A stretch of DNA of 64,000 nucleotides from assembly GCA_910890315.1 (NCBI GenBank), contig CAJVGD010000002.1, positions 1,860,001 through 1,924,000 on the forward strand, written 5' to 3'. Under the pieces are notes generated by a model that saw only the letters and a program-made list of their open reading frames with translations, was not told where the DNA came from and did not search any database. This stretch comes from Serendipita indica DSM 11827 (Eukaryota > Basidiomycota > Agaricomycetes > Sebacinales > Serendipitaceae). How positions within the stretch are numbered: the first letter of the stretch is position 1; the number at the start of each line of letters is the position of its first letter. The position numbers and the translations under genes are program-made. Below are positions 1 through 64,000 of the stretch, piece by piece.

Positions 1-19
1 TTTCCTTACATTTCCACAG

Positions 20-1496
20 TAAACTCTGAGCCACCGCCGGCTCCAGAGCTTCCGATTTCCCGTCAAACGTTATTATATGGACACACCCAAGAAGTAAATG
101 AATTATTCATGGGATGATGATGGTGTCTTATGCCGTCTCAGGTCTTCTGTGTCTCTTGGGCTCCTGAATACGCAGATCACGTCCTATTGGCATCAGGGTA
201 TGCGGCTACTACCGAAATATTTGTTGTGATTTACGTTCTCATAGATCAAAAGATAGCACGGCCAAAATTTGGAAGTTCACCGGCATCCACCATGGAAACC
301 TGGCCACACAACTGCTAGACTCCATAGAACACTGTAATGAAGAGGGCTACTCAGGGGAAGATGCGGACGTCACCTGTGTGGATTGGTCCTCGGACCACCT
401 TTGGTTGGCCACAGCAAGTTCAGATCACTTCGTACGAATGTGGAGCGTGGGAGAAGGCAAACTCAAAGCGACTCTCAAAGGACACACGGATTCTATAGCT
501 GCTGTCAGATTTTCGCCTGACAGTCATTTCCTTCTCAGCTCTGGGTACGATGGCGTGGTAATTCTCTGGTCTTTGCCTGCGATGAGAGTCCAGCATCGGT
601 ACGAGGATGGTGCCAACAGTACGTCGACCATTCTTGAATACTCCTTTTATTCAACGTTTATAGAAGCTTTCGTGGCCGACATCTCATGGCTCACCAACAA
701 CAACTTTATAACCACATGGACGGACAATCTGATCCATGTCTTTACTAGTTCGTCGACCATACCATTCCGGACGTTCCGTGGACATACAGATGAGATCAAC
801 TCAGTACGTGGCTCTCCGGATGGCAAGTATATCGCATCTGTTTCGGACGATTTAACCGTTCGCATCTGGAACCTTGAGACTCTGAGGATGGAATTCAAAG
901 AAGGAAGTCTACGACCGATCGCAGGCAGTGTCGGAGGGAACATGGGTCAAAACTGTATCCACACCCTACGAGCCCATAAGAGCTCGATAACGAGTTGTCG
1001 ATGGCTCCAAGCAGATTGGATCTCAGGCTCATCATCGACGGATGGTGTCAAGCGACTCGCAACGTGGGTGGATATCATTTCCATGAATTACGCATTTATC
1101 CTTTGCAGAATGAGCGACGGTGGGGAGCTTGGACCAGCTGTTTGTCTATGGGACGCAGTAGCTGGTGTGCTACTAAAGTCGTTCAATGATCATTCAGCTG
1201 TGACTTATGGGCTCTGTTTCCATCCAACTTTGCCCTATATGGCGACTGGTGCGATGGACGGTCGGCTGTACATTTACGATCTCAAGGTGAGAACACTACG
1301 CAAATCGAATGGGCGCGTTCTCATGACGTTTTAGACGCTTGAGATGATATGGTCTTGGACGGACCGCACAGAGCCATCGAGCAAAGTGGCAATCTACGAG
1401 GTTGACTGGAGCAATGACGGGAAGCGGCTGGCCGCTTGTCTCTCTAACGGTGCTGTCGCGGTTCTAGATGTAACCAATCTCGAAAATTCGAGCTGA
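20..1496 (+). CDS. TBL1: TBL1/Sif2-like WD40 co-repressor subunit (5' partial)
   Basis: WD40 propeller of the TBL1/TBL1XR1/Sif2 type, the scaffold that links histone deacetylases in SMRT/NCoR or Set3C co-repressors in the nucleus. The order and spacing of repeats follow TBL1: GHTQEVFCVSW, ADISWLTNNNFITTWTDN, then FRGHTDEINSV, HTLRAHKSSITSCRW and a last blade ending AVLDVTNLENSS at the stop. Introns inferred at 94-141, 198-244, 619-663 (45 bp, in frame), 1064-1108 (in frame) and 1287-1334; removing them restores continuous blades. The N-terminal LisH/F-box-like half lies upstream of the window or in its first bases. An insertion of about 20 residues precedes the CIHTL blade. Its stop is 125 bp from the convergent DCAF11 stop. 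TBL1 type is firm; the complex it joins is inferred. Confidence 0.8.
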
Positions 1497-1621
1497 AGAT
1501 GAGCAGCCGAACAGATATGGTGGAAGGGGGACACTTCTTGTGAACGGATGCAATATTGGTACAAGTGATACGAATCCGTGTATGCTTTCGGTCAGAAGAC
1601 TTGCTCATCGTGTCGTTACTT

Positions 1622-3806
1622 TCAATACCAACGACTGCCACCCCTTGGCGGGGCTGGTATCGGTCGTTCTCGCGCTTCTTGCCGCTCGCGCTCGATAAAG
1701 TCTTCAAGTCTACCTCCAAGCTTGTTCAAGCCTTTCCATTCGTGCTTGGCAACCTCGCTGTATGGTCTTTCTTGGGTGGCCCAACTGCAGCTCATGACTA
1801 CCGGTTCTTGCGAGTGCCACGCGACGTCGCGTACTACGAGCTGCGTCGCTCTGTACTCTCCTCGTTGCTTGACCATATTCGATGGGCTGTACTCTGTACC
1901 CGAGGGATCGTAGCCCATCTCGTTGACGTCGCTCCGGTCCATCCTCTGGACGAGCGTTCCATCGAGCGACCAAATGTGGACCATACCGTCTGCAGATCCA
2001 GAAAGGATATACCGGCTTCCCGTAGTTTCCGCAGGACTAAAGTTGCATCGGATCAATGTCCTCAGAACACTGTGGCCTCGGTAGCTCATAACCGAACAGT
2101 CTTGAGGATGGTGGTCATACTTCGGCTTTGGATATGCTTGTGCGCTGTGAAAATAAGAAGCCAGTCGAGACGAATATGACAATAACTCACCGGTAGTCAA
2201 AATCTGGGATACCATAGTCCTGCTTACGGACCTCGAGGAACGAGGTAAAGGACGACATCTTTCTCAGATCCCAGAGCTTGAGAGTTTGATCCTTGCCGTT
2301 TGAAATCACGTATCGACCATCTCCTTTTGGCGCAACGTAGGTGATTCCCTCCGTATGTCCAATCAATACGCCAGCCGGTTTGTGGGTCATACCCAACGAC
2401 CGTCGGTCCCTATAAATGGTTATTGGAAGCTCCAAATCAAGTGTATCGTGCTTACCAGACTTTGACAAAGCTGTCATCGGATGCGCTGATGAGTACATTG
2501 CCCCCACTATCTGCCCAACAGCAAGAATTGACATCCGCACGATGAGCTTCGATCTTTACCGAGCGCCTATCAGCCGCAAGGTCATAGACTGAACAGAGGT
2601 TAGGCCCGACAAGGTATTCGACGCCGTTACTTACCCATGAGTTTGCCGCTCCCGCCTGCGACAATTTCATTTCCATCTGCTGAGAACCGACAAGACCAGA
2701 TTCCATATCTATCATGCCAATCATAGTCACTCCGACTTTGGCCAAAGTTGATCGAGCGTTGCTCCGCATCCCCGTCCGGTGTACTGATGAATATAGATAA
2801 ATAAGGGGAAGAAAGGACTACTATACGCACGTGGATGCTAGGAAAACCTTTGGTGACATGATTGCGTAGGCAAGTAGACGATTGTCTGGACTGAGGTGCG
2901 AGTCTGTAATCGTCCATCCACCGGGGACGGCATGGACGCTCTTGATATGCTTCATGGTTGACACGTGATCCTGGTCAGAGTGTGCCTGCTGTAGCATTGG
3001 AGCCTTTGTGTCATAGATGTGAAGTCGAAAGTCTTGTACGCATGTATAATAAAACGAGGAATCTGGATATCGTCAGCTCGACAAGATCCAGTAAACATGG
3101 TAGAAGTAGATACCAGTGGAGAACTGTCCAGCGTACACATTGGCTCCATATCGAGCTACCACGGTACCAATTGTATTCGGTACAATGTCCTATAGCCGAT
3201 CCCGTCAATCAATCGAGCATTGGAAATCGCAATGTGACAACCTTGAATAAGTCTCCACGTTCAGGTTTTACGATAGACCGCCTAAGGGCGCGTAGTTTGG
3301 ACTGGAGTGGCTGCTTGGTAAGATTGGCCGCCGGGTCGCCAAAATCGCCCGTCTGCTGAAGCCTAACACCTTCGGGTTGAGGCTCAGAGGCGGCAGAATA
3401 CTGGTGATGGCGAACACCACGCCGCCTGAACCAGCCTCCACCGTCGTCGCTGTCATCGTCGTCGGCCGCAGCTGCAGATCGTCGTGTCTGGTTCAGGAGT
3501 GCCGCGAGGATCGCAAGAGTACGTCTCCCGCCTGCTCCATCGCCTGTATTATCTGAGAACCACGGTGAGCCCTCAGAAAGTCCTGACATGGACGGCAATA
3601 AGCCTGCAATACACACTCAGGAGCTCGTCCAAGCTGATTACAACCTCGTTTTCGGCCTCGTCTGCTGCCTGCTCCAGCATATCTTCCGCGTCCAACTGCA
3701 TATCGTCATCGTCTTCATCCATTTCGTCTTGTTCTGGGTCATAATCTTCGTCGTACTCGTTTTCATCCCAGTCTTCGAGGTCCATTTTCGGCTGAGTGGC
3801 GTCCAA
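1622..3806 (-). CDS. DCAF11: DCAF11/WDR23-like WD40 substrate receptor of CUL4-DDB1 ubiquitin ligase
   Basis: Multi-exon gene read on the minus strand. The start at 3806 opens a strongly acidic N-terminus (MDATQPKMDLEDWDENEYDE) as in DCAF11 proteins, followed by an Arg-rich linker and WD40 blades, including IEAHRADVNSCCWAD, SASDDSFVKVWDRRS, LIGHTEGITYV and ISNGKDQTLKLWDLR. The C-terminal part has the family signature YRGHSVLRTLIRC, the blade SGSADGMVHIWSLDG and a basic tail (RERQEARERPIP). The known role of the family is to present substrates to CUL4-DDB1; WDXR-like ends of blades fit DDB1 binding. Several short introns interrupt the gene and I did not fix every boundary. Convergent with the TBL1-like gene; its start is only 74 bp downstream of the IES1 stop on the same strand. 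Confidence 0.8.
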
Positions 3807-3879
3807 GGTTCAACTGCGATCGTTGTATATGTCATGTCACATCGTCCGATGATCACAGCCCAGTCGGTTACAAAGTATA

Positions 3880-5302
3880 CTACGGATTACAGAAAACATG
3901 TAAAATAGCAAGGCGGCGTTCTATAGTCATAAGTCAACAAGAAGAATGGACTAGCACGCGAAAACCTACCAAGAACTGACTGACCCAAAGGAGTTGCATC
4001 TTCATCTTCCGAGTCAATCACGGAGATTTTGACACGGTTCTTTGCATCTGAACAAAGTCAGGGAACCAGATTTTCTCAACGAAGGAACAGCTTACGATCC
4101 ACCAGATCCACAGGGGATGCCTCCAAAAGTGAGCTCCTCGCCGTTTGTTCGGTTTGCGCGAGGATACTGGCCTGCGCGGCTTGAGTAGCCGCTGCTGCCT
4201 GTGCAGTGGAGGCCGCTGGATCCACCAATGCATTGGGCTTGGGAGACGAATCACGAGACATGTTCGATTGTGTCTCCAATGCGGCAATCTCCTCTTGTAC
4301 TGCTCGACCAATAGCAGCCTTCTTCTTGATTGCCCTTTGTCCTCGTGCATTTCCTGCTGGTTCTCCTTTACCTTTGCCAGAGTCTTGTGCATACTCTGCT
4401 TCCGTCTTGTTCAGGAACTCTACTCGGTACTGGAGCATCCTCCGGCCATAGTCGAGTTCCTCTGGCGTATCAATGTTTTCCAATTCCATCTCTTCTATCG
4501 AGATGCGCGGTAGAGGCGGGGCGTACTTTTGGCTCTTTGCGGCTGGATCCTGAAAGGGATTCGGACCTTTGGAGTCTTCGAGGTACCGATAGAGCAACCA
4601 CAGGAGCGCTCGAGCGCGAGCAGCAGATGGGATAGGTGTCGGGAGGAAGAGATCCATGAATTCGCATTCTTTAAAGTGATCCTTAGTGATGGATGTACTG
4701 TGGACGGTGAATGCAAAGAGAGCAGCGACTGGATTACAGGCTGGCTTGAGGCCTGCCGCCTGGCGATTAAGTATGTCTGCTGGCGTTTGCACGGGTGGAC
4801 TCTCATTGCCAACGCATCCCTTTAGTACAGTCTTCATGCGAGCGGCATCGTACATGTGCTGTCGCGTCGTCTCGTCTCGTTGAAGGGCAGGAATCGAATG
4901 ATAATACCTCAGCGCCGTCCTCATATCTGGGTAGACTACATGGAGGTCAGCAAATGATGACACATCGGACATTCACTCACATGCTAACGTCGTGTTTATG
5001 CGACCGATGTTGACAAGGAGACACACTTGGGCCATGACCAGCCCAAATTCAGGAAACTGTTCCATCTTGATCCTCTGAGATCCTGTCATCTTCGAAGAGG
5101 CGAGAAGGGCTTTTCTGTAGAGTGTATTGAATGTGACCTTGTTGTTCGGCGCTGGGAGAGTGGGCTCGGTGAAGCATTGGGTGGTATCGTTGAACAAGGC
5201 CTGAAGAAAATCATATTGAATAGTCTTGCGGAGAAGAGGTTCGCCGTCGTTTCCTTTGATGATTAGGGGTCGTGGCGTGATGACCATGCTACGCTCGCTC
5301 AA
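3880..5302 (-). CDS. IES1: INO80 chromatin-remodelling complex subunit Ies1-like
   Basis: Starts MSERSMVITPRPL at 5302. The conserved fungal Ies1 blocks are visible in order: TIQYDFLQALFNDTT (residues ~28-42), KVTFNTLYRKALL, NIGRINTTLA, then after an intron YPDMRTALRYYHSIPALQ, PPVQTPADILNRQAAG and SAARARALLWLLYRYLE. The C-terminal third is low-complexity Ala/Gln/Ser-rich with a Lys/Arg patch. A first 3' exon ends in ...SPVDLVD; splicing to downstream exons gives AKNRVKISVIDSEDEDA and a stop at 3880-3882. Ies1 is a nuclear, fungal-specific subunit of the INO80 nucleosome remodeller. Divergent from TIM8 across 164 bp, so the two probably share a promoter region. The last two exons are less certain than the rest. 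Confidence 0.75.
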
Positions 5303-5466
5303 TTCTTATACGGGGAGTTGCTCGTAGACACATTACACACCTATCTTGACCCTTGTAGTCCGATCTCTCCATCTTCTCAACGCTTTTCGAGACCCTTAGT
5401 CGTTTACACTAGTCGAGGCGGCGGCCAAGGTTTCTCAACTTGACTCCGACCTCGACTTTTACATCA
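5303..5466. promoter_or_regulatory. IES1-TIM8 bidirectional promoter interval
   Basis: Only 164 bp separate the IES1 start codon (minus) from the TIM8 start codon (plus). No TATA box is obvious; the interval holds pyrimidine-rich tracts, as is common for fungal housekeeping genes. Confidence 0.5.
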
Positions 5467-5822
5467 ATGTCCGACGCTAAATTCGACGCAGCAACCCAGG
5501 TATGTGTTATAAATGACGTTTATCTGTTCTGACACGCGTTCAGGCCGAGCTGGCAAAGTTTTTGGAGATGCAGCAAGCCGAAGTGAGAATGAATACACAA
5601 GCACATAAGTTTACCTCTATGTGCTGGGACAAGTGAGCATCTATCTTGTTTTCACGCTTGAATCCGGCTCTCAACGTTCCAAACAGGTGCATAACTGGCA
5701 GCATTGGAGGTCGCTTTTCGAGGGGCGAGGAAGCCTGCTTGGTAAACTGCGTTGACAGGTTTCTTGATACGAGTTTGGCTATCATGAAGCGGTTACAAAA
5801 TCAGCAAGGAGAGCATTCTTAG
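5467..5822 (+). CDS. TIM8: Tim8, small TIM chaperone of the mitochondrial intermembrane space
   Basis: Three exons: 5467-5499, 5544-5632 and 5687-5822, with GT-AG introns of 44 and 54 bp. The spliced protein of about 85 residues carries the twin CX3C motif of tiny Tims: CWDKC and, 15 residues on, CLVNC followed by VDRFLDTSLAIMKRL. The N-terminus MSDAKFDAATQAELAKFLEMQ is typical of Tim8. The second intron splits the lysine codon within the first CX3C motif, so the unspliced reading hides the gene. Tim8 with Tim13 escorts hydrophobic inner-membrane precursors. Length and motif spacing are normal for the family. Confidence 0.93.
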
Positions 5823-6621
5823 ACGAGGTAGGCTTCTATTGCGCGTGTGTCAAGCCATTCTCATTTCCTTCTAGATACATATATATTGTATAGCTGGTAA
5901 TAATTTTTGCTATCGACACCCTCACTTGACAAATATCGCGTTCGGACTCTTCCCCTCTCTTCTTGAGATTGCACGGCATCTCGACACCTGCAGGGGCTGT
6001 CAGGAAGTCACCGACATTGTCTCTATCTGATCCGAAATGCTATGGCACCTCCCACTGGTAAAGGCGATACCGCCTTGCATATCTCAGCCAAGCGGCAGGG
6101 TCGAGAATGCCTTGCTTTCGCCTACAAAGTACTCTCGCAAGCTCTACCGTCCGACCATCGCGTGTTGCAATTCGCGGGGACGATGTTGGGGAGCACTGGT
6201 CGCAAACCTCGCATCTTGTTTGTCGACGAGGAGGACAAGTGTTTGAGATTGCTGGCTGCTTGAGATTAATTGATTGCTATGTATTTCTGAGGCCGTGTCG
6301 CTGCATGAACAAACCACGAGGCAGCGCGTGTCCGGAAGAGTATAATCGTCATTGTCAAGTGGAATGCCCTGGAAATTTCCGGGATAAAGCACAACAAGCG
6401 ATTTATGTGCCTTGTCCCATTGGGCGTCCAGTCTGTGGGTTCCCCAGCTTTGAGCCGACCACCACTTCTTGCATCCGGTTCTTGATGCCTGGAGAGTCGT
6501 TCTGATCCACAAAAGCTGTCCTAAAATCTCCTTTTCTCTCTTTTCTTCACTTTCATCCGCCAACCCGCCTTCCCTCGCTGTCATCACAGCCGTTTTTCTT
6601 TTCGCGACCTTCAACAAGACC
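5823..6621. other. Intergenic, no supported gene
   Basis: A 73-residue open frame at 6042-6263 (MAPPTGKGDTALHIS...) has no recognisable motif, no clear splice partners and a neighbour in another frame of similar length. I see nothing else. Confidence 0.5.
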
Positions 6622-7197
6622 ATGTCCCCGCCTACGTTTTACGTCCCAGACCTCGCTTTTCCAACTCAGGCAGCCACAAGAGATGCTCAGAGATCACCAG
6701 CGTCGTCCTTTAGCTCAAAGGCGCCCCCGCCGGTCGAGCTCGGGCGATTGAGCATATCTTCGACCACGGAACACTCCCGCCGCCATATATTCGCGATCAC
6801 GACGAGGAAACAGCCGTACCAGGGTATGAAGATGGCCAAGAAGTTCATACCATGGCTCGCAATCTGTTCCTCTACGGTTTTAGTGAGTATCCATCTTTGC
6901 CACATCCTTCGCCCTGGTCGCATCGGCCAATGCTTATAGACCTCTTTACTGATCACTTCTGATGCAGTGTTCCCGCCGTTTTGGCTCCTCGGTGCCCTGA
7001 TCCTGGTCATCCCGCTCACTCCGCCTGAGTCCTGGGCCGACAAGTCGCAGGAGCAAGTTCAGAGCATACTCGCTGCAATGAGAGTTGCAGAGCGTCGCTG
7101 GGCATGGCGCTGTGTCATGGCCCTTGCCAGTCTCATTCTAGTCATTCTCATCATCGTTGGATCCCTCCTACTCGCGCATCACTTTGGACGACTATAA
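6622..7197 (+). CDS. Small basidiomycete membrane protein with internal frame break
   Basis: Starts MSPPTFYVPDLAFP at 6622. Residues 1-43 reach APPPVELGRLSI; the continuation that resembles the rest of such proteins (EHIFDHGTLPPPY...NLFLYGF, to 6883) is in a different frame beginning near 6750. A GT-AG intron (donor in ttttaGTGAGT, acceptor gatgcAG) then joins to MFPPFWLLGALILVIPL, a linker with charged residues, and a second helix (CVMALASLILVILIIVGSLLL) ending at 7197. Two membrane helices with the loop FPPFW between are clear. No spliceable intron fits the frame change near 6730-6750, where a run of five C lies (gcgcccccgccgg), so either an assembly indel or a true frameshift is likely. 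Function unknown. Confidence 0.55.
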
Positions 7198-8234
7198 CAT
7201 TCTTCAACACACAAAAAACCCGGACAAAAAGTACATTTACCTGGCCTGTCTCCTGACCTCATCGCCACCCGACTCGCCTCCAAACCTCCGTCTTCGTTTT
7301 CTATCCGGCCTAACAACTCGTCGCCGCAAACTGATATTTACGGCATTCATCGTTGTCTTATCCTTTCGCTCAATGCGAAATCTGCATATCTCATCAACAT
7401 CTTTTCCTGCAATCCCCACTTGTCATGAAGTCACATGCAAACTATTCTCTCTGAGCCATTCTAATACCACTCTTCGATTCTGTATTTTCTTCACATTTGT
7501 ATTTGGCTCGAACCCCTATGCCCATGCGAAACCTCCCCGCCACCCATACTTTCTAATGTCCCTCGCTAGTCGTTCCCGGGAATTAGAAATACATTCACTC
7601 ATGAAACCGATCGAAATCGAGCTTCCTTTCATATGATTTTGGAGGCGAGTTCTGAGAAACATACCCATTGGTCAGGAGAAGGACGCCATTCAATTGCTGT
7701 CACAGATGCACTCTAAATATGAAGTTACACAAAGAATTGAAGCAGTCACGATTTCTCTGATGCGCAGAGACGCAAACCTTGGCACGACTTCCGTTCGCGG
7801 CTCGTGAAATCGTTGGAGACTGCTTCCGACTATAATGTTGACACATGACAAACCGGAGTATCCTTCGGGCTCTTACCATCTCAATTCAGCGGGCGGAGAC
7901 GAGTTGGCGCGATATCTCCGCGGCAGCCTCTCATAAACTCTTCCAGCTCTCTGTAGTTCCTCTAAAGATCCGCAGATTCTGTGAACCAAGGAACAGTGGC
8001 CTTCTCTCCCAAATACTAGGACCCCGGACCGTAGGTTTTCGAAGATCCGTGTCAATTACCCATTCTTTTCCCATTCGCCGACGAGAACCAAATAAGATGC
8101 CTCGGAACGTTTCCTTGGATCCTGCCTATTTACCGGAATAACGGATAGGCGGGTCGATTGGCCGTTCAGGCATACTTATACCCCCCCGTTAGTCCACAGC
8201 CGCTCTCGTTCTCTCGGGTATCTCGACTCTAGTC
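7198..8234. other. Intergenic, about 1 kb
   Basis: Pyrimidine-rich, no coding signal I can support. Includes the 3' region of the membrane-protein gene and the promoter of the CE16 gene; a TATA-like cttataccc lies about 55 bp before the CE16 start. Confidence 0.5.
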
Positions 8235-9797
8235 ATGAAGTCCCTTGCACTTCTTTCGATCTCTGTGTCGCTTCTTCCTGCTGTACTGGGGCAGCAAAGT
8301 GCCTGGGGGCAATGTTTGTATTTCAGGAGACGTTGACGAGTATTGACTTGTTCCAGGTGGTGGGCAAGGGTGGACAGGACCAACGACGTGTGTCAGTGGA
8401 TATACGTGTGTCTATTCCAACCCCTGTAGGCAGACCCATGCTCCATCCTTTCGACTTGCTGATCAACAACAGGGTATTCTCAATGTATCCCAGGGTCAGC
8501 TACGGGAAACACAAGCACGGGATCGAGCACGAGGCCAACTTCTAGCAGCAGCACGTCTCGGACGTCCTCTAGCACATCATCTGCCCCAGGGACATCTGGG
8601 ACGGGAACGGGAAAGTTCTGGTTCAGCTTCGGGGACTCGTATACGTGAGTGATTAAATCTCAATCATGCTTCATGTGCTGAGCCTCTAGTCAAACTGGGT
8701 TTTCGTATTCCGGAACTCAGCCTTCAAACAGCAACCCGTTCGGCAACCCGACTTACCCTGGTATTTGGATCGATTCTTCAAGCTTGCGTCAACTAACGAC
8801 CTATAGGCAATACGCCCTGTGGAAGCAATCCCAACTGGATTGACTATGCCGCCACCACTTACAATTCTGGCATCGTCAAGGTATGTAACCCTCATTAACA
8901 TGTGACAAGGATCTAATACGCCCCATATTATAGGTGTATAACCATGCATTTGGAGGAGCCACCATCGATGCGTCGATTGTCGCCCCTTGGTCTAGTAAGC
9001 CCCCAGAGCTCTATACGGGTTGTCACTTATACTCTCTTCTAGACACTGTGAAGACTTTGGTTGGTCAGGTCAACGATTTCCTGAACTACAACGCTCCTGG
9101 CAAGACGTACTACCCTAGCTGGTCTTCATCCAATACTTTGTTCAGTGTCTGGATCGGCATCAAGTAGGTGATCACCCTTGGTCATTCTTATTTTGACCCT
9201 TTGCAGTGATATTGGTCAGGCCTATTGGCGAGGTTCTGTGCCGAATATGGACACCCTCATGAACCGCTACTTCCGTAAGCATTTCAGGGCCATGGCGCAT
9301 TAATCTTATTATTATTTTCAGAACTTGTGCAGTCGATGTACAACGTTGGTGCAAGACATTTCTTGTTCCTCACCGTGCCGCCTGTTCAGCGTTCACCTTT
9401 GGTAAGCCTCCCCACTTTAGCTATGCTTGTTCTCAACAAAATAGATGCTCGGTCAAGGATCAACGAATACTGCCAATCAAAAGGCCGTCATTGCCGACTA
9501 CAATGCGAAGCTCAAAGCCAAGGCTGCTTCCTGGGCAGCTTCCAATGCGGGAGTAAGAAATCTCGTCCCAGGTGATTGCGTAAATCTGATTCGTTTTAGG
9601 CGACTGCTTTGGTCTACGACACCTCGACCGTGGTCAACGCCATTCTCGACAACCCATCTGCCTATGGACTACGTGACGCAACCTCTTACGGATCTGGAAA
9701 CACGTACGCATGGTGCGACAACTATCACATCTCCCCTGTCGTCCACAAAGCACTCGCCGCCGACCTATCCAAGCTTATCAAGGGCACTTACATCTAA
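8235..9797 (+). CDS. Secreted CE16 (GDSL) acetylesterase with N-terminal CBM1 cellulose-binding domain, copy 1
   Basis: Signal peptide MKSLALLSISVSLLPAVLG, then a fungal CBM1 starting QQSAWGQC and completed over two introns (GGQGWTGPTTCVSGYTC, then WYSQC; four cysteines, aromatic triad). A Ser/Thr-rich linker leads to the catalytic domain: block I FSFGDSYT with the nucleophilic Ser, NHAFGGATIDA, VWIGINDIGQAYW (block III GxND) and the C-terminal CDNYHIS holding the Asp-x-x-His pair. Ends SKLIKGTYI at 9797. About nine exons separated by 50-60 bp introns. CE16 enzymes remove acetyl groups from xylo-oligosaccharides; secreted, acting on plant cell walls. An inverted paralogue lies at 29567-31238, on the other side of the six-cysteine family cluster. 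Confidence 0.88.
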
Positions 9798-10171
9798 GTG
9801 AGGATGAGAGTGTATTCTATTCCATGGCTGAGCCTTTTCAGGTTACCTGAGGCTGATTCAAGGGGAAAAGATTGACGACTTGCTCCGGCAGTCGTTGCCT
9901 GTAGATAAAGCACCATCATTACAGATTCCTATACGCCTTGGTGAAAAGAAACGTAAGATACTGTGTCTCAATCTCCGGACCGGGCAGTTCCACGCAATAT
10001 AAACAGCCACGCGTAAATGATACTCTGCTTCTGCCAGTTTCAGGATACGCGGCTCGAGTTGTTCATGATCACAATTTGCTTTGTAGACGACATATTTGGG
10101 ACGACTTGATTCTAATAATCGGATTCAGAAGCAGGTTTACAATGCTAGGGCGATATAGCTAATTTATCTAA
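9798..10171. other. Convergent intergenic, no gene seen
   Basis: 374 bp between the 3' ends of the CE16 and TMEM256-like genes. No coding signal. Confidence 0.5.
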
Positions 10172-10764
10172 TTAGTGATTGACCTGTAGAGAGCTGAAGA
10201 CGTACCCGGATATCATCAATGTCCCTCCTACGGGAGTGATAGGTCCTAGGAATCTAAACCTATCGGGAAGAGTCAGCCCGGAGGTGAACAACTAGGTGAT
10301 AATCCCACCTTTCGCGGTTAAGAACCAATGCCATAATAGATGCAGAGAAGACGATTGAGCCGAAAAGAATAGCTGGCCCGGCGTAGACGTGTCTAGAAAA
10401 CCTGGGATGGCTCGAAATGACCAAGAGGGCGAGACCGTTGAAGATCTAGAGCTCGTTTGGGCGAATGTAAGAACACGAACAAGTAAATGCATACTGAATA
10501 GTTGGATGCTATTTTCCAGGATTCAAGTTGCTCGCTTGCCATACGTGAACGGAGGCCATGCGAGCCAAAGGCCCCAGCAATCATCCCGACGGCCACTATA
10601 AAGCCTCATAAATATATAAAATCACTGCATAGAGGATGATTACTCGAGATGGCACCAGATTTCCAGAGAAATGAGGGCGTTATAAAGGACGACTGGACGA
10701 AACGTGAGCCTGTCGTCGTCGGAGAAGGATGATCTGGCAAGAGAGCAGATGATTCGCTTGCCAT
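10172..10764 (-). CDS. TMEM256/DUF423 family small membrane protein
   Basis: Minus-strand gene starting MASESSALLPDHPSP at 10764. Exon 1 ends FLWKSGAIS; after a short intron comes MAVGMIAGAFGSHGLRSR, the hallmark N-terminal helix of DUF423 (G-A-F-G-x-H-G-L). Splicing continues through SYSIFNGLALLVISSHPRF, FGSIVFSASIMALVL and RFRFLGPITPVGGTLMISGY to the stop at 10172-10174. Four hydrophobic segments are visible, as in the family. Function in fungi is unknown; bacterial and animal relatives are also uncharacterised integral membrane proteins. The start is the first Met that gives a compact N-terminus; an upstream Met at about 10953 in the same frame is possible but would overlap the LYS1 promoter region. 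Confidence 0.75.
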
Positions 10765-11032
10765 TTGTGACTTGGAATCTAAGTGCAAGCGAGCAAAGGC
10801 TATCTCCGATTTTTGGCGGAAACTCGTCGAAGTCGTAGGCCGAAAGAGCGAGCCGAGAGCCGTGGGGGCAATCGAAGAGCCACCGTCCATAGAAAAGCTC
10901 TTTGCGGGACGAGTCATAACTTGGAAGCGAGTCAGCAACAAATAAGGCCACAAGTCTTAAACCTCTCCATCTCTTCTACCCCTTCGACTTTTCAACGTAC
11001 TCATAAAATAGCTTCCTTGAAAGAGACTTGAG

Positions 11033-12316
<1,284 letters not shown>

Positions 12317-12566
12317 ATGTATATCAAAATTACCAGAGCATCTGCTCGTCTGAATAGGAAGAGAATAGACAGAATTAGGCGCAGCATGCTAATGGGGACT
12401 CTCAAGTCAGGTTATGGGTCTGTCAACAGGTAGATGGTTGAGATTTCTTAAGAGGTTACATCGTTTGGACCCGGAGTGCGATATCATAGCGTGGCGTCTG
12501 AAGACGATTGAATTTCCGTGTCAATGATACATACACCCCATCAACATTGCGTTTAAACGACAGGGA

Positions 12567-13033
12567 TTAGTATTGCGGAGGACCCGCTGGGGGAGCATAG
12601 GTCGGTTGACTGTAAGAAGCGTTGTATTCGTTCTGATGTTGGTTATAGTTTGTGCTGGTATTTTGATTGTACTGTTGTTGATAAGGTTGTTGAACGGGAC
12701 CGGGGCCGGGGGCATATACGGGTTGTGCGGGTTGTGCGGGTGTGGTCATAGGGAGCTCGGAGGTCTTGGACTTGCGGCGTTTGAGCATTTTCATGATGCA
12801 GAAAACGCATACACAGAATAGGATGACGGCGACGACTAGAAAACATGCGTTAGTTGAAAGTGAAAGGGGGGGTTTGGGTGCCAACCTATGACGACGACAA
12901 TTGCAATGATGACACCCTTTGCGAGAGATCTGCTGCGCGAGGATGTGGTGCTCTTGGCCGCTACGTCTGCCGCGAGTGAGGCAAGAACAAGCAGGGGGAA
13001 CAAGAGTCGTGATGGAATATTCCTAGAGGTCAT
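12567..13033 (-). CDS. Small type I membrane protein: signal peptide, one helix, Pro/Gln/Tyr-rich tail
   Basis: Two exons (13033-12886 and 12835-12567) around a 50 bp intron. Signal peptide MTSRNIPSRLLFPLLVLASLA, a luminal stretch of only about 15 Ser/Lys/Arg-rich residues, then a helix (GVIIAIVVVIVVAVILF) leading into cysteines (CVCVFC, candidate palmitoylation sites), a basic stop-transfer (KMLKRRKSK) and a P/Q/N/Y-rich cytoplasmic tail ending PAGPPQY. The intron falls inside the helix. No family recognised; the layout recalls the gene at 13538-14600 and the PalI tail. It may be a membrane adaptor, but that is inference. Confidence 0.6.
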
Positions 13034-13537
13034 GGTGATCCCAATGAAATGACTAAAAGGAGTCCTTGAAATGTCCAAAGATGTGGGCAAACGGGGGAAG
13101 AGTCCAAGCTGCGTCGTTTGTTTGTCCGAGCCCAAAAATAAAAATTCAAGTTAACAGAAACTGAAAAGCTCATGTGCTCCTTGGGCCGTGGAGATTCCTT
13201 GTGTCCGCTCCAGTCCCTGGGTCTGACAGCGGACACCAGCTCTGGTCGCGACCAAAGCTCCCATGTCGAAAAAGCGAGTATCAGGATTGATCAACAAGGC
13301 AATTTATACGAGGTCGGAGGCGGCAGTGCACTCAATGGACCAAGGCGCGGTGCTGGCAGTGAGGGACGCGCGCGAACGGACAGTCATATAGGGCCCCTGA
13401 TAAGGATATTTTAAGAGACAGAACCGGAACGAGCTGGTTGGACCTGTGCCAATCGCAAACGCCCGTCGTTTTGGCGTCCCCGAGCATCTCCCCTTTGCCC
13501 TTTGAACCCGTCCACGTCCATCGATTTGTCTTTGAAA
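13034..13537. other. Divergent promoter interval, no gene seen
   Basis: 504 bp between two divergently transcribed small membrane-protein genes. Open frames here lack any coding support. Confidence 0.45.
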
Positions 13538-14600
13538 ATGCCTGGAGCACTCTTGTCTACACTTTTATGGCTCTCCGCCCTCTTGTCAACTGCTAGCGCC
13601 GCGACACCGGGGAAGCCGAACAAGAGCAAGCGTACCATCAACATTATCGTCCTTATCATCATCATCGTCTTTATCAGTATGTGTACCAGTGTTTCAAAAT
13701 CTTGAATGCCTTTTGACAACGGATCCAGTCCTTGCCATTGCCAGTCTCGTTTGGGTCATCTTTCTTTGCCGTCGACACGAGCGTAGAAAACAGAAAAAGA
13801 TGAACACGATGATCACCGTGTCCACCGTTCAACCATACCAGTCTCAGTCAGCAGGAGGCTACCAAAGACCCAACTCTGTGGTTGTCCACCAGGTAAGCGA
13901 TCCGTCGGGACTGGTTAATTGTGAACTAAAGGGGAACACCAGGACGGCGACTGGTGGCAGCCACCTCCTGATCAATCTGACGCGACCAGTTCGACGAGAC
14001 GGAGCGTCTACCTCGGTCCTCTCAACGGGAGCACAAACTCGCGCTATTCCGCACACCTCGGTACCCCGGAGGGCCATAGACAGTCGACGTACAGCACTAC
14101 AAGCAGTCAAACTACACGCAACCACGCAGCTCGCCATTCTTCGAGCCTAGCGGCGAGCGCTCAGACAGTCATGGATCGTACTCCAGCTACAGCAGTAGCC
14201 GCCGTACCACCGCCACCCATAGGAGGGATGGGCCCGATGAGTACAAGTACACATAGCGATCACCAAAACTTGCCATACAGCCTCACAAGGGCCAAGTAGA
14301 ACGAGCAGCTACGCGCAGCACCCAGGTGGCGCAGTAGAGGTGACGGTCAATCCAAGAGGGGCTGCGCAACCATTCCAGATTCCTGCGCCGAATCGAATGC
14401 CTGCGCCCCCAACTTTCACTGCACCACCTCAACAACGATCGACTGGTCCCGCTGGTTCTTCCTCTGCGAGCACAGATGCAGGTATCCCCCCCGCGAAACT
14501 GCTCCAACCACAACCAACCGGGACATCCATCTACAGCACTACTCACCCGTACGAACTGTCTGCCATGACTAAAAGTACATCTGGGCACCCTGGAACATGA
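13538..14600 (+). CDS. Single-pass membrane protein with Ser/Pro/Gln-rich tail
   Basis: Exon 1 (13538-13676) encodes a signal peptide MPGALLSTLLWLSALLSTASA, a short KPNKSKR segment and the start of a very hydrophobic helix (INIIVLIIIIVFI). Exon 2 from 13729 continues the helix (LAIASLVWVIFLC) and a basic stop (RRHERRKQKK). A later exon gives DGDWWQPPPDQSDATSS and a long Ser/Thr-rich tail; an intron of 34-40 bp before the acceptor at about 14280 brings in the final part with PAPNRMPAPPTFTAPPQQ and the stop at 14600. Without that last splice, translation would stop at 14299. Same layout as the divergent gene at 12567-13033. Function unknown. Confidence 0.55.
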
Positions 14601-14803
14601 CCTCTGGCTCGTGCTGATTGGACACTGCTACACTATGACTCCTTTCTATCTCATTACATGTATGCCTTACTACCCAATTCTTTTGTTCATCTTCGAAAAG
14701 CCTTGATTGCATCGTCGTGAACAAGTAGTCAATAAAAAAAAGGAGTCGCTCGTACAAAAAGGTCCGTCGAGAATATCGTGGCACAAAAAGGTTCAAACTT
14801 TCC

Positions 14804-16852
14804 TCATCGCTTCTCATATGGATACTGCTGCGCGCCAGCATCGTATCCAGGAGGAGCATCACTCGGGATCATACCGCCACCTTGTTTCGGCGGTACGGGC
14901 GGGGCTGCCCCAGAGGGTAATGCACCAGGCATCCCGCTCATCCCCATCCCACTTCCACTACTCGCTTGCCTCACCGGGCCGCCGCCATAGGTATTCAAAG
15001 GCATCGGCGCAGGTGTTGGGATCGCGGGTGTCGGCGTCGTCGGTGGGACGTTCATTCCAAGTGGCACATCACCACTGTTCACGAGTGTGTTCCCCGGCTG
15101 GTTCCACGGCGGGGCGACATGTCCGATCGGAGAGTGTTGGGATGGTTGCGGTGGGTAAAATGGATTCGTCTGCGGTTGGCTGTACGGATCATGATATCCA
15201 CCTTGTTGTTGTTGAGGTGGAGATTGTGTACGCGCGTAGGGTTCCGAGTATGCCTGGGACGGTTGTTGGTATGCGTTACCGTATCCTTGATTTTGTTGGG
15301 TATATCCGGCGTCGTATCCCTGATTCTGGTCGTACTGAGAAAAACTCGATGGTTGGCCAGTCTGGTGGCTGACGGCAGAGTGATCTACGACTCGTTAATA
15401 AATGTACCAAGAATTGAAAGCAGCAGTGAAACGTACAAGATGTCTGGCGCGCACCGTGGCCATATACTTCGCCAACGGCTGCTCCTCCAGGTGTCAAATA
15501 TTGCTGAGACACTTGGGCGACTGGCATAGGTGGCGGTGACGAGGACGAGGCATGCGGATTGTATCCGCCGGTATATCCCATGGCAGAGTGTTGGCTACCT
15601 TGCCTATACGGTTGATTCGGTCCACTTGGGAACGCAGGAGCCTGCGAGGCATTGTTGTTGTACGCATCGATGCTTCTTGTACCTGGGGGACCTTGCATAT
15701 AGCCACCACCATACTGCGGTTGAACTTGCTGGACACCACGTCCAGCATGATTGCTCGTATACGTGGTGCTAACGCTGCCTCTTCGCTGAGGGCTTCCTGA
15801 AGACATTCCAACTGGCTGATAGGGAGGCTTGTGCGGTGCACTGACGGCTCCTTCGTCCTCTGAGTCTTCCTCGACGTAGTACTGCGCATCGCCCGATTTT
15901 TGCTTCAAAGGTCGCGCTTCTGCATTGGTCGGGAAAGCTGGAAGACCAACTTCTGCCTGACGGGCTTTGCGATCGTTTTCTGCTTTGATCGCCTCGAGAC
16001 GCATGGCCTCGCTGTGCGAAATACCTCCTGTCTCCATTGGTCCACTTTGACCAAAACCGCCGCCATTGTACCACTTCTTGGACTGACCCTTTGGCCCACG
16101 GGGTCGACTGGCGAAGCAGCATCGCCCGATACCAAAGAAAAAGCCGGCGAGGAAGAGCATGACCCAAGCGGCAAGGGTGAGCCACAAAGCATTGCCAATG
16201 TTTGCAGCACCACCAACTGCACGTATACGGGCACGAATGATGAAAAAGAAGATGAGGTCGAAGATGAAGGCAAGGAGTGTCACAGAGGCTGCGAGACCGG
16301 CGATGCAAGAGGAGAAGCATGTCATGGCCATTTCACGGATATGTGCCAAGAGTCCAAATAGGGCGGATACTGCGGCCAAACCGAGCCCGACGATGTGGAG
16401 GACGAGGACATAGGTGAGCCACTTGACTACGACGTTTGGAATCTCGATGTTCAACGGAAGATTGAGTCCTAGAAGAGCGTTTGGATCTATAATAGATCAG
16501 AATCAATCAGAATCAAGAGAGTAGCATGCGAGTCAATGGGTGACTGCTCGAGTGCTATCACACGGTTATGGATCAACGCGGTGCTAGCCCTTGGGCTCGG
16601 AGTGTTACAATGACAAAACGACGCACCGAATTCCCATCCTACGGTAGCATTTGAGCACGCAGTTGAAGAGCCCGTCTGCAAACAGTATCCAAGGACACCA
16701 AAGGTTGCAGTTCCCTGAACGCCCTCGTGGTTGATTGTTGCACTCAGAAAGTAGAAAGACTTGAGGAGTGGGACTGAAAAGGATGCGAGCGCGAGACAGA
16801 TCGTGGCGGCGAGCGTGACGGCAAAGCCTGGAGTTGCTGGGCGGAATACCAT
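14804..16852 (-). CDS. palI: PalI/Rim9-like membrane protein of the ambient-pH (PacC/Rim101) signalling pathway
   Basis: SUR7/PalI family protein. Exon 1 (from 16852) gives MVFRPATPGFAVTLAATICL, helix 1, then a cysteine-bearing loop (GYCLQTGSSTACSNATVGWEF). After an intron come DPNALLGLNLPL and three helices: VVKWLTYVLVLHIVGLGLAA, CIAGLAASVTLLAFIFDLI and NALWLTLAAWVMLFLAGFFFG, followed by CCF and a long cytoplasmic tail very rich in P, Q, G, Y and S, with a further intron near 15385-15435. Ends QQYPYEKR at 14804. In ascomycetes PalI assists PalH in alkaline pH sensing at the plasma membrane. The four-helix core and P/Q/S-rich tail fit PalI better than plain SUR7. Confidence 0.75.
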
Positions 16853-17168
16853 GGCGGGACTGACGTCGACGCTGCTCGAGGTCGCTGGAGAATATTTATT
16901 GAAATTATTCGCACTGCTGTGGCCTGCAGTCGAATATCGAGGTCGGGTTCAAGGTGTGGATGTAAACTTGGAGCAGCGTCCATTTCGGATTTCACTCGCC
17001 CGGCCTTGGTCTCCGCTGCGGACAAAGCGCAGTTTCTAGTCGAATCACTGCATTTTAATCATCCGAATATCGTCAATACGGATGTCCCCGGTCATCGGTC
17101 CAGAACCACCCGCGACGTGCCAAGGTTATTCGTGCTGGCATGTTGGATGAGTCCCCCAACAAGTCTGG
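16853..17168. other. Divergent promoter interval between palI and family member A
   Basis: 316 bp, no coding signal. Serves both genes. Confidence 0.45.
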
Positions 17169-18041
17169 ATGCGACCATTCCTGTTGTTTTCACTCCCTCT
17201 GGGAGCTACTGCTCAGCTCGTCCGAGATGGATTCGTCAGTAATGTTCCAGATTGGACCGGATTATCCATGTTTGTGGCCAGGTGGGAGCCTCTCTGTGGC
17301 GAACTTACCGAAACATGGGCAACAGGAAACAACGCTCCAGATTGCATTCCGGCGATGTACAGCTACAGCAATGACACCCAGTTAACGCTCGGATTATACG
17401 ATTACTTTGGCGTCCGTGTCATGAATGCTGGCATTGGACTTGGGAGGCCACTTTGCTTGTGCTTTTCATTGCGCTCGCGGATTGTGGCCACTCAACAGGA
17501 GGATATTTGCTGGAATTTTGATGGAAACGGGGTCGTTGCAACATCTGCCAATGGCTATGTGACTGGGAGCTGGAGGATCGGCACAAAATCGCTTCCTTGG
17601 TGTACAGGAGATGGCCCTTCCACGCTCGTCAATGCATGGTCACAGACCGCTTTCTTCCCTTCCTCCGCTGGATCCACACAGGCACCTAATTCGACACAAA
17701 GCGGTAAGTCTCATCCTATAGCCATCGATTTCGCTAAATCGTCTCGACAAGGCCTACCAGTGATCAACTCGACTGGAAACAGGCGCACGACACTGGCCGT
17801 CGGACTCAGCGTGGGGCTCACCGTTGGAATACTTGCAATCGCTGCGCTTGTCGGGTTCTGGTTCTGTCTGAAGCATCGAAGGCGCCAGCCTTCGGGTAAT
17901 CCCGGCGCACATACGGGACCATATCCTCAAAATGCGCCATATCCTACGAATGCACCATATCCTACAAATGCGCCATATCCTACAAATGCGCCATATCCTG
18001 CAAATGGAACCCAAAAACCTCCTTTGAACTCGCGTTGGTAA
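17169..18041 (+). CDS. Six-cysteine type I membrane protein, family member A
   Basis: Signal peptide MRPFLLFSLPLGATAQ, then an ectodomain with the core shared by four genes here: RDG-x-V-x-NV, RWEPLCGEL, CIPAMYSYSNDTQ, GIGLGRPLCLCFSL, DICWNFDGNGVV, GSWRIGTKSLPWC and WSQTAF. Six cysteines in the order C-C-CxC-C-C suggest three disulfides. A phase-1 intron (17704-17751, in frame) separates the ectodomain from a short stalk, a glycine-bearing helix (VGLSVGLTVGILAIAALVGF) and a basic stop (KHRRRQ). The tail carries a hexapeptide repeat N-A-P-Y-P-T encoded by five 18 bp units, unique to this member, and ends NSRW. No known family recognised. A surface receptor or adhesin role is inferred from topology only. 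Confidence 0.75.
   Translation: MRPFLLFSLPLGATAQLVRDGFVSNVPDWTGLSMFVARWEPLCGELTETWATGNNAPDCIPAMYSYSNDTQLTLGLYDYFGVRVMNAGIGLGRPLCLCFSLRSRIVATQQEDICWNFDGNGVVATSANGYVTGSWRIGTKSLPWCTGDGPSTLVNAWSQTAFFPSSAGSTQAPNSTQSGKSHPIAIDFAKSSRQGLPVINSTGNRRTTLAVGLSVGLTVGILAIAALVGFWFCLKHRRRQPSGNPGAHTGPYPQNAPYPTNAPYPTNAPYPTNAPYPANGTQKPPLNSRW
17919..18008 (+). repeat. Five tandem 18 bp units in the tail of family member A
   Basis: Units begin ccatatcct and encode P-Y-P-x-N-A; units at 17919, 17937, 17955, 17973 and 17991. Units three and four are identical and the others differ at one to three bases, so the array is recent and probably length-variable. Confidence 0.85.
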
Positions 18042-18623
18042 AAGTGAGTCTTTTCTTCAATGGTGAATTTTTTGCTCATTGTCACTAGTCATCTCTCTAT
18101 GAGCAATAGAAACTATAATGAATACATTGTTTTATCCCATGAGCCTGTCATATGTGAACGCACAGGCGGTTTTCGCCAACCCGTTAGATTCGCTTGCACC
18201 GCAGGATAGGCGGCTTTCCTTGGGATCACATATGAGGGATACACCATCGAAAGTAGAGCTTCAAGGATCGAGAATGATCAGTTTCCGGTTGGTATGCTTC
18301 AAATTCGAGGTGGACAATTAGTGGGAGTACTGCAAAAAAGGACATGAATTTCGACAGGATTCTATCATCTCCTTCGGGAGTTAGATACATTGCCATCCAT
18401 ATTCAGCTCATTGTCGGGCTTGGCCCATCCGGCTGGTAACGCATACCCAAACATAATGTCATTTTCGAACGTGTAGCAAGTTTAATTCAAGACATATGGA
18501 CAGAGCTGGTCGAAAATACCAAGAATGGCTACCAGCCACAACGCATCTGTGCCAGCACGGGTGGTCAACATTCCTATAAATCCCCTTGGACCCACGACGT
18601 ACACATTTCATCATTAGAACAAG
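18042..18623. other. Intergenic between members A and B
   Basis: No gene. A 21-26 bp segment at about 18247 (gaaagtagagcttcaagg) recurs at about 20431, next to the left direct repeat. The member B promoter lies at the right end. Confidence 0.45.
18574..18581 (+). promoter_or_regulatory. TATA-like box ctataaat of member B
   Basis: Lies 43 bp before the start codon. The preceding gtgccagcacg also occurs upstream of member C, so the promoter is conserved between paralogues. Confidence 0.5.
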
Positions 18624-19493
18624 ATGCTAATCCTTCTCACCCTCATTACATTCCTGCTCTCGACGACCAGTGCACAAGTTCAAAGGGACGGACCGGTCGC
18701 CAATGTCTCAGGATGGGACGGACTGACATATACCGCGGCTCGCTGGGAGCCTTTATGTGGTTCGCTCACACGTACGTGGCCACCAGGCAGTAACTGGAAC
18801 GGATGTGACGCTGCTATGAACGGCTACAGCAACGATGTGCGAAGAACTTTTGGGCTCTACGACCGCACAGGCGTCTTACTTGAGAGGGTTGGTGTAGGCC
18901 TTGGAATCCCCCTCTGCATGTGCTTCTCGTTGGGCATGATTGCCACAAACGAAAATCTGGACATATGTTGGGGATTTGAGTCCAGTGGAGTTGTAGTCGC
19001 AAACGGCCTTGGTGGGGTTCTTGGGAGCTGGAGGATTAGTGGAAAGGCTCTCCCTCGTTGTACGGACGCCAATCTAGGATCACTGGAAGCGCAGTGGTCT
19101 CGAACGGCGATCATGCCCTCGTACACAGGATCAGTTCTTACCTTTGGCCCAAGCACGGTGACCCAGCTTCGGACAGTGACGCTCACCCCTACCAGTACGT
19201 GATATTGCGGCTATGGGGATATCACCCAGCTCACGCTCTTGTTAGGTCAGGTCGTCCCTGAGGCCGGTCGTGTGACTGGCTCTGGAAGCCAAGGCCAAGG
19301 GAGCTCTAGTGCAATGAAGTTGGGGCTGGGAATAGGCATATCTCTCGGCATCCTTGCCTTGGTGGTTCTGATCTGGCTTCGCTTGGGCAAGCAGAAGCGG
19401 ATTACTGCTGGGAAGCACGGAGATGGAATACCTGCAAGTCAGAGGCCGTCTTACCGAGCACCGATAAATACGAACCCCACATGGGCTTATTAG
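18624..19493 (+). CDS. Six-cysteine type I membrane protein, family member B
   Basis: Signal peptide MLILLTLITFLLSTTSAQ, then the family ectodomain with cysteines at residues 45, 61, 98, 100, 115 and 146: RWEPLCGSLTRTW, CDAAMNGYSND, GVGLGIPLCMCFSL, LDICWGF, GSWRISGKALPRC, WSRTAIMPSYTG. A phase-1 intron (19195-19245) follows TLTPT. Exon 2 encodes a Gly/Ser-rich stalk, a glycine-rich helix (LGLGIGISLGILALVVLIW), a basic stop and a tail ending NTNPTWAY. Compared with C and D it lacks the Ser/Thr stalk after the intron. Exon 2 and the downstream flank form the left direct repeat that brackets the NLR gene; a degenerate copy of exon 2 is at 25612-25857. Function unknown. Confidence 0.78.
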
Positions 19494-20422
19494 AGGCAAA
19501 TACCCGCCTTCTGATAATCTTGGCCACTCACCAACCCTGCACAGTCGTGGATAGAAAACGACATATCTCTATGACACAGAATAGCGAGATTGCGGTCATG
19601 GAAATATCGTTTGACGAGGCAACCTAACTATCAAACACCCCGATGGACACCTCTCCTTTCCCTTTCGCCTGATTTAGACAGACATATCACTCTTTTCACC
19701 ATGAATAGTACCAAATACACATAATCGTTCACAAATATCCTATGCAGCCGTCTGCCGCGTCGCTACGCTCAATCCCCGCTTTCGCCTCTCGCCGCCTTCC
19801 CTCTTGCTATTCGGGACATCTCCCGTTCATATTACTGACTAACAGCTCGATGAGGTTTCTCCTTCATAGGTTCTTCACCTCCCAACTCTTCTGGATCCTG
19901 TTTTGTTTGCCACAAGGCCATGTCCTTTCTTTGCAGATTCGTTCACTTTCCCTAACACTTGCGAACGGATTCACTATGAAAGCTACCTACTTTTGCATTG
20001 TGCTTTTTTTGCCGTCCAAAATATGTGCTAAATGTCTCCCAGATTTTTGTCCTTCCCAATCTACACTACATATCGGTGTCTATATCTCTCCTCGTCTCCC
20101 TAAAGTCTGAGAATATCAATCCTCATCAAAGAGCTCTGGTTCACGACGCACTGTGGCGAGCCAATACTGCTACATTTAATCTACTATTGCTGTTCAACGT
20201 CAACTCGTCCAACTTGACCAGCAAGGCGTACTCAATCACGCTATCCCTCTTCATATTGAGTTCAAATCGGGTGAATAGAGCTGGTAGAGAACACCAGAAT
20301 GGGCGATCAGTCTCAGTGTATATGCCAGTAAGCACGAGGCACCAATGTGACTATAAATACCGTCAAAATCAGACAGAATTTGTTAAGCAACCTCTCCCAC
20401 AGGATGCAATTCGTCATTACTA
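19230..20422 (+). repeat. Left ~1.2 kb direct repeat bracketing the NLR gene
   Basis: Homologous by eye, with small indels, to 25596-26773 in the same orientation. It starts in the member B intron (ctcacgctcttgttagg) and carries member B exon 2, its 3' flank (cagccgtctgccgcgtc, ttcacctcccaactc) and a sequence matching the member C promoter with its box ctataaat (20351-20358) and first codons (atgcaattcgtcattacta). Homology then stops, so the left copy holds only the first few codons of a C-like gene. Confidence 0.85.
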
Positions 20423-20522
20423 CACAGCACCGAAAGTGGAGCTTCAAGGGTTGATAATAATTCTTCATTGGGTGACGCATGGTAGAAACGTATGTTGACG
20501 TGCCAATAATCATGACAAGTCA
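19494..20522. other. Intergenic: repeat flank and truncated promoter, no intact gene
   Basis: Mostly the left direct repeat. Open frames here (for example at 19742) are not kept in frame in the right copy, so they look non-coding. Confidence 0.55.
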
Positions 20523-23500
20523 TCAGTCGATATCTGTTTGAACGTTTGTCCAAGATGGGCCACATTGAAAGTTGGTGAAATCAATTCTGGTAGGTCGGAA
20601 TCGGCTTGTCGTCGGTATCGTCAGAATATGAGGATATACCAGTCCATTCCGGTTGTCTGGTGGCACCCAGAAGAGAACTTTATTGGAAGATCGTACCCAG
20701 CCATCCTGAGATAGTGAGCACTGATTGAATCCAGGAACGGTGATTTTCAGCGGAATATCCTTTGACCCTTCTGCGAGACTGGTCAGATTGCCACCATAAG
20801 CAATGATAGGTCGAAAGTAAAACTGACTATTCTCTGTATCCCATAGTGGAATCGTGCTGACTTCCGAGCCAGAGACGATTTGTAGAACATCTGGTGAGAA
20901 TCCGAGGGACTTCGCCGAACCTTCACGACCTCTAAGTGCCTTTCCCAATGGCTGGTTCGTATCTGCCTCCCATAATCGAACCGTGGTATCTTCCGAGCCA
21001 GAGACGATTAGCGAGTTATCCGGCGAGAATCCGACGGCTGTCACCCAACCTACGTGACCTCGAAGTGGTTCTCCCAGTGGCTGGCCAGTACCTGCCTCCC
21101 ATAGTCGAATTGTCTTGTCGGAAGAACCAGAGACAATTCGTGAGCCATCTGACGAGAATTCTACGGCCGTCACCCAACCTTCATGTCCTCGAAGTGGTTC
21201 TCCCAATGTCTGGCCAGTGTCCGCCTCCCATAAACGAATTGTCCTGTCGACCGAGCCAGAGACGATTATTGAGCCATCCGGCGAGAATCCGACAGCTGTT
21301 ACCCAACCTACGTGACCCCGAAGTGGTTCTCCCAATGGCTGGCCAGTACTTGCCTCCCATAGTCGAATCGTCTTGTCGGAAGAACAAGAGACAATGCGCG
21401 AGCCGTCTGGTGAGAACCTAACGGCCGTCACTGAAGCTTTATGACCTCGGAGTGGCTCTCCCAATGGCTGGCCAGTGCTTGTCTCCCATAATCGAATCGT
21501 CTTGTCGGAAGAACCAGACACGACTCGTGAGCCGTCTGGAGAGAACCTGACGGTCCTTACCGAACCTTCATGTCCTCGAAGTGGCTCTCCCAATGGCTGG
21601 CCAGTAATTGTCTCCCACAGTCGAATTGTCCCGTCGGAAGAGCCAGAGACAACTTTTGAGCCGTCTGGCGAGAATCCAACGGCCCATGTAATTCCTTCAT
21701 GACCCCGGAGTGGCTCTCCCAATGGCTGGCCGGTTTCTGCCACCCATAGTCGAATAGTTTTATCGGAGGAACTAGACACAATCTGTGAGCCGTCGGGAGA
21801 AAATCCGACAGCCGTCACCGAAGCTTCATGACCTTGGAGTGGTTCTCCCAAAGGCTTGCCAGTGTCTGATTCCCAGAGTCGAATTGTGCCATCTGCAGAG
21901 CCAGAGAGAATTCGTGAACCATCTGGAGAGAACTCAACGGCCATTACCCAAACTTCATGACCTCCCAGTGGCTCCCCCAATGGCTGCCCAGTGGCTGCCT
22001 CCCATAGTCGGATCGTTCTGTCTTTCGAGCCCGAGACAATTCGTGAGCCATCTGGGGAGAATCCGACAGCCGTCACTGAATCCTCATGACCTCGGAGTGG
22101 CTTTCCCAGTGGCCGGCCAGAGTTTGCCTCCCACAGTCGAATGGTCCTGTCTTCGGAGCCAGAGATGATTCGTGAACCATCTGGTGAGAATCTAACGGTC
22201 CAGACAGTTCCGTTATGGCCTTGAAGTGGCTCGCCGAATGGCTGGCCGGTGTCTGCCTCCCACAGTCGGATCGTCCTATCGGAAGAACCAGACACAATCC
22301 GTGATCCGTCTGGAGAGAATCTGACAGCCGTCACTGAAGCTTCATGACCTTGGAGTTGTTCTCCCAGAGGATGGCCAGTGTCTACTTCCCATAGTTGAAT
22401 CATGCCGTCTTCCGAGCCAGATATGATCTGTGAGCCGTCTGGCGAGAATTCGACGGCTGCCACCGAATCCTTATGACCTCGGAGTGGCTCTCCCAATGGC
22501 TGGCCAGTATTTGCCACCCATAGTCGAATAGTTCCGTCTTTTGAGCCCGAGACGATTTGTGAGCCGTCTGGAGAGAATCCGACAGCCGTGACCGAATCTT
22601 CATGACCTCGGAGTGGTTCTCCCAATTGCTGGCCAGTTTCTGCCTCCCACAGTTGAATTGTTCCATCGGAAGAGCCAGAGACAATTCTTGAGCCGTCTGG
22701 TGAGAATGATGCCGCAATAACACCGCCTCGTGGAACTCGAAGAACTCTGGGAAGCCCGGAATACATTTTCTCCAGGCCCCGAGTCACAGTGAGCGTTCTT
22801 GTATACTTCATTCGGCCCTCCACATGCATTATTGACTCCTTAGGAGCAAACGGCAGCGCTGAAATGTATATATGTGGGACGCTATCCTGGATTGGGATGG
22901 AAAATGCCATCATAAATCGCCGGATCTCGGTCATTCTGTTTCTTGTCTCCTCTTCAAGCTATTTCTGTGTCAGTATCTGGAGCCCGTTTGAAAATATTAC
23001 TTACCCTTGCATGGCGTGTAATTGCCTGAAGACCCTCTATCGCTCGTGGCACTCCTATCGTAAAACTTAGGATCTCCATCCAGTATAGTGTATATGATGT
23101 TTGGACAATGCATTTAAGTTCCTTCTTGAGTATGCCTCGCCAGCTGTCGTTGGTTTCTGCTACATGGAAAGCCCAATGGGAGCTCGCGTACTGAAGCATT
23201 CTTGGAATACACTTTGATATTCTGTCATCGAGATTTGGAATCTGCCTATTGAGGCAAAAAGATGACTCGATTTGACATATGTTAAACTTGAGACCTTCGG
23301 CGCGTGAAGTCAGGCGGTTAAGACACCAAGATGCTGCTTGCCCATGCGCGTCCGAGTTTGATAGAGACTCTATTGATAGCTGGGGCCATGGAGCATCGCC
23401 GAAGGTATTCGACAAAGGTGGGATGCCGAAATTGGATTAATTTTGTATTTGGGTCCATACTCAATACGCTTCCCAGATTCTGTACCAACGCCTTGACACT

Positions 23501-25309
23501 TCCACGCACTTTGACATGCGTGAGAATGTCCTGCAGCTCATTGGCAGTGAGCGGGTCGAATGCCGCGAGGAGGAGAGCAACCACTTTACACATAGGTTCT
23601 TGAGCCTTTGGGTCTATCCGCTCGAAGATCAGGCTATATACGTCGTCTATATCTCCCGCCTTGTCCACTGAGATTAGGCAATCATAGGTATTCTCGGGGG
23701 TGTCCCAGGTAGCTTCGCTGTTCAGCATTCGGCACGCAGTACTCGCCCAGATGAACAGTCCTCTGGCCTTTTCGACCAGCCGCTGCCTTCTGTCAGGAGG
23801 TAGAACTCCGTCTAACGATCGATTTATATAGGTGGCGATGTCATCAACGTTATCTGAATGGCTGACATCGTGGAGACGGTCCTCCAATTTCGCCTTGATT
23901 GAGAGGGACCCCAAGGTCGATTGAATGACAGGATCCGGTCGACTTGTCATGAATATCTTCAGGATCTTGCACTCTCGAGCAGCTGTGCAAAGTGTTTCGA
24001 GAAGCTGTTTCCGCTGCGATCCAGATTTACATTCGTCAACAGCGTCGATGACGAGGATCACACGCTGCTGCCAATGAAGGAGAGGACCAGTGACGAGCAT
24101 CTGAAACTGCTCTCCAAGAGAGTTTTGCATGAAAGACGGATTGCGCTTGATGGCATCAGCGATATGCTGCGTAAGCTGGGGAATGTAATGTGCAAGGTTT
24201 CTTGCAATGGTCGAGCAGAATTTGTCGGTCGTGGATCCCTCGCTACTGGCTATGGAGAAGAAGAATCGGCCGCCTAGCGCTCCTTCCCTCTGCCATGCTT
24301 CTAACGCGGAGATTGCGACGGTGGATTTACCAGAGCCAGCGATGTCACAAAGCCAAAATATTGGCTTGTCCGACCGCTCATCCAGGGCCCAGTGCCGGAT
24401 CATTTCCAGAACGGTCTCCCGCGTTCCTTCCATGCAAGGACTATGAACTGAGGATGCGGCGAAGTCTACAATTGGCAACTGAAGTATTGCAGCGGCGTCG
24501 GCTCGAAAATGCTAAGCAAGCATTCCGTACAGGTTTCAAACTTACCTTCCGCCTTGATTTTTTCCATACTGGCTTTGGAAGTCTCTTCCATCGCCTGAAT
24601 GCGTAACGCGATGAAAAGAGTCAGTGCGCTCTATACTTATGGTCAACATATGAATAAGACTGGTAATGCTCGCACAATCAACTGTCTATGTCGGTCCTCA
24701 ATATCCCGATTGAATCTACGGATCTCCTCTGCATCAGTCCTCACTTTAGACATTGATTTAAACAGGCCGAATTTCCTGCGGCTACGTTTCTCCTGCAGAT
24801 TATCTACTGTTTGTTGCATCCCTTTCAGGAGCCTGCATTGTTCAGCCTATGAAATTACATTTAAGCTGCTCACGTACTCGATGTAGTGGGTGAGCGGTCG
24901 CTTGATGGCCTCATGGATGGCCCTGTCCTCTGGCGGGTATTTTTCGATTAAGGCGATCTGTTCCTCGAGTGCGATAATGTATTCTTCCAAACGTCGCGTC
25001 AGGTCTGTCCATTCCTCCTGATTGCTCTCTATCGTCTGTTTTGTTCGTTATAAGAATCCGCTGTATGTCCCGGCTTCGCCAACCCACCCGCATAATTTCG
25101 AGGACCGACTTCGCAGTTTTACAAGCTGCTTTGAGAGGAGCAAGTATATCTGAACCCTCGGTTACATTCGCCACCACATCGAGACCGACATTGACCGTAT
25201 CATACACTTGATGCTTCTTGCTTGACGAAACCTCAGCGATAGACGAGTATCGAGATGAATTTACACTCCTATACCATTTATTTGTCCTGTCTGACCTTTG
25301 GGTAGACAT
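20523..25309 (-). CDS. NACHT-WD40 NLR-type (STAND) protein, HET-E/HET-D-like
   Basis: Start near 25309 (MSTQRSDRTNKWYRS; exact base uncertain). The N-terminal helical domain (DTVNVGLDVVANV...LAPLKAACKTAKSVLEIM, then ESNQEEWTDLTRRLEEYIIALEEQ after an intron) is the type found before NACHT in agaricomycete NLRs. Further introns lead to HSPCMEGTRETVLEMI and the NACHT domain: P-loop DIAGSGKSTVA (near 24330), Walker B ILVIDAVDEC, sensor FMTSRPDP, then a winged-helix-like part and RHPTFVEYLRRCS. Next are a linker (CLNRLTSRAEGLKFNICQIESS...LYWMEILSF), an intron, and an 803-residue frame with 14 near-identical 43-residue WD repeats plus one degenerate repeat. Such proteins act in fungal self/non-self recognition and programmed cell death. 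Near 23370-23385 the frame changes within a conserved stretch: a true frameshift, an assembly indel or a 34 bp intron. Confidence 0.85.
20790..22724 (-). repeat. Array of about 15 WD40 repeats, 129 bp unit
   Basis: Fourteen units with the pattern V-x-A-V-x-F-S-P-D-G-S-x-I-V-S-G-S-x-D-x-T-I-R-L-W-E-A-x-T-G-Q-P-L-G-E-P-L-R-G-H-E, each exactly 43 codons, and one degenerate unit at the C-terminal end. Differences fall mainly at the first three residues after the G-H pair, at x after F-S-P-D-G-S, after S-G-S, and between E-A and T-G. Confidence 0.92.
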
Positions 25310-25595
25310 CGTAGTAGCGGACCAGTCCAAGATGTAGTCGGCGTCAACTTGCCAGCCTCACCGAGATGTCAACATAATCACCACATGACAATGTTTGATA
25401 AGCCCACTTATTACTCTTTAATCCCGATGTTCTTAGGAGAACGACCCCTCGTAGGCAGGTAATCATCCTCGCTTCGCCGGTTTTCCCTTCTGGGCATGAG
25501 GGTTTCCTTCCGCTCTAAACTCCCTCACTTTGTGCTCTTCTAGTTTTGGCTAGGTCCTGGTGCGCGTTGTGACCTCTTTGCGTTGTTCTCCTCGG
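25310..25595. other. NLR upstream region
   Basis: About 290 bp between the NLR start and the right direct repeat; presumably the NLR promoter. No gene. Confidence 0.45.
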
Positions 25596-25611
25596 CTCAT
25601 ACTCTTGTTAG

Positions 25612-25857
25612 GTCAGGTCGTCCCTGGGGCGGGCCGTGACTGGCTCTGGAAGCCAAGGCCAAGGGAACTCTAGTGCAATAAATTTGGGGCTGTAAACTGG
25701 CTCATCTCTCGGCATCCTTGCCTTGGTGGTTTCGATCTGGCTTCGCTTGCGCAAGCAGAGGCGGATTACTGCTGGGAAGCACGGAGATGGTATACCTACA
25801 AGTCAGGGATCGTCCTACCGAACACCGATAAATGCGAACCCCACATGGGCTTATTAG
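25612..25857 (+). pseudogene. Exon-2 relic of a member B-like gene
   Basis: After the acceptor-like ttgttag, the sequence follows member B exon 2 (caggtcgtccctg, ggctctggaagccaaggcc, cttgccttggtggttt, ending acatgggcttattag) but has an in-frame stop (gcaataaat in place of gcaatgaag), small indels in the helix region and no exon 1 upstream. It is a non-functional fragment created with the direct repeat. Confidence 0.8.
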
Positions 25858-26702
25858 AGGTGAATGCCCGCCTTCTGATAATGTTGGCTAGTCACTAACC
25901 CTGTACAGTTATGCATAGGAAACGACATATCTATGGCACAGGGAAACAAGAACGCAAACATGGAAATACCCTTTGATGAGACAACCTAGCCACCAAACGC
26001 GATGGACACCCTTCCTCTCCCTTTCGCCTGATTCAGACAGACATATCAATCTTTTCGCCATGAATAGTACCAAAAACACGCGCTCGTTCACAAAAATACT
26101 CTATGCAGCCGTCTGCCGCGTCCCTAGGCTCAATCCCCGCTTTCGCCTATCGCCGCCTTCCCTCTTGCTATTCGGGTCATATCCCATTCATATTACTCAC
26201 TTTAGGCCCGCTGAGGTCTCGCATTCATGGGTTCTTCACCTCCCAACTCGTCTGGGTCCTGTTTGGTTTGCCACAAGGCCCTGTCCTTTCTTTGCAGATT
26301 CGCTCTTTCCTTTACAATCTCAGATAAAGCTAAGATAAAGTTGCCAGGGCTTCTAGGTGGTTCAACATTGTCTGCTTTTCTTACCGTCCAAACGATCGGC
26401 GCTAAATGTTCCCCAAATTATTGTCCCCACTCCATCTCTGATACGTTTCTATGTCTTAATGTCTACTAGTCTCCCTAGAGTATGAAACGTATCAATCCAC
26501 AGCAAAGGGCTCCCCTTCGTCGAGTGCTGCAGACTTAGCCGGCTATTCCTGTTCAAGCTCAACTCATCCCACTTGACCAGCAAGGCATACCCAATGACAA
26601 TATCGTTCATCATGTCGATTTCAAATCCGATGAATAGGGCTGGTAGAGAACACCGAAATGGGCGATCAGCCTCATGTGTGCCAGCACGAGGCATCAATCT
26701 GA

Positions 26703-26710
26703 CTATAAAT
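26703..26710 (+). promoter_or_regulatory. TATA-like box ctataaat of member C
   Basis: 46 bp before the start codon, the same spacing as in member B; also kept in the left direct repeat at 20351-20358. Confidence 0.5.
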
Positions 26711-26755
26711 GCCGTCAAAATCAGACAGAATTTGTTGAGCAACCTCTCCCACAGG

Positions 26756-27719
26756 ATGCAATTCGTCATTACTATCCTCGCACTCTTGCTCTCGACCACC
26801 AGAGCACAAGTTCGGAGGGACGGACTAGTCGTGAATGTCCCAGGATGGGAAGGAATGACATACAATGCGGTTAGGTGGGAGCCCCTATGTGGTTCACTCA
26901 CGCGTACTTGGTCATCTGGATATAGCTGGAGCGGGTGTATCCCCGCAATGGACAGCTACAGTAACGATACGCAAAAACCTTTCGCCCTTTACGACCTCTC
27001 AGGTATCTTGCTTGAAAAGGCAGGCGTCGGGCTTGGAAAGCCCGTCTGCATGTGCTTCTCACTGGGCGTGATAACGACGGGGGAGAAATTGGACATATGT
27101 TGGGGGTTTGATCTCCATGGCGCTGTCATCGCCCAGGGTGGGAGTGGCGTTGTATATGGCAGCTGGCGGACCAGCGGCAAGGCTCTTGCTCGTTGTGCGA
27201 ATGTCAATCTCGCGTCGCTGGAAGCGCAATGGTCTCAAACAGCAGTCATACCTTCATACACGGGAGCGGTCCAAACACTCAATCTGGGCCCTAGTACAGT
27301 GACCCAAGTTCAGACGGTCACGATCACTCCCACCAGTGCGTAGCTGCTCTCGACCCATCGTCCAGCTTATGCTTTTGTCAGTTGCAACATTCAACGTTAC
27401 TTCAACTACCGTGTTTACTGGTTTCAACGGTCAGATTGTCACTCAGCCAGTCACGTATGTGACGACAGCGCCGGTCATTGGCTCCGGAGGGTCAGCTGGA
27501 GGATCATCTCAAGGAAATTCTGACGGCTCGAAGAAAATTGGACTTGGAGTTGGATTAGGGCTCGGCATCCCGGCCCTGGTGGCTATCTTTGGGCTTTGGC
27601 TGTGGGTAGAGGACCGTAAGCATAGGCGTATTATGTCTGTACAGAACGGGGGTATACCTGGTAGTGGGGGTGCTCCCATAAACCCAGTTAACCCAAATCC
27701 AAGGTGGTCTCGAATGTGA
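26756..27719 (+). CDS. Six-cysteine type I membrane protein, family member C
   Basis: Signal peptide MQFVITILALLLSTTRAQ, cysteines at residues 45, 61, 98, 100, 115 and 147, with RWEPLCGSLTRTW, CIPAMDSYSNDTQ, GVGLGKPVCMCFSL, LDICWGFD, GSWRTSGKALARC and WSQTAVIPSYTG. A 46 bp phase-1 intron (27336-27381) follows TITPT. Exon 2 encodes a Thr/Ser/Val-rich stalk (ATFNVTSTTVFTGFNGQ), a Gly/Ser linker, a glycine-rich helix (LGVGLGLGIPALVAIFGLW), the juxtamembrane WVEDRKHRR and a tail ending NPNPRWSRM. The start was chosen over an upstream in-frame Met (26573) because it begins the signal peptide and lies 46 bp after a TATA-like box. Closest to D in the stalk and tail. Function unknown. Confidence 0.78.
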
Positions 27720-28390
27720 ATATATACATTTGCCTCCATTTTACTCACTCACCCTGCACAGGTAACATAACAAATATTGTATCTTACGCGATGTCATATT
27801 ATGAGGGTTTCATTAGATACGTTTGGCTCTATAGAAACTGAGAGGAGCCGGCGAGCAAGCTGTTCACAGAGATCAGACCATGTCACTTGCACAATTAAAG
27901 CGTAACTGAGCGTGCCGGTTTGAAAGGGCATACGATAGTATGGAATGTCTGTAGTCGAGAGGAGTATTCACCTGAATATCCGGCCAATCACTATCCTTAT
28001 CGACAAATGCAAATTCTCCCAGGTACTCTGATTAAAGAATATCATACCAGACGGTGGCTACATAAGGGCACTATCATAGACTTGGTCATGTCTCATCGAA
28101 AAAGAAAACGCAAGGTTTTCGTCAATATATGCATTTATTCATACCGTTCTATCTGGGATTCAACACCCGAACATCTCAGAAGTAACAGACCCAGCTTTAT
28201 ATGGAAAATGCTGATCTAACGGTCCATCCCTTCACAAGGATGTGGTCCGCTGGTCGACGTACTGGACAACTGAATAGGCTGTTTGGCACGACCGTCGCCT
28301 CGCGCTGTTCACGTTCAAGGGACCGATTTCAGGCTGTATGGGATATAATATAACGTCGAGACCCCGCTCACGACCGATCAGCGTTGTCCG
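27720..28390. other. Intergenic between members C and D
   Basis: 671 bp without a supported gene. A TATA-like gatataatata lies about 50 bp upstream of the member D start. Confidence 0.45.
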
Positions 28391-29343
28391 ATGGCCATGC
28401 AGTCCCAAGCCCTTTTCTTCCTTCTTCTATCGTTCTCTCTCGCGGCGGCAGAGATTGCAAGAGATGGCTTGAATGCAAATATCGGAGGATGGACCGGATT
28501 GACCTTCCAGGCGTCTCGGTATGAGCCTCTTTGCGGCTCGCTCGCCAGCACGCGAGCCCCAGCCGATTCGTTCACAAACTGCATCCCGGCCATAGACAGC
28601 TACACCAACGATACACAGACAACACTGGCATTCTACGATATCTCTGGTGTGCGACTTTCTGGTACAGGGGTCGGTCTCGGAAAGGATCTCTGCATGTGCT
28701 TCTCGCTCAGTACTCTTTCTGATGCAGAAAAGCTGGACATCTGTTGGCACTTTGACGGGAATGGAGTCGTTTCCCGTGATTGGCAGTATCAGCAAGTCAT
28801 GGGCAGCTGGAGGACAAGCGGCAAGGCACTTCCACACTGCGCCGACGTCAATGTCCCATCTCTTCAGGGAGAATGGTCCCAGACGGCTTTTATGCCGACG
28901 TATACTGGGGTGATCCAAACTCTCAATCTTGGCCCGACGACTGTGCATGTGACGGAGGTTGAAACACAGACTATTATCTTGACACCTACTGGTGAGGAGC
29001 AAGAAAATGTTGGTCTTTTGCACTACTGACGTCCCTAGTTGCTACATTCAGTGTTTCGTCTATCACCGTCATCACCGGATCTGACGGTCAAGTCACAACC
29101 CAGCCAATAACCTACGCGACCGAAGCGGCCGTGATAGCCAACGTCCCAAATGGTGGTGGAGGAAACTCTGATTCGTCGAAGAGCGTTGGGCTTAAACTAG
29201 GACTGGGCTTGGGTATACCTGCACTTGCCGCCATCGTCATCTTTTGGATCTGGATAGAGGACCGTAAGCACAAACGAGCAATCAGAGCCCAAGGGAATGG
29301 TGGTGTACCCGTCAATCCTAACCCAACTTGGGCTCAAAGATGA
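28391..29343 (+). CDS. Six-cysteine type I membrane protein, family member D
   Basis: Signal peptide MAMQSQALFFLLLSFSLAAA (a second Met at codon 3 could also serve). Ectodomain: RYEPLCGSLASTR, CIPAIDSYTNDTQ, GVGLGKDLCMCFSL, LDICWHFDGNGVV, GSWRTSGKALPHC, WSQTAFMPTYTG. A phase-1 intron (28992-29038) follows ILTPT, at the same place as in B and C. Exon 2 gives the stalk ATFSVSSITVITGSDGQ, a linker, the helix LGLGLGIPALAAIVIFWIW, the juxtamembrane IEDRKHKR and a tail ending NPNPTWAQR. Six cysteines at family positions. The next gene is the inverted CE16 esterase, convergent at 29567. Function unknown. Confidence 0.78.
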
Positions 29344-29566
29344 ATCCTCAGATTCACTACCTCAAAGTAACACAAGGAATGAATAACGACCTAATTTCTT
29401 CTGACTTGGACGATATATGAGCCGACCAGCTTGAAAATTCCGTAGCCAGTAGCTGAATAATGACAGTATCTACACCAATGAGAGCTGCGGTAGCCACTTT
29501 TCAACTCCGAAGCAACCTGGCGCCAAAAATGAGCGGAAGAAATGGTCAGAGAATGGAAGTATTCAC

Positions 29567-31238
29567 TTAGATGTATGTCCCCTTGATCAGCTTGGAGAGG
29601 TCGGACGCCAATGCGTTGTGAATAACTGGACCTGTAATGATCGTTAGAAATTCACAAAATAAAGGACTTTACTGACTAGGGTGATAGTCGTTGCACCACG
29701 CATAGGTATTTCCTGAGCCATAAGAGGTGGCGTCTTGAAGACCATAGGCAGAAGGATTGTCAAGCACGGTGTTGAAGGCGGTAGAGGTGTCATAAACCAG
29801 TGCAGTTACCTAGAACAGCTTGATCAGTTGGATCCAGATGACGGAGTGAAATACTCACTCCCGAATTTGCAGATGCAAACGCTGCGGCCTTGGCTGCCAA
29901 TTTGGAGTTGTAGTCTGCGATGACAGCCTTTTCTGTGGCCGTTACAGAAGAGCCTTGGCCGAGCATCTGATTTTATCAGATATACAGAAAAGTCGTACTG
30001 AGAGGTCATACCAGAGGGGAACGCTGAATAGGGGGAACGGTAAGGAACAGGAATTTCCTTGCACCAACGCTGTAAAGAGATTGCACGAGCTCTACAGATG
30101 ATCAGAGACCTTGAATTAATTGAGGCTGAACTACTCACGGAAGTAGCGATTCAAGAGAGTGTCATCGAACGTCGTTGCATCGGATCGCCAGTAGCTGTTA
30201 CCAATGTCGCTACAAAGGGTCAGATTCGAAGCTATTTTGGAATAGATACTTACTTGATGCCAATCCATACACTGAAAAGTGTATTTGAGGACGACCAGCC
30301 AGGATAGTACGCCTTGCCTGGGGCATTGTAGTTAAGAAAGTCGTTTGTTTGGTCCACCAAAGACTTGACGGTGCCTGAGATGGGAGTAAATGATGAGGTA
30401 TAAATAAACTTCTGGCCTTACTCGTGTAAGGCGTAACAAGATTCGCGTCAATAGTCGCGCCTCCGTACGCATGGTTATACACCTTATAAAGTGTATGAGT
30501 ACCGGATGTTACCAGCGTGGAAGACGCTTGAGTACCTTGACAACGGTCGAGTTGTAAGTAGTGGCGGCGTAGTCGATCCAATTGGGGACGCTTCCGCAAG
30601 CCGTGTAGCCTGAAGAGAGTCAATCGAGGTCATTACATGAGTAATGAAGAGCCCAATACCAGGATAAGTCGGGTTGCCGAACGGGTTAGTGTTCGAAGGC
30701 TGAGTTCCGGAATACGAGAATCCGGTTTGGCTAGAGGAATCAGCACATGAAGTATAACTAAGCTTTAATCACTCACGTGTACGAGTCTCCAAAGCTGAAC
30801 CAGAACTTGCCTGTTGCGGTTCCGCTGACGCTCGGTGCAGATGAAGTGCTAGAGGATGTTCGAGACGTGCTTGAGCTCGTCCTTGTACTGATACTGCTCG
30901 AACTACTCGACGTCTTGCTGGTGCTACTGCTCGAGCTACTCGATGCCTTGCTTGTGCTACTGGCGGTCGTCGACGATTGGAGACACTGTGAATACCCTAC
31001 AAATCGTCAATTGAGCAAAAGGGTGAGCGATTCGACTTGCAAGGGTTTGAATAGACACACGTCCATCCGCTGACGCATGTCGTGGGTCCTGTCCAATTTT
31101 GCCCACCGCCTATATGTCGAGATCAATGCTTGTCGACGCCTTGTGAAGAAAAAACAGACACTGTCCCCAAGCACTCTGTTGTGCTAATACGACAGGAACG
31201 AGTGACACAGAGATCGATACGAACGCCCAAGATTTCAT
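29567..31238 (-). CDS. Secreted CE16 (GDSL) acetylesterase with CBM1, copy 2 (inverted)
   Basis: Paralogue of the gene at 8235-9797 on the opposite strand. Signal peptide MKSWAFVSISVSLVPVVLA followed by QQSAWGQC, CBM1 exons (GQNWTGPTTCVSGWTC), and a Ser-rich linker with more S/T repeats than copy 1 (SSSSSSSTSKTSSSSS). Catalytic landmarks: FSFGDSYT, YNHAYGGATIDA, VWIGIN and, near the C-terminus, CNDYH followed by ASDLSKLIKGTYI. About nine exons with introns in the same places as copy 1. Secreted; predicted to deacetylate xylan-derived sugars on plant walls. Together the two copies bracket the six-cysteine/NLR block in inverted orientation. Confidence 0.87.
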
Positions 31239-31943
31239 GGTGATACGCGCGAGGGGAGCGCGACTCCGCATATCCAGGGGTTTAAATAAGCCAGACCAGT
31301 ATGTAGAAACCGCACGTCTTTCCGACGAATCGGCAAGATTCTGGCAAACGTTCCAAGCCACCTCATTTGCTGATTGCTGACGAATAGGAACGAGAAGAGC
31401 ATCGAGGCGGATATTTTGAGGACTAAGAGGAACTATGGAGGGGTGAGATGTTTTAAGGGCATGGGAAAGCCAGGTTCCGAATCATGTAGGCGGACCGGGG
31501 AGGGTCTACAAAGAGGCTGCCACGGGGATACCACGCTAACTGGTCTCCGCATCCCAGATTGGATCCGAGAGGGCTGTCGAATCATATGTCTTCCCGAAGT
31601 GACAACCTGGGAATCCCACCAGACTGGTAAACCTTGGAAAAAGCACAAATGATACGCCGAAGAGGTCGTCATGCGTCACGTGTAGTGGGAGCGGTCCCCA
31701 ACAATTTCACGAGGCATTCGTACTGAACATCGGGGCTCCCATATGATCGAGATTGGCTCAGAATAGTGCCTATACACGTGGCATCGTTGGGGAATTGCAT
31801 AACGAACGGCCCGTGTACACAAGATAGAGCGCCCTGGGTGGTCTGTTCGAGCTGTGCTATTGACCCCTTGCTCAGTGAGTCTGTTCAGACTCTAGTTTCC
31901 AGATAAAGCAGATATATCAAACTCTTAAAGTTTGCTCATACAC
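31239..31943. other. Intergenic, no gene seen
   Basis: CE16 promoter and about 600 bp of sequence without coding support. Confidence 0.45.
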
Positions 31944-33459
31944 CTAAGAGAAAAAGGGAGCAGTGGAAAGCCACTTGGGCTCGAAAGAGCGAGGTGCAGA
32001 TGCCTCATAGACAGCGCTCGAACCTTGCGAGGCTTTGATGAGGGTTGGTTCCCGGCCTCCTCCGTTACGTATAACCCTCCATACATTCTCCAGCTCTATC
32101 CAACCCACAGAGCGGACGGTCATCGCGATATTCATAACCGTTCGTTTTTCCTTGAGCAACGGTTTGTAGCAAGAGGAGTTAAGCTCGAGGTACTCTAGTT
32201 TGGGGAGTCTTTTTGCTATCATTTTGAGTTTGGTTCCGTCGTACGGCTGCGGAAGTCGGTCAGATTAGTCTTGAACGTGACAATCGCTCACATTAGGAAC
32301 ACCTCGTAGCTCGAGCTTTGTCAGATCCCGAGGGAGCGATGAGGTTATGGTAAGAAAGGCTTCGTATCCATCGTCCATATCGCTCTGTATAGCTGTCCCA
32401 AATCGCTTGAGATTCGGAGCCGCCTTGAGTAGGCCCCTCAGGTTCCTTTGGAGGACCCTCCCGGGTGAGTAAATGTCAAACTCCTCGATTGTCGGATGTG
32501 AGGAGAAGAACTGAGCCAAGTGAGCGTACAGGCTCTCCCCTCCGTCGTAATTGACTGGCCTGGTGACAAGTCGCAGAGATCTAAAGTCTCGATATATCGG
32601 ATTGTGAGAGAGCCAGTCGATGATTGGTCTCGCATCGCTCGTAGTGCCAATATCGACCCGCGCCAGCGAAGGAGCACCTAACAGTCCGGAGAGTTGATCG
32701 CTGGTAAAGCCGTACGAAAGGTATCTGATAACTACGTTCTCCAAACACGGAAGGCGAAGATGCTGGCACTCCCAGGGATGTAAACTGTCCAGAATTAGTG
32801 TTGTCAGAGTGACAAAAGTGTTCAGCAGAGTGGAGATCTGAGCGTCGTCAAAACGTGCATAGTGCCTAGACGTGCTCCACAGGGTGAAATGGCGGAGATT
32901 TGGAAACATGTGGTTTGTGAGGGCTTCTGTACTGGTGAGCGACGGGTCGGGACTGAGAAGGGAAACAGTCCGGCTATACAGATAAGAATCAGTCTATATA
33001 CGGGTGGTTCTGCTCAGCTTACACTTCAAAGAACTCCAAATTGGTGATATGCTCTGCCAAAGCCGACGGCAAGCACGAAATATCGGATGTTTCGGGTTGC
33101 TTCCAACTAAGTGTCGTGACATTTTTCAGGAGAGGTGCACATTCTTCAAGGACTGTGGTGGTGAACCATTAGAGCCGAACCCAATCGCCCGTTTGCTGGC
33201 ACTCACCATTCGCAAGATAATCATTGCTTTGATTTGGCGAAAGATTGATGATGAGCTTCTTGACACAGTTGGCATGATATGGCTGTTGGTGGAGCAGTGG
33301 AGCGATGTGGGGCAGATTTTGGCCCAGGCGAAGGACGTCGAAACGGCGAGGAATTGTCACAATAGCAAAGCGACGATTTACCAACGACAAGTTTCGTATA
33401 TCACTCCGGCGCAGAGTTGGCAGGAGAGCGATGAGTAGTTCATCTGGGAATGTGTCCAT
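31944..33459 (-). CDS. F-box protein with LRR-like C-terminal region
   Basis: Starts MDTFPDELLIALLPTLRRSD at 33459, an F-box (P-x-E-L-L...L-x-x-L-V-N-R-R-F). Introns remove a segment after LAN (about 33207-33150) and others near 33028-32975 and 32294-32250, giving leucine-rich stretches (APLLKNVTTLSW, ITNLEFFEV, FPNLRHFTLWS, LTTLILDSL, LARVDIGTTSD, LPKLEYLELNSSC) to the stop at 31944. F-box proteins link substrates to SCF ubiquitin ligase through Skp1; the substrate here is unknown. Large families of such genes exist in agaricomycetes. Two related, decayed genes are nearby at 34100-34897 and 37217-38840. Confidence 0.7.
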
Positions 33460-34099
33460 GGCCAAGTGGCGTTTCGACCGATAAACCACCTGAACACCGC
33501 GTGGCACGTTTCGCACGTTCTGGCGGTGTGAGCTTCATCCCTTTAGACTCGTGATCTTTATCTATTCCAGCTGGAATTGGCGAGGGGCTCGCGTAAATGT
33601 TGAAAGGCAGACACTAGCCCCGTCTCACCACCCCCTCTATATGGCGAAGCTTAACCTAAGAGACGCTGGGTAGAAGCGGTCTAACTGTCGTCGCGATGGT
33701 TTCTTCTCGTTGGTCCACGGGGTTGAAAGATAGGAACCTCAAGAATGGAAAGCCGGCGCCAATGTGAAGATCGTACCCACCCTTCTGTAAGGCTGCAAAT
33801 CAAAGTGATCAACAGCATTGATACGTGGAAGTTTATACGTACTATGAGATATTGAGTTTTGACTGTAGCGAAGCTAGGCCTTGGAGAGTCAGAAAACCAG
33901 ATTGAGTACCACCGTATGAAGAAAATTCTCGATTGCGCGTTCATCATTAGGGAGGATGACCCAGCAATACTGAATGCCGAGTCAGCGGGTGCACTCCACT
34001 CACGATGCAAAGTTCTGGCTTGATTCTTCTGATTTTGGATATTCGAAAGGAAGAAGGCCCGCTGGGGGACCAATCGTTGCGGATGCATCAAGTCGAGGC
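33460..34099. other. Intergenic or relic sequence
   Basis: No supported gene; the distal part may belong to the decayed F-box gene to its right. Confidence 0.4.
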
Positions 34100-34897
34100 G
34101 TGACAAGAGCCATTCGATTCAGATCAAGGCGCAGGTAGCCAGGTCGACTTTTGTACGAGAATAGGGTGAGAGAAGGTTAGCAGAAGCGAACCATGGCCTC
34201 TGAACCAGAGAATCCTGTCCATAATCTCCTTCAAATGCGGCAGTCGCGTGCTCCCATATTCCAAATGCGTTAGAGTATCCAAAATGATTGTCGCAATTCC
34301 CGTAGATCCGTCAAATGCTCGATAAAGTGCGGATGATTGTCTCTATGCCAAATGGAAAATGGCGGGCATTTGGAAGGTTTTTATGGGCAAACCGATCAAA
34401 GAGCTCTTGGCCTGCTTTTTCGTCAGTATGAACAAATCCAATGGAATCAATCTTACTGTAAATACATTCATCACATATCGACCATCTCTATGCGGGTGTG
34501 TTGAGCCCTAAAAGTACAACGCAGAGTCAACGCGACGCGGATGGCCAGCTCTCGAGAACAAACGTGCCTCTCAACCCTTTCCAGCAATTCAAAGCGTGCA
34601 GAGCTATGAAGTAGAAGTCTGTGACTACCACTGCGCGAACGACGGCACGACACTGATGATGGCATCTTGCTCTTCTTGAGGACATGTGTCAAGAGTGTTT
34701 CAATTCATCCTGCATGCCGCAGCAGTTGTTCAAAGGCCGACTTGGTCCCGCATGGTCGGCCATCTAAGCACAACGCTCAATCTCTTCGGGTTTGTGCAAG
34801 AATTGCAAAGCGACGATTAATAAGAGAAACTTTGAACACCAAAGTCGTAAATAAACGGTAGCATTGCAATCCAGAGTTCGTCAGGTAATGTGGTCAT
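34100..34897 (-). pseudogene. Decayed F-box gene
   Basis: The start at 34897 gives MTTLPDELWIAMLPFIYDFG, close to the F-box of the intact gene at 33459, and a few codons later LLINRRFAILAQTR matches LSLVNRRFAIVTIPRR, but the frame shifts between them and is soon stopped. Downstream, fragments such as FIEHLTDLRELRQS and HLKEIMDRILWF recall the leucine-rich part. The left limit is approximate. Confidence 0.55.
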
Positions 34898-34975
34898 GGT
34901 CCAATGAATCGAAAATCAACAAACATCCGTTAAGCCCCCATCACAAGGTGATACATGTCTAGTAAAAAGAAAGCG

Positions 34976-36570
34976 TCATGAAGATCGGTTGGAAAGAGAA
35001 TAATATGCCACTGCAATAGGGGCAAATGCGAGGAACGGTCCGACGAGCTCCCAAATGCTCCGAAGTTTGACGGGGAGAACAACCTCTTTGATATTATCAC
35101 CGGTTGCGATCGGACCTTTACCTCCCCGCTTCAGCCATGAATCGATCATTTGGTCCTTTTCCCTCCAGCGCTCACGTAGCCATGTATCAAAAACCACCTT
35201 GTCCTCCTCTCCAATCTCCAGCATAGTTGGATCCTTGGACATTGAGTGCGCAAGATGCTTCCGCTGCTCCATTGTCAGTCCAGTATTTGTGTCAGTTCCA
35301 TTGGCCCGAATAGGAACCTCCTTTTGTACGTTGTACAGTCGAATATGATATACCACCTCTGGAGGTGAAACACCGTCTATAAAGATGGACCGGAGGGTGT
35401 AGTAATCTTGACCAAACTTGGTTACGGGTATTCCGGGATAAAGCATGGTTACATCCATCAAATAGAGTGAAGGGAGCTGAGAGAGAGCGAGAAGTGTTGT
35501 ATGAAGGCCCGTCGATCGTGGTAGAAGTAGATGTTCTGGATGAGGCTGCCGAGTGTGATTGGTAACTTGAGAATCTGATGAGAAATCACTAACCAAGTTC
35601 ATCTTTTCTGCATACTTTGTCGACTTTGGATATGTATCCCTACTAACGAGTGTACCCTCTGGAAAGAGCAAGAAGTTTAGAGGTTCGTCGTCCTCGGGGC
35701 GGTCAGCAGTTGTCGTCTACATACCCTATTAGCAACGAATATGCAACTCGAAAAGGTCCTTACCACATGATGAGCAGCCAGCCTCGACAAATGTGAGGTC
35801 AACGTCTTCATCGTTGAAGGTCCAGCTCTCACGAAGATAAAGTCGAAAAATTGCATTCCCTGGTAGATTAGTACTTCCATAGTAGATGATACCAATCACT
35901 CACCCATCCTAGTACTGGTAACCATTTGAGCGACCTCTTGAGGACAATGAGGATGTATGCATGGGTATTGGCCATGTAGCTGAGGACCCAGAGATACCAC
36001 CAATCTGCGTAGATTTGGTGATCTACGAAGACTCAGTGATGGGTTTGCTGTCAGATCGAAGTACTCACTTGAAATGACTACCAGCTTCTTCGGAAGCTTT
36101 AACACTATGCGGACACGTGTGATTCAGTACTAATCACGCGCATTGGAAAAATCACAGACTCAGACTACCCGACTTCGGGTCGACTTCTAACCATTCTTCC
36201 GAGTACGAGCCAGAGATCTCGTAGGTGACGCGGAACTTGGTTGGTGCAAAAGCCTGGCACATGAACACTGAGAGATTGAACGTGATCAGTTCGGACATTA
36301 GATACAGACATAGATGCGCTCACCAAGAACAATGCCGAAGGCTGCCTTTGTATAACGTATGCCCATATGATACAAAGGACGTGTTGGTGGTAAAAGTGCG
36401 AGAGGAAGAAAAAGAAACTGGAGACCATTGATTTGAAGAAACGAAACCAAGAGTGCAACATAACACGTTGCGGCCCGAAGTCGCGCGAGCAGGCCGCGTT
36501 GTTGCACCCGTTGGGCGATCGGAGTCGCAAAGTCGTTAGACAGTGTGTCTGAGATTGTAGAGCTGCTCAT
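34976..36570 (-). CDS. Lysophospholipid (1-acylglycerol-3-phosphate-type) acyltransferase
   Basis: Multi-exon gene starting MSSSTISDTLSNDFATPIAQ at 36570. A hydrophobic N-terminal region (YVALLVSFLQINGLQFLFLP) is followed by KKLVVISNHQIYADWWYLW, the PlsC block I (His-x4-Asp: H-Q-I-Y-A-D), reached only after removing the intron at about 36025-36071. Then come GMQFFDFIFVRESW (block II region), LLLFPEGTLVSRDTYPKS (block III, F-P-E-G-T) and VTKFGQDYYTLRSI. The C-terminus has hydrophobic segments (LVGPFLAFAPIAVAYYSL). The motif order is that of AGPAT/LCLAT1-type enzymes of the endoplasmic reticulum that acylate lysophosphatidate or related lysolipids; the exact acceptor cannot be told from sequence. 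The start could be an upstream in-frame Met at about 36627. Confidence 0.8.
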
Positions 36571-37216
36571 TTCGTGCGAGATTGAGCAACTCCGAGGTCG
36601 CAATAGCCCAGGCGCTGACCGAACCAAATCTGGCCAGCGTCAAGATCAAAAGTAGGAGTCGGGTGGCAATACGCCTTTGGACCTACCTGCTCCATATGTC
36701 GCCATGGCCGAATGCGGACACCACCATTTGCTACATTTCCTGGGCGAGACAGACACTTCACACTCAATTTGTCAATGCAGGACGTATTGGGCACCCTGAA
36801 GGAAAAGACCAGGGAGGCCGGAATTCCGCGTCTTTCACGCAGATATACCTATTCAAAGAGGAAAAATTGATGTGATGACCATCAAGTCGGCAGTCGAGGG
36901 TGGCGCCAAAGCCCCTGGATTTTGTAGGATCCATAGACTGGCATTTTGGCAAATCTCCACCACTGTGTTTTCAATTCATTACCAGGGCGCCGTATCATGA
37001 TCCTGGAGTTCGACTGGGCTGTAAAGCTGGTGAGGCCCTATACCCTCCTAATCTCAATTCAGCTACTTGCGACTGATAGACGCAATAGAAAGAATCTATA
37101 TTCAACAAGCACAGGACATTGTGATGGAGTACGTGTTTCTAATTGTAGTCGCCATTATTAGTAACAACTGTTCGGCATCACAGCTGATACGATGAAGTAA
37201 CAAAATATACACATTT
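36571..37216. other. Intergenic, no gene seen
   Basis: 646 bp without coding support; includes the acyltransferase promoter. Confidence 0.45.
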
Positions 37217-38840
37217 CTAGTGCCCATTGCGTGTCGTGAGGATCAGTTTCCCTCCCTCCCACTCGACTTTCATAGAGTTGAACAAGTCAGAGTCCCCGAG
37301 GGACGACTCTATGACATCTCGGCCACCAATAACCTCAATCAAAAGAGTAGAAATTCGAGCTTCAGAGTCCTTTGGCAACAAGAGAGGTGAAAAGCACCGC
37401 TCTTGGATGAATGGAAGGAGCGTGTGCTTTTCGCCATGGAAGTCGGTGATTCCCAGGGTTTCCAGCATAGGGAAGGGAACCTTCGGCAGGCCATACGACG
37501 TCCAATTATAAAGAAGTGAGGACGCGTTCGACGAGACGACCAGATGGGTGATTTTGGGAAGATGCTCCACAAGCTGAAGCGGTTGTCCCCATATTGACCC
37601 TCTCAAGTTCTGGTAAACGAGCAAGAAGCTGGGATAAAGACTGCGTCGTCGGCCCACCCTGGAACGTCGAGGTTCTCCAGTGCCTGACAGTGCAAATAGT
37701 CGAGCCAGCGGCGATCTCCGGAGCATTTGTTATCCGGTTCCAGCGTTTGGAGCTTCGAGTGGCCTGGTGTCTTCCCTGTCTGCCAGGTGATTACAGATTG
37801 GTTACAGCAGAGGATGGTCATCTCTGTAAACGCCTCAAGAAATCGATCAGAGGGACACCGTCTATGTAAGAGAGATGAATCTCCGTGACCGATCGTGCAT
37901 GATGGATAGGCCGGCCTCAATCCAACGCTGTCGCGAATTCACATTTCAGCACTTTGGTTTCGAAGTGACGCAGTAGCATCCTCAAGTTTAATAGAAAGCG
38001 GGAAGAGTAGGATGAGATTTGCAGCATGTGGCAGCGACAGACCATGTGCTTGTACTGCCGATCCAAAAGTCTTTCGAGATTCCGCTCATGAATGATTTTG
38101 ATCTCGATGGAATGGATGGATTTGAGTTTTTGCAAGTCGTAGCTTCTTATATCATCAAAGGCATCACAGATCATAGCGTCCTTTGCGAGTTCTCTTTCTG
38201 AGAGGCTCTTTGCATAAGCCCTGTGAGATTCAAACAACTTGCTGCGAATGTGGGTGTCGCTGATATAGATGTGTACTGGAGTATTCTGTGTGTAGATGGA
38301 GATGGTTTCCCAGAAACCTTTGTGAAGTGCCGCCGACTGGATAATCCCCGGATACAGATTAATGTGACCCCAGAATGAGGGTGAGTGGGCGACCAATCCT
38401 CGTCAAAGCCGACAGACTTGGGTGAGTTTGAACGCAAAGTACGAGCTGGTATCGATCTCCCACCCATTTGCTTGACACATAGTGCGGGATTCACGGTTTA
38501 CAATGAGTAGTATCTATTGCAGCAACTCGCTGGAAAATCTGTTGACGAAGCACCGGGGCGTGGAGATTCGACGGCGGGCCTGGTGTACGAGCCGAGCACG
38601 CAGAGCGGAGTCATGGCCCTTGAGGAGATCTACGAGTGCTACCAAAGACTCCAGAAAGGCCGTGTCCTGCCCCTTGAGGTTATACAGCGTTTGATACTTG
38701 TCCGTTTGATCTTCGTCCGTTTCATTATCCGCCTTGGGAGTGGCAAAACTGGCTCTTTAGCGCTTCCAAGGCGCGCATATTGGCATTAACCATCTTGCAG
38801 AGAGCCTTCCGTTGATGATCATAATCGATCCGAGATGCCA
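37217..38840 (-). pseudogene. Decayed F-box gene of the agaricomycete type
   Basis: From the Met at 38840 the frame reads MASRIDYDHQRKALCKMVNAN, then breaks; another frame continues ATPKADNETDEDQTDKYQTL to an F-box-like segment TPRCFVNRFSSELLQ, where a TAG interrupts it before ILLIVNRESRTMCQANGWE. A TGA follows VCRL, just before RGLVAHSPSFWGHINLYPG, a strong family signature. Later stops and frame changes separate IHLSYIDGVPLIDFLEAFTE and the leucine-rich end. At least two in-frame stops and one frame change in conserved stretches argue for a pseudogene, not introns, though an alternative model with many introns is not excluded. Confidence 0.6.
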
Positions 38841-39176
38841 TCACGGATGTAGGTGTGTTTCCTCGCGTGAGGTCGGACCAAGATTTAGCTCAACTTGCTA
38901 CCGACCAGATATACAGAATAGTTTCATCAGAATTATACTTTCCGAAGACCCAGTGTGCAGAAATGCAGGTGATATTGGCTAGAGTCGAGCACAAGCTCAA
39001 ACTACGTGGTCATACATTGTCGAAAGCTTTGGATCGAAACAAAGACTATGCAGGCAAATAGAGGATTTAAATCTACGAACGGGTCAAGGGTCGTATGGTG
39101 CATGGTGTTTCGTCTGTAAGACTTCATCCTGCCCCAATTTCCTCGATAGATATGATAAACAGTGTCGTCCGGATGA
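38841..39176. other. Intergenic, no gene seen
   Basis: 336 bp between the F-box relic and the 3' end of the large membrane-protein gene. Confidence 0.45.
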
Positions 39177-42100
39177 TCATGTAAACAGATGCGCGTCCTC
39201 GAGAGCTTTTACGATTTGTCGAATCTCCGGCGCTCCCGTACCCCGACCAACGGCGGCAGCGGCCTCAATGAGCGCGGTGGCCTGGTCCCAGATCGATTCG
39301 AAGGACGTGTCTCTACGCCTCGATTCATGCACTGCTTGCGAAGCAGATGCCGATTCTGACCACAGAATGACATCCTCATCCTTTCGGAGTGCCCATTGAC
39401 GAAATGTGTCCCCATCCTTTGATCCAAAGAAGAGAGTGCCGTTTGGTGTCCCAAAGTCCGCATGGAATACGTCGATATCATCGGGGAGGATTGTGCCAAA
39501 CACTGCAACCTCGATGACGGGGAGGTTGGCGAAGCCATTCGTTTGATCAAACAATGCATCTCCTGCATTGGGAGGGGCACTGCCGTCGGTAGCCGTGAGA
39601 ATATAGCGAGCCGCTTCAGCCGCGAGTGATGGACTGGAGAACGATTGGAGGTATGAGAGAGCAACATGGTTAAGATGCGTCATCGTCCCATAGTTTCGTG
39701 GGTCCGCTTCCGTCGTGGACAGAGTACGTTGAGTAGCAACTCCTTCGTCGCGTGAGCCAGCAAGTCCAACGAGTTGTTCACCCGTGTGAAGCACAACCCT
39801 TGGAGCAGCGGAAGCAATCAGCTGCGCTGCTGGTATACGCATGCTATTGCGGTTGTCCGAAAAGGGCCGACGCAGGCGCAACGGATCGAGTACACCGTAG
39901 ACAGGCCTGTTGGGAAAGCATTCGGCCTGCAAATCCGTTGGAGCACTTCCCAGGGGTTCAAGACCATAGGCATTTTGCTCAACGATGTTGGTGTTGTTCC
40001 TTCCTGCCGATTGGACGCTAGTAAGGCATGCAACTGGAGCAGGGAGCGAGATGCCCTGATTATCGGTGGTAGAATTGAGGAAATTGACAATGGCACTCGA
40101 AAATGTATTGAACGGTAATAGAACCGGCGAGTTGGCAAGAGCAGTGGTGAACTTGCCTAGGTCTGATTCCGGTAGTTGCAATACCGCCGCCCAATAGCGA
40201 GCAAGTGCCGTTGACCGTTGAACCGAGGAGGCTAAACAGCGTTGGTCACAAGAAATTTTGGGCCAATCAATAAAGCTTACCTGAAGAGAACGAGTACATC
40301 CGATCCAGAGCACGATCTGCAACGAAGCCAACTCGTCCTGCCTGTGTCTGATTCACGCCCGAATCCTCTTTCCATTCGACAGCACCAGGCAGGAACGACA
40401 TGGATGCAAAATCAAACATAAAGCCCGACGACTCGAAGACAATGCGTAGAGAATCTCCTGTCACTGGCCCGTCATTTCCTGGCAACTTGCTAAAGTCGGC
40501 TTGGGAGACGGATTTGCGAAGCCGGGCAGTCGAATCGAGATCGACAGTTTGGAGCAAGTTGTAAAGGATGGCCGCACGAGCCCATTCTGTGCGGTTCGGC
40601 GACGTCGTTTGGTTCAACGCAGGGGCAACGTCCACCAGAACGGCCTGGGATGCACAGCTTGAGGCTGGCTGGCCTTGAAGATCCCAAAGCGTCAAGGCTA
40701 GGTTATCTTCGGTGGCATTGATGTTGAAAAGCTGGTTCACGGAAGGCAAGAGATCGAGCAAGCCCTGTGCTACTGGACTACATCGCCCCGCAACCTTGGA
40801 CGTGCAGACACAAGTGGCATCTGGATAATCATGAGCGAGAAGGATGCAAATTGGAGCACGCTTACTGATTTGACACGATGCACCGGTCATGGCTCCATCC
40901 TCACAGATGGGCGCGTTGTCTGATTTCGGTTGTGGTCTACCAAAGATGACGCCCGCTGCAATACCCACTGCACAGACACAGAGGAATAGGAACGCAATCA
41001 CGAGTCGCCGTCGTTTGGTCGCCACAAAGCTGGATGGCCGTGACTTGCGAGGAAGATTGGCTTCTAGCTTCGAATCCGGTATCTGAGCAAACCCGGCGCT
41101 TCGAGCCCTCCTATGATTCGCTCGAGCCCTATCTGAGAGCGAGCTTAGCACAGAATGAATCGAGCGCCTCTGTGCATCTTGTTGGATAACTGGCCCATGA
41201 ACTTGGGCAGTTGTCGGCGACGTAACAGGGCTCTTGTACGGCAGGTCGCCCGCTGCTAGATACTGATCCATGACGGCTGCTCGGACAGCTGGGTCGGGGG
41301 CAGACATATTTTCATCTGGATTCGGATACTTCTTCTCTTTGCTATCGTTTGGAAGCGTAGTTGGGAGAGGTGGCAGTGGCTTTCTGCGGAAGAAACTCAT
41401 TGCCTTGGCCGCCCTTGAGGACGCACGCGTCAACGAAGACATGACTGAGGACCTATTAGACCGTCGCTTTGACGGCGAGCGCGACCGAGGGGACTCTGAC
41501 GAGTCGCTTGCGAAATTGGGTTGCAAGGAGCGGAAAGAGGTGGGGACGACAGACGTAGGGAACTGATTCTGAAAGGGAGTGGATTGATTGAGGGGCACTG
41601 CTGAATGAGGAATGTCGTTGGTCGGGTATCGCTGGAGGCTCAATTGGCTTCCAACGTCGTCAAATGATCCTGAGCGCACGCTCTCAGGGAAAACAGCCAT
41701 ATCCTTGATCGGTGGAGGGGGATGAAGTGGCGAGATTGCAGAGAGATAATCGTTACGAATGTCAACCGTCCGTAGCTTGAGTGGTGCAACGGAGTCAGGA
41801 TTGGATTGACCTAGCGTGGCGGAGTCCTCGGTCAATGCAGCTGATGGCAGTGGTGATGGTACGAGATAGGGGATTGCAGTATCTTGGCTTGCATGACCGA
41901 TCGATGGACCTCGAGTCAAAAGGGCTTTGGCCCGCGCAGAGAGACTTGCAGTCCGTGCTACGCCTACGACGGCACCATCCACACTGCTCCGGTCGCTATC
42001 GGTTGTAATCGTCGCCGCGCTCACAACCGACTCTCTTGGAGCAGGAACCATCCCGCGAACGAGGTCCGAGAGACGACGGTCGTACGACGGTGCTTCGACT

Positions 42101-43740
42101 TGAATCGTTAGAAAAATGCATGGAATAAGTATTCACAACTTACCAGAAAGCTTGCTACTTCGTTGCTCAACTGAAAGAGCCTCTTGGTGGGACACTGCCG
42201 ATTCCTTGGCACCCGAGGGATAGGTAAACTCGACAGGAGGATCAACCGGTGAAACCATCTCCGTGGGTCCTGCATGCCCAGAAGACGATGGTTGATTGCT
42301 CATGTCGACCACACGGATTGGGAGCGGAGGCGCAACCGGAGATAATGGCTTCAGCGGTGAGTCCTCATGCCGCCGTCTCGAGTTGGCAGAACCTCGTCTA
42401 CTGAGCGATTTGAGAGTGACACCAGTGACCCAAGGGGATCGTGGAGGACCAGGTGTGACTGGTGATGAAGCTTCTCCAGACGACATTTGATCACTCGGTG
42501 GTCGAGGAAAGTCCATTCGTCCAATCGCAGAGTACACATCCGAGCTACTCTCGCCACTCATGGGACTCAGGAAGCTTCCAGAGGGTTGGGTAGGTGCTAC
42601 TAGACTATTGTCAGTGCGACCTGTAGTGCTGGTCCCGACGGCGGCCTTTGTCGACAGTGAAGAAGGCTCTGGTGACACTGGTATATGAGGTTGAATTGCT
42701 GGATCCGACGAGTTCCAGTCAGGCTTGACCACCGTAAGGACCTGATCCCAGGCCGGAGAAGGCTGCGGAGAGTTTTGACCAAACGTCTCTGCGAGGCTAT
42801 GTCTGGTCGATGACCCTTGAGAAGCAACTGTAAGGTGCGAGTTGTATGACCCCCGATTCGATGGTGTCAACGCTGGTGATGGCGGCACATGTAGAGAGGC
42901 AGTGGCGGTTGCACCGTCGTCAAAGTTTGTCGTCTGAGCTTCATCCTCGATTCTGATGCCGAATGGTGATACGGAATGGTGATCCGAGGTTGCAAAGGGG
43001 TACCGATAGGATACATTCCCAGCGACTGGTGTCAAGGGGCGACTGGTTGACGGTTCGGACACTTCGTATAGAGGCGAGGCGGGCGGGTTTAGTCTAGTTG
43101 TTTTCCTCAGAAAGGCTGCATACGCCGGGCTCGTGAACCCCCGTGCGGTCGGCGAAGGTTCAGCAGAGCTGGTTTCTGAGAGCGGAGGACGGGGAAATTG
43201 GGTGATGTCTAGAGGAAAATGTGGATCCGAGCTGTCAATGGTCGTAGTCGAGTACTGGGAAGAGGTACGGTGCAAATTCGCACCGGTTGCCCCTGACGCG
43301 GCGACATCAGCGGAAACAGGAAGCATAGGCCGGTCGCTGGATTGGGTGGACAGCCGCCTATCAACAGGGGTTGAAGGTAGGTAGGAAGCGACGATGCTTG
43401 ATGGAGAAGTGCCGAAATTCATGGTGGATGAAGTCACTGGTGGCGAGGCAAAGCCCCGAACTGAACTCGGGAATTCAGCAGAAGGTAATGCGGGTGTGAT
43501 GGCCTCTTGAAAGGGTACTGCAGACGGGAGGTCAAGCATCCCGTCATGGACGGGTCCGGCAGTGGCATATTGGGCCCCGTCGAGGCTCGAGTCGCGTACA
43601 GAGAACAAGCTGGGTGAAATAACAATTTGATGCCCGCTGTTATTCGACAGAATGACATTGGCGCCTTCTTCGTCACTGGGTGCTGTCGAAACCACCCGGG
43701 GCTGAAGCGACAGTGGCGGATTCAACCATTTCTTAGACAT
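39177..43740 (-). CDS. Large type II membrane protein (about 1,489 residues), function unknown
   Basis: Three exons: 43740-42144, 42098-40281 and 40231-39177; both introns are 45-49 bp and splicing keeps one frame of 1,490 codons. Start MSKKWLNPPLSLQPRVV. The N-terminal ~890 residues are Ser/Pro/Thr-rich and disordered-looking, with basic patches (SPSKRRSNRSSVMSSL) and SPR/SP sites suited to kinases. One membrane helix (VIAFLFLCVCAVGIAAGVIFG, ~895-920) follows KRRR, giving a type II topology. The ectodomain (~570 residues) begins with cysteines (ICEDGAMTGASC, CVCTSKVAGRC), has several N-x-S/T sites (NATED, NQTTS, NRTEW, NSTTD) and a folded-looking alpha/beta region (VIEVAVFGTILPDDIDVF). I do not recognise the family. 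Two separate genes are unlikely because the exon 1-2 splice restores frame exactly. Confidence 0.7.
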
Positions 43741-44365
43741 GAACTAACCATTAAAGAGAGAGAATCGTCAGCAAGGCTGTTGTACGTCTTCCGTGGCCTA
43801 CTCACGATTATAGGAAAGATTTACTGATCAACAGACATGTATTGCGACCGCAGGCGGATATCTTCGCAGAAGTTGATGAAAGATGATAGGAAACTTGGTT
43901 GGATTGTCGAATTAGTCGATAATAGTCACCCGTTGGTTGTGGAGCAGAGAGTTGTCGCGGAAGCCTTGCCACTCGATGCTGGAATATCTTCACTTTGGGT
44001 GAGAGAGACACAAGTTGGAGAAGAAGAGTACAAGGAATCCAAAGAAAATGAGTGATATGACCGTCTGGAGGACGAAGGGAGGAACAAGGTGCACAAAGCC
44101 GTATACGGTTCTTGTCCCTCGCGACGGCTTCGGAGGCCTCTGCATGGACCCACATTGAACGTCTTAGCCGATATATTCGCATGACACTTGACATCTACCC
44201 AAACATGGAACACTAGTCATCATGATGGACTCATCGCTTCTCAGGTGGTTATACACTTGGTCCCGGCGTCCACTGCCGCTGTTCCACAATCTCAGAAATA
44301 ACACTTGGTTGATGTAAACTCGACCAAAGGAGTACTTTTGGACCTGATTTTATTCATACCGCTGC
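43741..44365. other. Divergent promoter interval
   Basis: 625 bp between the large membrane-protein gene and the PPR gene. A 51-codon minus-strand frame (43990-44145) with one hydrophobic stretch is not supported as a gene. Confidence 0.45.
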
Positions 44366-46802
44366 ATGCTCCTTCGCAGCTTGCCGTTCACCACACGAAA
44401 ACTCCAAATCAGCACGTTTAGAGTATCTACAGCAAGAAAGGGACGCGTTAATGTCCATATTCATGCCACCCAATCCGTGTTGCAGTCCCTCACGGCGGAA
44501 ACAAGAGTGAACAATCTAGACCACGGTACAAAGTTTTCCGCATCTTTCATCCCTTTGCTCATTCCTCTCAGGTGATAATGGAAACCGCGTAAATCAAGAT
44601 GTACAAGAGTTTCTTAAGTTGGTACAACGCCGACTGTCCAAGAAAAAGCCTCCACCCTCTTCGACTGTCCAGACCAAGATCGACATCCGAACATTACAAC
44701 ACCTGTGTCAAGCAGCCATCGATAACCAGCTTGCGTGGCTGGTTGTGCATCTTTTTCGCACCGCAAAGTACCAGGGAGTACAACTAGCACCCTTGTACTC
44801 TTCGATTCTCCCCGCGTTGATTGACGCCCGTGAATGGAATGGTCTCAGGGATCTACTCAAATTTCTTCGTCCTCGAGTAGATTGTTCGAGCAGACTAGTC
44901 AACGCCCAACTCCGTCTGGATCTCCACAACGAAGACTACAGCAAACTGACACTGCAGAGTGTCGAGGCGGACTACCCAAAGTACACCAAGTTTAACCGAG
45001 AAACTTACAACCTCCTCATTGAAGCGAGGATTGCCAACCGCGATATGGAAGGACTCCGTCAGATCCTAATCCAGATGCAAGCTAGAGGTGTCGAGATTGG
45101 AGAGGACACGCACCGTGCTATACTATCACGCATGGCGGCAGTCGGACCCAACGAGGAGCTGGAGAATAAGATTGTCTCATACCTATATGGCATCAACCCC
45201 TCTATCGACACGGTCATTCTCAATCACCTCATTCGTCTTCGAAGTATCGCACGGGACGATGCAGTCATCGAGCGATATTTGGCCATGCTTCAGAGGGATG
45301 GAGAGTCGGAAACCGCATTTGGCCCTTTGACGCCTGCCGTACCAGACATGACTACTTTGGCGCTGTTGGTGGAGCATTTCGGCAGGCGCAAGAATCTGGA
45401 TGGTGCACAGCGTGTGATTGACACGGTCGATCATCTGGGTCTCAAGCCGACCCACGAGCTCCTCGCTCACCTAATCTACGTGTATCACCGTGTAGATCGA
45501 CTTCAGGACGCGTTGACACTCATGTCACGACTCCTCTATCACCTCCAACCACCGCTTCAGCGGAGGCTGCGGGTCCTGCTTCAAGATTTAGGATGGGAGC
45601 AATCTGATGCCACTACGCCGATTCCACTGCGTCCAAATGTCTACATCTTCAACGCACTCCTTTCTTTCGTTCTCCAAAAGAGGGGTATAGCGGCGATTCA
45701 GCCCATTCTCACCATCATGAAGTACAATCACGTACTACCAGATGATGACACTGTCAGGATTGTCATGCTTCACCTCTCACGGACGGAGAAAGTGGGCTTT
45801 GACACGCTTGTTCAGTTCCTCCATCGATGTCTCATTAATCGTGGATTCAAGCCGCAGATTCGGCATGTAAACATTGTGTTTCATGCACTATTGCGCGAGT
45901 ATCGTGATCGTGTCAAAGGTCACGGGGGATGGAGAGCAGCTGCGGCGCGACTCACAATATCCGATACGCGCGATATTTCTGCCGCTTCAGAGAAGCCGAA
46001 GACAATGTTCCGGGCACTCGGGACCTCACAGAATGCATTTGACCTCTCTCATGGTGGTCTACGCGCGATCCTGATCTCTGTCAAGGAGTCCGGAGCTCGA
46101 CAGGACCACGCGACATACTCGCTCCGTATGTTCTACCATGCGAGAGTAGAAAAGGACGTTGAGAGTGTCGAAAGGCTTTATGAGAACATGGTTCAGCTCG
46201 AACTCTGTCCCAACGCGTACCACGTTGCCGCCCTTGTTGATGTGCACCTCCTCAATGGAAACATTGATCTTGCGCTCCAACGGATTGCTCGAGCGCAAAA
46301 GGATGGTGTAAAACTGCACCCTGCGCTGTACACCATGGTCATCTGTGCCTTTGGCGATGCGGGTCAACCTGACAAGGGATTGGAGGTCTACAAACAGATG
46401 ATGGCCAACAACGTACGTCCAGATATTGCGAGTCTGGATGCAGTTGTCCGGGGCTACTTCCTCGTTAAACACTATGCCGACGCATCCACGGTGCTTCAAG
46501 ATCTGTGGTCGACCGTATTACCTGAAGAGACTCAACCCGCTCCGAGGACACCTCTGCGGACATTAATGGATATTCTACGAAGAGAGGAGAGACTGCGGTA
46601 CCCGTCAGCGCCAAAACTGGGACACAGGCTTCCAGAGACAATCCGTGGCATTCAAACCAATCTGCGACGGATGGCAAAGCGCGACCCAGAGGAAGCTGGC
46701 CCTCCAGCGGTCAACTATTTTCTCTCAAAAGTGGAGTATTTGGCAAATGGGGAGTCAGATTCAGTGCAGACAGAGGGGAATCCAGACAGTAAGCTAGAAT
46801 AA
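44366..46802 (+). CDS. Mitochondrial pentatricopeptide-repeat (PPR) protein
   Basis: Two exons, 44366-44525 and 44572-46802, joined across a 46 bp intron (HG|DNGNRVNQDVQEF), about 796 residues. The N-terminus MLLRSLPFTTRKLQISTFRV is Arg-rich and lacks acidic residues, a good mitochondrial presequence. PPR motifs of ~35 residues recur, for example NRETYNLLIEARIANRDMEG, NVYIFNALLSFVLQKRG, NAYHVAALVDVHLLNGNID and ALYTMVICAFGDAGQPDKG. Fungal PPR proteins bind organellar RNA for maturation, stability or translation; the target cannot be inferred. Starting at the later Met (44619) would lose the presequence, so I chose 44366. Convergent with hapX, with 61 bp between stops. Confidence 0.85.
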
Positions 46803-46863
46803 GGATATTTACAGTCGTAACGGACCGAGTCCGGTGTAATTACTTTCCTAGTTGAGAATCCTA

Positions 46864-48697
46864 TCACGTGCATCCAAACTGGCGATCCAAAAGTGCAATT
46901 GCATCGCGCACCCCTTCGCGTGGAACGGCCACAATCCGTTGATGACCCTGGAGGATATTTCGTGGGACGAGAGTTCGACCCAATAAAGGTCTGCTGGTTT
47001 CCTCTTCCTCGTAATCTATTTGCACACGCGATGTCGCGGCGTTGTTCGGTTTGTCTGCTTCCTCGAGGATAGTGTCTCGAAGGCGAGGTCTTGCTGGGAA
47101 ATCTTCTGGCTCGGGGGTAGGCTCTCCAGGAGCGAGAGTACAACGGCTCCGACGTGCTACAACGTCTGCGAGCAGGTTAAGGTTGGCGAGATGTGATGGC
47201 CCCATATTCGGATTGACAAGATGGGCATTCGGATGCGCCTCTAGTGTCTTCCACACGACGTCGCATGGTACGGTGTTTGCCACGTCTGATGGCATGTCAG
47301 TATCGACTTCCATTGCGGCGGACGGTGAACCAAGGTCAATATCCTTCATCTTGCCGTTGATCCCATCAGGCATCGAACATGCCCCGCCGCTGCATTTACC
47401 AGGTCTACCGCAGCACTGAGTGAGGAGTGGATTCAGGGTGAGCGGTGTGTTTGTGCCACTGGCGTGTCCGCTCACGTCGGCAGAGGTCGAAGTCCCTCGT
47501 GAGCGACAGACAGTACAAGATGCAGAGCCGCAGGCAGAGGTACCTAAAGCAGAGCAGAATGCTTTTCCGAATGCGTTGTCCGCACATGCCGTGCAGTCGG
47601 AAGGGTCTCCGGTGCACCCTCCTGGTCTCCTTTCAGACTTGGGGTGCGACGTGGATGCAGTCAGCTTGGAGTCGGATACAGGGAAAGACGGTCCCTTGAC
47701 ACGATGTCGAAGTGGGACAGGTGGCTGGTAGGGAGGAAGATCGTCGAGGATGGAAAGGGTTTCTGCGGTTCCGCTCTCGACAGTCGGGATTTGTGATCCC
47801 GTGTTGATTCCCAGCTGGCGACAAAGACAATCGATGGAGCTGGTGCACATGCCACACGACTGGAATTCTTTTCCTTGACCTCCAATGTTATCCTCTGCGG
47901 GATTGTATCCTCTAGGTACCACCATGTCAACGTCATCTTCATCAAATATAGGTACTGAAGGTGACGAGATGTGGTTGCTTGACGTTGAAGATGCAGCCGA
48001 AGTGGTGTCCAGGGAGAGTGGGTGCGCCTGTGGTGAGTGTTCCACCTTGAGGCGTTTGACTCGATTTCTCAAAGGTGGTGATACTGCAGCGCGATTTCGT
48101 TTGGATGTTCGACGAGTGGACGCAGGGCGATGTTCAGCCGCGGCATCGGCTCTGACAAAGGCCTCGACCCGACTCTTGAGCTCGTCGTTTTCAGCCCTTA
48201 GTCGTGCATTCTCCTCTCTCAGCATATCATTTTCCTCTTTGAGACGCTTGCCGAGTTGTTGGAGTGCTACATTGCGTTCGACCTCTCCCTGCTCATACTG
48301 CTGCAGGCGGGCTTGGAGGTCTGAGAGTTGAGTTTGCCTTCGCTCTCTGAATGCCCTTTGTGCTGCTCTTTGAAGGCGTAAGACGTTTGTCACCTTTTGT
48401 GCAATTCGACCCACATACCTGTTCTGTGTCTTTTTGCCCTTTTCAGAAACGTCCTGAAGCCCACGTCAGCCAGAATAGAGATACTAAACATTAAAGGGCA
48501 CATCTTGATCGTATTCAGCGTCGTCTACGGGCACTTTTGGCTTCCTTCCTGGCCTGGCCCTAGCTGGAATAACCCAGTCCCGCTTTGCTGACGCGCGGGG
48601 ACCGTGAGCTGAGAGTAGCACATAAATTCAAATATTGCCTACCAGTCGCGTATAGTTTTGTAGAACTCGACGGCTGCGGCAGCGAAACAGCGGACAT
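46864..48697 (-). CDS. hapX: HapX-type bZIP iron regulator
   Basis: Start MSAVSLPQPSSSTKLYAT at 48697; three introns of ~35-55 bp lie in the first 300 bp. Spliced, the N-terminus has the Hap4-like CCAAT-complex-binding motif (KRDWVIPARARPGRKPK), then the bZIP basic region KGKKTQNRAAQRAFRERRQ with the Yap-type NxxAQxxFR signature, and a coiled coil rich in E/R/L heptads. Cysteine-rich regions follow: CGMCTSSIDCLC, CTGDPSDCTAC, CGSASCTVC and CCGRPGKCSGGAC. These are the domains of HapX, which represses iron-consuming pathways in iron starvation and activates iron detoxification in excess; the cysteine regions sense iron status. A GATA-type palindrome lies 32 bp before the start. C-terminus LLDRQFGCT. 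Confidence 0.92.
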
Positions 48698-49351
48698 GAA
48701 CGGCTCCAAGTCTAGTGGCCTGATCCTTATCTGATAATGACCAAGGTTCAGCTTCGACTGATCTTGGCGCCTGCTCTCCAAATTTGATTATAAAATACAA
48801 ATAGGATTGATTCGACTGGGTGAATATTTTGAAAGTCTCTCATGACGCTCAGGAAGCGCTGGACGATTTAAAATGAGATTATTTTGTTCGATTTCGGATG
48901 TTATCTGTCTGATTATGGCAAGTAGCACCCTAGCTGTACGGGATCAGGCCACTGGCTGCGAACACAAGGGTTACATCGGGGCAGAAGCTCTCAGCGGCAA
49001 TGATTCATCGACGAATAATTCCGGAAAGTGTTCTAAAGACTCCTGAAGCCCGATCTCCGTTCACTTTGACTGCCGCGAGCCGGCGCAAATAGCGATGGGC
49101 AGTTTGACGCGCAAAATACGAGTAGAGAAGGTACTTGCAGTACTGTAAATGCATCTCTAGCAGCTCATAGGCCGTGCAGAACCCGCCAGACGCCGGATTG
49201 TGGGAGAGGACCGTGAGGGGAACTTGGACCCGACGCTCACCCTAAACAGTGCTCAGGAGCTCTGATAGTGTGCTTGTAACCACGCCAGTGATATTTTCGA
49301 ATCGTCTACTGCACAAATCTCCTCATCTAGCTATTTCCTTTGGTCTCGCTC
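48698..49351. other. hapX-RAC1 divergent promoter interval
   Basis: 654 bp with no gene. Holds the GATA-type palindrome at 48727-48737 and a further TTATC (reverse GATAA) at 48901. Confidence 0.55.
48727..48737 (-). promoter_or_regulatory. GATA palindrome TTATCTGATAA, candidate SreA/Cir1-type iron-repressor site
   Basis: Contains ATCTGATAA (48729-48737), which fits the ATCWGATAA element known for the fungal iron repressor SreA, and the complementary strand fits too. It lies about 30 bp upstream of the hapX start codon. In known systems this GATA factor represses hapX in iron-rich cells. The binding is inferred, not shown. Confidence 0.45.
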
Positions 49352-50497
49352 ATGGCTCAGAACATTAAGTGTACGTTTCTGGTCTCTGCTGCTCTCTATT
49401 CGCTCACTGGGGGCGTATTTATACTCTTTGCTAACTCTTTGTCCCATCTAGGCGTCGTCGTCGGGGATGGTGCCGTCGGAAAGGTCAGCGGTGTTCCATA
49501 GGGCGTCATGCGTCTCTGGCCGTATACAAAATGCTCACCGTTGTGTGCCATCAAGACGTGTCTGCTGATTTCGTACACTACGAATGCTTTTCCCGTGAGT
49601 CGTCCGTCGCCATGGGTCCGTTCCGAGCGCGAGTACTAACCCACGCTTTTGTGCGCAGGGAGAATACATCCCAACTGGTAATGAACCTCTGACCTGTCAG
49701 TAGCTAGATTGGTACTGACATGTGTTCCGCCTAAAAGTTTTCGATAATTATACGGGTACGTGAATCGCGCTTCCCCGGTTCCTTCACACACCCCTTCGAG
49801 ACTCGCGTCGGGGCCATGATGAATTCCGTGCTAGCAACCGACACAAAACTGATGACCCTACCCTGTAGCTCAAGTCATGGTCGACGGCAAGACTATCAGT
49901 CTCGGACTGTGGGATACAGCCGGTCAAGAGGATTATGACCGACTCCGTCCGCTCTCGTATCCGCAAACGGATGTCTTCCTGGTCTGCTTCTCTCTCGTCA
50001 GTCCCCCCAGCTTTGAGAATGTGAGGAGCAAGGTACGCGTTCATTCCATCTCGTATACAGTCTGGCGGACTCACCTGCCCCCCTTTCTTCCCGCAGTGGT
50101 ACCCCGAAATTAACCACCACGCCCCCGGAGTCCCCAAGCTGTTGGTTGGCACCAAGCTCGACTTGCGTGAAGACCCGGCGTCTATTGAGAAGTTGCGAGA
50201 GCGGTAGGCGGCGCCTTTGCCCACTCTCTTGGTGTCAATGGCTGATAATCCGGTCAGACGAATGGCTCCCGTGACCTACCAGCAGGGCGTCAGTATGCAC
50301 AAAGAAATTGGCGCAACCAAGTTCCTGGAGTGTTCGGCGTTGACCCAGAAGGGGTTGAAGAATGTGTTTGATGAGGCGATCCGCGCCGTCTGTAAGTGTG
50401 ATGGAGAGCGCCTGTGTACCTCTGTCTCATCTCGTTGCCAGTGTATCCTACGGCCAAGCCAAAGGAGAGGAAGAAGCCTGGATGCGTCGTTGCATGA
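49352..50497 (+). CDS. RAC1: Rho-family GTPase Rac1
   Basis: At least seven exons, several very short: exon 1 is 19 bp (MAQNIK and one base of the next codon). Spliced protein: [26 protein letters not shown]-type P-loop, switch I TVFDNYTAQV, switch [27 protein letters not shown] (G4) and [10 protein letters not shown] (G5), then a polybasic tail KPKERKKPG and a CVVA CaaX box for prenylation. [18 protein letters not shown] and the absence of the Cdc42-type [12 protein letters not shown] pattern point to Rac rather than Cdc42. Rac1 controls polarised growth, actin and NADPH oxidase in basidiomycetes. Length (~194 residues) is normal. The last exon begins after a 50 bp intron near 50391-50441. 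Confidence 0.92.
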
Positions 50498-51050
50498 TGC
50501 ACGCTTTCTGTTGTGCGACCGACTTGACAAGAGATAGCGAACGCGCCATCTTCGTCGTTTGTCGGCACAGTTGGTGACTTATTTAAGCGTTGCGTTTTTG
50601 CCCTTACGATGCTCCCCTCCCCTCCCCTTTGCTCCGTTTGTCTGCGTCTGCGTCTTCGCTGTGTCCGTTTGAGTGCTCTCGGGTACGACGTTCCGGCTGT
50701 AATTGTCTGAATCAGGACCTGGTTTACTTCAGACACTGGAATATATAGATTTAGCTCTTGTCCAAGGGGGTCATTGAGTGATGATCAAGGGCTGAGGGGG
50801 ATCGCTCAAATGGCGAGGATTCTGAATATGCCAATATGGGACGAACTGTTTACGGATATTTTCAGAGATTTTGAAGCCTGTTTTTGTGCAAGGGGGTGAC
50901 GGGGGGAAGTCACGTGCTGTGCCCCGTCGTGAATTTCAAACTCCGCCCTGCGCCTAAGAGTCGCGTCCGTGTCGGTTCTCTTCTTAGACCCCGCCATTGC
51001 GTCTGCCCGCCCCGACGCCCTCCAGCGACACTTTACCATAGCGACTTGTC
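50498..51050. other. Intergenic, no gene seen
   Basis: 553 bp between RAC1 and the zinc-finger gene, both on the plus strand. Confidence 0.45.
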
Positions 51051-52713
51051 ATGTCTGCGACTGCTGCTGTACGAAACGACGGACAGCCCGCCCGCGACCA
51101 GCCCTTGTCGGCGTCGAGCTCGTCGTCTCACACTCTCTCCAGAGGTACGCCCTCCGACGCGTTCATTACGCGTTTTTCATCCATCTAACGCGTCTTATTG
51201 CAGTTCTACATCCACTCCAGAACTTGAATTTCCCCCAGCCGTCGTCGTCGTCGCGCACCGGGGCTGCAAAACCCTCGCGCCCCGTCTATTTCGCGCCTTA
51301 TCCGCCCCACCAGCAGCTCAAACTCGACGTATGCACTCCTGGAAGCTCTTCCTCGCGTACGGCAGCCTCGAGCGCGTCCCACGTTGGCGCCGCCGACCTT
51401 CAGTCCCCCAACCGCGCCGCCTTTGTCGCCCAGTATGACTATGTCGAGATGAAACTCCATGGCTCGCGTGATCAACGTGACGAGCTAGCTAAGAAGCCCT
51501 TTCCAGGCGAACCAGGGGTTATTTACCATTCTCCTTCCAACCCCAATGTCACTTACGACACCATTTTTCAAACCACCCACGATTTTATCGACCTCGCCGA
51601 GACTATTCGATACTATCCGACCTTTGTCGATCTCCCCCTCGAACTTCGACCGTCAAAGACTCGTTACGATGCAACGAAGAACAGCGACGATCTCATGCTT
51701 CGCGTTCGCTGCCTCTTTTGTCGTGGTCGGTTTGGTGGAAAGAATGCAAAGGCTATTTGGGAACGACACGTGAAGGAGCACTGGCCCAAACCTGGTACGT
51801 GACAGGGCACGTGCACTATTCGGCAAGAAGTTTTCTTACCTTTGTTATCTCAGACCGCGTAAGAGACACATACAAGGAAGAAGGCAGACGACCAGTCCGC
51901 CACATTCAGAAGCGTTCGACTGGGTCGAGCTCGCACGGCCGCAACCGATCAAGTGATAGTGCATGGATGCCTACCGGAAGGCATGTGGATCATTCGGATA
52001 CCGAGTCGTATACGTCAGACTCTTCCCGTGCATCGAGCGTCGAACCTCCGTCTGCGGTGCAGGTTTCCATTGCCAGCCCCGTCTACTTCTCCCATGTTCA
52101 CCAAGAGGCCATTCGTGTCCACGACGATGCAGATACAGAGGACAATGCGACCCCCGCGAAGAGTCAGGCTCCCCCGCTTCCCAAGTCTGCTACCCGTCGG
52201 CTGGTTCGATCACCTTCGCCAGACTCTTCGGAAGAAGAAACGGAGCAAGAGACCAATGACACCGTGGTTCCTCCTATTACCTCTTTGGGCTACTGGAATA
52301 TTGTGTTTGATCGCGACTGCTGGTCACGCGCATCACGTATTTGCCCCTCCAAGCCCGACATTATCTCCTCCCTCGAGGCCGCTGCCGCAAAGCTCGTCCT
52401 CGGTACCACCGGGCCTGCGGTTTCAACAACTACAGGTCCTACTCTTACAGCGACATCCACCCTCTCCACCGTCGAAGCCACTGAGAGTTCGAAGGCGACG
52501 ACAGAAGCTGCTGCCACACCCCGCCGCCAGTTCGCTCGCAAGCGCAGTCATTCGCAAAGCGAAGATAGCGACTCTGCCGAAGAGATGATGCAAGTCTTTG
52601 TCTCGCCAGGCCAGAAGCGACGCCGCGTCGGCGGCAACTCGTGCAGCAGCAGCGACGATTCCAATAGCGGATCCAGCGGATATCACTCCAACTCGGACCG
52701 CGAGTCTATGTAG
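51051..52713 (+). CDS. Ser-rich protein with a single C2H2-type zinc finger
   Basis: Exons 51051-51144, 51204-51794 and 51854-52713. Start MSATAAVRNDGQPARDQPL. Residues ~200-225 contain one zinc-finger-like pattern, C-x2-C-x15-H-x3-H (RCLFCRGRFGG...WERHVKEHW). The preceding part (GVIYHSPSNPNVTYDTIFQT...FVDLPLELRPSKTRYDA) looks folded. The C-terminal half is Ser/Thr/Glu-rich with basic clusters (RRQFARKRSHSQSE, QKRRRVGG) that could be nuclear localisation signals. Likely a nuclear DNA- or RNA-binding protein; family not recognised. Introns are supported by exact frame continuity (KP|DRVRDTYK). Confidence 0.65.
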
Positions 52714-53104
52714 AAAAACGACAATTTTAGCGCCACCTTCTCCCTCACCGCTTCCGTGTCTTGGCTTTGCAACTTTCTCGTCTCGTCTCGCCGTCCTGCA
52801 ACGCCCCCCGTTATGACTGTTTCCCGATCCTTGGCTTGTCCTCGCATTGTTCTTCCCAGTGACCAACTTGATCAGTCCTCCTATCGAGGGGGTTAAGTGG
52901 CTCGTTTTACCCATGTACCATATGCCTGTCCGATCTAGAGCGAGGTCCGCTTTGTACTGGTACCTGTCTTTTCATGTGTTCGTTGTGCTAGTATACGCCG
53001 CCTTGAAATATGTACGTATGCTCTCGCATGCCCGCGTCTTGGTGAATGTGAATTCTCTCTATTGCATGTAGTCTGAGCGTGTTATCTATATCCTGTGCTT
53101 TAGA
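52714..53104. other. Convergent 3' flanks, no gene seen
   Basis: 391 bp between the zinc-finger gene and the phosphoglycerate mutase gene; pyrimidine-rich 3' flank. Confidence 0.45.
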
Positions 53105-55075
53105 CTATGCGAGCAAGGAGCGGCCGGTCATATCTATGGGACATGGTCAATACCGTGGCAGGAGGGAGTAGCAAGCAAACGTACCAGCTGGTTGGTCAAG
53201 ACCCTGGTTGTAGCGCAAAGCAATTAGACATGGACTCGATCTTATTCAAAAGACATACCATGATGGCGAGTACCGTTGGGGCAACATCACATAGTGCGCC
53301 CTCTTCGGCATCCTTGGGGTCTTCCGCAAACGAAAACTCTTTGGATTCCGAGACAATGATGAAAGGAACCGGGTTGGTCGTATGTGCAGTGTGTGGCGCG
53401 CCAGTATCGGGATTGATCATCTGCTCGGCGTTTCCGTGGTCTGCCGTAATGGCAAGAACGTATCCAGCTTCTTTGCACGCTTGATAAATGGTATTTACGG
53501 CCTTGTCCGTATGGGAGATTGCCTCGGTGGCCGCTTCGAGTTTGCCTGTGTGGCCGACCATGTCTGGAGGGGCAAAGTTGCACATGACAAAGTCGTACTC
53601 TTTCGTCTTGACGACCTCGGCCACCTTTTCTGCGACTTCTGGGGCAGACATTTGCGGCTGTAGATCGTAGGTGGCAACCTTGGGGCTGTTGATGAGGAAA
53701 CGCTCTTCCTGCTCAAACTGCTTCTCGACACCACCGTTGAAGAAAAATGTGACGTGCGCATACTTTTCCGTCTCTAAGTGAATGTTACACTCCATAAAGG
53801 TGACCACTCGTGTTACACACCAGCGATATGGGCCTGCTTCAGCCTTGCTCGAAATCCACTCTGCGAGCACATCCGACATGCCTTGAGGTGGGAACGCAAT
53901 TGGGAATGGGAATTCAGTGTTGTACCGTGACATGGTCGTAATGTGCTTTCACCCTAGTCAGTCGAGGCAGGTTAGAGACGGCTCACTTACTAGGTCCTTG
54001 GGGACGGTGACCTCCATTGGCTTTGGCTCTAATCCGAACACACTGACGATCTCACGCATTCGGTCCGAACGGTAGTTGAAGAAGAACAAGGTGTCGCCCT
54101 CTGCAAAAACCGTCAAAGGTTGCCCTCTCGAGCATGAGCGTGACTTGCCCTTGATTCGCGAGCCCTCACTCCCGCAAATAATGGGTTTCAAAAACTCGTC
54201 AGTTTGGTTTTCTTTGTACTTTTCCTCGATGAGCTGCAGGAGATCGTCCGTCTGCTGGCCTTCACCTGAGACGAGGCCGTCAACCGCAATCTTGACACGC
54301 TCCCATCGCTTGTCTCTGTCCATGGCGTAATAACGTCCAACAACGGTGGAAACTTCGCCATAGCCCAGGTTCTTGATAAAGTCCAAAAGCTCTTCGGCGT
54401 ACTTCTTGGCTGAGCGAGGAGCGGTGTCCCGACCATCACCGAAAAAGTGCACATAACACTCTGGAACCTCCATTTCTTTTGCCGTCTCGAGCAGTGCGTA
54501 CAAATGCGTGTTGTGCGAATGCACGCCACCGTCGGAGACCTGAGGGACGAATCTAGGCATCAGAATCACAAGGCGAGGAATATCAGACGCACCAGCCCAA
54601 GAAGATGAAGTCTTCCATTTCCATCTTTGGCATGCTGCATCGAAGCGCGAATGACCTCGGACTTGTGGAACTGTTTCTTGCGGATACTCTGATCGATGCG
54701 GACGATATCCTGCCACACAATCCTCCCGGCACCAATATTTAGATGTCTGAGGTGTAGATAAAGGCGAATAATGAGCTTTTCGTACAACTCGCACGCGTGA
54801 TGGCCTTCTACACGTACCCCACTTCCGAGTTGCCCATCAATCCGTCACTGAGACCAACAGCCAAGCCATGAGCAGCAATCGTACGGTATGCATACTCATT
54901 TGCGAGCTTATCCATTGTCTCCGTATTGCCAGCTTTGACTGCATTACCCTTTTCGACGTCGGAAATTCCCCAACCGTCGTGCACACTGGTCCAAGATCCA
55001 TCAAAGGACATCCTAGAGCATTTTCAAACGCGATACGAACATTAGGCAGACTTTGTTCTTCACTTGGGACGTCAT
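53105..55075 (-). CDS. 2,3-bisphosphoglycerate-independent phosphoglycerate mutase (iPGM)
   Basis: Starts MTSQVKNKVCLI at 55075; a 55 bp intron (54986-55040) brings in VHDGWGISDVEKGNAV with the first metal-binding Asp. Next is GLMGNSEVGHLNIGAGR, holding the catalytic Ser in MGNSEVG (spliced at EVG|H), then SDGGVHSHNTHLYALLE, HFFGDGRDTAP, VVGRYYAMDRDKRW, LFFFNYRSDRMREI, MCNFAPPDMVGHTG and ITADHGNAEQMI for the second metal site. The last two exons give GLDQPADMTGRSLLA and the stop at 53105. Catalyses 3-phosphoglycerate to 2-phosphoglycerate in glycolysis with two Mn ions. Some fungi use the dependent enzyme instead; the iPGM motifs here are complete. Cytosolic. Confidence 0.92.
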
Positions 55076-55197
55076 TGTTAGCTTGGTCGGGCGTAAGTAG
55101 CTCGGTTCTCAAGCGATCGGGACCCGCTAGCCGGTTGGCCAGATTGAGCAGTGAAAATAGGAGTAAAAGATCTATACGCATAAGGAAAATAAGGAGA

Positions 55198-56832
55198 CTA
55201 GAGCATGAACGTCAACGGGTTCTCCAGGTAGCCTTTGAAACTCTGCAACCAGCGGGCAGCGACAGCGCCATCGACAACACGGTGATCCGAGCTGAGGGTG
55301 ACCTTCATAATTTGCCTAGTGGACCAGCCCTTTTCACTCGACTCGTCGGGGACCATGGTCGGCGTTGGCGACGAGACCGCCAGGATACAGCATTGGGGAG
55401 GGTTGATGATGGCAGTAAAGTGAGAGACACCAAACATGCCCATATTAGAAACGGTGAAAGTACCACCCTATTCAGCGAATTAGACCGGGAGGGTGCACAA
55501 ACCAACGAATGTTACACACCTGGTATTCGTGAGGAGCGAGCTTCCCGTCACGCGCCTTCTTGGCCAAGGTCTTTGACTCGACGGAAATTGCTGCAAGACC
55601 CTTGGAGCCAACATCCTTGATGATGGGAGTAATGAGGCCATTCGGGGTGGCGACGGCCATCGAGATATCCGCCTTTTTGTACCTGACCCCAAGTCTTAAC
55701 ATTGCACATTATATTTATAACGAGACACTTACTGCTTGATGACGTCGCCTTCCAGAGCAGAGTTTGGCTCTGGGACTTCTGCCAATGCGAGGGCGACAGC
55801 CTTCATAACAAAGTCATTGATGCTGAGCTTGGTAGCGCCCTCCTTCCCAGCAAGCGAGGCATTGAAGACCTCTCTTAGCTTATTGGCCTTTGTGAGATCA
55901 ATATCGACCGTCACATAGAAGTGAGGTAGGTTTTGCTTCGATTGGGTGAGGCGGTTTCCAATAGTGCGGCGCATGCTCGAAACGGGGATTTCCTTGTATT
56001 CCGCATCAGCCGCTGCTGGAGGGGCAAGTGCACCAGACGACGCTGCGGCCGGCTTGAATTTCTCGACGTCCTCTCGAAGAATACGGCCCTCTGGTCCCGA
56101 ACCCTTGACCTGGGCGAGAGGAATACCCTTCTCTAGGGCAATCTTCTTTGCAATTGGCGTGGCGAAGATGCGGTCGCCCGTCTTCAGGTTCTCCTTTGGC
56201 GAGCTCGATTTGGAGTCGTCTTTCGACGACTTGTCCTTTTTGCTGGTATCCTTTTGAGGTTCTTCGAGGGTAGCGGGCTCCTTTGGTCGGGATTCCTCCT
56301 CCTTTGCAGCTTTTGGGGCCTCGGATGCGGCTTGCTTAGCCATGTCAGCGGCCCCAGAGAGGTCGTCACCTGCTTCTCCGACGATGGCAATAGCAGTTCC
56401 TACTGGGATACCTTTGCTGCCGTCCTGGGACTTGCCGTCTCTCAGCACGACGGAAGCAGGCCAATGTCGAAAAGCCAACTCACGATAATTTTCGCCAACA
56501 CGCCGTCTTCCTGAGCCTCGACATCAATAGTAGCCTTGTCGGTTTCCTGTTGGGAGTAGTGTGAGCTGCAACGTAGACGTCTTTACGTTGAATAACTCAC
56601 AATCTCCAAGAGGACCTCGCCGGCCTCAAACTGCTCTCCCTCCTTCTTTTTCCATGATGCAATTCCACCCTCTGTCATTGTTGGACTCATTGCAGGCATT
56701 GTAAACTTTGACAACGCCTGCCTGCGAGCAGAGACGTGCAGGTCTGCAGCACGGGGGATGACGATTGAGCAAACGCTGGCATGAAAACTTGGACTACATA
56801 CTTCTCGACAATATTCTTGATAGCGACGCCAT
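55198..56832 (-). CDS. LAT1: Pyruvate dehydrogenase E2 (dihydrolipoamide acetyltransferase), mitochondrial
   Basis: Start [10 protein letters not shown] at 56832; a first intron to the acceptor gtgctgcAG gives [23 protein letters not shown], a mitochondrial presequence running into the lipoyl domain ([16 protein letters not shown], with the lipoyl Lys in TDKAT). A charged Ala/Lys/Glu linker (residues ~130-200) is followed by the E1/E3-binding domain [16 protein letters not shown]...GSGPEGRI and the catalytic core: [49 protein letters not shown] and the active-site [16 protein letters not shown]. Ends PLTFML at 55198. Transfers acetyl groups to CoA in the mitochondrial matrix. Divergent from CSL4 across only 73 bp. 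Confidence 0.93.
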
Positions 56833-56905
56833 GGCGAACAGACGGAGAGGAAACGGCGACGAAGAAAACCCCAACGGCGAAGGAATCCAAGTTTGCTCCT
56901 CCCAA
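56833..56905. promoter_or_regulatory. LAT1-CSL4 bidirectional promoter interval
   Basis: 73 bp between the two start codons as annotated. Transcription of at least one gene must begin inside the other's leader or use a different start codon. Confidence 0.4.
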
Positions 56906-57669
56906 ATGTCTTTGGTTCTCCCAGGCCAGCCGCTGAGCGCGTCTACAAAGGCCGGAGATGGCGTCTATATGGATGCAAATGGAGTTTCACGGGCATCGTT
57001 GATCGCAACATTTAAAAACGACGTACGCTCCTCTGCTACACCCCGCAGAGTTGTCTGACCGTGTTTTACAGAGCGTTCAAGTGCCAAAGGGTAGAGCTAG
57101 TGCACCGTCAGAGAATGCAATTGTCATTGGAACCGTCGTCCGACTCAATTCTCAGCAAGCTACCATCTCCATTACAATCGTGAATGGGGTGCCTCTACCG
57201 CAGGGCGACGAATATGTCGGGATCATACGATCCCAAGACGTACGAGCAACTGAAAAAGATAAAGTGAAGATCGGTGATTGCTTCAGAGGTGGTGATATCG
57301 TCGCTGGTGAGCAATTTCCCTTGTGCGTGCATGGCGGAGCTTGATGCCCACCATAGGTCAAGTGGTACGTCTTTTAAGATCGACTCATATCCAATCTTAC
57401 GATTCATCTCAAGATATCTCTTGGCGACTCGCGGAGCTACTACGTTAGCACGGCCCACAACGATCTGGGAGTACTCTACGCAACGTCATCGTCTGGTATG
57501 TTGACTTTATCTACCATCCGTGGATCTAGATCCGACAAGCTTATCCCTAGGCTATCCAATGGAGCCATACTCTTGGGAAAGCATGTATTGCCCACAAGAT
57601 CAGAGTATTGAGCCGAGGAAATGTGCTCGTCCAACTGTCGACTATTCTCAGCTACAATTGCGGCCGTAG
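56906..57669 (+). CDS. CSL4: Exosome core component Csl4
   Basis: Start MSLVLPGQPLSAS at 56906; an upstream in-frame Met (56765) would overlap LAT1. Spliced blocks follow Csl4: N-terminal GQPL...GDGVYMDANG, S1-like VIGTVVRLNSQQATISI...YVGIIRSQDVRATEKD...GDCFRGGDIV, then AGQV|ISLGDSRSYYVSTAHNDLGV and the C-terminal zinc-ribbon-like part SGYPMEPYSWESMYCPQDQSIEPRKCARP. Exon 4 is an 8 bp microexon (57357-57364). Csl4 caps the nuclear and cytoplasmic RNA exosome. The final exon ends YSQLQLRP with the stop at 57669. Confidence 0.88.
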
Positions 57670-57775
57670 CGGTTTGACTTTCCTAGGGGGATTTGCGTAT
57701 CCTGCATTCCTTCGACGGTCACGTTGCAACTTTAAATACAGGCACTTTCTTCAGCTTACGACTCATGGTGTTCCA

Positions 57776-59300
57776 ATGTTTCTCGTACCATTTTCTGCCC
57801 TTGCTCCACCGCCAACCGTCGCCGGTCCTTTGACGATCGTCCACGCTCGACCTCGCATAGTCCAGGATGCCATAAATTACGATGGTGCTACGGGAAATAT
57901 ACACACTGTCTCGTCATATTGCTCTGATATGTCCCTTCTTTCGTACAACTCAGAGCGCGACGCCGACAACTTTGTGCAAAAATTTGGAGGAAGATGCTAT
58001 AACAGTCGCAATGAACTCTACGCTCTTCCATCAGATCAACCAGAGTTTGAACGCCAGTGCGTCTGCTCTCCTCCCATACTTTTGTACTCAACTAGACTTG
58101 TAAGCGACAAACAGGACCGGATGCTACAGCTTGCAGTCGGGAATCTTTACCCTGCTCCAGGTCTAGTTGAAAGCGTACTGAGGTCGCCCTCTCGCCAGCC
58201 TTCTGCCATCCTTGACCTCGGTATGAGCAATAAGCAGCATCGAGTTGCAGGCTGATCCGTTTAGGGACTGGGTCCGGAGCTTGGGCAATTAACATGGCAC
58301 TCAAGTATCCAGGCTCCCGCGTCGTTGGAGTTGATCTCGTCGTAAACTCCTCCCGTCCTTGCCCTCCAAATTGCAGGCAAGCTCACCCTGTATTCGATCC
58401 TCCCTATTCTCACGAATATCTGCACAGGTTTGAGTTTGATGACGTTTGTCCAATCGCTCTCGTACCGTTCTTCCTCTTATTCATTTCTGTCCGACCATCT
58501 GCAGCTCAATCTTGGTCTGGCCCATTTCCATGATCAGTTTGACCTCGTTCATTCCCGAGCCGTCGTGAATGGGATCAAGGACTTTGCTGGTTATGTCGAC
58601 GATATTGTGCGCTGCCTTCGTCCAGGTGGGATTGCTATCATGGCCGAAGGTGACTGGCGTCCTTATCAAGCTGATAAGGAGACGCCTTACCAACTCGCTG
58701 GACTTGACAAAGACGGTGGATCCTGGTTTGGTAGAATTTGCTCTGGTGAGCAACATCTCGTTCAAGGATATAGTAAGCTTACGTATTGGCAGAGGCATTC
58801 GAGCTCATGAGTAGGCGCGGAAGTTCTATCCATGAAGCCGACGAAGTGGACCGCGGGCTCCAGCACCCTCTTCTCGAGGACCAGCAGACTGCGACATACT
58901 TTGTCCCTCTGGGGTCCTGGGCAATTGGTGCTTGTCGTTTCATACCTATTCTCCCAGCGCTGACCGACGATAGGTAACTCCTTGGAAGAGACTGCTAGTC
59001 TTGTCGAACAAGGGCGTCTAATGGCCGAAAATGCTCGCGTATTTAGCCAGCTTCTTTCAATTCTGGACCCTGACCTAGAACGCAGGAGTTTACCACTGCC
59101 CTCTCTCATCTTTTCGAGAACGCAGGATATAATCCTGAGGTCGTCACTCACTGGATGGAAAACCTCGAGACTAGTGCGTGTTTCTGCGCACATGTAGCGT
59201 GATCTAATGATCCTTAGGTCTTCAGAACAATACGACTCGCGAGTATATCAAGTATAGATATACGTGGGGTGTCAAGAAAGCGCCTGAGGCTCAGAATTAA
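57776..59300 (+). CDS. SAM-dependent class I methyltransferase of the fungal TAM-domain type
   Basis: Start uncertain: Met at 57776 or 57929. Spliced: YNSRNELYALPSDQPEFERQ|LVSDKQDRMLQLAVGNLYPA, then ILDLG|TGSGAWAINMALKYPGSRVVGVDLV, the SAM-binding motif I (D-L-G-T-G-S-G). Next is a segment ending PPNCR, joined to FEFDD by what looks like a GC-AG intron (donor AG|GCAAGC), then LNLGLAHFHDQFDLVHSRAVVNG and VDDIVRCLRPGGIAIMAE (motifs II-III). The C-terminal exons include ATYFVPLGSW, EFTTALSHLFENAGYNPEVV and YTWGVKKAPEAQN. A methyltransferase of unknown substrate, often linked to secondary metabolism in related fungi, but no biosynthetic cluster is seen here. Confidence 0.75.
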
Positions 59301-59369
59301 GTTAGATGATTATGGCAATCTCTCCAATAGAACTTCAATTTGCTACCATGACAATCATTGTGCCAGAGT

Positions 59370-62300
59370 CTAGCTCGGTTCCTCGGTTTGCTTGCCAAGA
59401 ACTGCCATGATTAAGGGCTCCCATTCACCAAGCGTACTGCGACCAGAAGTCCTTTGCCCACTGAATCTATCCTGCAAGTGTTTTTGCAAGTAGTCGCGAA
59501 CTCGTTTGGTAGCTATGAGTGTCTTTGGATCCAGACGGTACCTGATCTTCCTATCCAAAAAGATAGCGTCGGAGGACAGCTGTGGAGAGAAATGAATGTT
59601 GTTTTTGATAACAATGTGAGACTAACCTTGAATTCGGTATCTCCACAGAGAAGAACCATCGCTAAATCGTCGACGGGACTAGTTTCCCATGCATATAATT
59701 TCTTGGAGTGCCTACCCTCTGTCAATACCAATGTTCCGAGTATGTGATTCACGTACATGAGGGTGAAATAAACAAGACAGTGTCCACCAGACGAGACATC
59801 TAGTGGCTTCCTACCAAAGTTGATTGAGCTCGGATGAAAATGTGCATGTTGGTTGTTGGTCAATGCTCGCATTTGTTGATTCGAGCTGCCACCATCGATT
59901 ACGAGGATCTTGGGATAAAGACCAGCGACAATGGCAGCATTGATGAAAGCGCTTTTCCCGGGGATAGAATTGACGTCGGTGTCCGGGGGGACAGAAATAA
60001 AGCGAGGACGCCCACGACCTTGACTATATCGTACACGACTGAGTTCCTTCTCATAGGCCCGGTCAACTTTGATCAGCGAGGCGTCAACCAAGTAGCTAAG
60101 ATATTGCTGTCGGATCTCTTCTATTTGCTGGAGATTCTGGTAGCTGAGGAAGCTCTTGTGACAGAGATCTCGTGCAAAGTTTTGGCCGTTTCCGCATGCA
60201 TGCCTCCATGTAGCAAACGCGTTGTGGATAGTAAGGAAGTCAGAGTTATCCACTCTGAATGCCGCCTTCTGACGATTTGCCTCGTCCTCCTTGCCAAAAG
60301 GTGAGACAAAGGGACTCTTCGAGCTGAGGGTGGCAGCGATCGTAAGTGCAGGATCAAGACACTTGAAGACTGTGGCCATAAGGAGGAACTTCCCCAGTGC
60401 AACATCGGTAGGCATGTGGGCCAAGTATCGACCAAGTCCAGTGATTTCCTCGCCCGGTGTCAAGGCCCCAGCTTCGACAAGGCTTGCTACGGCCCGCTGA
60501 ATATTGATTTGGCTGGGGGGATCTAGAGCTCGACGCAGTATCTCCTCAATTGACGACCCTACGTCTACCCTCATGATTTTCGTCCGTAGTGCGAGTTCTG
60601 ACAGGGACAGTCGCAGCATCTCAGGTACTGGATGTTCGGCCATCTAAAATAGGTGAGCGTTACATTTTCCAGAGTTGCCCTCTGACACACCAGCGTATCG
60701 TGTCTCAACCTTGTGAATAGATGGAAGCAAATGCCTTCTCGCACTCGCCCTGCTCTCCCGCGGCGCCTGAAGCTCGATGAGATTCATCATTTTGTGGCGA
60801 ATAGCACGTACTGAGCAGCGTTACTCTTCGCTATGAAAGTTTCCACTAATCTCGATAGCTGTCTCTTTTCATCGAACATCATTTGCCGATGTTTTCCTGA
60901 GTCGATAACAGCCGTAATATCAGGGATTGTAACACCAGTTTCGCTGATATTAGATGCTAGCGAAATGTCAAACTTGTGTGTGGAGCCCGATAGTGGACTC
61001 ACATATGACTATTTTGCGTATACCCGCAGGTGGAACCTCGAACACTGCACTTTGACCCTCACTAGAGACCGTTGAATGCAAAGGGTAGATTCGAAACGCC
61101 TCGTTGGAGAAGAGCTCATGCGAGAGTAGCATATCGTGCAGCTTTCTGATCTCTGCTAACCCTGGCATAAACACCAAAATGGCGGCTGAGTAGGCAATGT
61201 ACGTGTCGTCCTCGAAGCAGAGGCGTTCCAGCATTCGAACAATCAGATCGTAGGGTATGAGCCGTTGATCCAGCAAGTTGACAGCTGATACGGTCTGTGA
61301 GGAATATTTCTTCTCCAAGACGACAGGCTCGAGTTGTTGTACTTCCTCTTCATCTCCAAGAGACTCCTGAGATTCCTCTGACCATTCAAACTGCGCATTC
61401 TTCCCGCGAGAGTATTTATCATTACCTATGGTTTTCAGTGCCTGCATAAAGGATGAGGGCTGTGGACTCACCCCGCCTGGCATATGGGGAGCTCTCATCT
61501 ATCCGCCATCCGGCAAACTGAACGGCGTCTTCGAGAAACCCGACGTTGACCGGGAATGTCCTTCCGGGGACATATATCGTAGGGCACTGACCAAAATATT
61601 CTGCAATCTTGACTGCATCGAGAGTGGCTGACATGAGAACTACTCTTTGGGGATGTAAGTTTGTGCTTGGAAAGTCTTATAAAGATATACCTGAGATTGG
61701 GACGCTGCTCTAGAAGTGATTTGAGAATTATGAGGAGAAAGTCCGATTCGATGGAGCTGCAAATAGATTAGAAGAGGTAATTGCCACGCAATATCTTGAT
61801 ACCGTTCATGAACCTTTTAAAGCGTGAGTGTGAAGTGTCCTCGAACTACATAACGTACCTCGTCCACAATCAAATGAGTCACTTCGTCAATCGTAGCTCC
61901 TGCACCATTTCCACCTTCCAACATTCGTAGAGCAATGCCGTTGGTGACAAATGCCAGCCGCGTCGATTTGGTAATATTGCTTTCTAACCGTATGGAGTAG
62001 CCGATGAGACTATGATTTGTTCCTACTGCGCCAGGAGGCTCTCCTAGCTCCGCACTGACGCGTTGAGCGAGAGATATCGCCGAAATCCTCCGAGGCTCCG
62101 TGCAGATGATCTTGCATGCTTTCCCTCTCGATAGTTGGTCTTCCATGATGAAGGCAGGCAGCTGAGTGCTCTTTCCACAGCTGAAGCAAAGTTAGGCCAA
62201 TCGACCTGATCGCTGTGGACTTTACCCGGTTTCTCCACTAAGTACAAGAACTTGATGATGCTCCAAAGTTTCTATAATCTCCTGGCGATATGCAGCAATG

Positions 62301-64000
62301 GGCAAAGTCTGACGCAGGTTCTGCAAACGTAATCGGAATAAATCAATGCAGCTCACTTTATACTCACAAACATTCGCTGGTATGCTTCCGTAGATTGCCG
62401 GATGAATAATGAAGCCATGATTTCCTCGGCTTGCGCTGAGGTCACGTCACCAGACGGTACAGACCGCTCACGCGCTGAAGCTGAGTCCTGAAGTTTCTGA
62501 TGTCTTGCTTTATCGGCCTTTTCAAATTGAGTGACCTTGAACCCTCTTGAAATCAAAAGGCTTACCTCTTTACGCGCAAGCTTCTTATCCGCGACTTCTT
62601 TGAGTTTTGCCCAGGTGTTTCGATTGTATTCTGCCTCTTCGCCTTTACGCTTCTCTTCTAGCTCCACCCACAGAGCACGGAATACCGGGTGCAAGGTTCG
62701 GTGATTGCTTGTACCGCTGTAAGGTGAAGGCCCGCCCGCAAAACCAAGAGAGGGCGGATAGGTGATGGCATGGAGTGCAAGTATGGCGGCGTAGTTCTCC
62801 GATTGCTGCGAGTCATGGCAAGCTACTGTCTCCATTCTCCATTCGTCGCCCCGCCCACCAGCCCATCTAATGGTGCAGCTCGACCGGACTGCACGACTAC
62901 CGCCGCTAATCGTCTTGTAGCTAATTGTCGCATAACGATCTATTTTAGCTACCATATCTCCTAGCATCGTCTTTGGCGTCTTCCCTGACCATTGTTTTGA
63001 CGCCATATCTTTGACGGTGATGACTACACCAGCGCTTGTAATCTCTTCTGTCGGCATCTCGTCGAGTAACGTTCCAAACATAGATTCGTCCTCGGGAGCG
63101 TCTGCTGGTTCAGCAGGGGATTCTGCTGAAGGGGCAGTGGTTGCCAGGAGAGGACGTTCGGATATAGAAGCCGCCGCAGGTAGTTCTGTAGAGATTTGAC
63201 CTGGACCAAAGCCACTTTGTAGTCGAGCCTTGAGCACATCCGCCTCCCATTTGCTTCTACGCGATGCAAACTCCGCTTCTGCCAACCTTGTGGAAAAGAG
63301 ATAGTCATTCTTGGCTTCTCTGACTCGCTTTTCGAGCACTTCAAGACGCCTTGCCTTTTCCTTGGCTTCTCCTGAACGCTGTATGCGCAGGATTGAGAGA
63401 CGGCTCTGTGCGTAGCGTAAATTCGGATCCGATTCGCTCCCTGAAGAGCTTCCTTCATCTTCGACGTTGATAACAGTTGCCCTTGACTGGCCACCTTGCG
63501 GATTTGATTCACGATCTAGCCGTCCAGAATGAACCGTGGACAGTTCGACTTCGTTTGAGATTGGAAACGATGCTTCAGAGTTGGCGTTGGAAGGTTCCTG
63601 CGATGATATTGCCAAAGTCCGCAGACTAGGTGATGCAGAGTGGTAGGACATCCCGGCTCGAGGACTAAGGGGAGGAAGATTAACAGCATCCAAGGAATCT
63701 AGAGGCCTTGAGATTTGAGTCGACTGTGGGATGAAAACCGACCTTTGCACCAAACGAGCTCATGCTCGTATCCACGAAGATAAACCTACGGGCGTCAGAG
63801 AACTCACGTGAATCATAGTAGGCGCACCCATTCAAGAGCATCTTCCAACTCTATACGTTTAATGGAAAGAAGGCATTGGATGGTCGCATCTTCCGACAAG
63901 CCGAGGCGACATAGGACTCCGTAAAGTACACCGATACGAGGCAATAATCTGTCCTCGGACTCTGTTACAGGTGATACTTCAATTGTATTCTCCTCGGCCT
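59370..64000 (-). CDS. DHX29: DHX29-like DEVH-box RNA helicase (N-terminus off the right edge)
   Basis: At the right edge, IGVLYGVLCRLGLSEDATIQCLLSIKRIELEDALEW is UBA-like. Downstream come a coiled coil (ARRLEVLEKRVREAKNDYLFS), a dsRBD-like part (RSSCTIRWAGGR...QSENYAAILALHA), then the helicase core: GETGCGKST (motif I), TEPRRISAISLAQRV (Ia), VDEVHERS (II, DEVH), MSATLD (III), SNISETGVTIPDITAVIDSG (V) and NAAQRRGRAGRV (VI, restored by removing an intron). The HA2/OB region (LRLSLSELALRTKIM...LSSKSPF) and a C-terminus GKQTEEPS end at 59370. Family role: ribosome-associated unwinding of structured 5' leaders during 48S assembly. The His of DEVH is in an 11 bp microexon (61803-61813). Exon joins between 63753 and 63840 are unresolved. 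DHX57 is a close alternative. Confidence 0.8.

What the first reader, a model, noticed from the sequence alone, without database searches (positions are those of the whole stretch)
17169..29343. Four-copy family of six-cysteine receptor-like proteins with no recognised relative
Members A-D share a signal peptide, an ectodomain with six cysteines in a fixed order (in C: 45, 61, 98, 100, 115, 147, i.e. C-x15-C-x36-C-x-C-x14-C-x31-C), invariant blocks (RW/YEPLCG, SY-S/T-NDTQ, G-V/I-GLG, DICW, GSWR), one helix and a short tail. A phase-1 intron lies at the ectodomain-stalk border in all four. The family looks like a tandemly expanded lineage-specific surface protein; ligand and role unknown. Topology and pattern are seen; receptor/adhesin role is inference.
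Basis: partly seen in the sequence, partly recalled or inferred. Interest (0 to 1): 0.85.

Follow-up and report, generated by a model that had tools for sequence, protein, structure and literature searches.

The report
Tandem family of six-cysteine surface proteins
A fungus-like stretch of DNA carries four intact-looking copies and one broken copy of a gene for an anchored cell-surface protein whose outer domain matched nothing in the libraries searched; it is built like known fungal cell-wall sensors, but its role is untested.

Summary
Four two-exon genes (A 17169-18041, B 18624-19493, C 26756-27719, D 28391-29343, + strand) encode proteins with a signal-peptide-like start, a six-cysteine ectodomain (53 of 152 columns invariant), a Ser/Thr-rich stalk, one membrane helix and a short basic tail; a phase-1 intron is in all four. 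B-C comparison shows purifying selection. The ectodomain matched no Pfam, NCBIfam or PDB sequence family; no relative turned up in viral, prokaryote, phage or plasmid collections; AlphaFold models are too poor to name a fold. No fungal collection was available, so restriction to Cantharellales is untested. Corrections: cysteine spacing varies by one residue in A and B; the SYSNDTQ block is altered in B; the intron lies 33-50 residues beyond the sixth cysteine. Best reading: a type I surface sensor or adhesion family, Wsc/Mid-like in architecture, with an uncatalogued head, evolving by tandem duplication, recombination and loss.

The parts
17169..18041 (+). Gene A, 271 aa; exons 17169-17703, 17761-18041; shortest stalk, tail with APYPTN repeats, extra Cys214
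18624..19493 (+). Gene B, 272 aa; exons 18624-19194, 19246-19493; lacks the NDT sequon (has another at N27)
20184..20422 (+). 5' remnant of copy X: C-type upstream region plus first 19 nt of coding sequence (ATG at 20404)
20423..25594 (.). 5172-bp stretch standing in place of the middle of copy X (most of exon 1 and part of the intron)
20523..25309 (-). NACHT (NPHP3_N) gene with 14 WD40 repeats of 43 aa, opposite orientation, inside the stretch above; 25309 is the likely ATG by eye, exon structure not settled
25595..25858 (+). 3' remnant of copy X: end of intron and exon 2, B-type (90.2% identical to exon 2 of B), with a 2-nt gap against B and a stop
26756..27719 (+). Gene C, 305 aa; exons 26756-27335, 27382-27719
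28391..29343 (+). Gene D, 301 aa; exons 28391-28991, 29039-29343
26807..27283 (+). Six-cysteine ectodomain of C, first row of the alignment used for contig, PDB and fold searches

Best explanation
A to D are paralogous type I plasma-membrane proteins. The N-terminal signal sends the chain out; six cysteines, probably as three disulphides, hold a compact ectodomain of about 150 residues; a Ser/Thr-rich, probably O-mannosylated stalk carries it through the wall; one helix with an invariant GxxxGxxxG motif anchors it and probably pairs or clusters it; a short basic tail, ending in an N-P-x-W motif in B, C and D, reaches the cytoplasm. The most likely working is that of Wsc/Mid-type sensors: the head contacts a wall or contact-surface glycan, the stalk transmits tension or proximity, clustering through the glycine zipper brings tails together, and the tails recruit a cytoplasmic partner. 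The copies arise by tandem duplication and recombination between copies and are lost by disruption. Shown: open gene structures with consensus splice ends, cysteine conservation, hydropathy, zipper and tail conservation, purifying selection for B-C, the chimeric broken copy. Inferred: secretion, disulphides, glycosylation, dimerisation, ligand class, signalling.
For: Membrane-helix hydropathy peaks 2.08-2.51 in 4 of 4 (shuffles reaching the peak: A 1, B 0, C 49, D 26 of 500), N-terminal 12-residue hydrophobic stretches of 1.74-2.93, stalk Ser/Thr 0.29-0.38 against 0.12-0.18 in the ectodomain. Of 9 invariant columns beyond C residue 170, 6 lie in residues 247-258, including Gly 247, 251, 255; the zipper is in 4 of 4. 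NDT sequon in A, C, D. Ectodomain dN/dS B-C 0.22 (bootstrap 0.13-0.37); pN below pS in 1000 of 1000 bootstraps for each of the 3 of 6 pairs bootstrapped. A Pfam match to Mid2 (PF04478; E 0.006 and 0.007; 16.8 and 16.6 bits against a cut-off of 23.2, so below threshold) covers stalk and membrane part of C and A. Wsc/Mid architecture as in passages of PMC9148135.
Against: No match to WSC or another known domain. No ligand, expression or localisation data. Shuffles reach the hydropathy peak of C in 49 and of D in 26 of 500, and B has a second hydrophobic window inside its ectodomain (2.01 at residue 89), so the single helix rests also on position, zipper and the basic flank. Tails are short (28-62 residues beyond the peak window) and no Rom2-type binding motif was tested. 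Only B-C has unsaturated synonymous sites. A plain adhesin would look the same.
Confidence: 0.4

Rival explanations
1. Adhesin or surface lectin without signalling: the head binds glycans of the fungus's own wall, a partner hypha or plant material, and the tail only anchors it.
For: Ser/Thr-rich stalks and six-cysteine head; tails are short and, apart from the end motif and basic flank, variable; two CBM1-bearing, by eye esterase-like genes lie on either side of the cluster.
Against: Invariant glycine zipper (4 of 4) and the recurring tail end (3 of 4) suggest that membrane and tail parts are selected, not just an anchor; no lectin family matches.
Confidence: 0.28
2. Non-self or allorecognition receptors, with the NACHT-WD40 gene as the intracellular partner, in a recombining cluster.
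For: A NACHT-WD40 gene sits inside the cluster; its repeats vary at, among others, unit positions 2, 18, 20 and 43, a spacing like the positively selected codon pairs 7/9 and 25/27 of Podospora hnwd genes (PMC2873952, passage); copies recombine.
Against: The most variable repeat position is 28, and 5 and 12 also vary, none of which fits those pairs; repeats average 73% identity; ectodomain comparison shows average purifying selection; the NACHT-WD40 gene lies where copy X was broken, which suggests accident rather than partnership; no population data.
Confidence: 0.12
3. Secreted effector-like proteins whose ectodomain is released to act on a plant or microbial partner.
For: Signal-like N-terminus and small six-cysteine domain.
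Against: Membrane helix with conserved zipper in 4 of 4; no sign of rapid average change of the ectodomain; no match in Pfam.
Confidence: 0.1
4. Relics of duplication with little present function.
For: One of five copies is broken.
Against: pN well below pS in the ectodomain for the 3 pairs bootstrapped; four open frames with splice ends.
Confidence: 0.05

Closest known systems
Wsc-type cell-wall sensors (Wsc1-3, WscA; Pfam number PF01822 recalled)
   Same: Cysteine-containing head, Ser/Thr-rich region, single membrane helix, cytoplasmic tail (architecture from PMC9148135 passages)
   Different: No WSC match in Pfam at E up to 5; six cysteines here, eight in WSC (recalled); short tails
Mid2-type sensors (PF04478)
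   Same: Ser/Thr-rich outer part, single helix, an N-glycosylation site; below-threshold Pfam match over stalk and helix of A and C
   Different: [quoted passage not shown] the match is below the curated cut-off and absent in B and D
Podospora hnwd STAND genes (for the neighbouring gene only)
   Same: NACHT plus WD40 array; some variable positions at like spacing
   Different: 43-aa units at 73% mean identity, most variable position elsewhere, N-terminal piece unmatched in Pfam; no evidence of an incompatibility function

Membership tests
Wsc-type sensor | WSC cysteine-rich domain | tested here: not met
   No WSC match for any of 4 proteins at E up to 5, nor for exon 1 of B and D at E up to 1
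Wsc-type sensor | Ser/Thr-rich stalk, one membrane helix, cytoplasmic tail | tested here: met
   Hydropathy and composition, 4 of 4; simple scales, not a trained predictor; weakest for C and D, and B has a second hydrophobic window
Wsc-type sensor | Tail interacts with the Rho1 exchange factor and feeds the wall-integrity pathway | not testable with these tools
   Needs binding and phosphorylation assays
Mid2-type sensor (PF04478) | Pfam score above the curated cut-off | tested here: not met
   16.8 and 16.6 bits against 23.2 for C and A; no match for B and D
Mid2-type sensor (PF04478) | N-glycosylated Asn at the N-terminus, no cysteine-rich domain (PMC9148135 passage) | tested here: not met
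   NDT sequon in A, C, D and another in B at N27, but a six-cysteine head is present in 4 of 4
Any domain in Pfam-A, NCBIfam or PDB | Significant match to the ectodomain | tested here: not met
   Pfam, NCBIfam (one E 0.14 match), PDB sequences: nothing significant. Fold search uninformative because the models score pLDDT 46.5 and 36.8
Cantharellales-specific family | Present only in that order | not testable with these tools
   No genome held, no fungal collection; no relative in viral, prokaryote, plasmid and phage collections, which says little for a fungal gene

The most novel reading that the evidence does not exclude
The six-cysteine head is an unrecognised protein fold, and the family is a basidiomycete class of wall or contact sensors that takes the place of the Wsc/Mid sensors, kept in a recombining cluster that has also taken in an immune-type NACHT-WD40 gene.
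Probability: 0.12. Interest if true: 0.75.

Novelty: new variant of a known kind. Interest (0 to 1): 0.42.

Why it matters
[quoted passage not shown] A conserved, tandemly maintained family with sensor architecture and an uncatalogued head would give concrete candidates, if the organism is a basidiomycete. The broken chimera X also shows how such a cluster gains and loses members.

Tried and rejected
Structure: two AlphaFold jobs with four-sequence alignments gave pLDDT 46.5 (C, pTM 0.52) and 36.8 (D, pTM 0.30). They share a hairpin (about residues 79-101 of the domain) but differ before it (helix 42-52 in one, short strands in the other). The Foldseek search of the first gave 407 matches at E up to 10 and 0 at E 0.001 or better, so no fold is claimed. 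The VIA-align library was not available.

Relatives: patterns plus tblastn in viral contigs (39 and 19 candidate stretches, 0 confirmed), prokaryote genomes (25 candidates, 0 confirmed), plasmids and phages (0). These pattern scans use only a few short peptides.

Literature: 8 searches. Five motif strings of the family occur in 0 papers and one search returned 0 papers; in the listings of the others I saw nothing on this family. Subscription papers are not held. Two papers were opened, passages only (PMC9148135; PMC2873952).

Rfam: no match at gathering score in the window. Positive selection was looked at only by pairwise averages, 3 of 6 pairs bootstrapped; synonymous sites are saturated or nearly so for every pair but B-C. 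Terminal inverted repeats at the ends of the 5172-bp stretch: only a 5-bp match, so no transposition is claimed. Enzymes with an N-terminal histidine were considered and dropped because the likely mature N-termini are not His (recalled criterion).

Full report
What is there. Four genes lie on the + strand between 17169 and 29343. Each has two exons with a phase-1 intron of 46-57 nt and GT-AG ends. The encoded proteins (271, 272, 305 and 301 aa) align from end to end with gaps in stalk and tail; ectodomain identity is 47-66% between pairs, and 53 of 152 ectodomain columns are invariant. The six ectodomain cysteines are all among these. A profile of the four, run against 1660 open stretches of at least 25 aa from the six frames of the window, finds the exons of the four genes (by construction) and one further fragment at 25696-25854 (E 6e-15); the next best is E 0.18.

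Topology. By simple hydropathy each protein has an N-terminal hydrophobic stretch and a membrane-helix peak (2.08-2.51). Shuffled versions of the same protein reach the peak in 1, 0, 49 and 26 of 500 cases for A, B, C and D, so for C and D hydropathy alone is weak; B also has a second hydrophobic window within the ectodomain (2.01 at residue 89), and D lesser ones (1.66). The helix is supported further by its place, by basic residues after it (2-5 Lys/Arg in a 12-residue window), and by conservation: beyond residue 170 of C there are nine invariant columns, six of them in residues 247-258, including Gly247, Gly251 and Gly255, a GxxxGxxxG zipper found in 4 of 4. The stalk is 29-38% Ser/Thr against 12-18% in the ectodomain. 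The sequon N-D-T of the SYSNDTQ block is present in A, C and D; B lacks it but has a sequon at N27. B, C and D end in NPTWAY, NPRWSRM and NPTWAQR; A ends in NSRW after a run of APYPTN repeats.

Selection. In the ectodomain B-C gives dN 0.209, dS 0.941, ratio 0.22 (bootstrap 0.13-0.37). B-D and C-D also have pN below pS in 1000 of 1000 bootstraps, but their synonymous sites are near or at saturation; pairs with A are saturated and were not bootstrapped. In all 6 pairs the third codon position carries the most differences. The copies are under constraint on average; sites under diversifying selection were not tested.

The fifth copy. 19229-20422 (the end of B's intron, its exon 2, and the region up to the start of a next gene) and 25595-26774 (the corresponding region up to the start of C) are 80.5% identical over 1214 columns. 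Copy X therefore began at ATG 20404 and ended at 25858. Its upstream region is 84.8% identical to that of C (other pairs 56-65%, shuffled control mean 60, largest 67 of 50), while its exon 2 is 90.2% identical to B (63-68% to A, C, D) and its downstream region 81.6% to B (other pairs 53-69%). C-type front and B-type back is what an unequal crossover between B and C, or a tandem duplication with break points inside the genes, would give. 5172 bp (20423-25594) now stand in place of most of exon 1 and part of the intron, and exon 2 shows a 2-nt gap against B and a stop. This stretch holds, in opposite orientation, a NACHT gene (NPHP3_N E 1e-25, NACHT E 5e-10) with 14 WD40 repeats of 43 aa. Only a 5-bp inverted match was seen at its ends.

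What it is not, as far as could be tested. No Pfam family matches the ectodomain in 4 of 4 proteins at E up to 5, apart from one chance-level match in C (E 0.15); A and C also give a below-threshold Mid2 match over stalk and helix. NCBIfam gives one chance-level match (E 0.14), PDB sequences none. No relative was found in viral contigs, prokaryote genomes, plasmids or phages, which is expected of a fungal gene and proves little. The fungal origin itself is inferred from CBM1, SUR7 and NACHT-WD40 genes and short introns; neither phylum nor order could be tested. Fungal proteomes may well hold annotated homologues.

Mechanism. The architecture is that of the fungal wall sensors: PMC9148135 (passages seen) describes Wsc and Mid sensors as having a membrane region and a Ser/Thr-rich, O-mannosylated outer region, the Wsc type with a cysteine-rich domain, the Mid type with an N-glycosylated Asn, and both as mechanosensors. 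The present family has a cysteine head of another kind plus a sequon in its block in 3 of 4. It works, most likely, like such a sensor, but it is not a member of either family by the tests run here. An adhesin without signalling is the nearest rival and would leave nearly the same signs in the sequence.

Novelty and value. The family looks like a new variant of a known kind: a type I surface protein with an uncatalogued head. The interest is moderate, because lineage-specific surface families are common in fungi (recalled) and the ligand, partner and spread are unknown.

Noticed in passing
20523-22934 (-): The 14 WD40 units (43 aa, mean identity 73%) vary most at unit position 28, then 2, 18, 5, 12, 20 and 41-43. 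Positions 43/2 and 18/20 have the spacing of the positively selected codon pairs 7/9 and 25/27 reported for Podospora hnwd genes (PMC2873952 passage); 28, 5 and 12 do not fit. It could be a non-self-recognition STAND gene.
   Followed up: partly
20424-20461 and 18241-18278 (+): A 38-column stretch just inside the junction of broken copy X resembles the 3' flank of gene A (local score 20.5 against a largest 15 in 300 shuffles; a 20-mer from it occurs in the window only at these two places with up to 3 mismatches).
   Followed up: partly
29563-31217 (-) and 8256-9801 (+): Two related genes (68% DNA identity over 1566 columns plus a short second match) with a CBM1 domain and, by eye, a GDSL esterase-like FGDSYT block, in inverted orientation on either side of the cluster.
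   Followed up: partly
15279-16454 (-): SUR7/PalI family reading frame (PF06687, E 7e-8) upstream of gene A, divergently oriented: another plasma-membrane protein.
   Followed up: no
17704-17760 (+): The intron of gene A is 57 nt, in frame and without a stop, so an intron-retaining form would encode 290 aa with a longer stalk.
   Followed up: no
17919-18007 (+): Tail of A carries a run of APYPTN-like repeats (18-nt unit) not present in B, C or D.
   Followed up: no
378-1331 (+): A further WD40-repeat reading frame at the window's edge (PF00400, E 1e-37).
   Followed up: no
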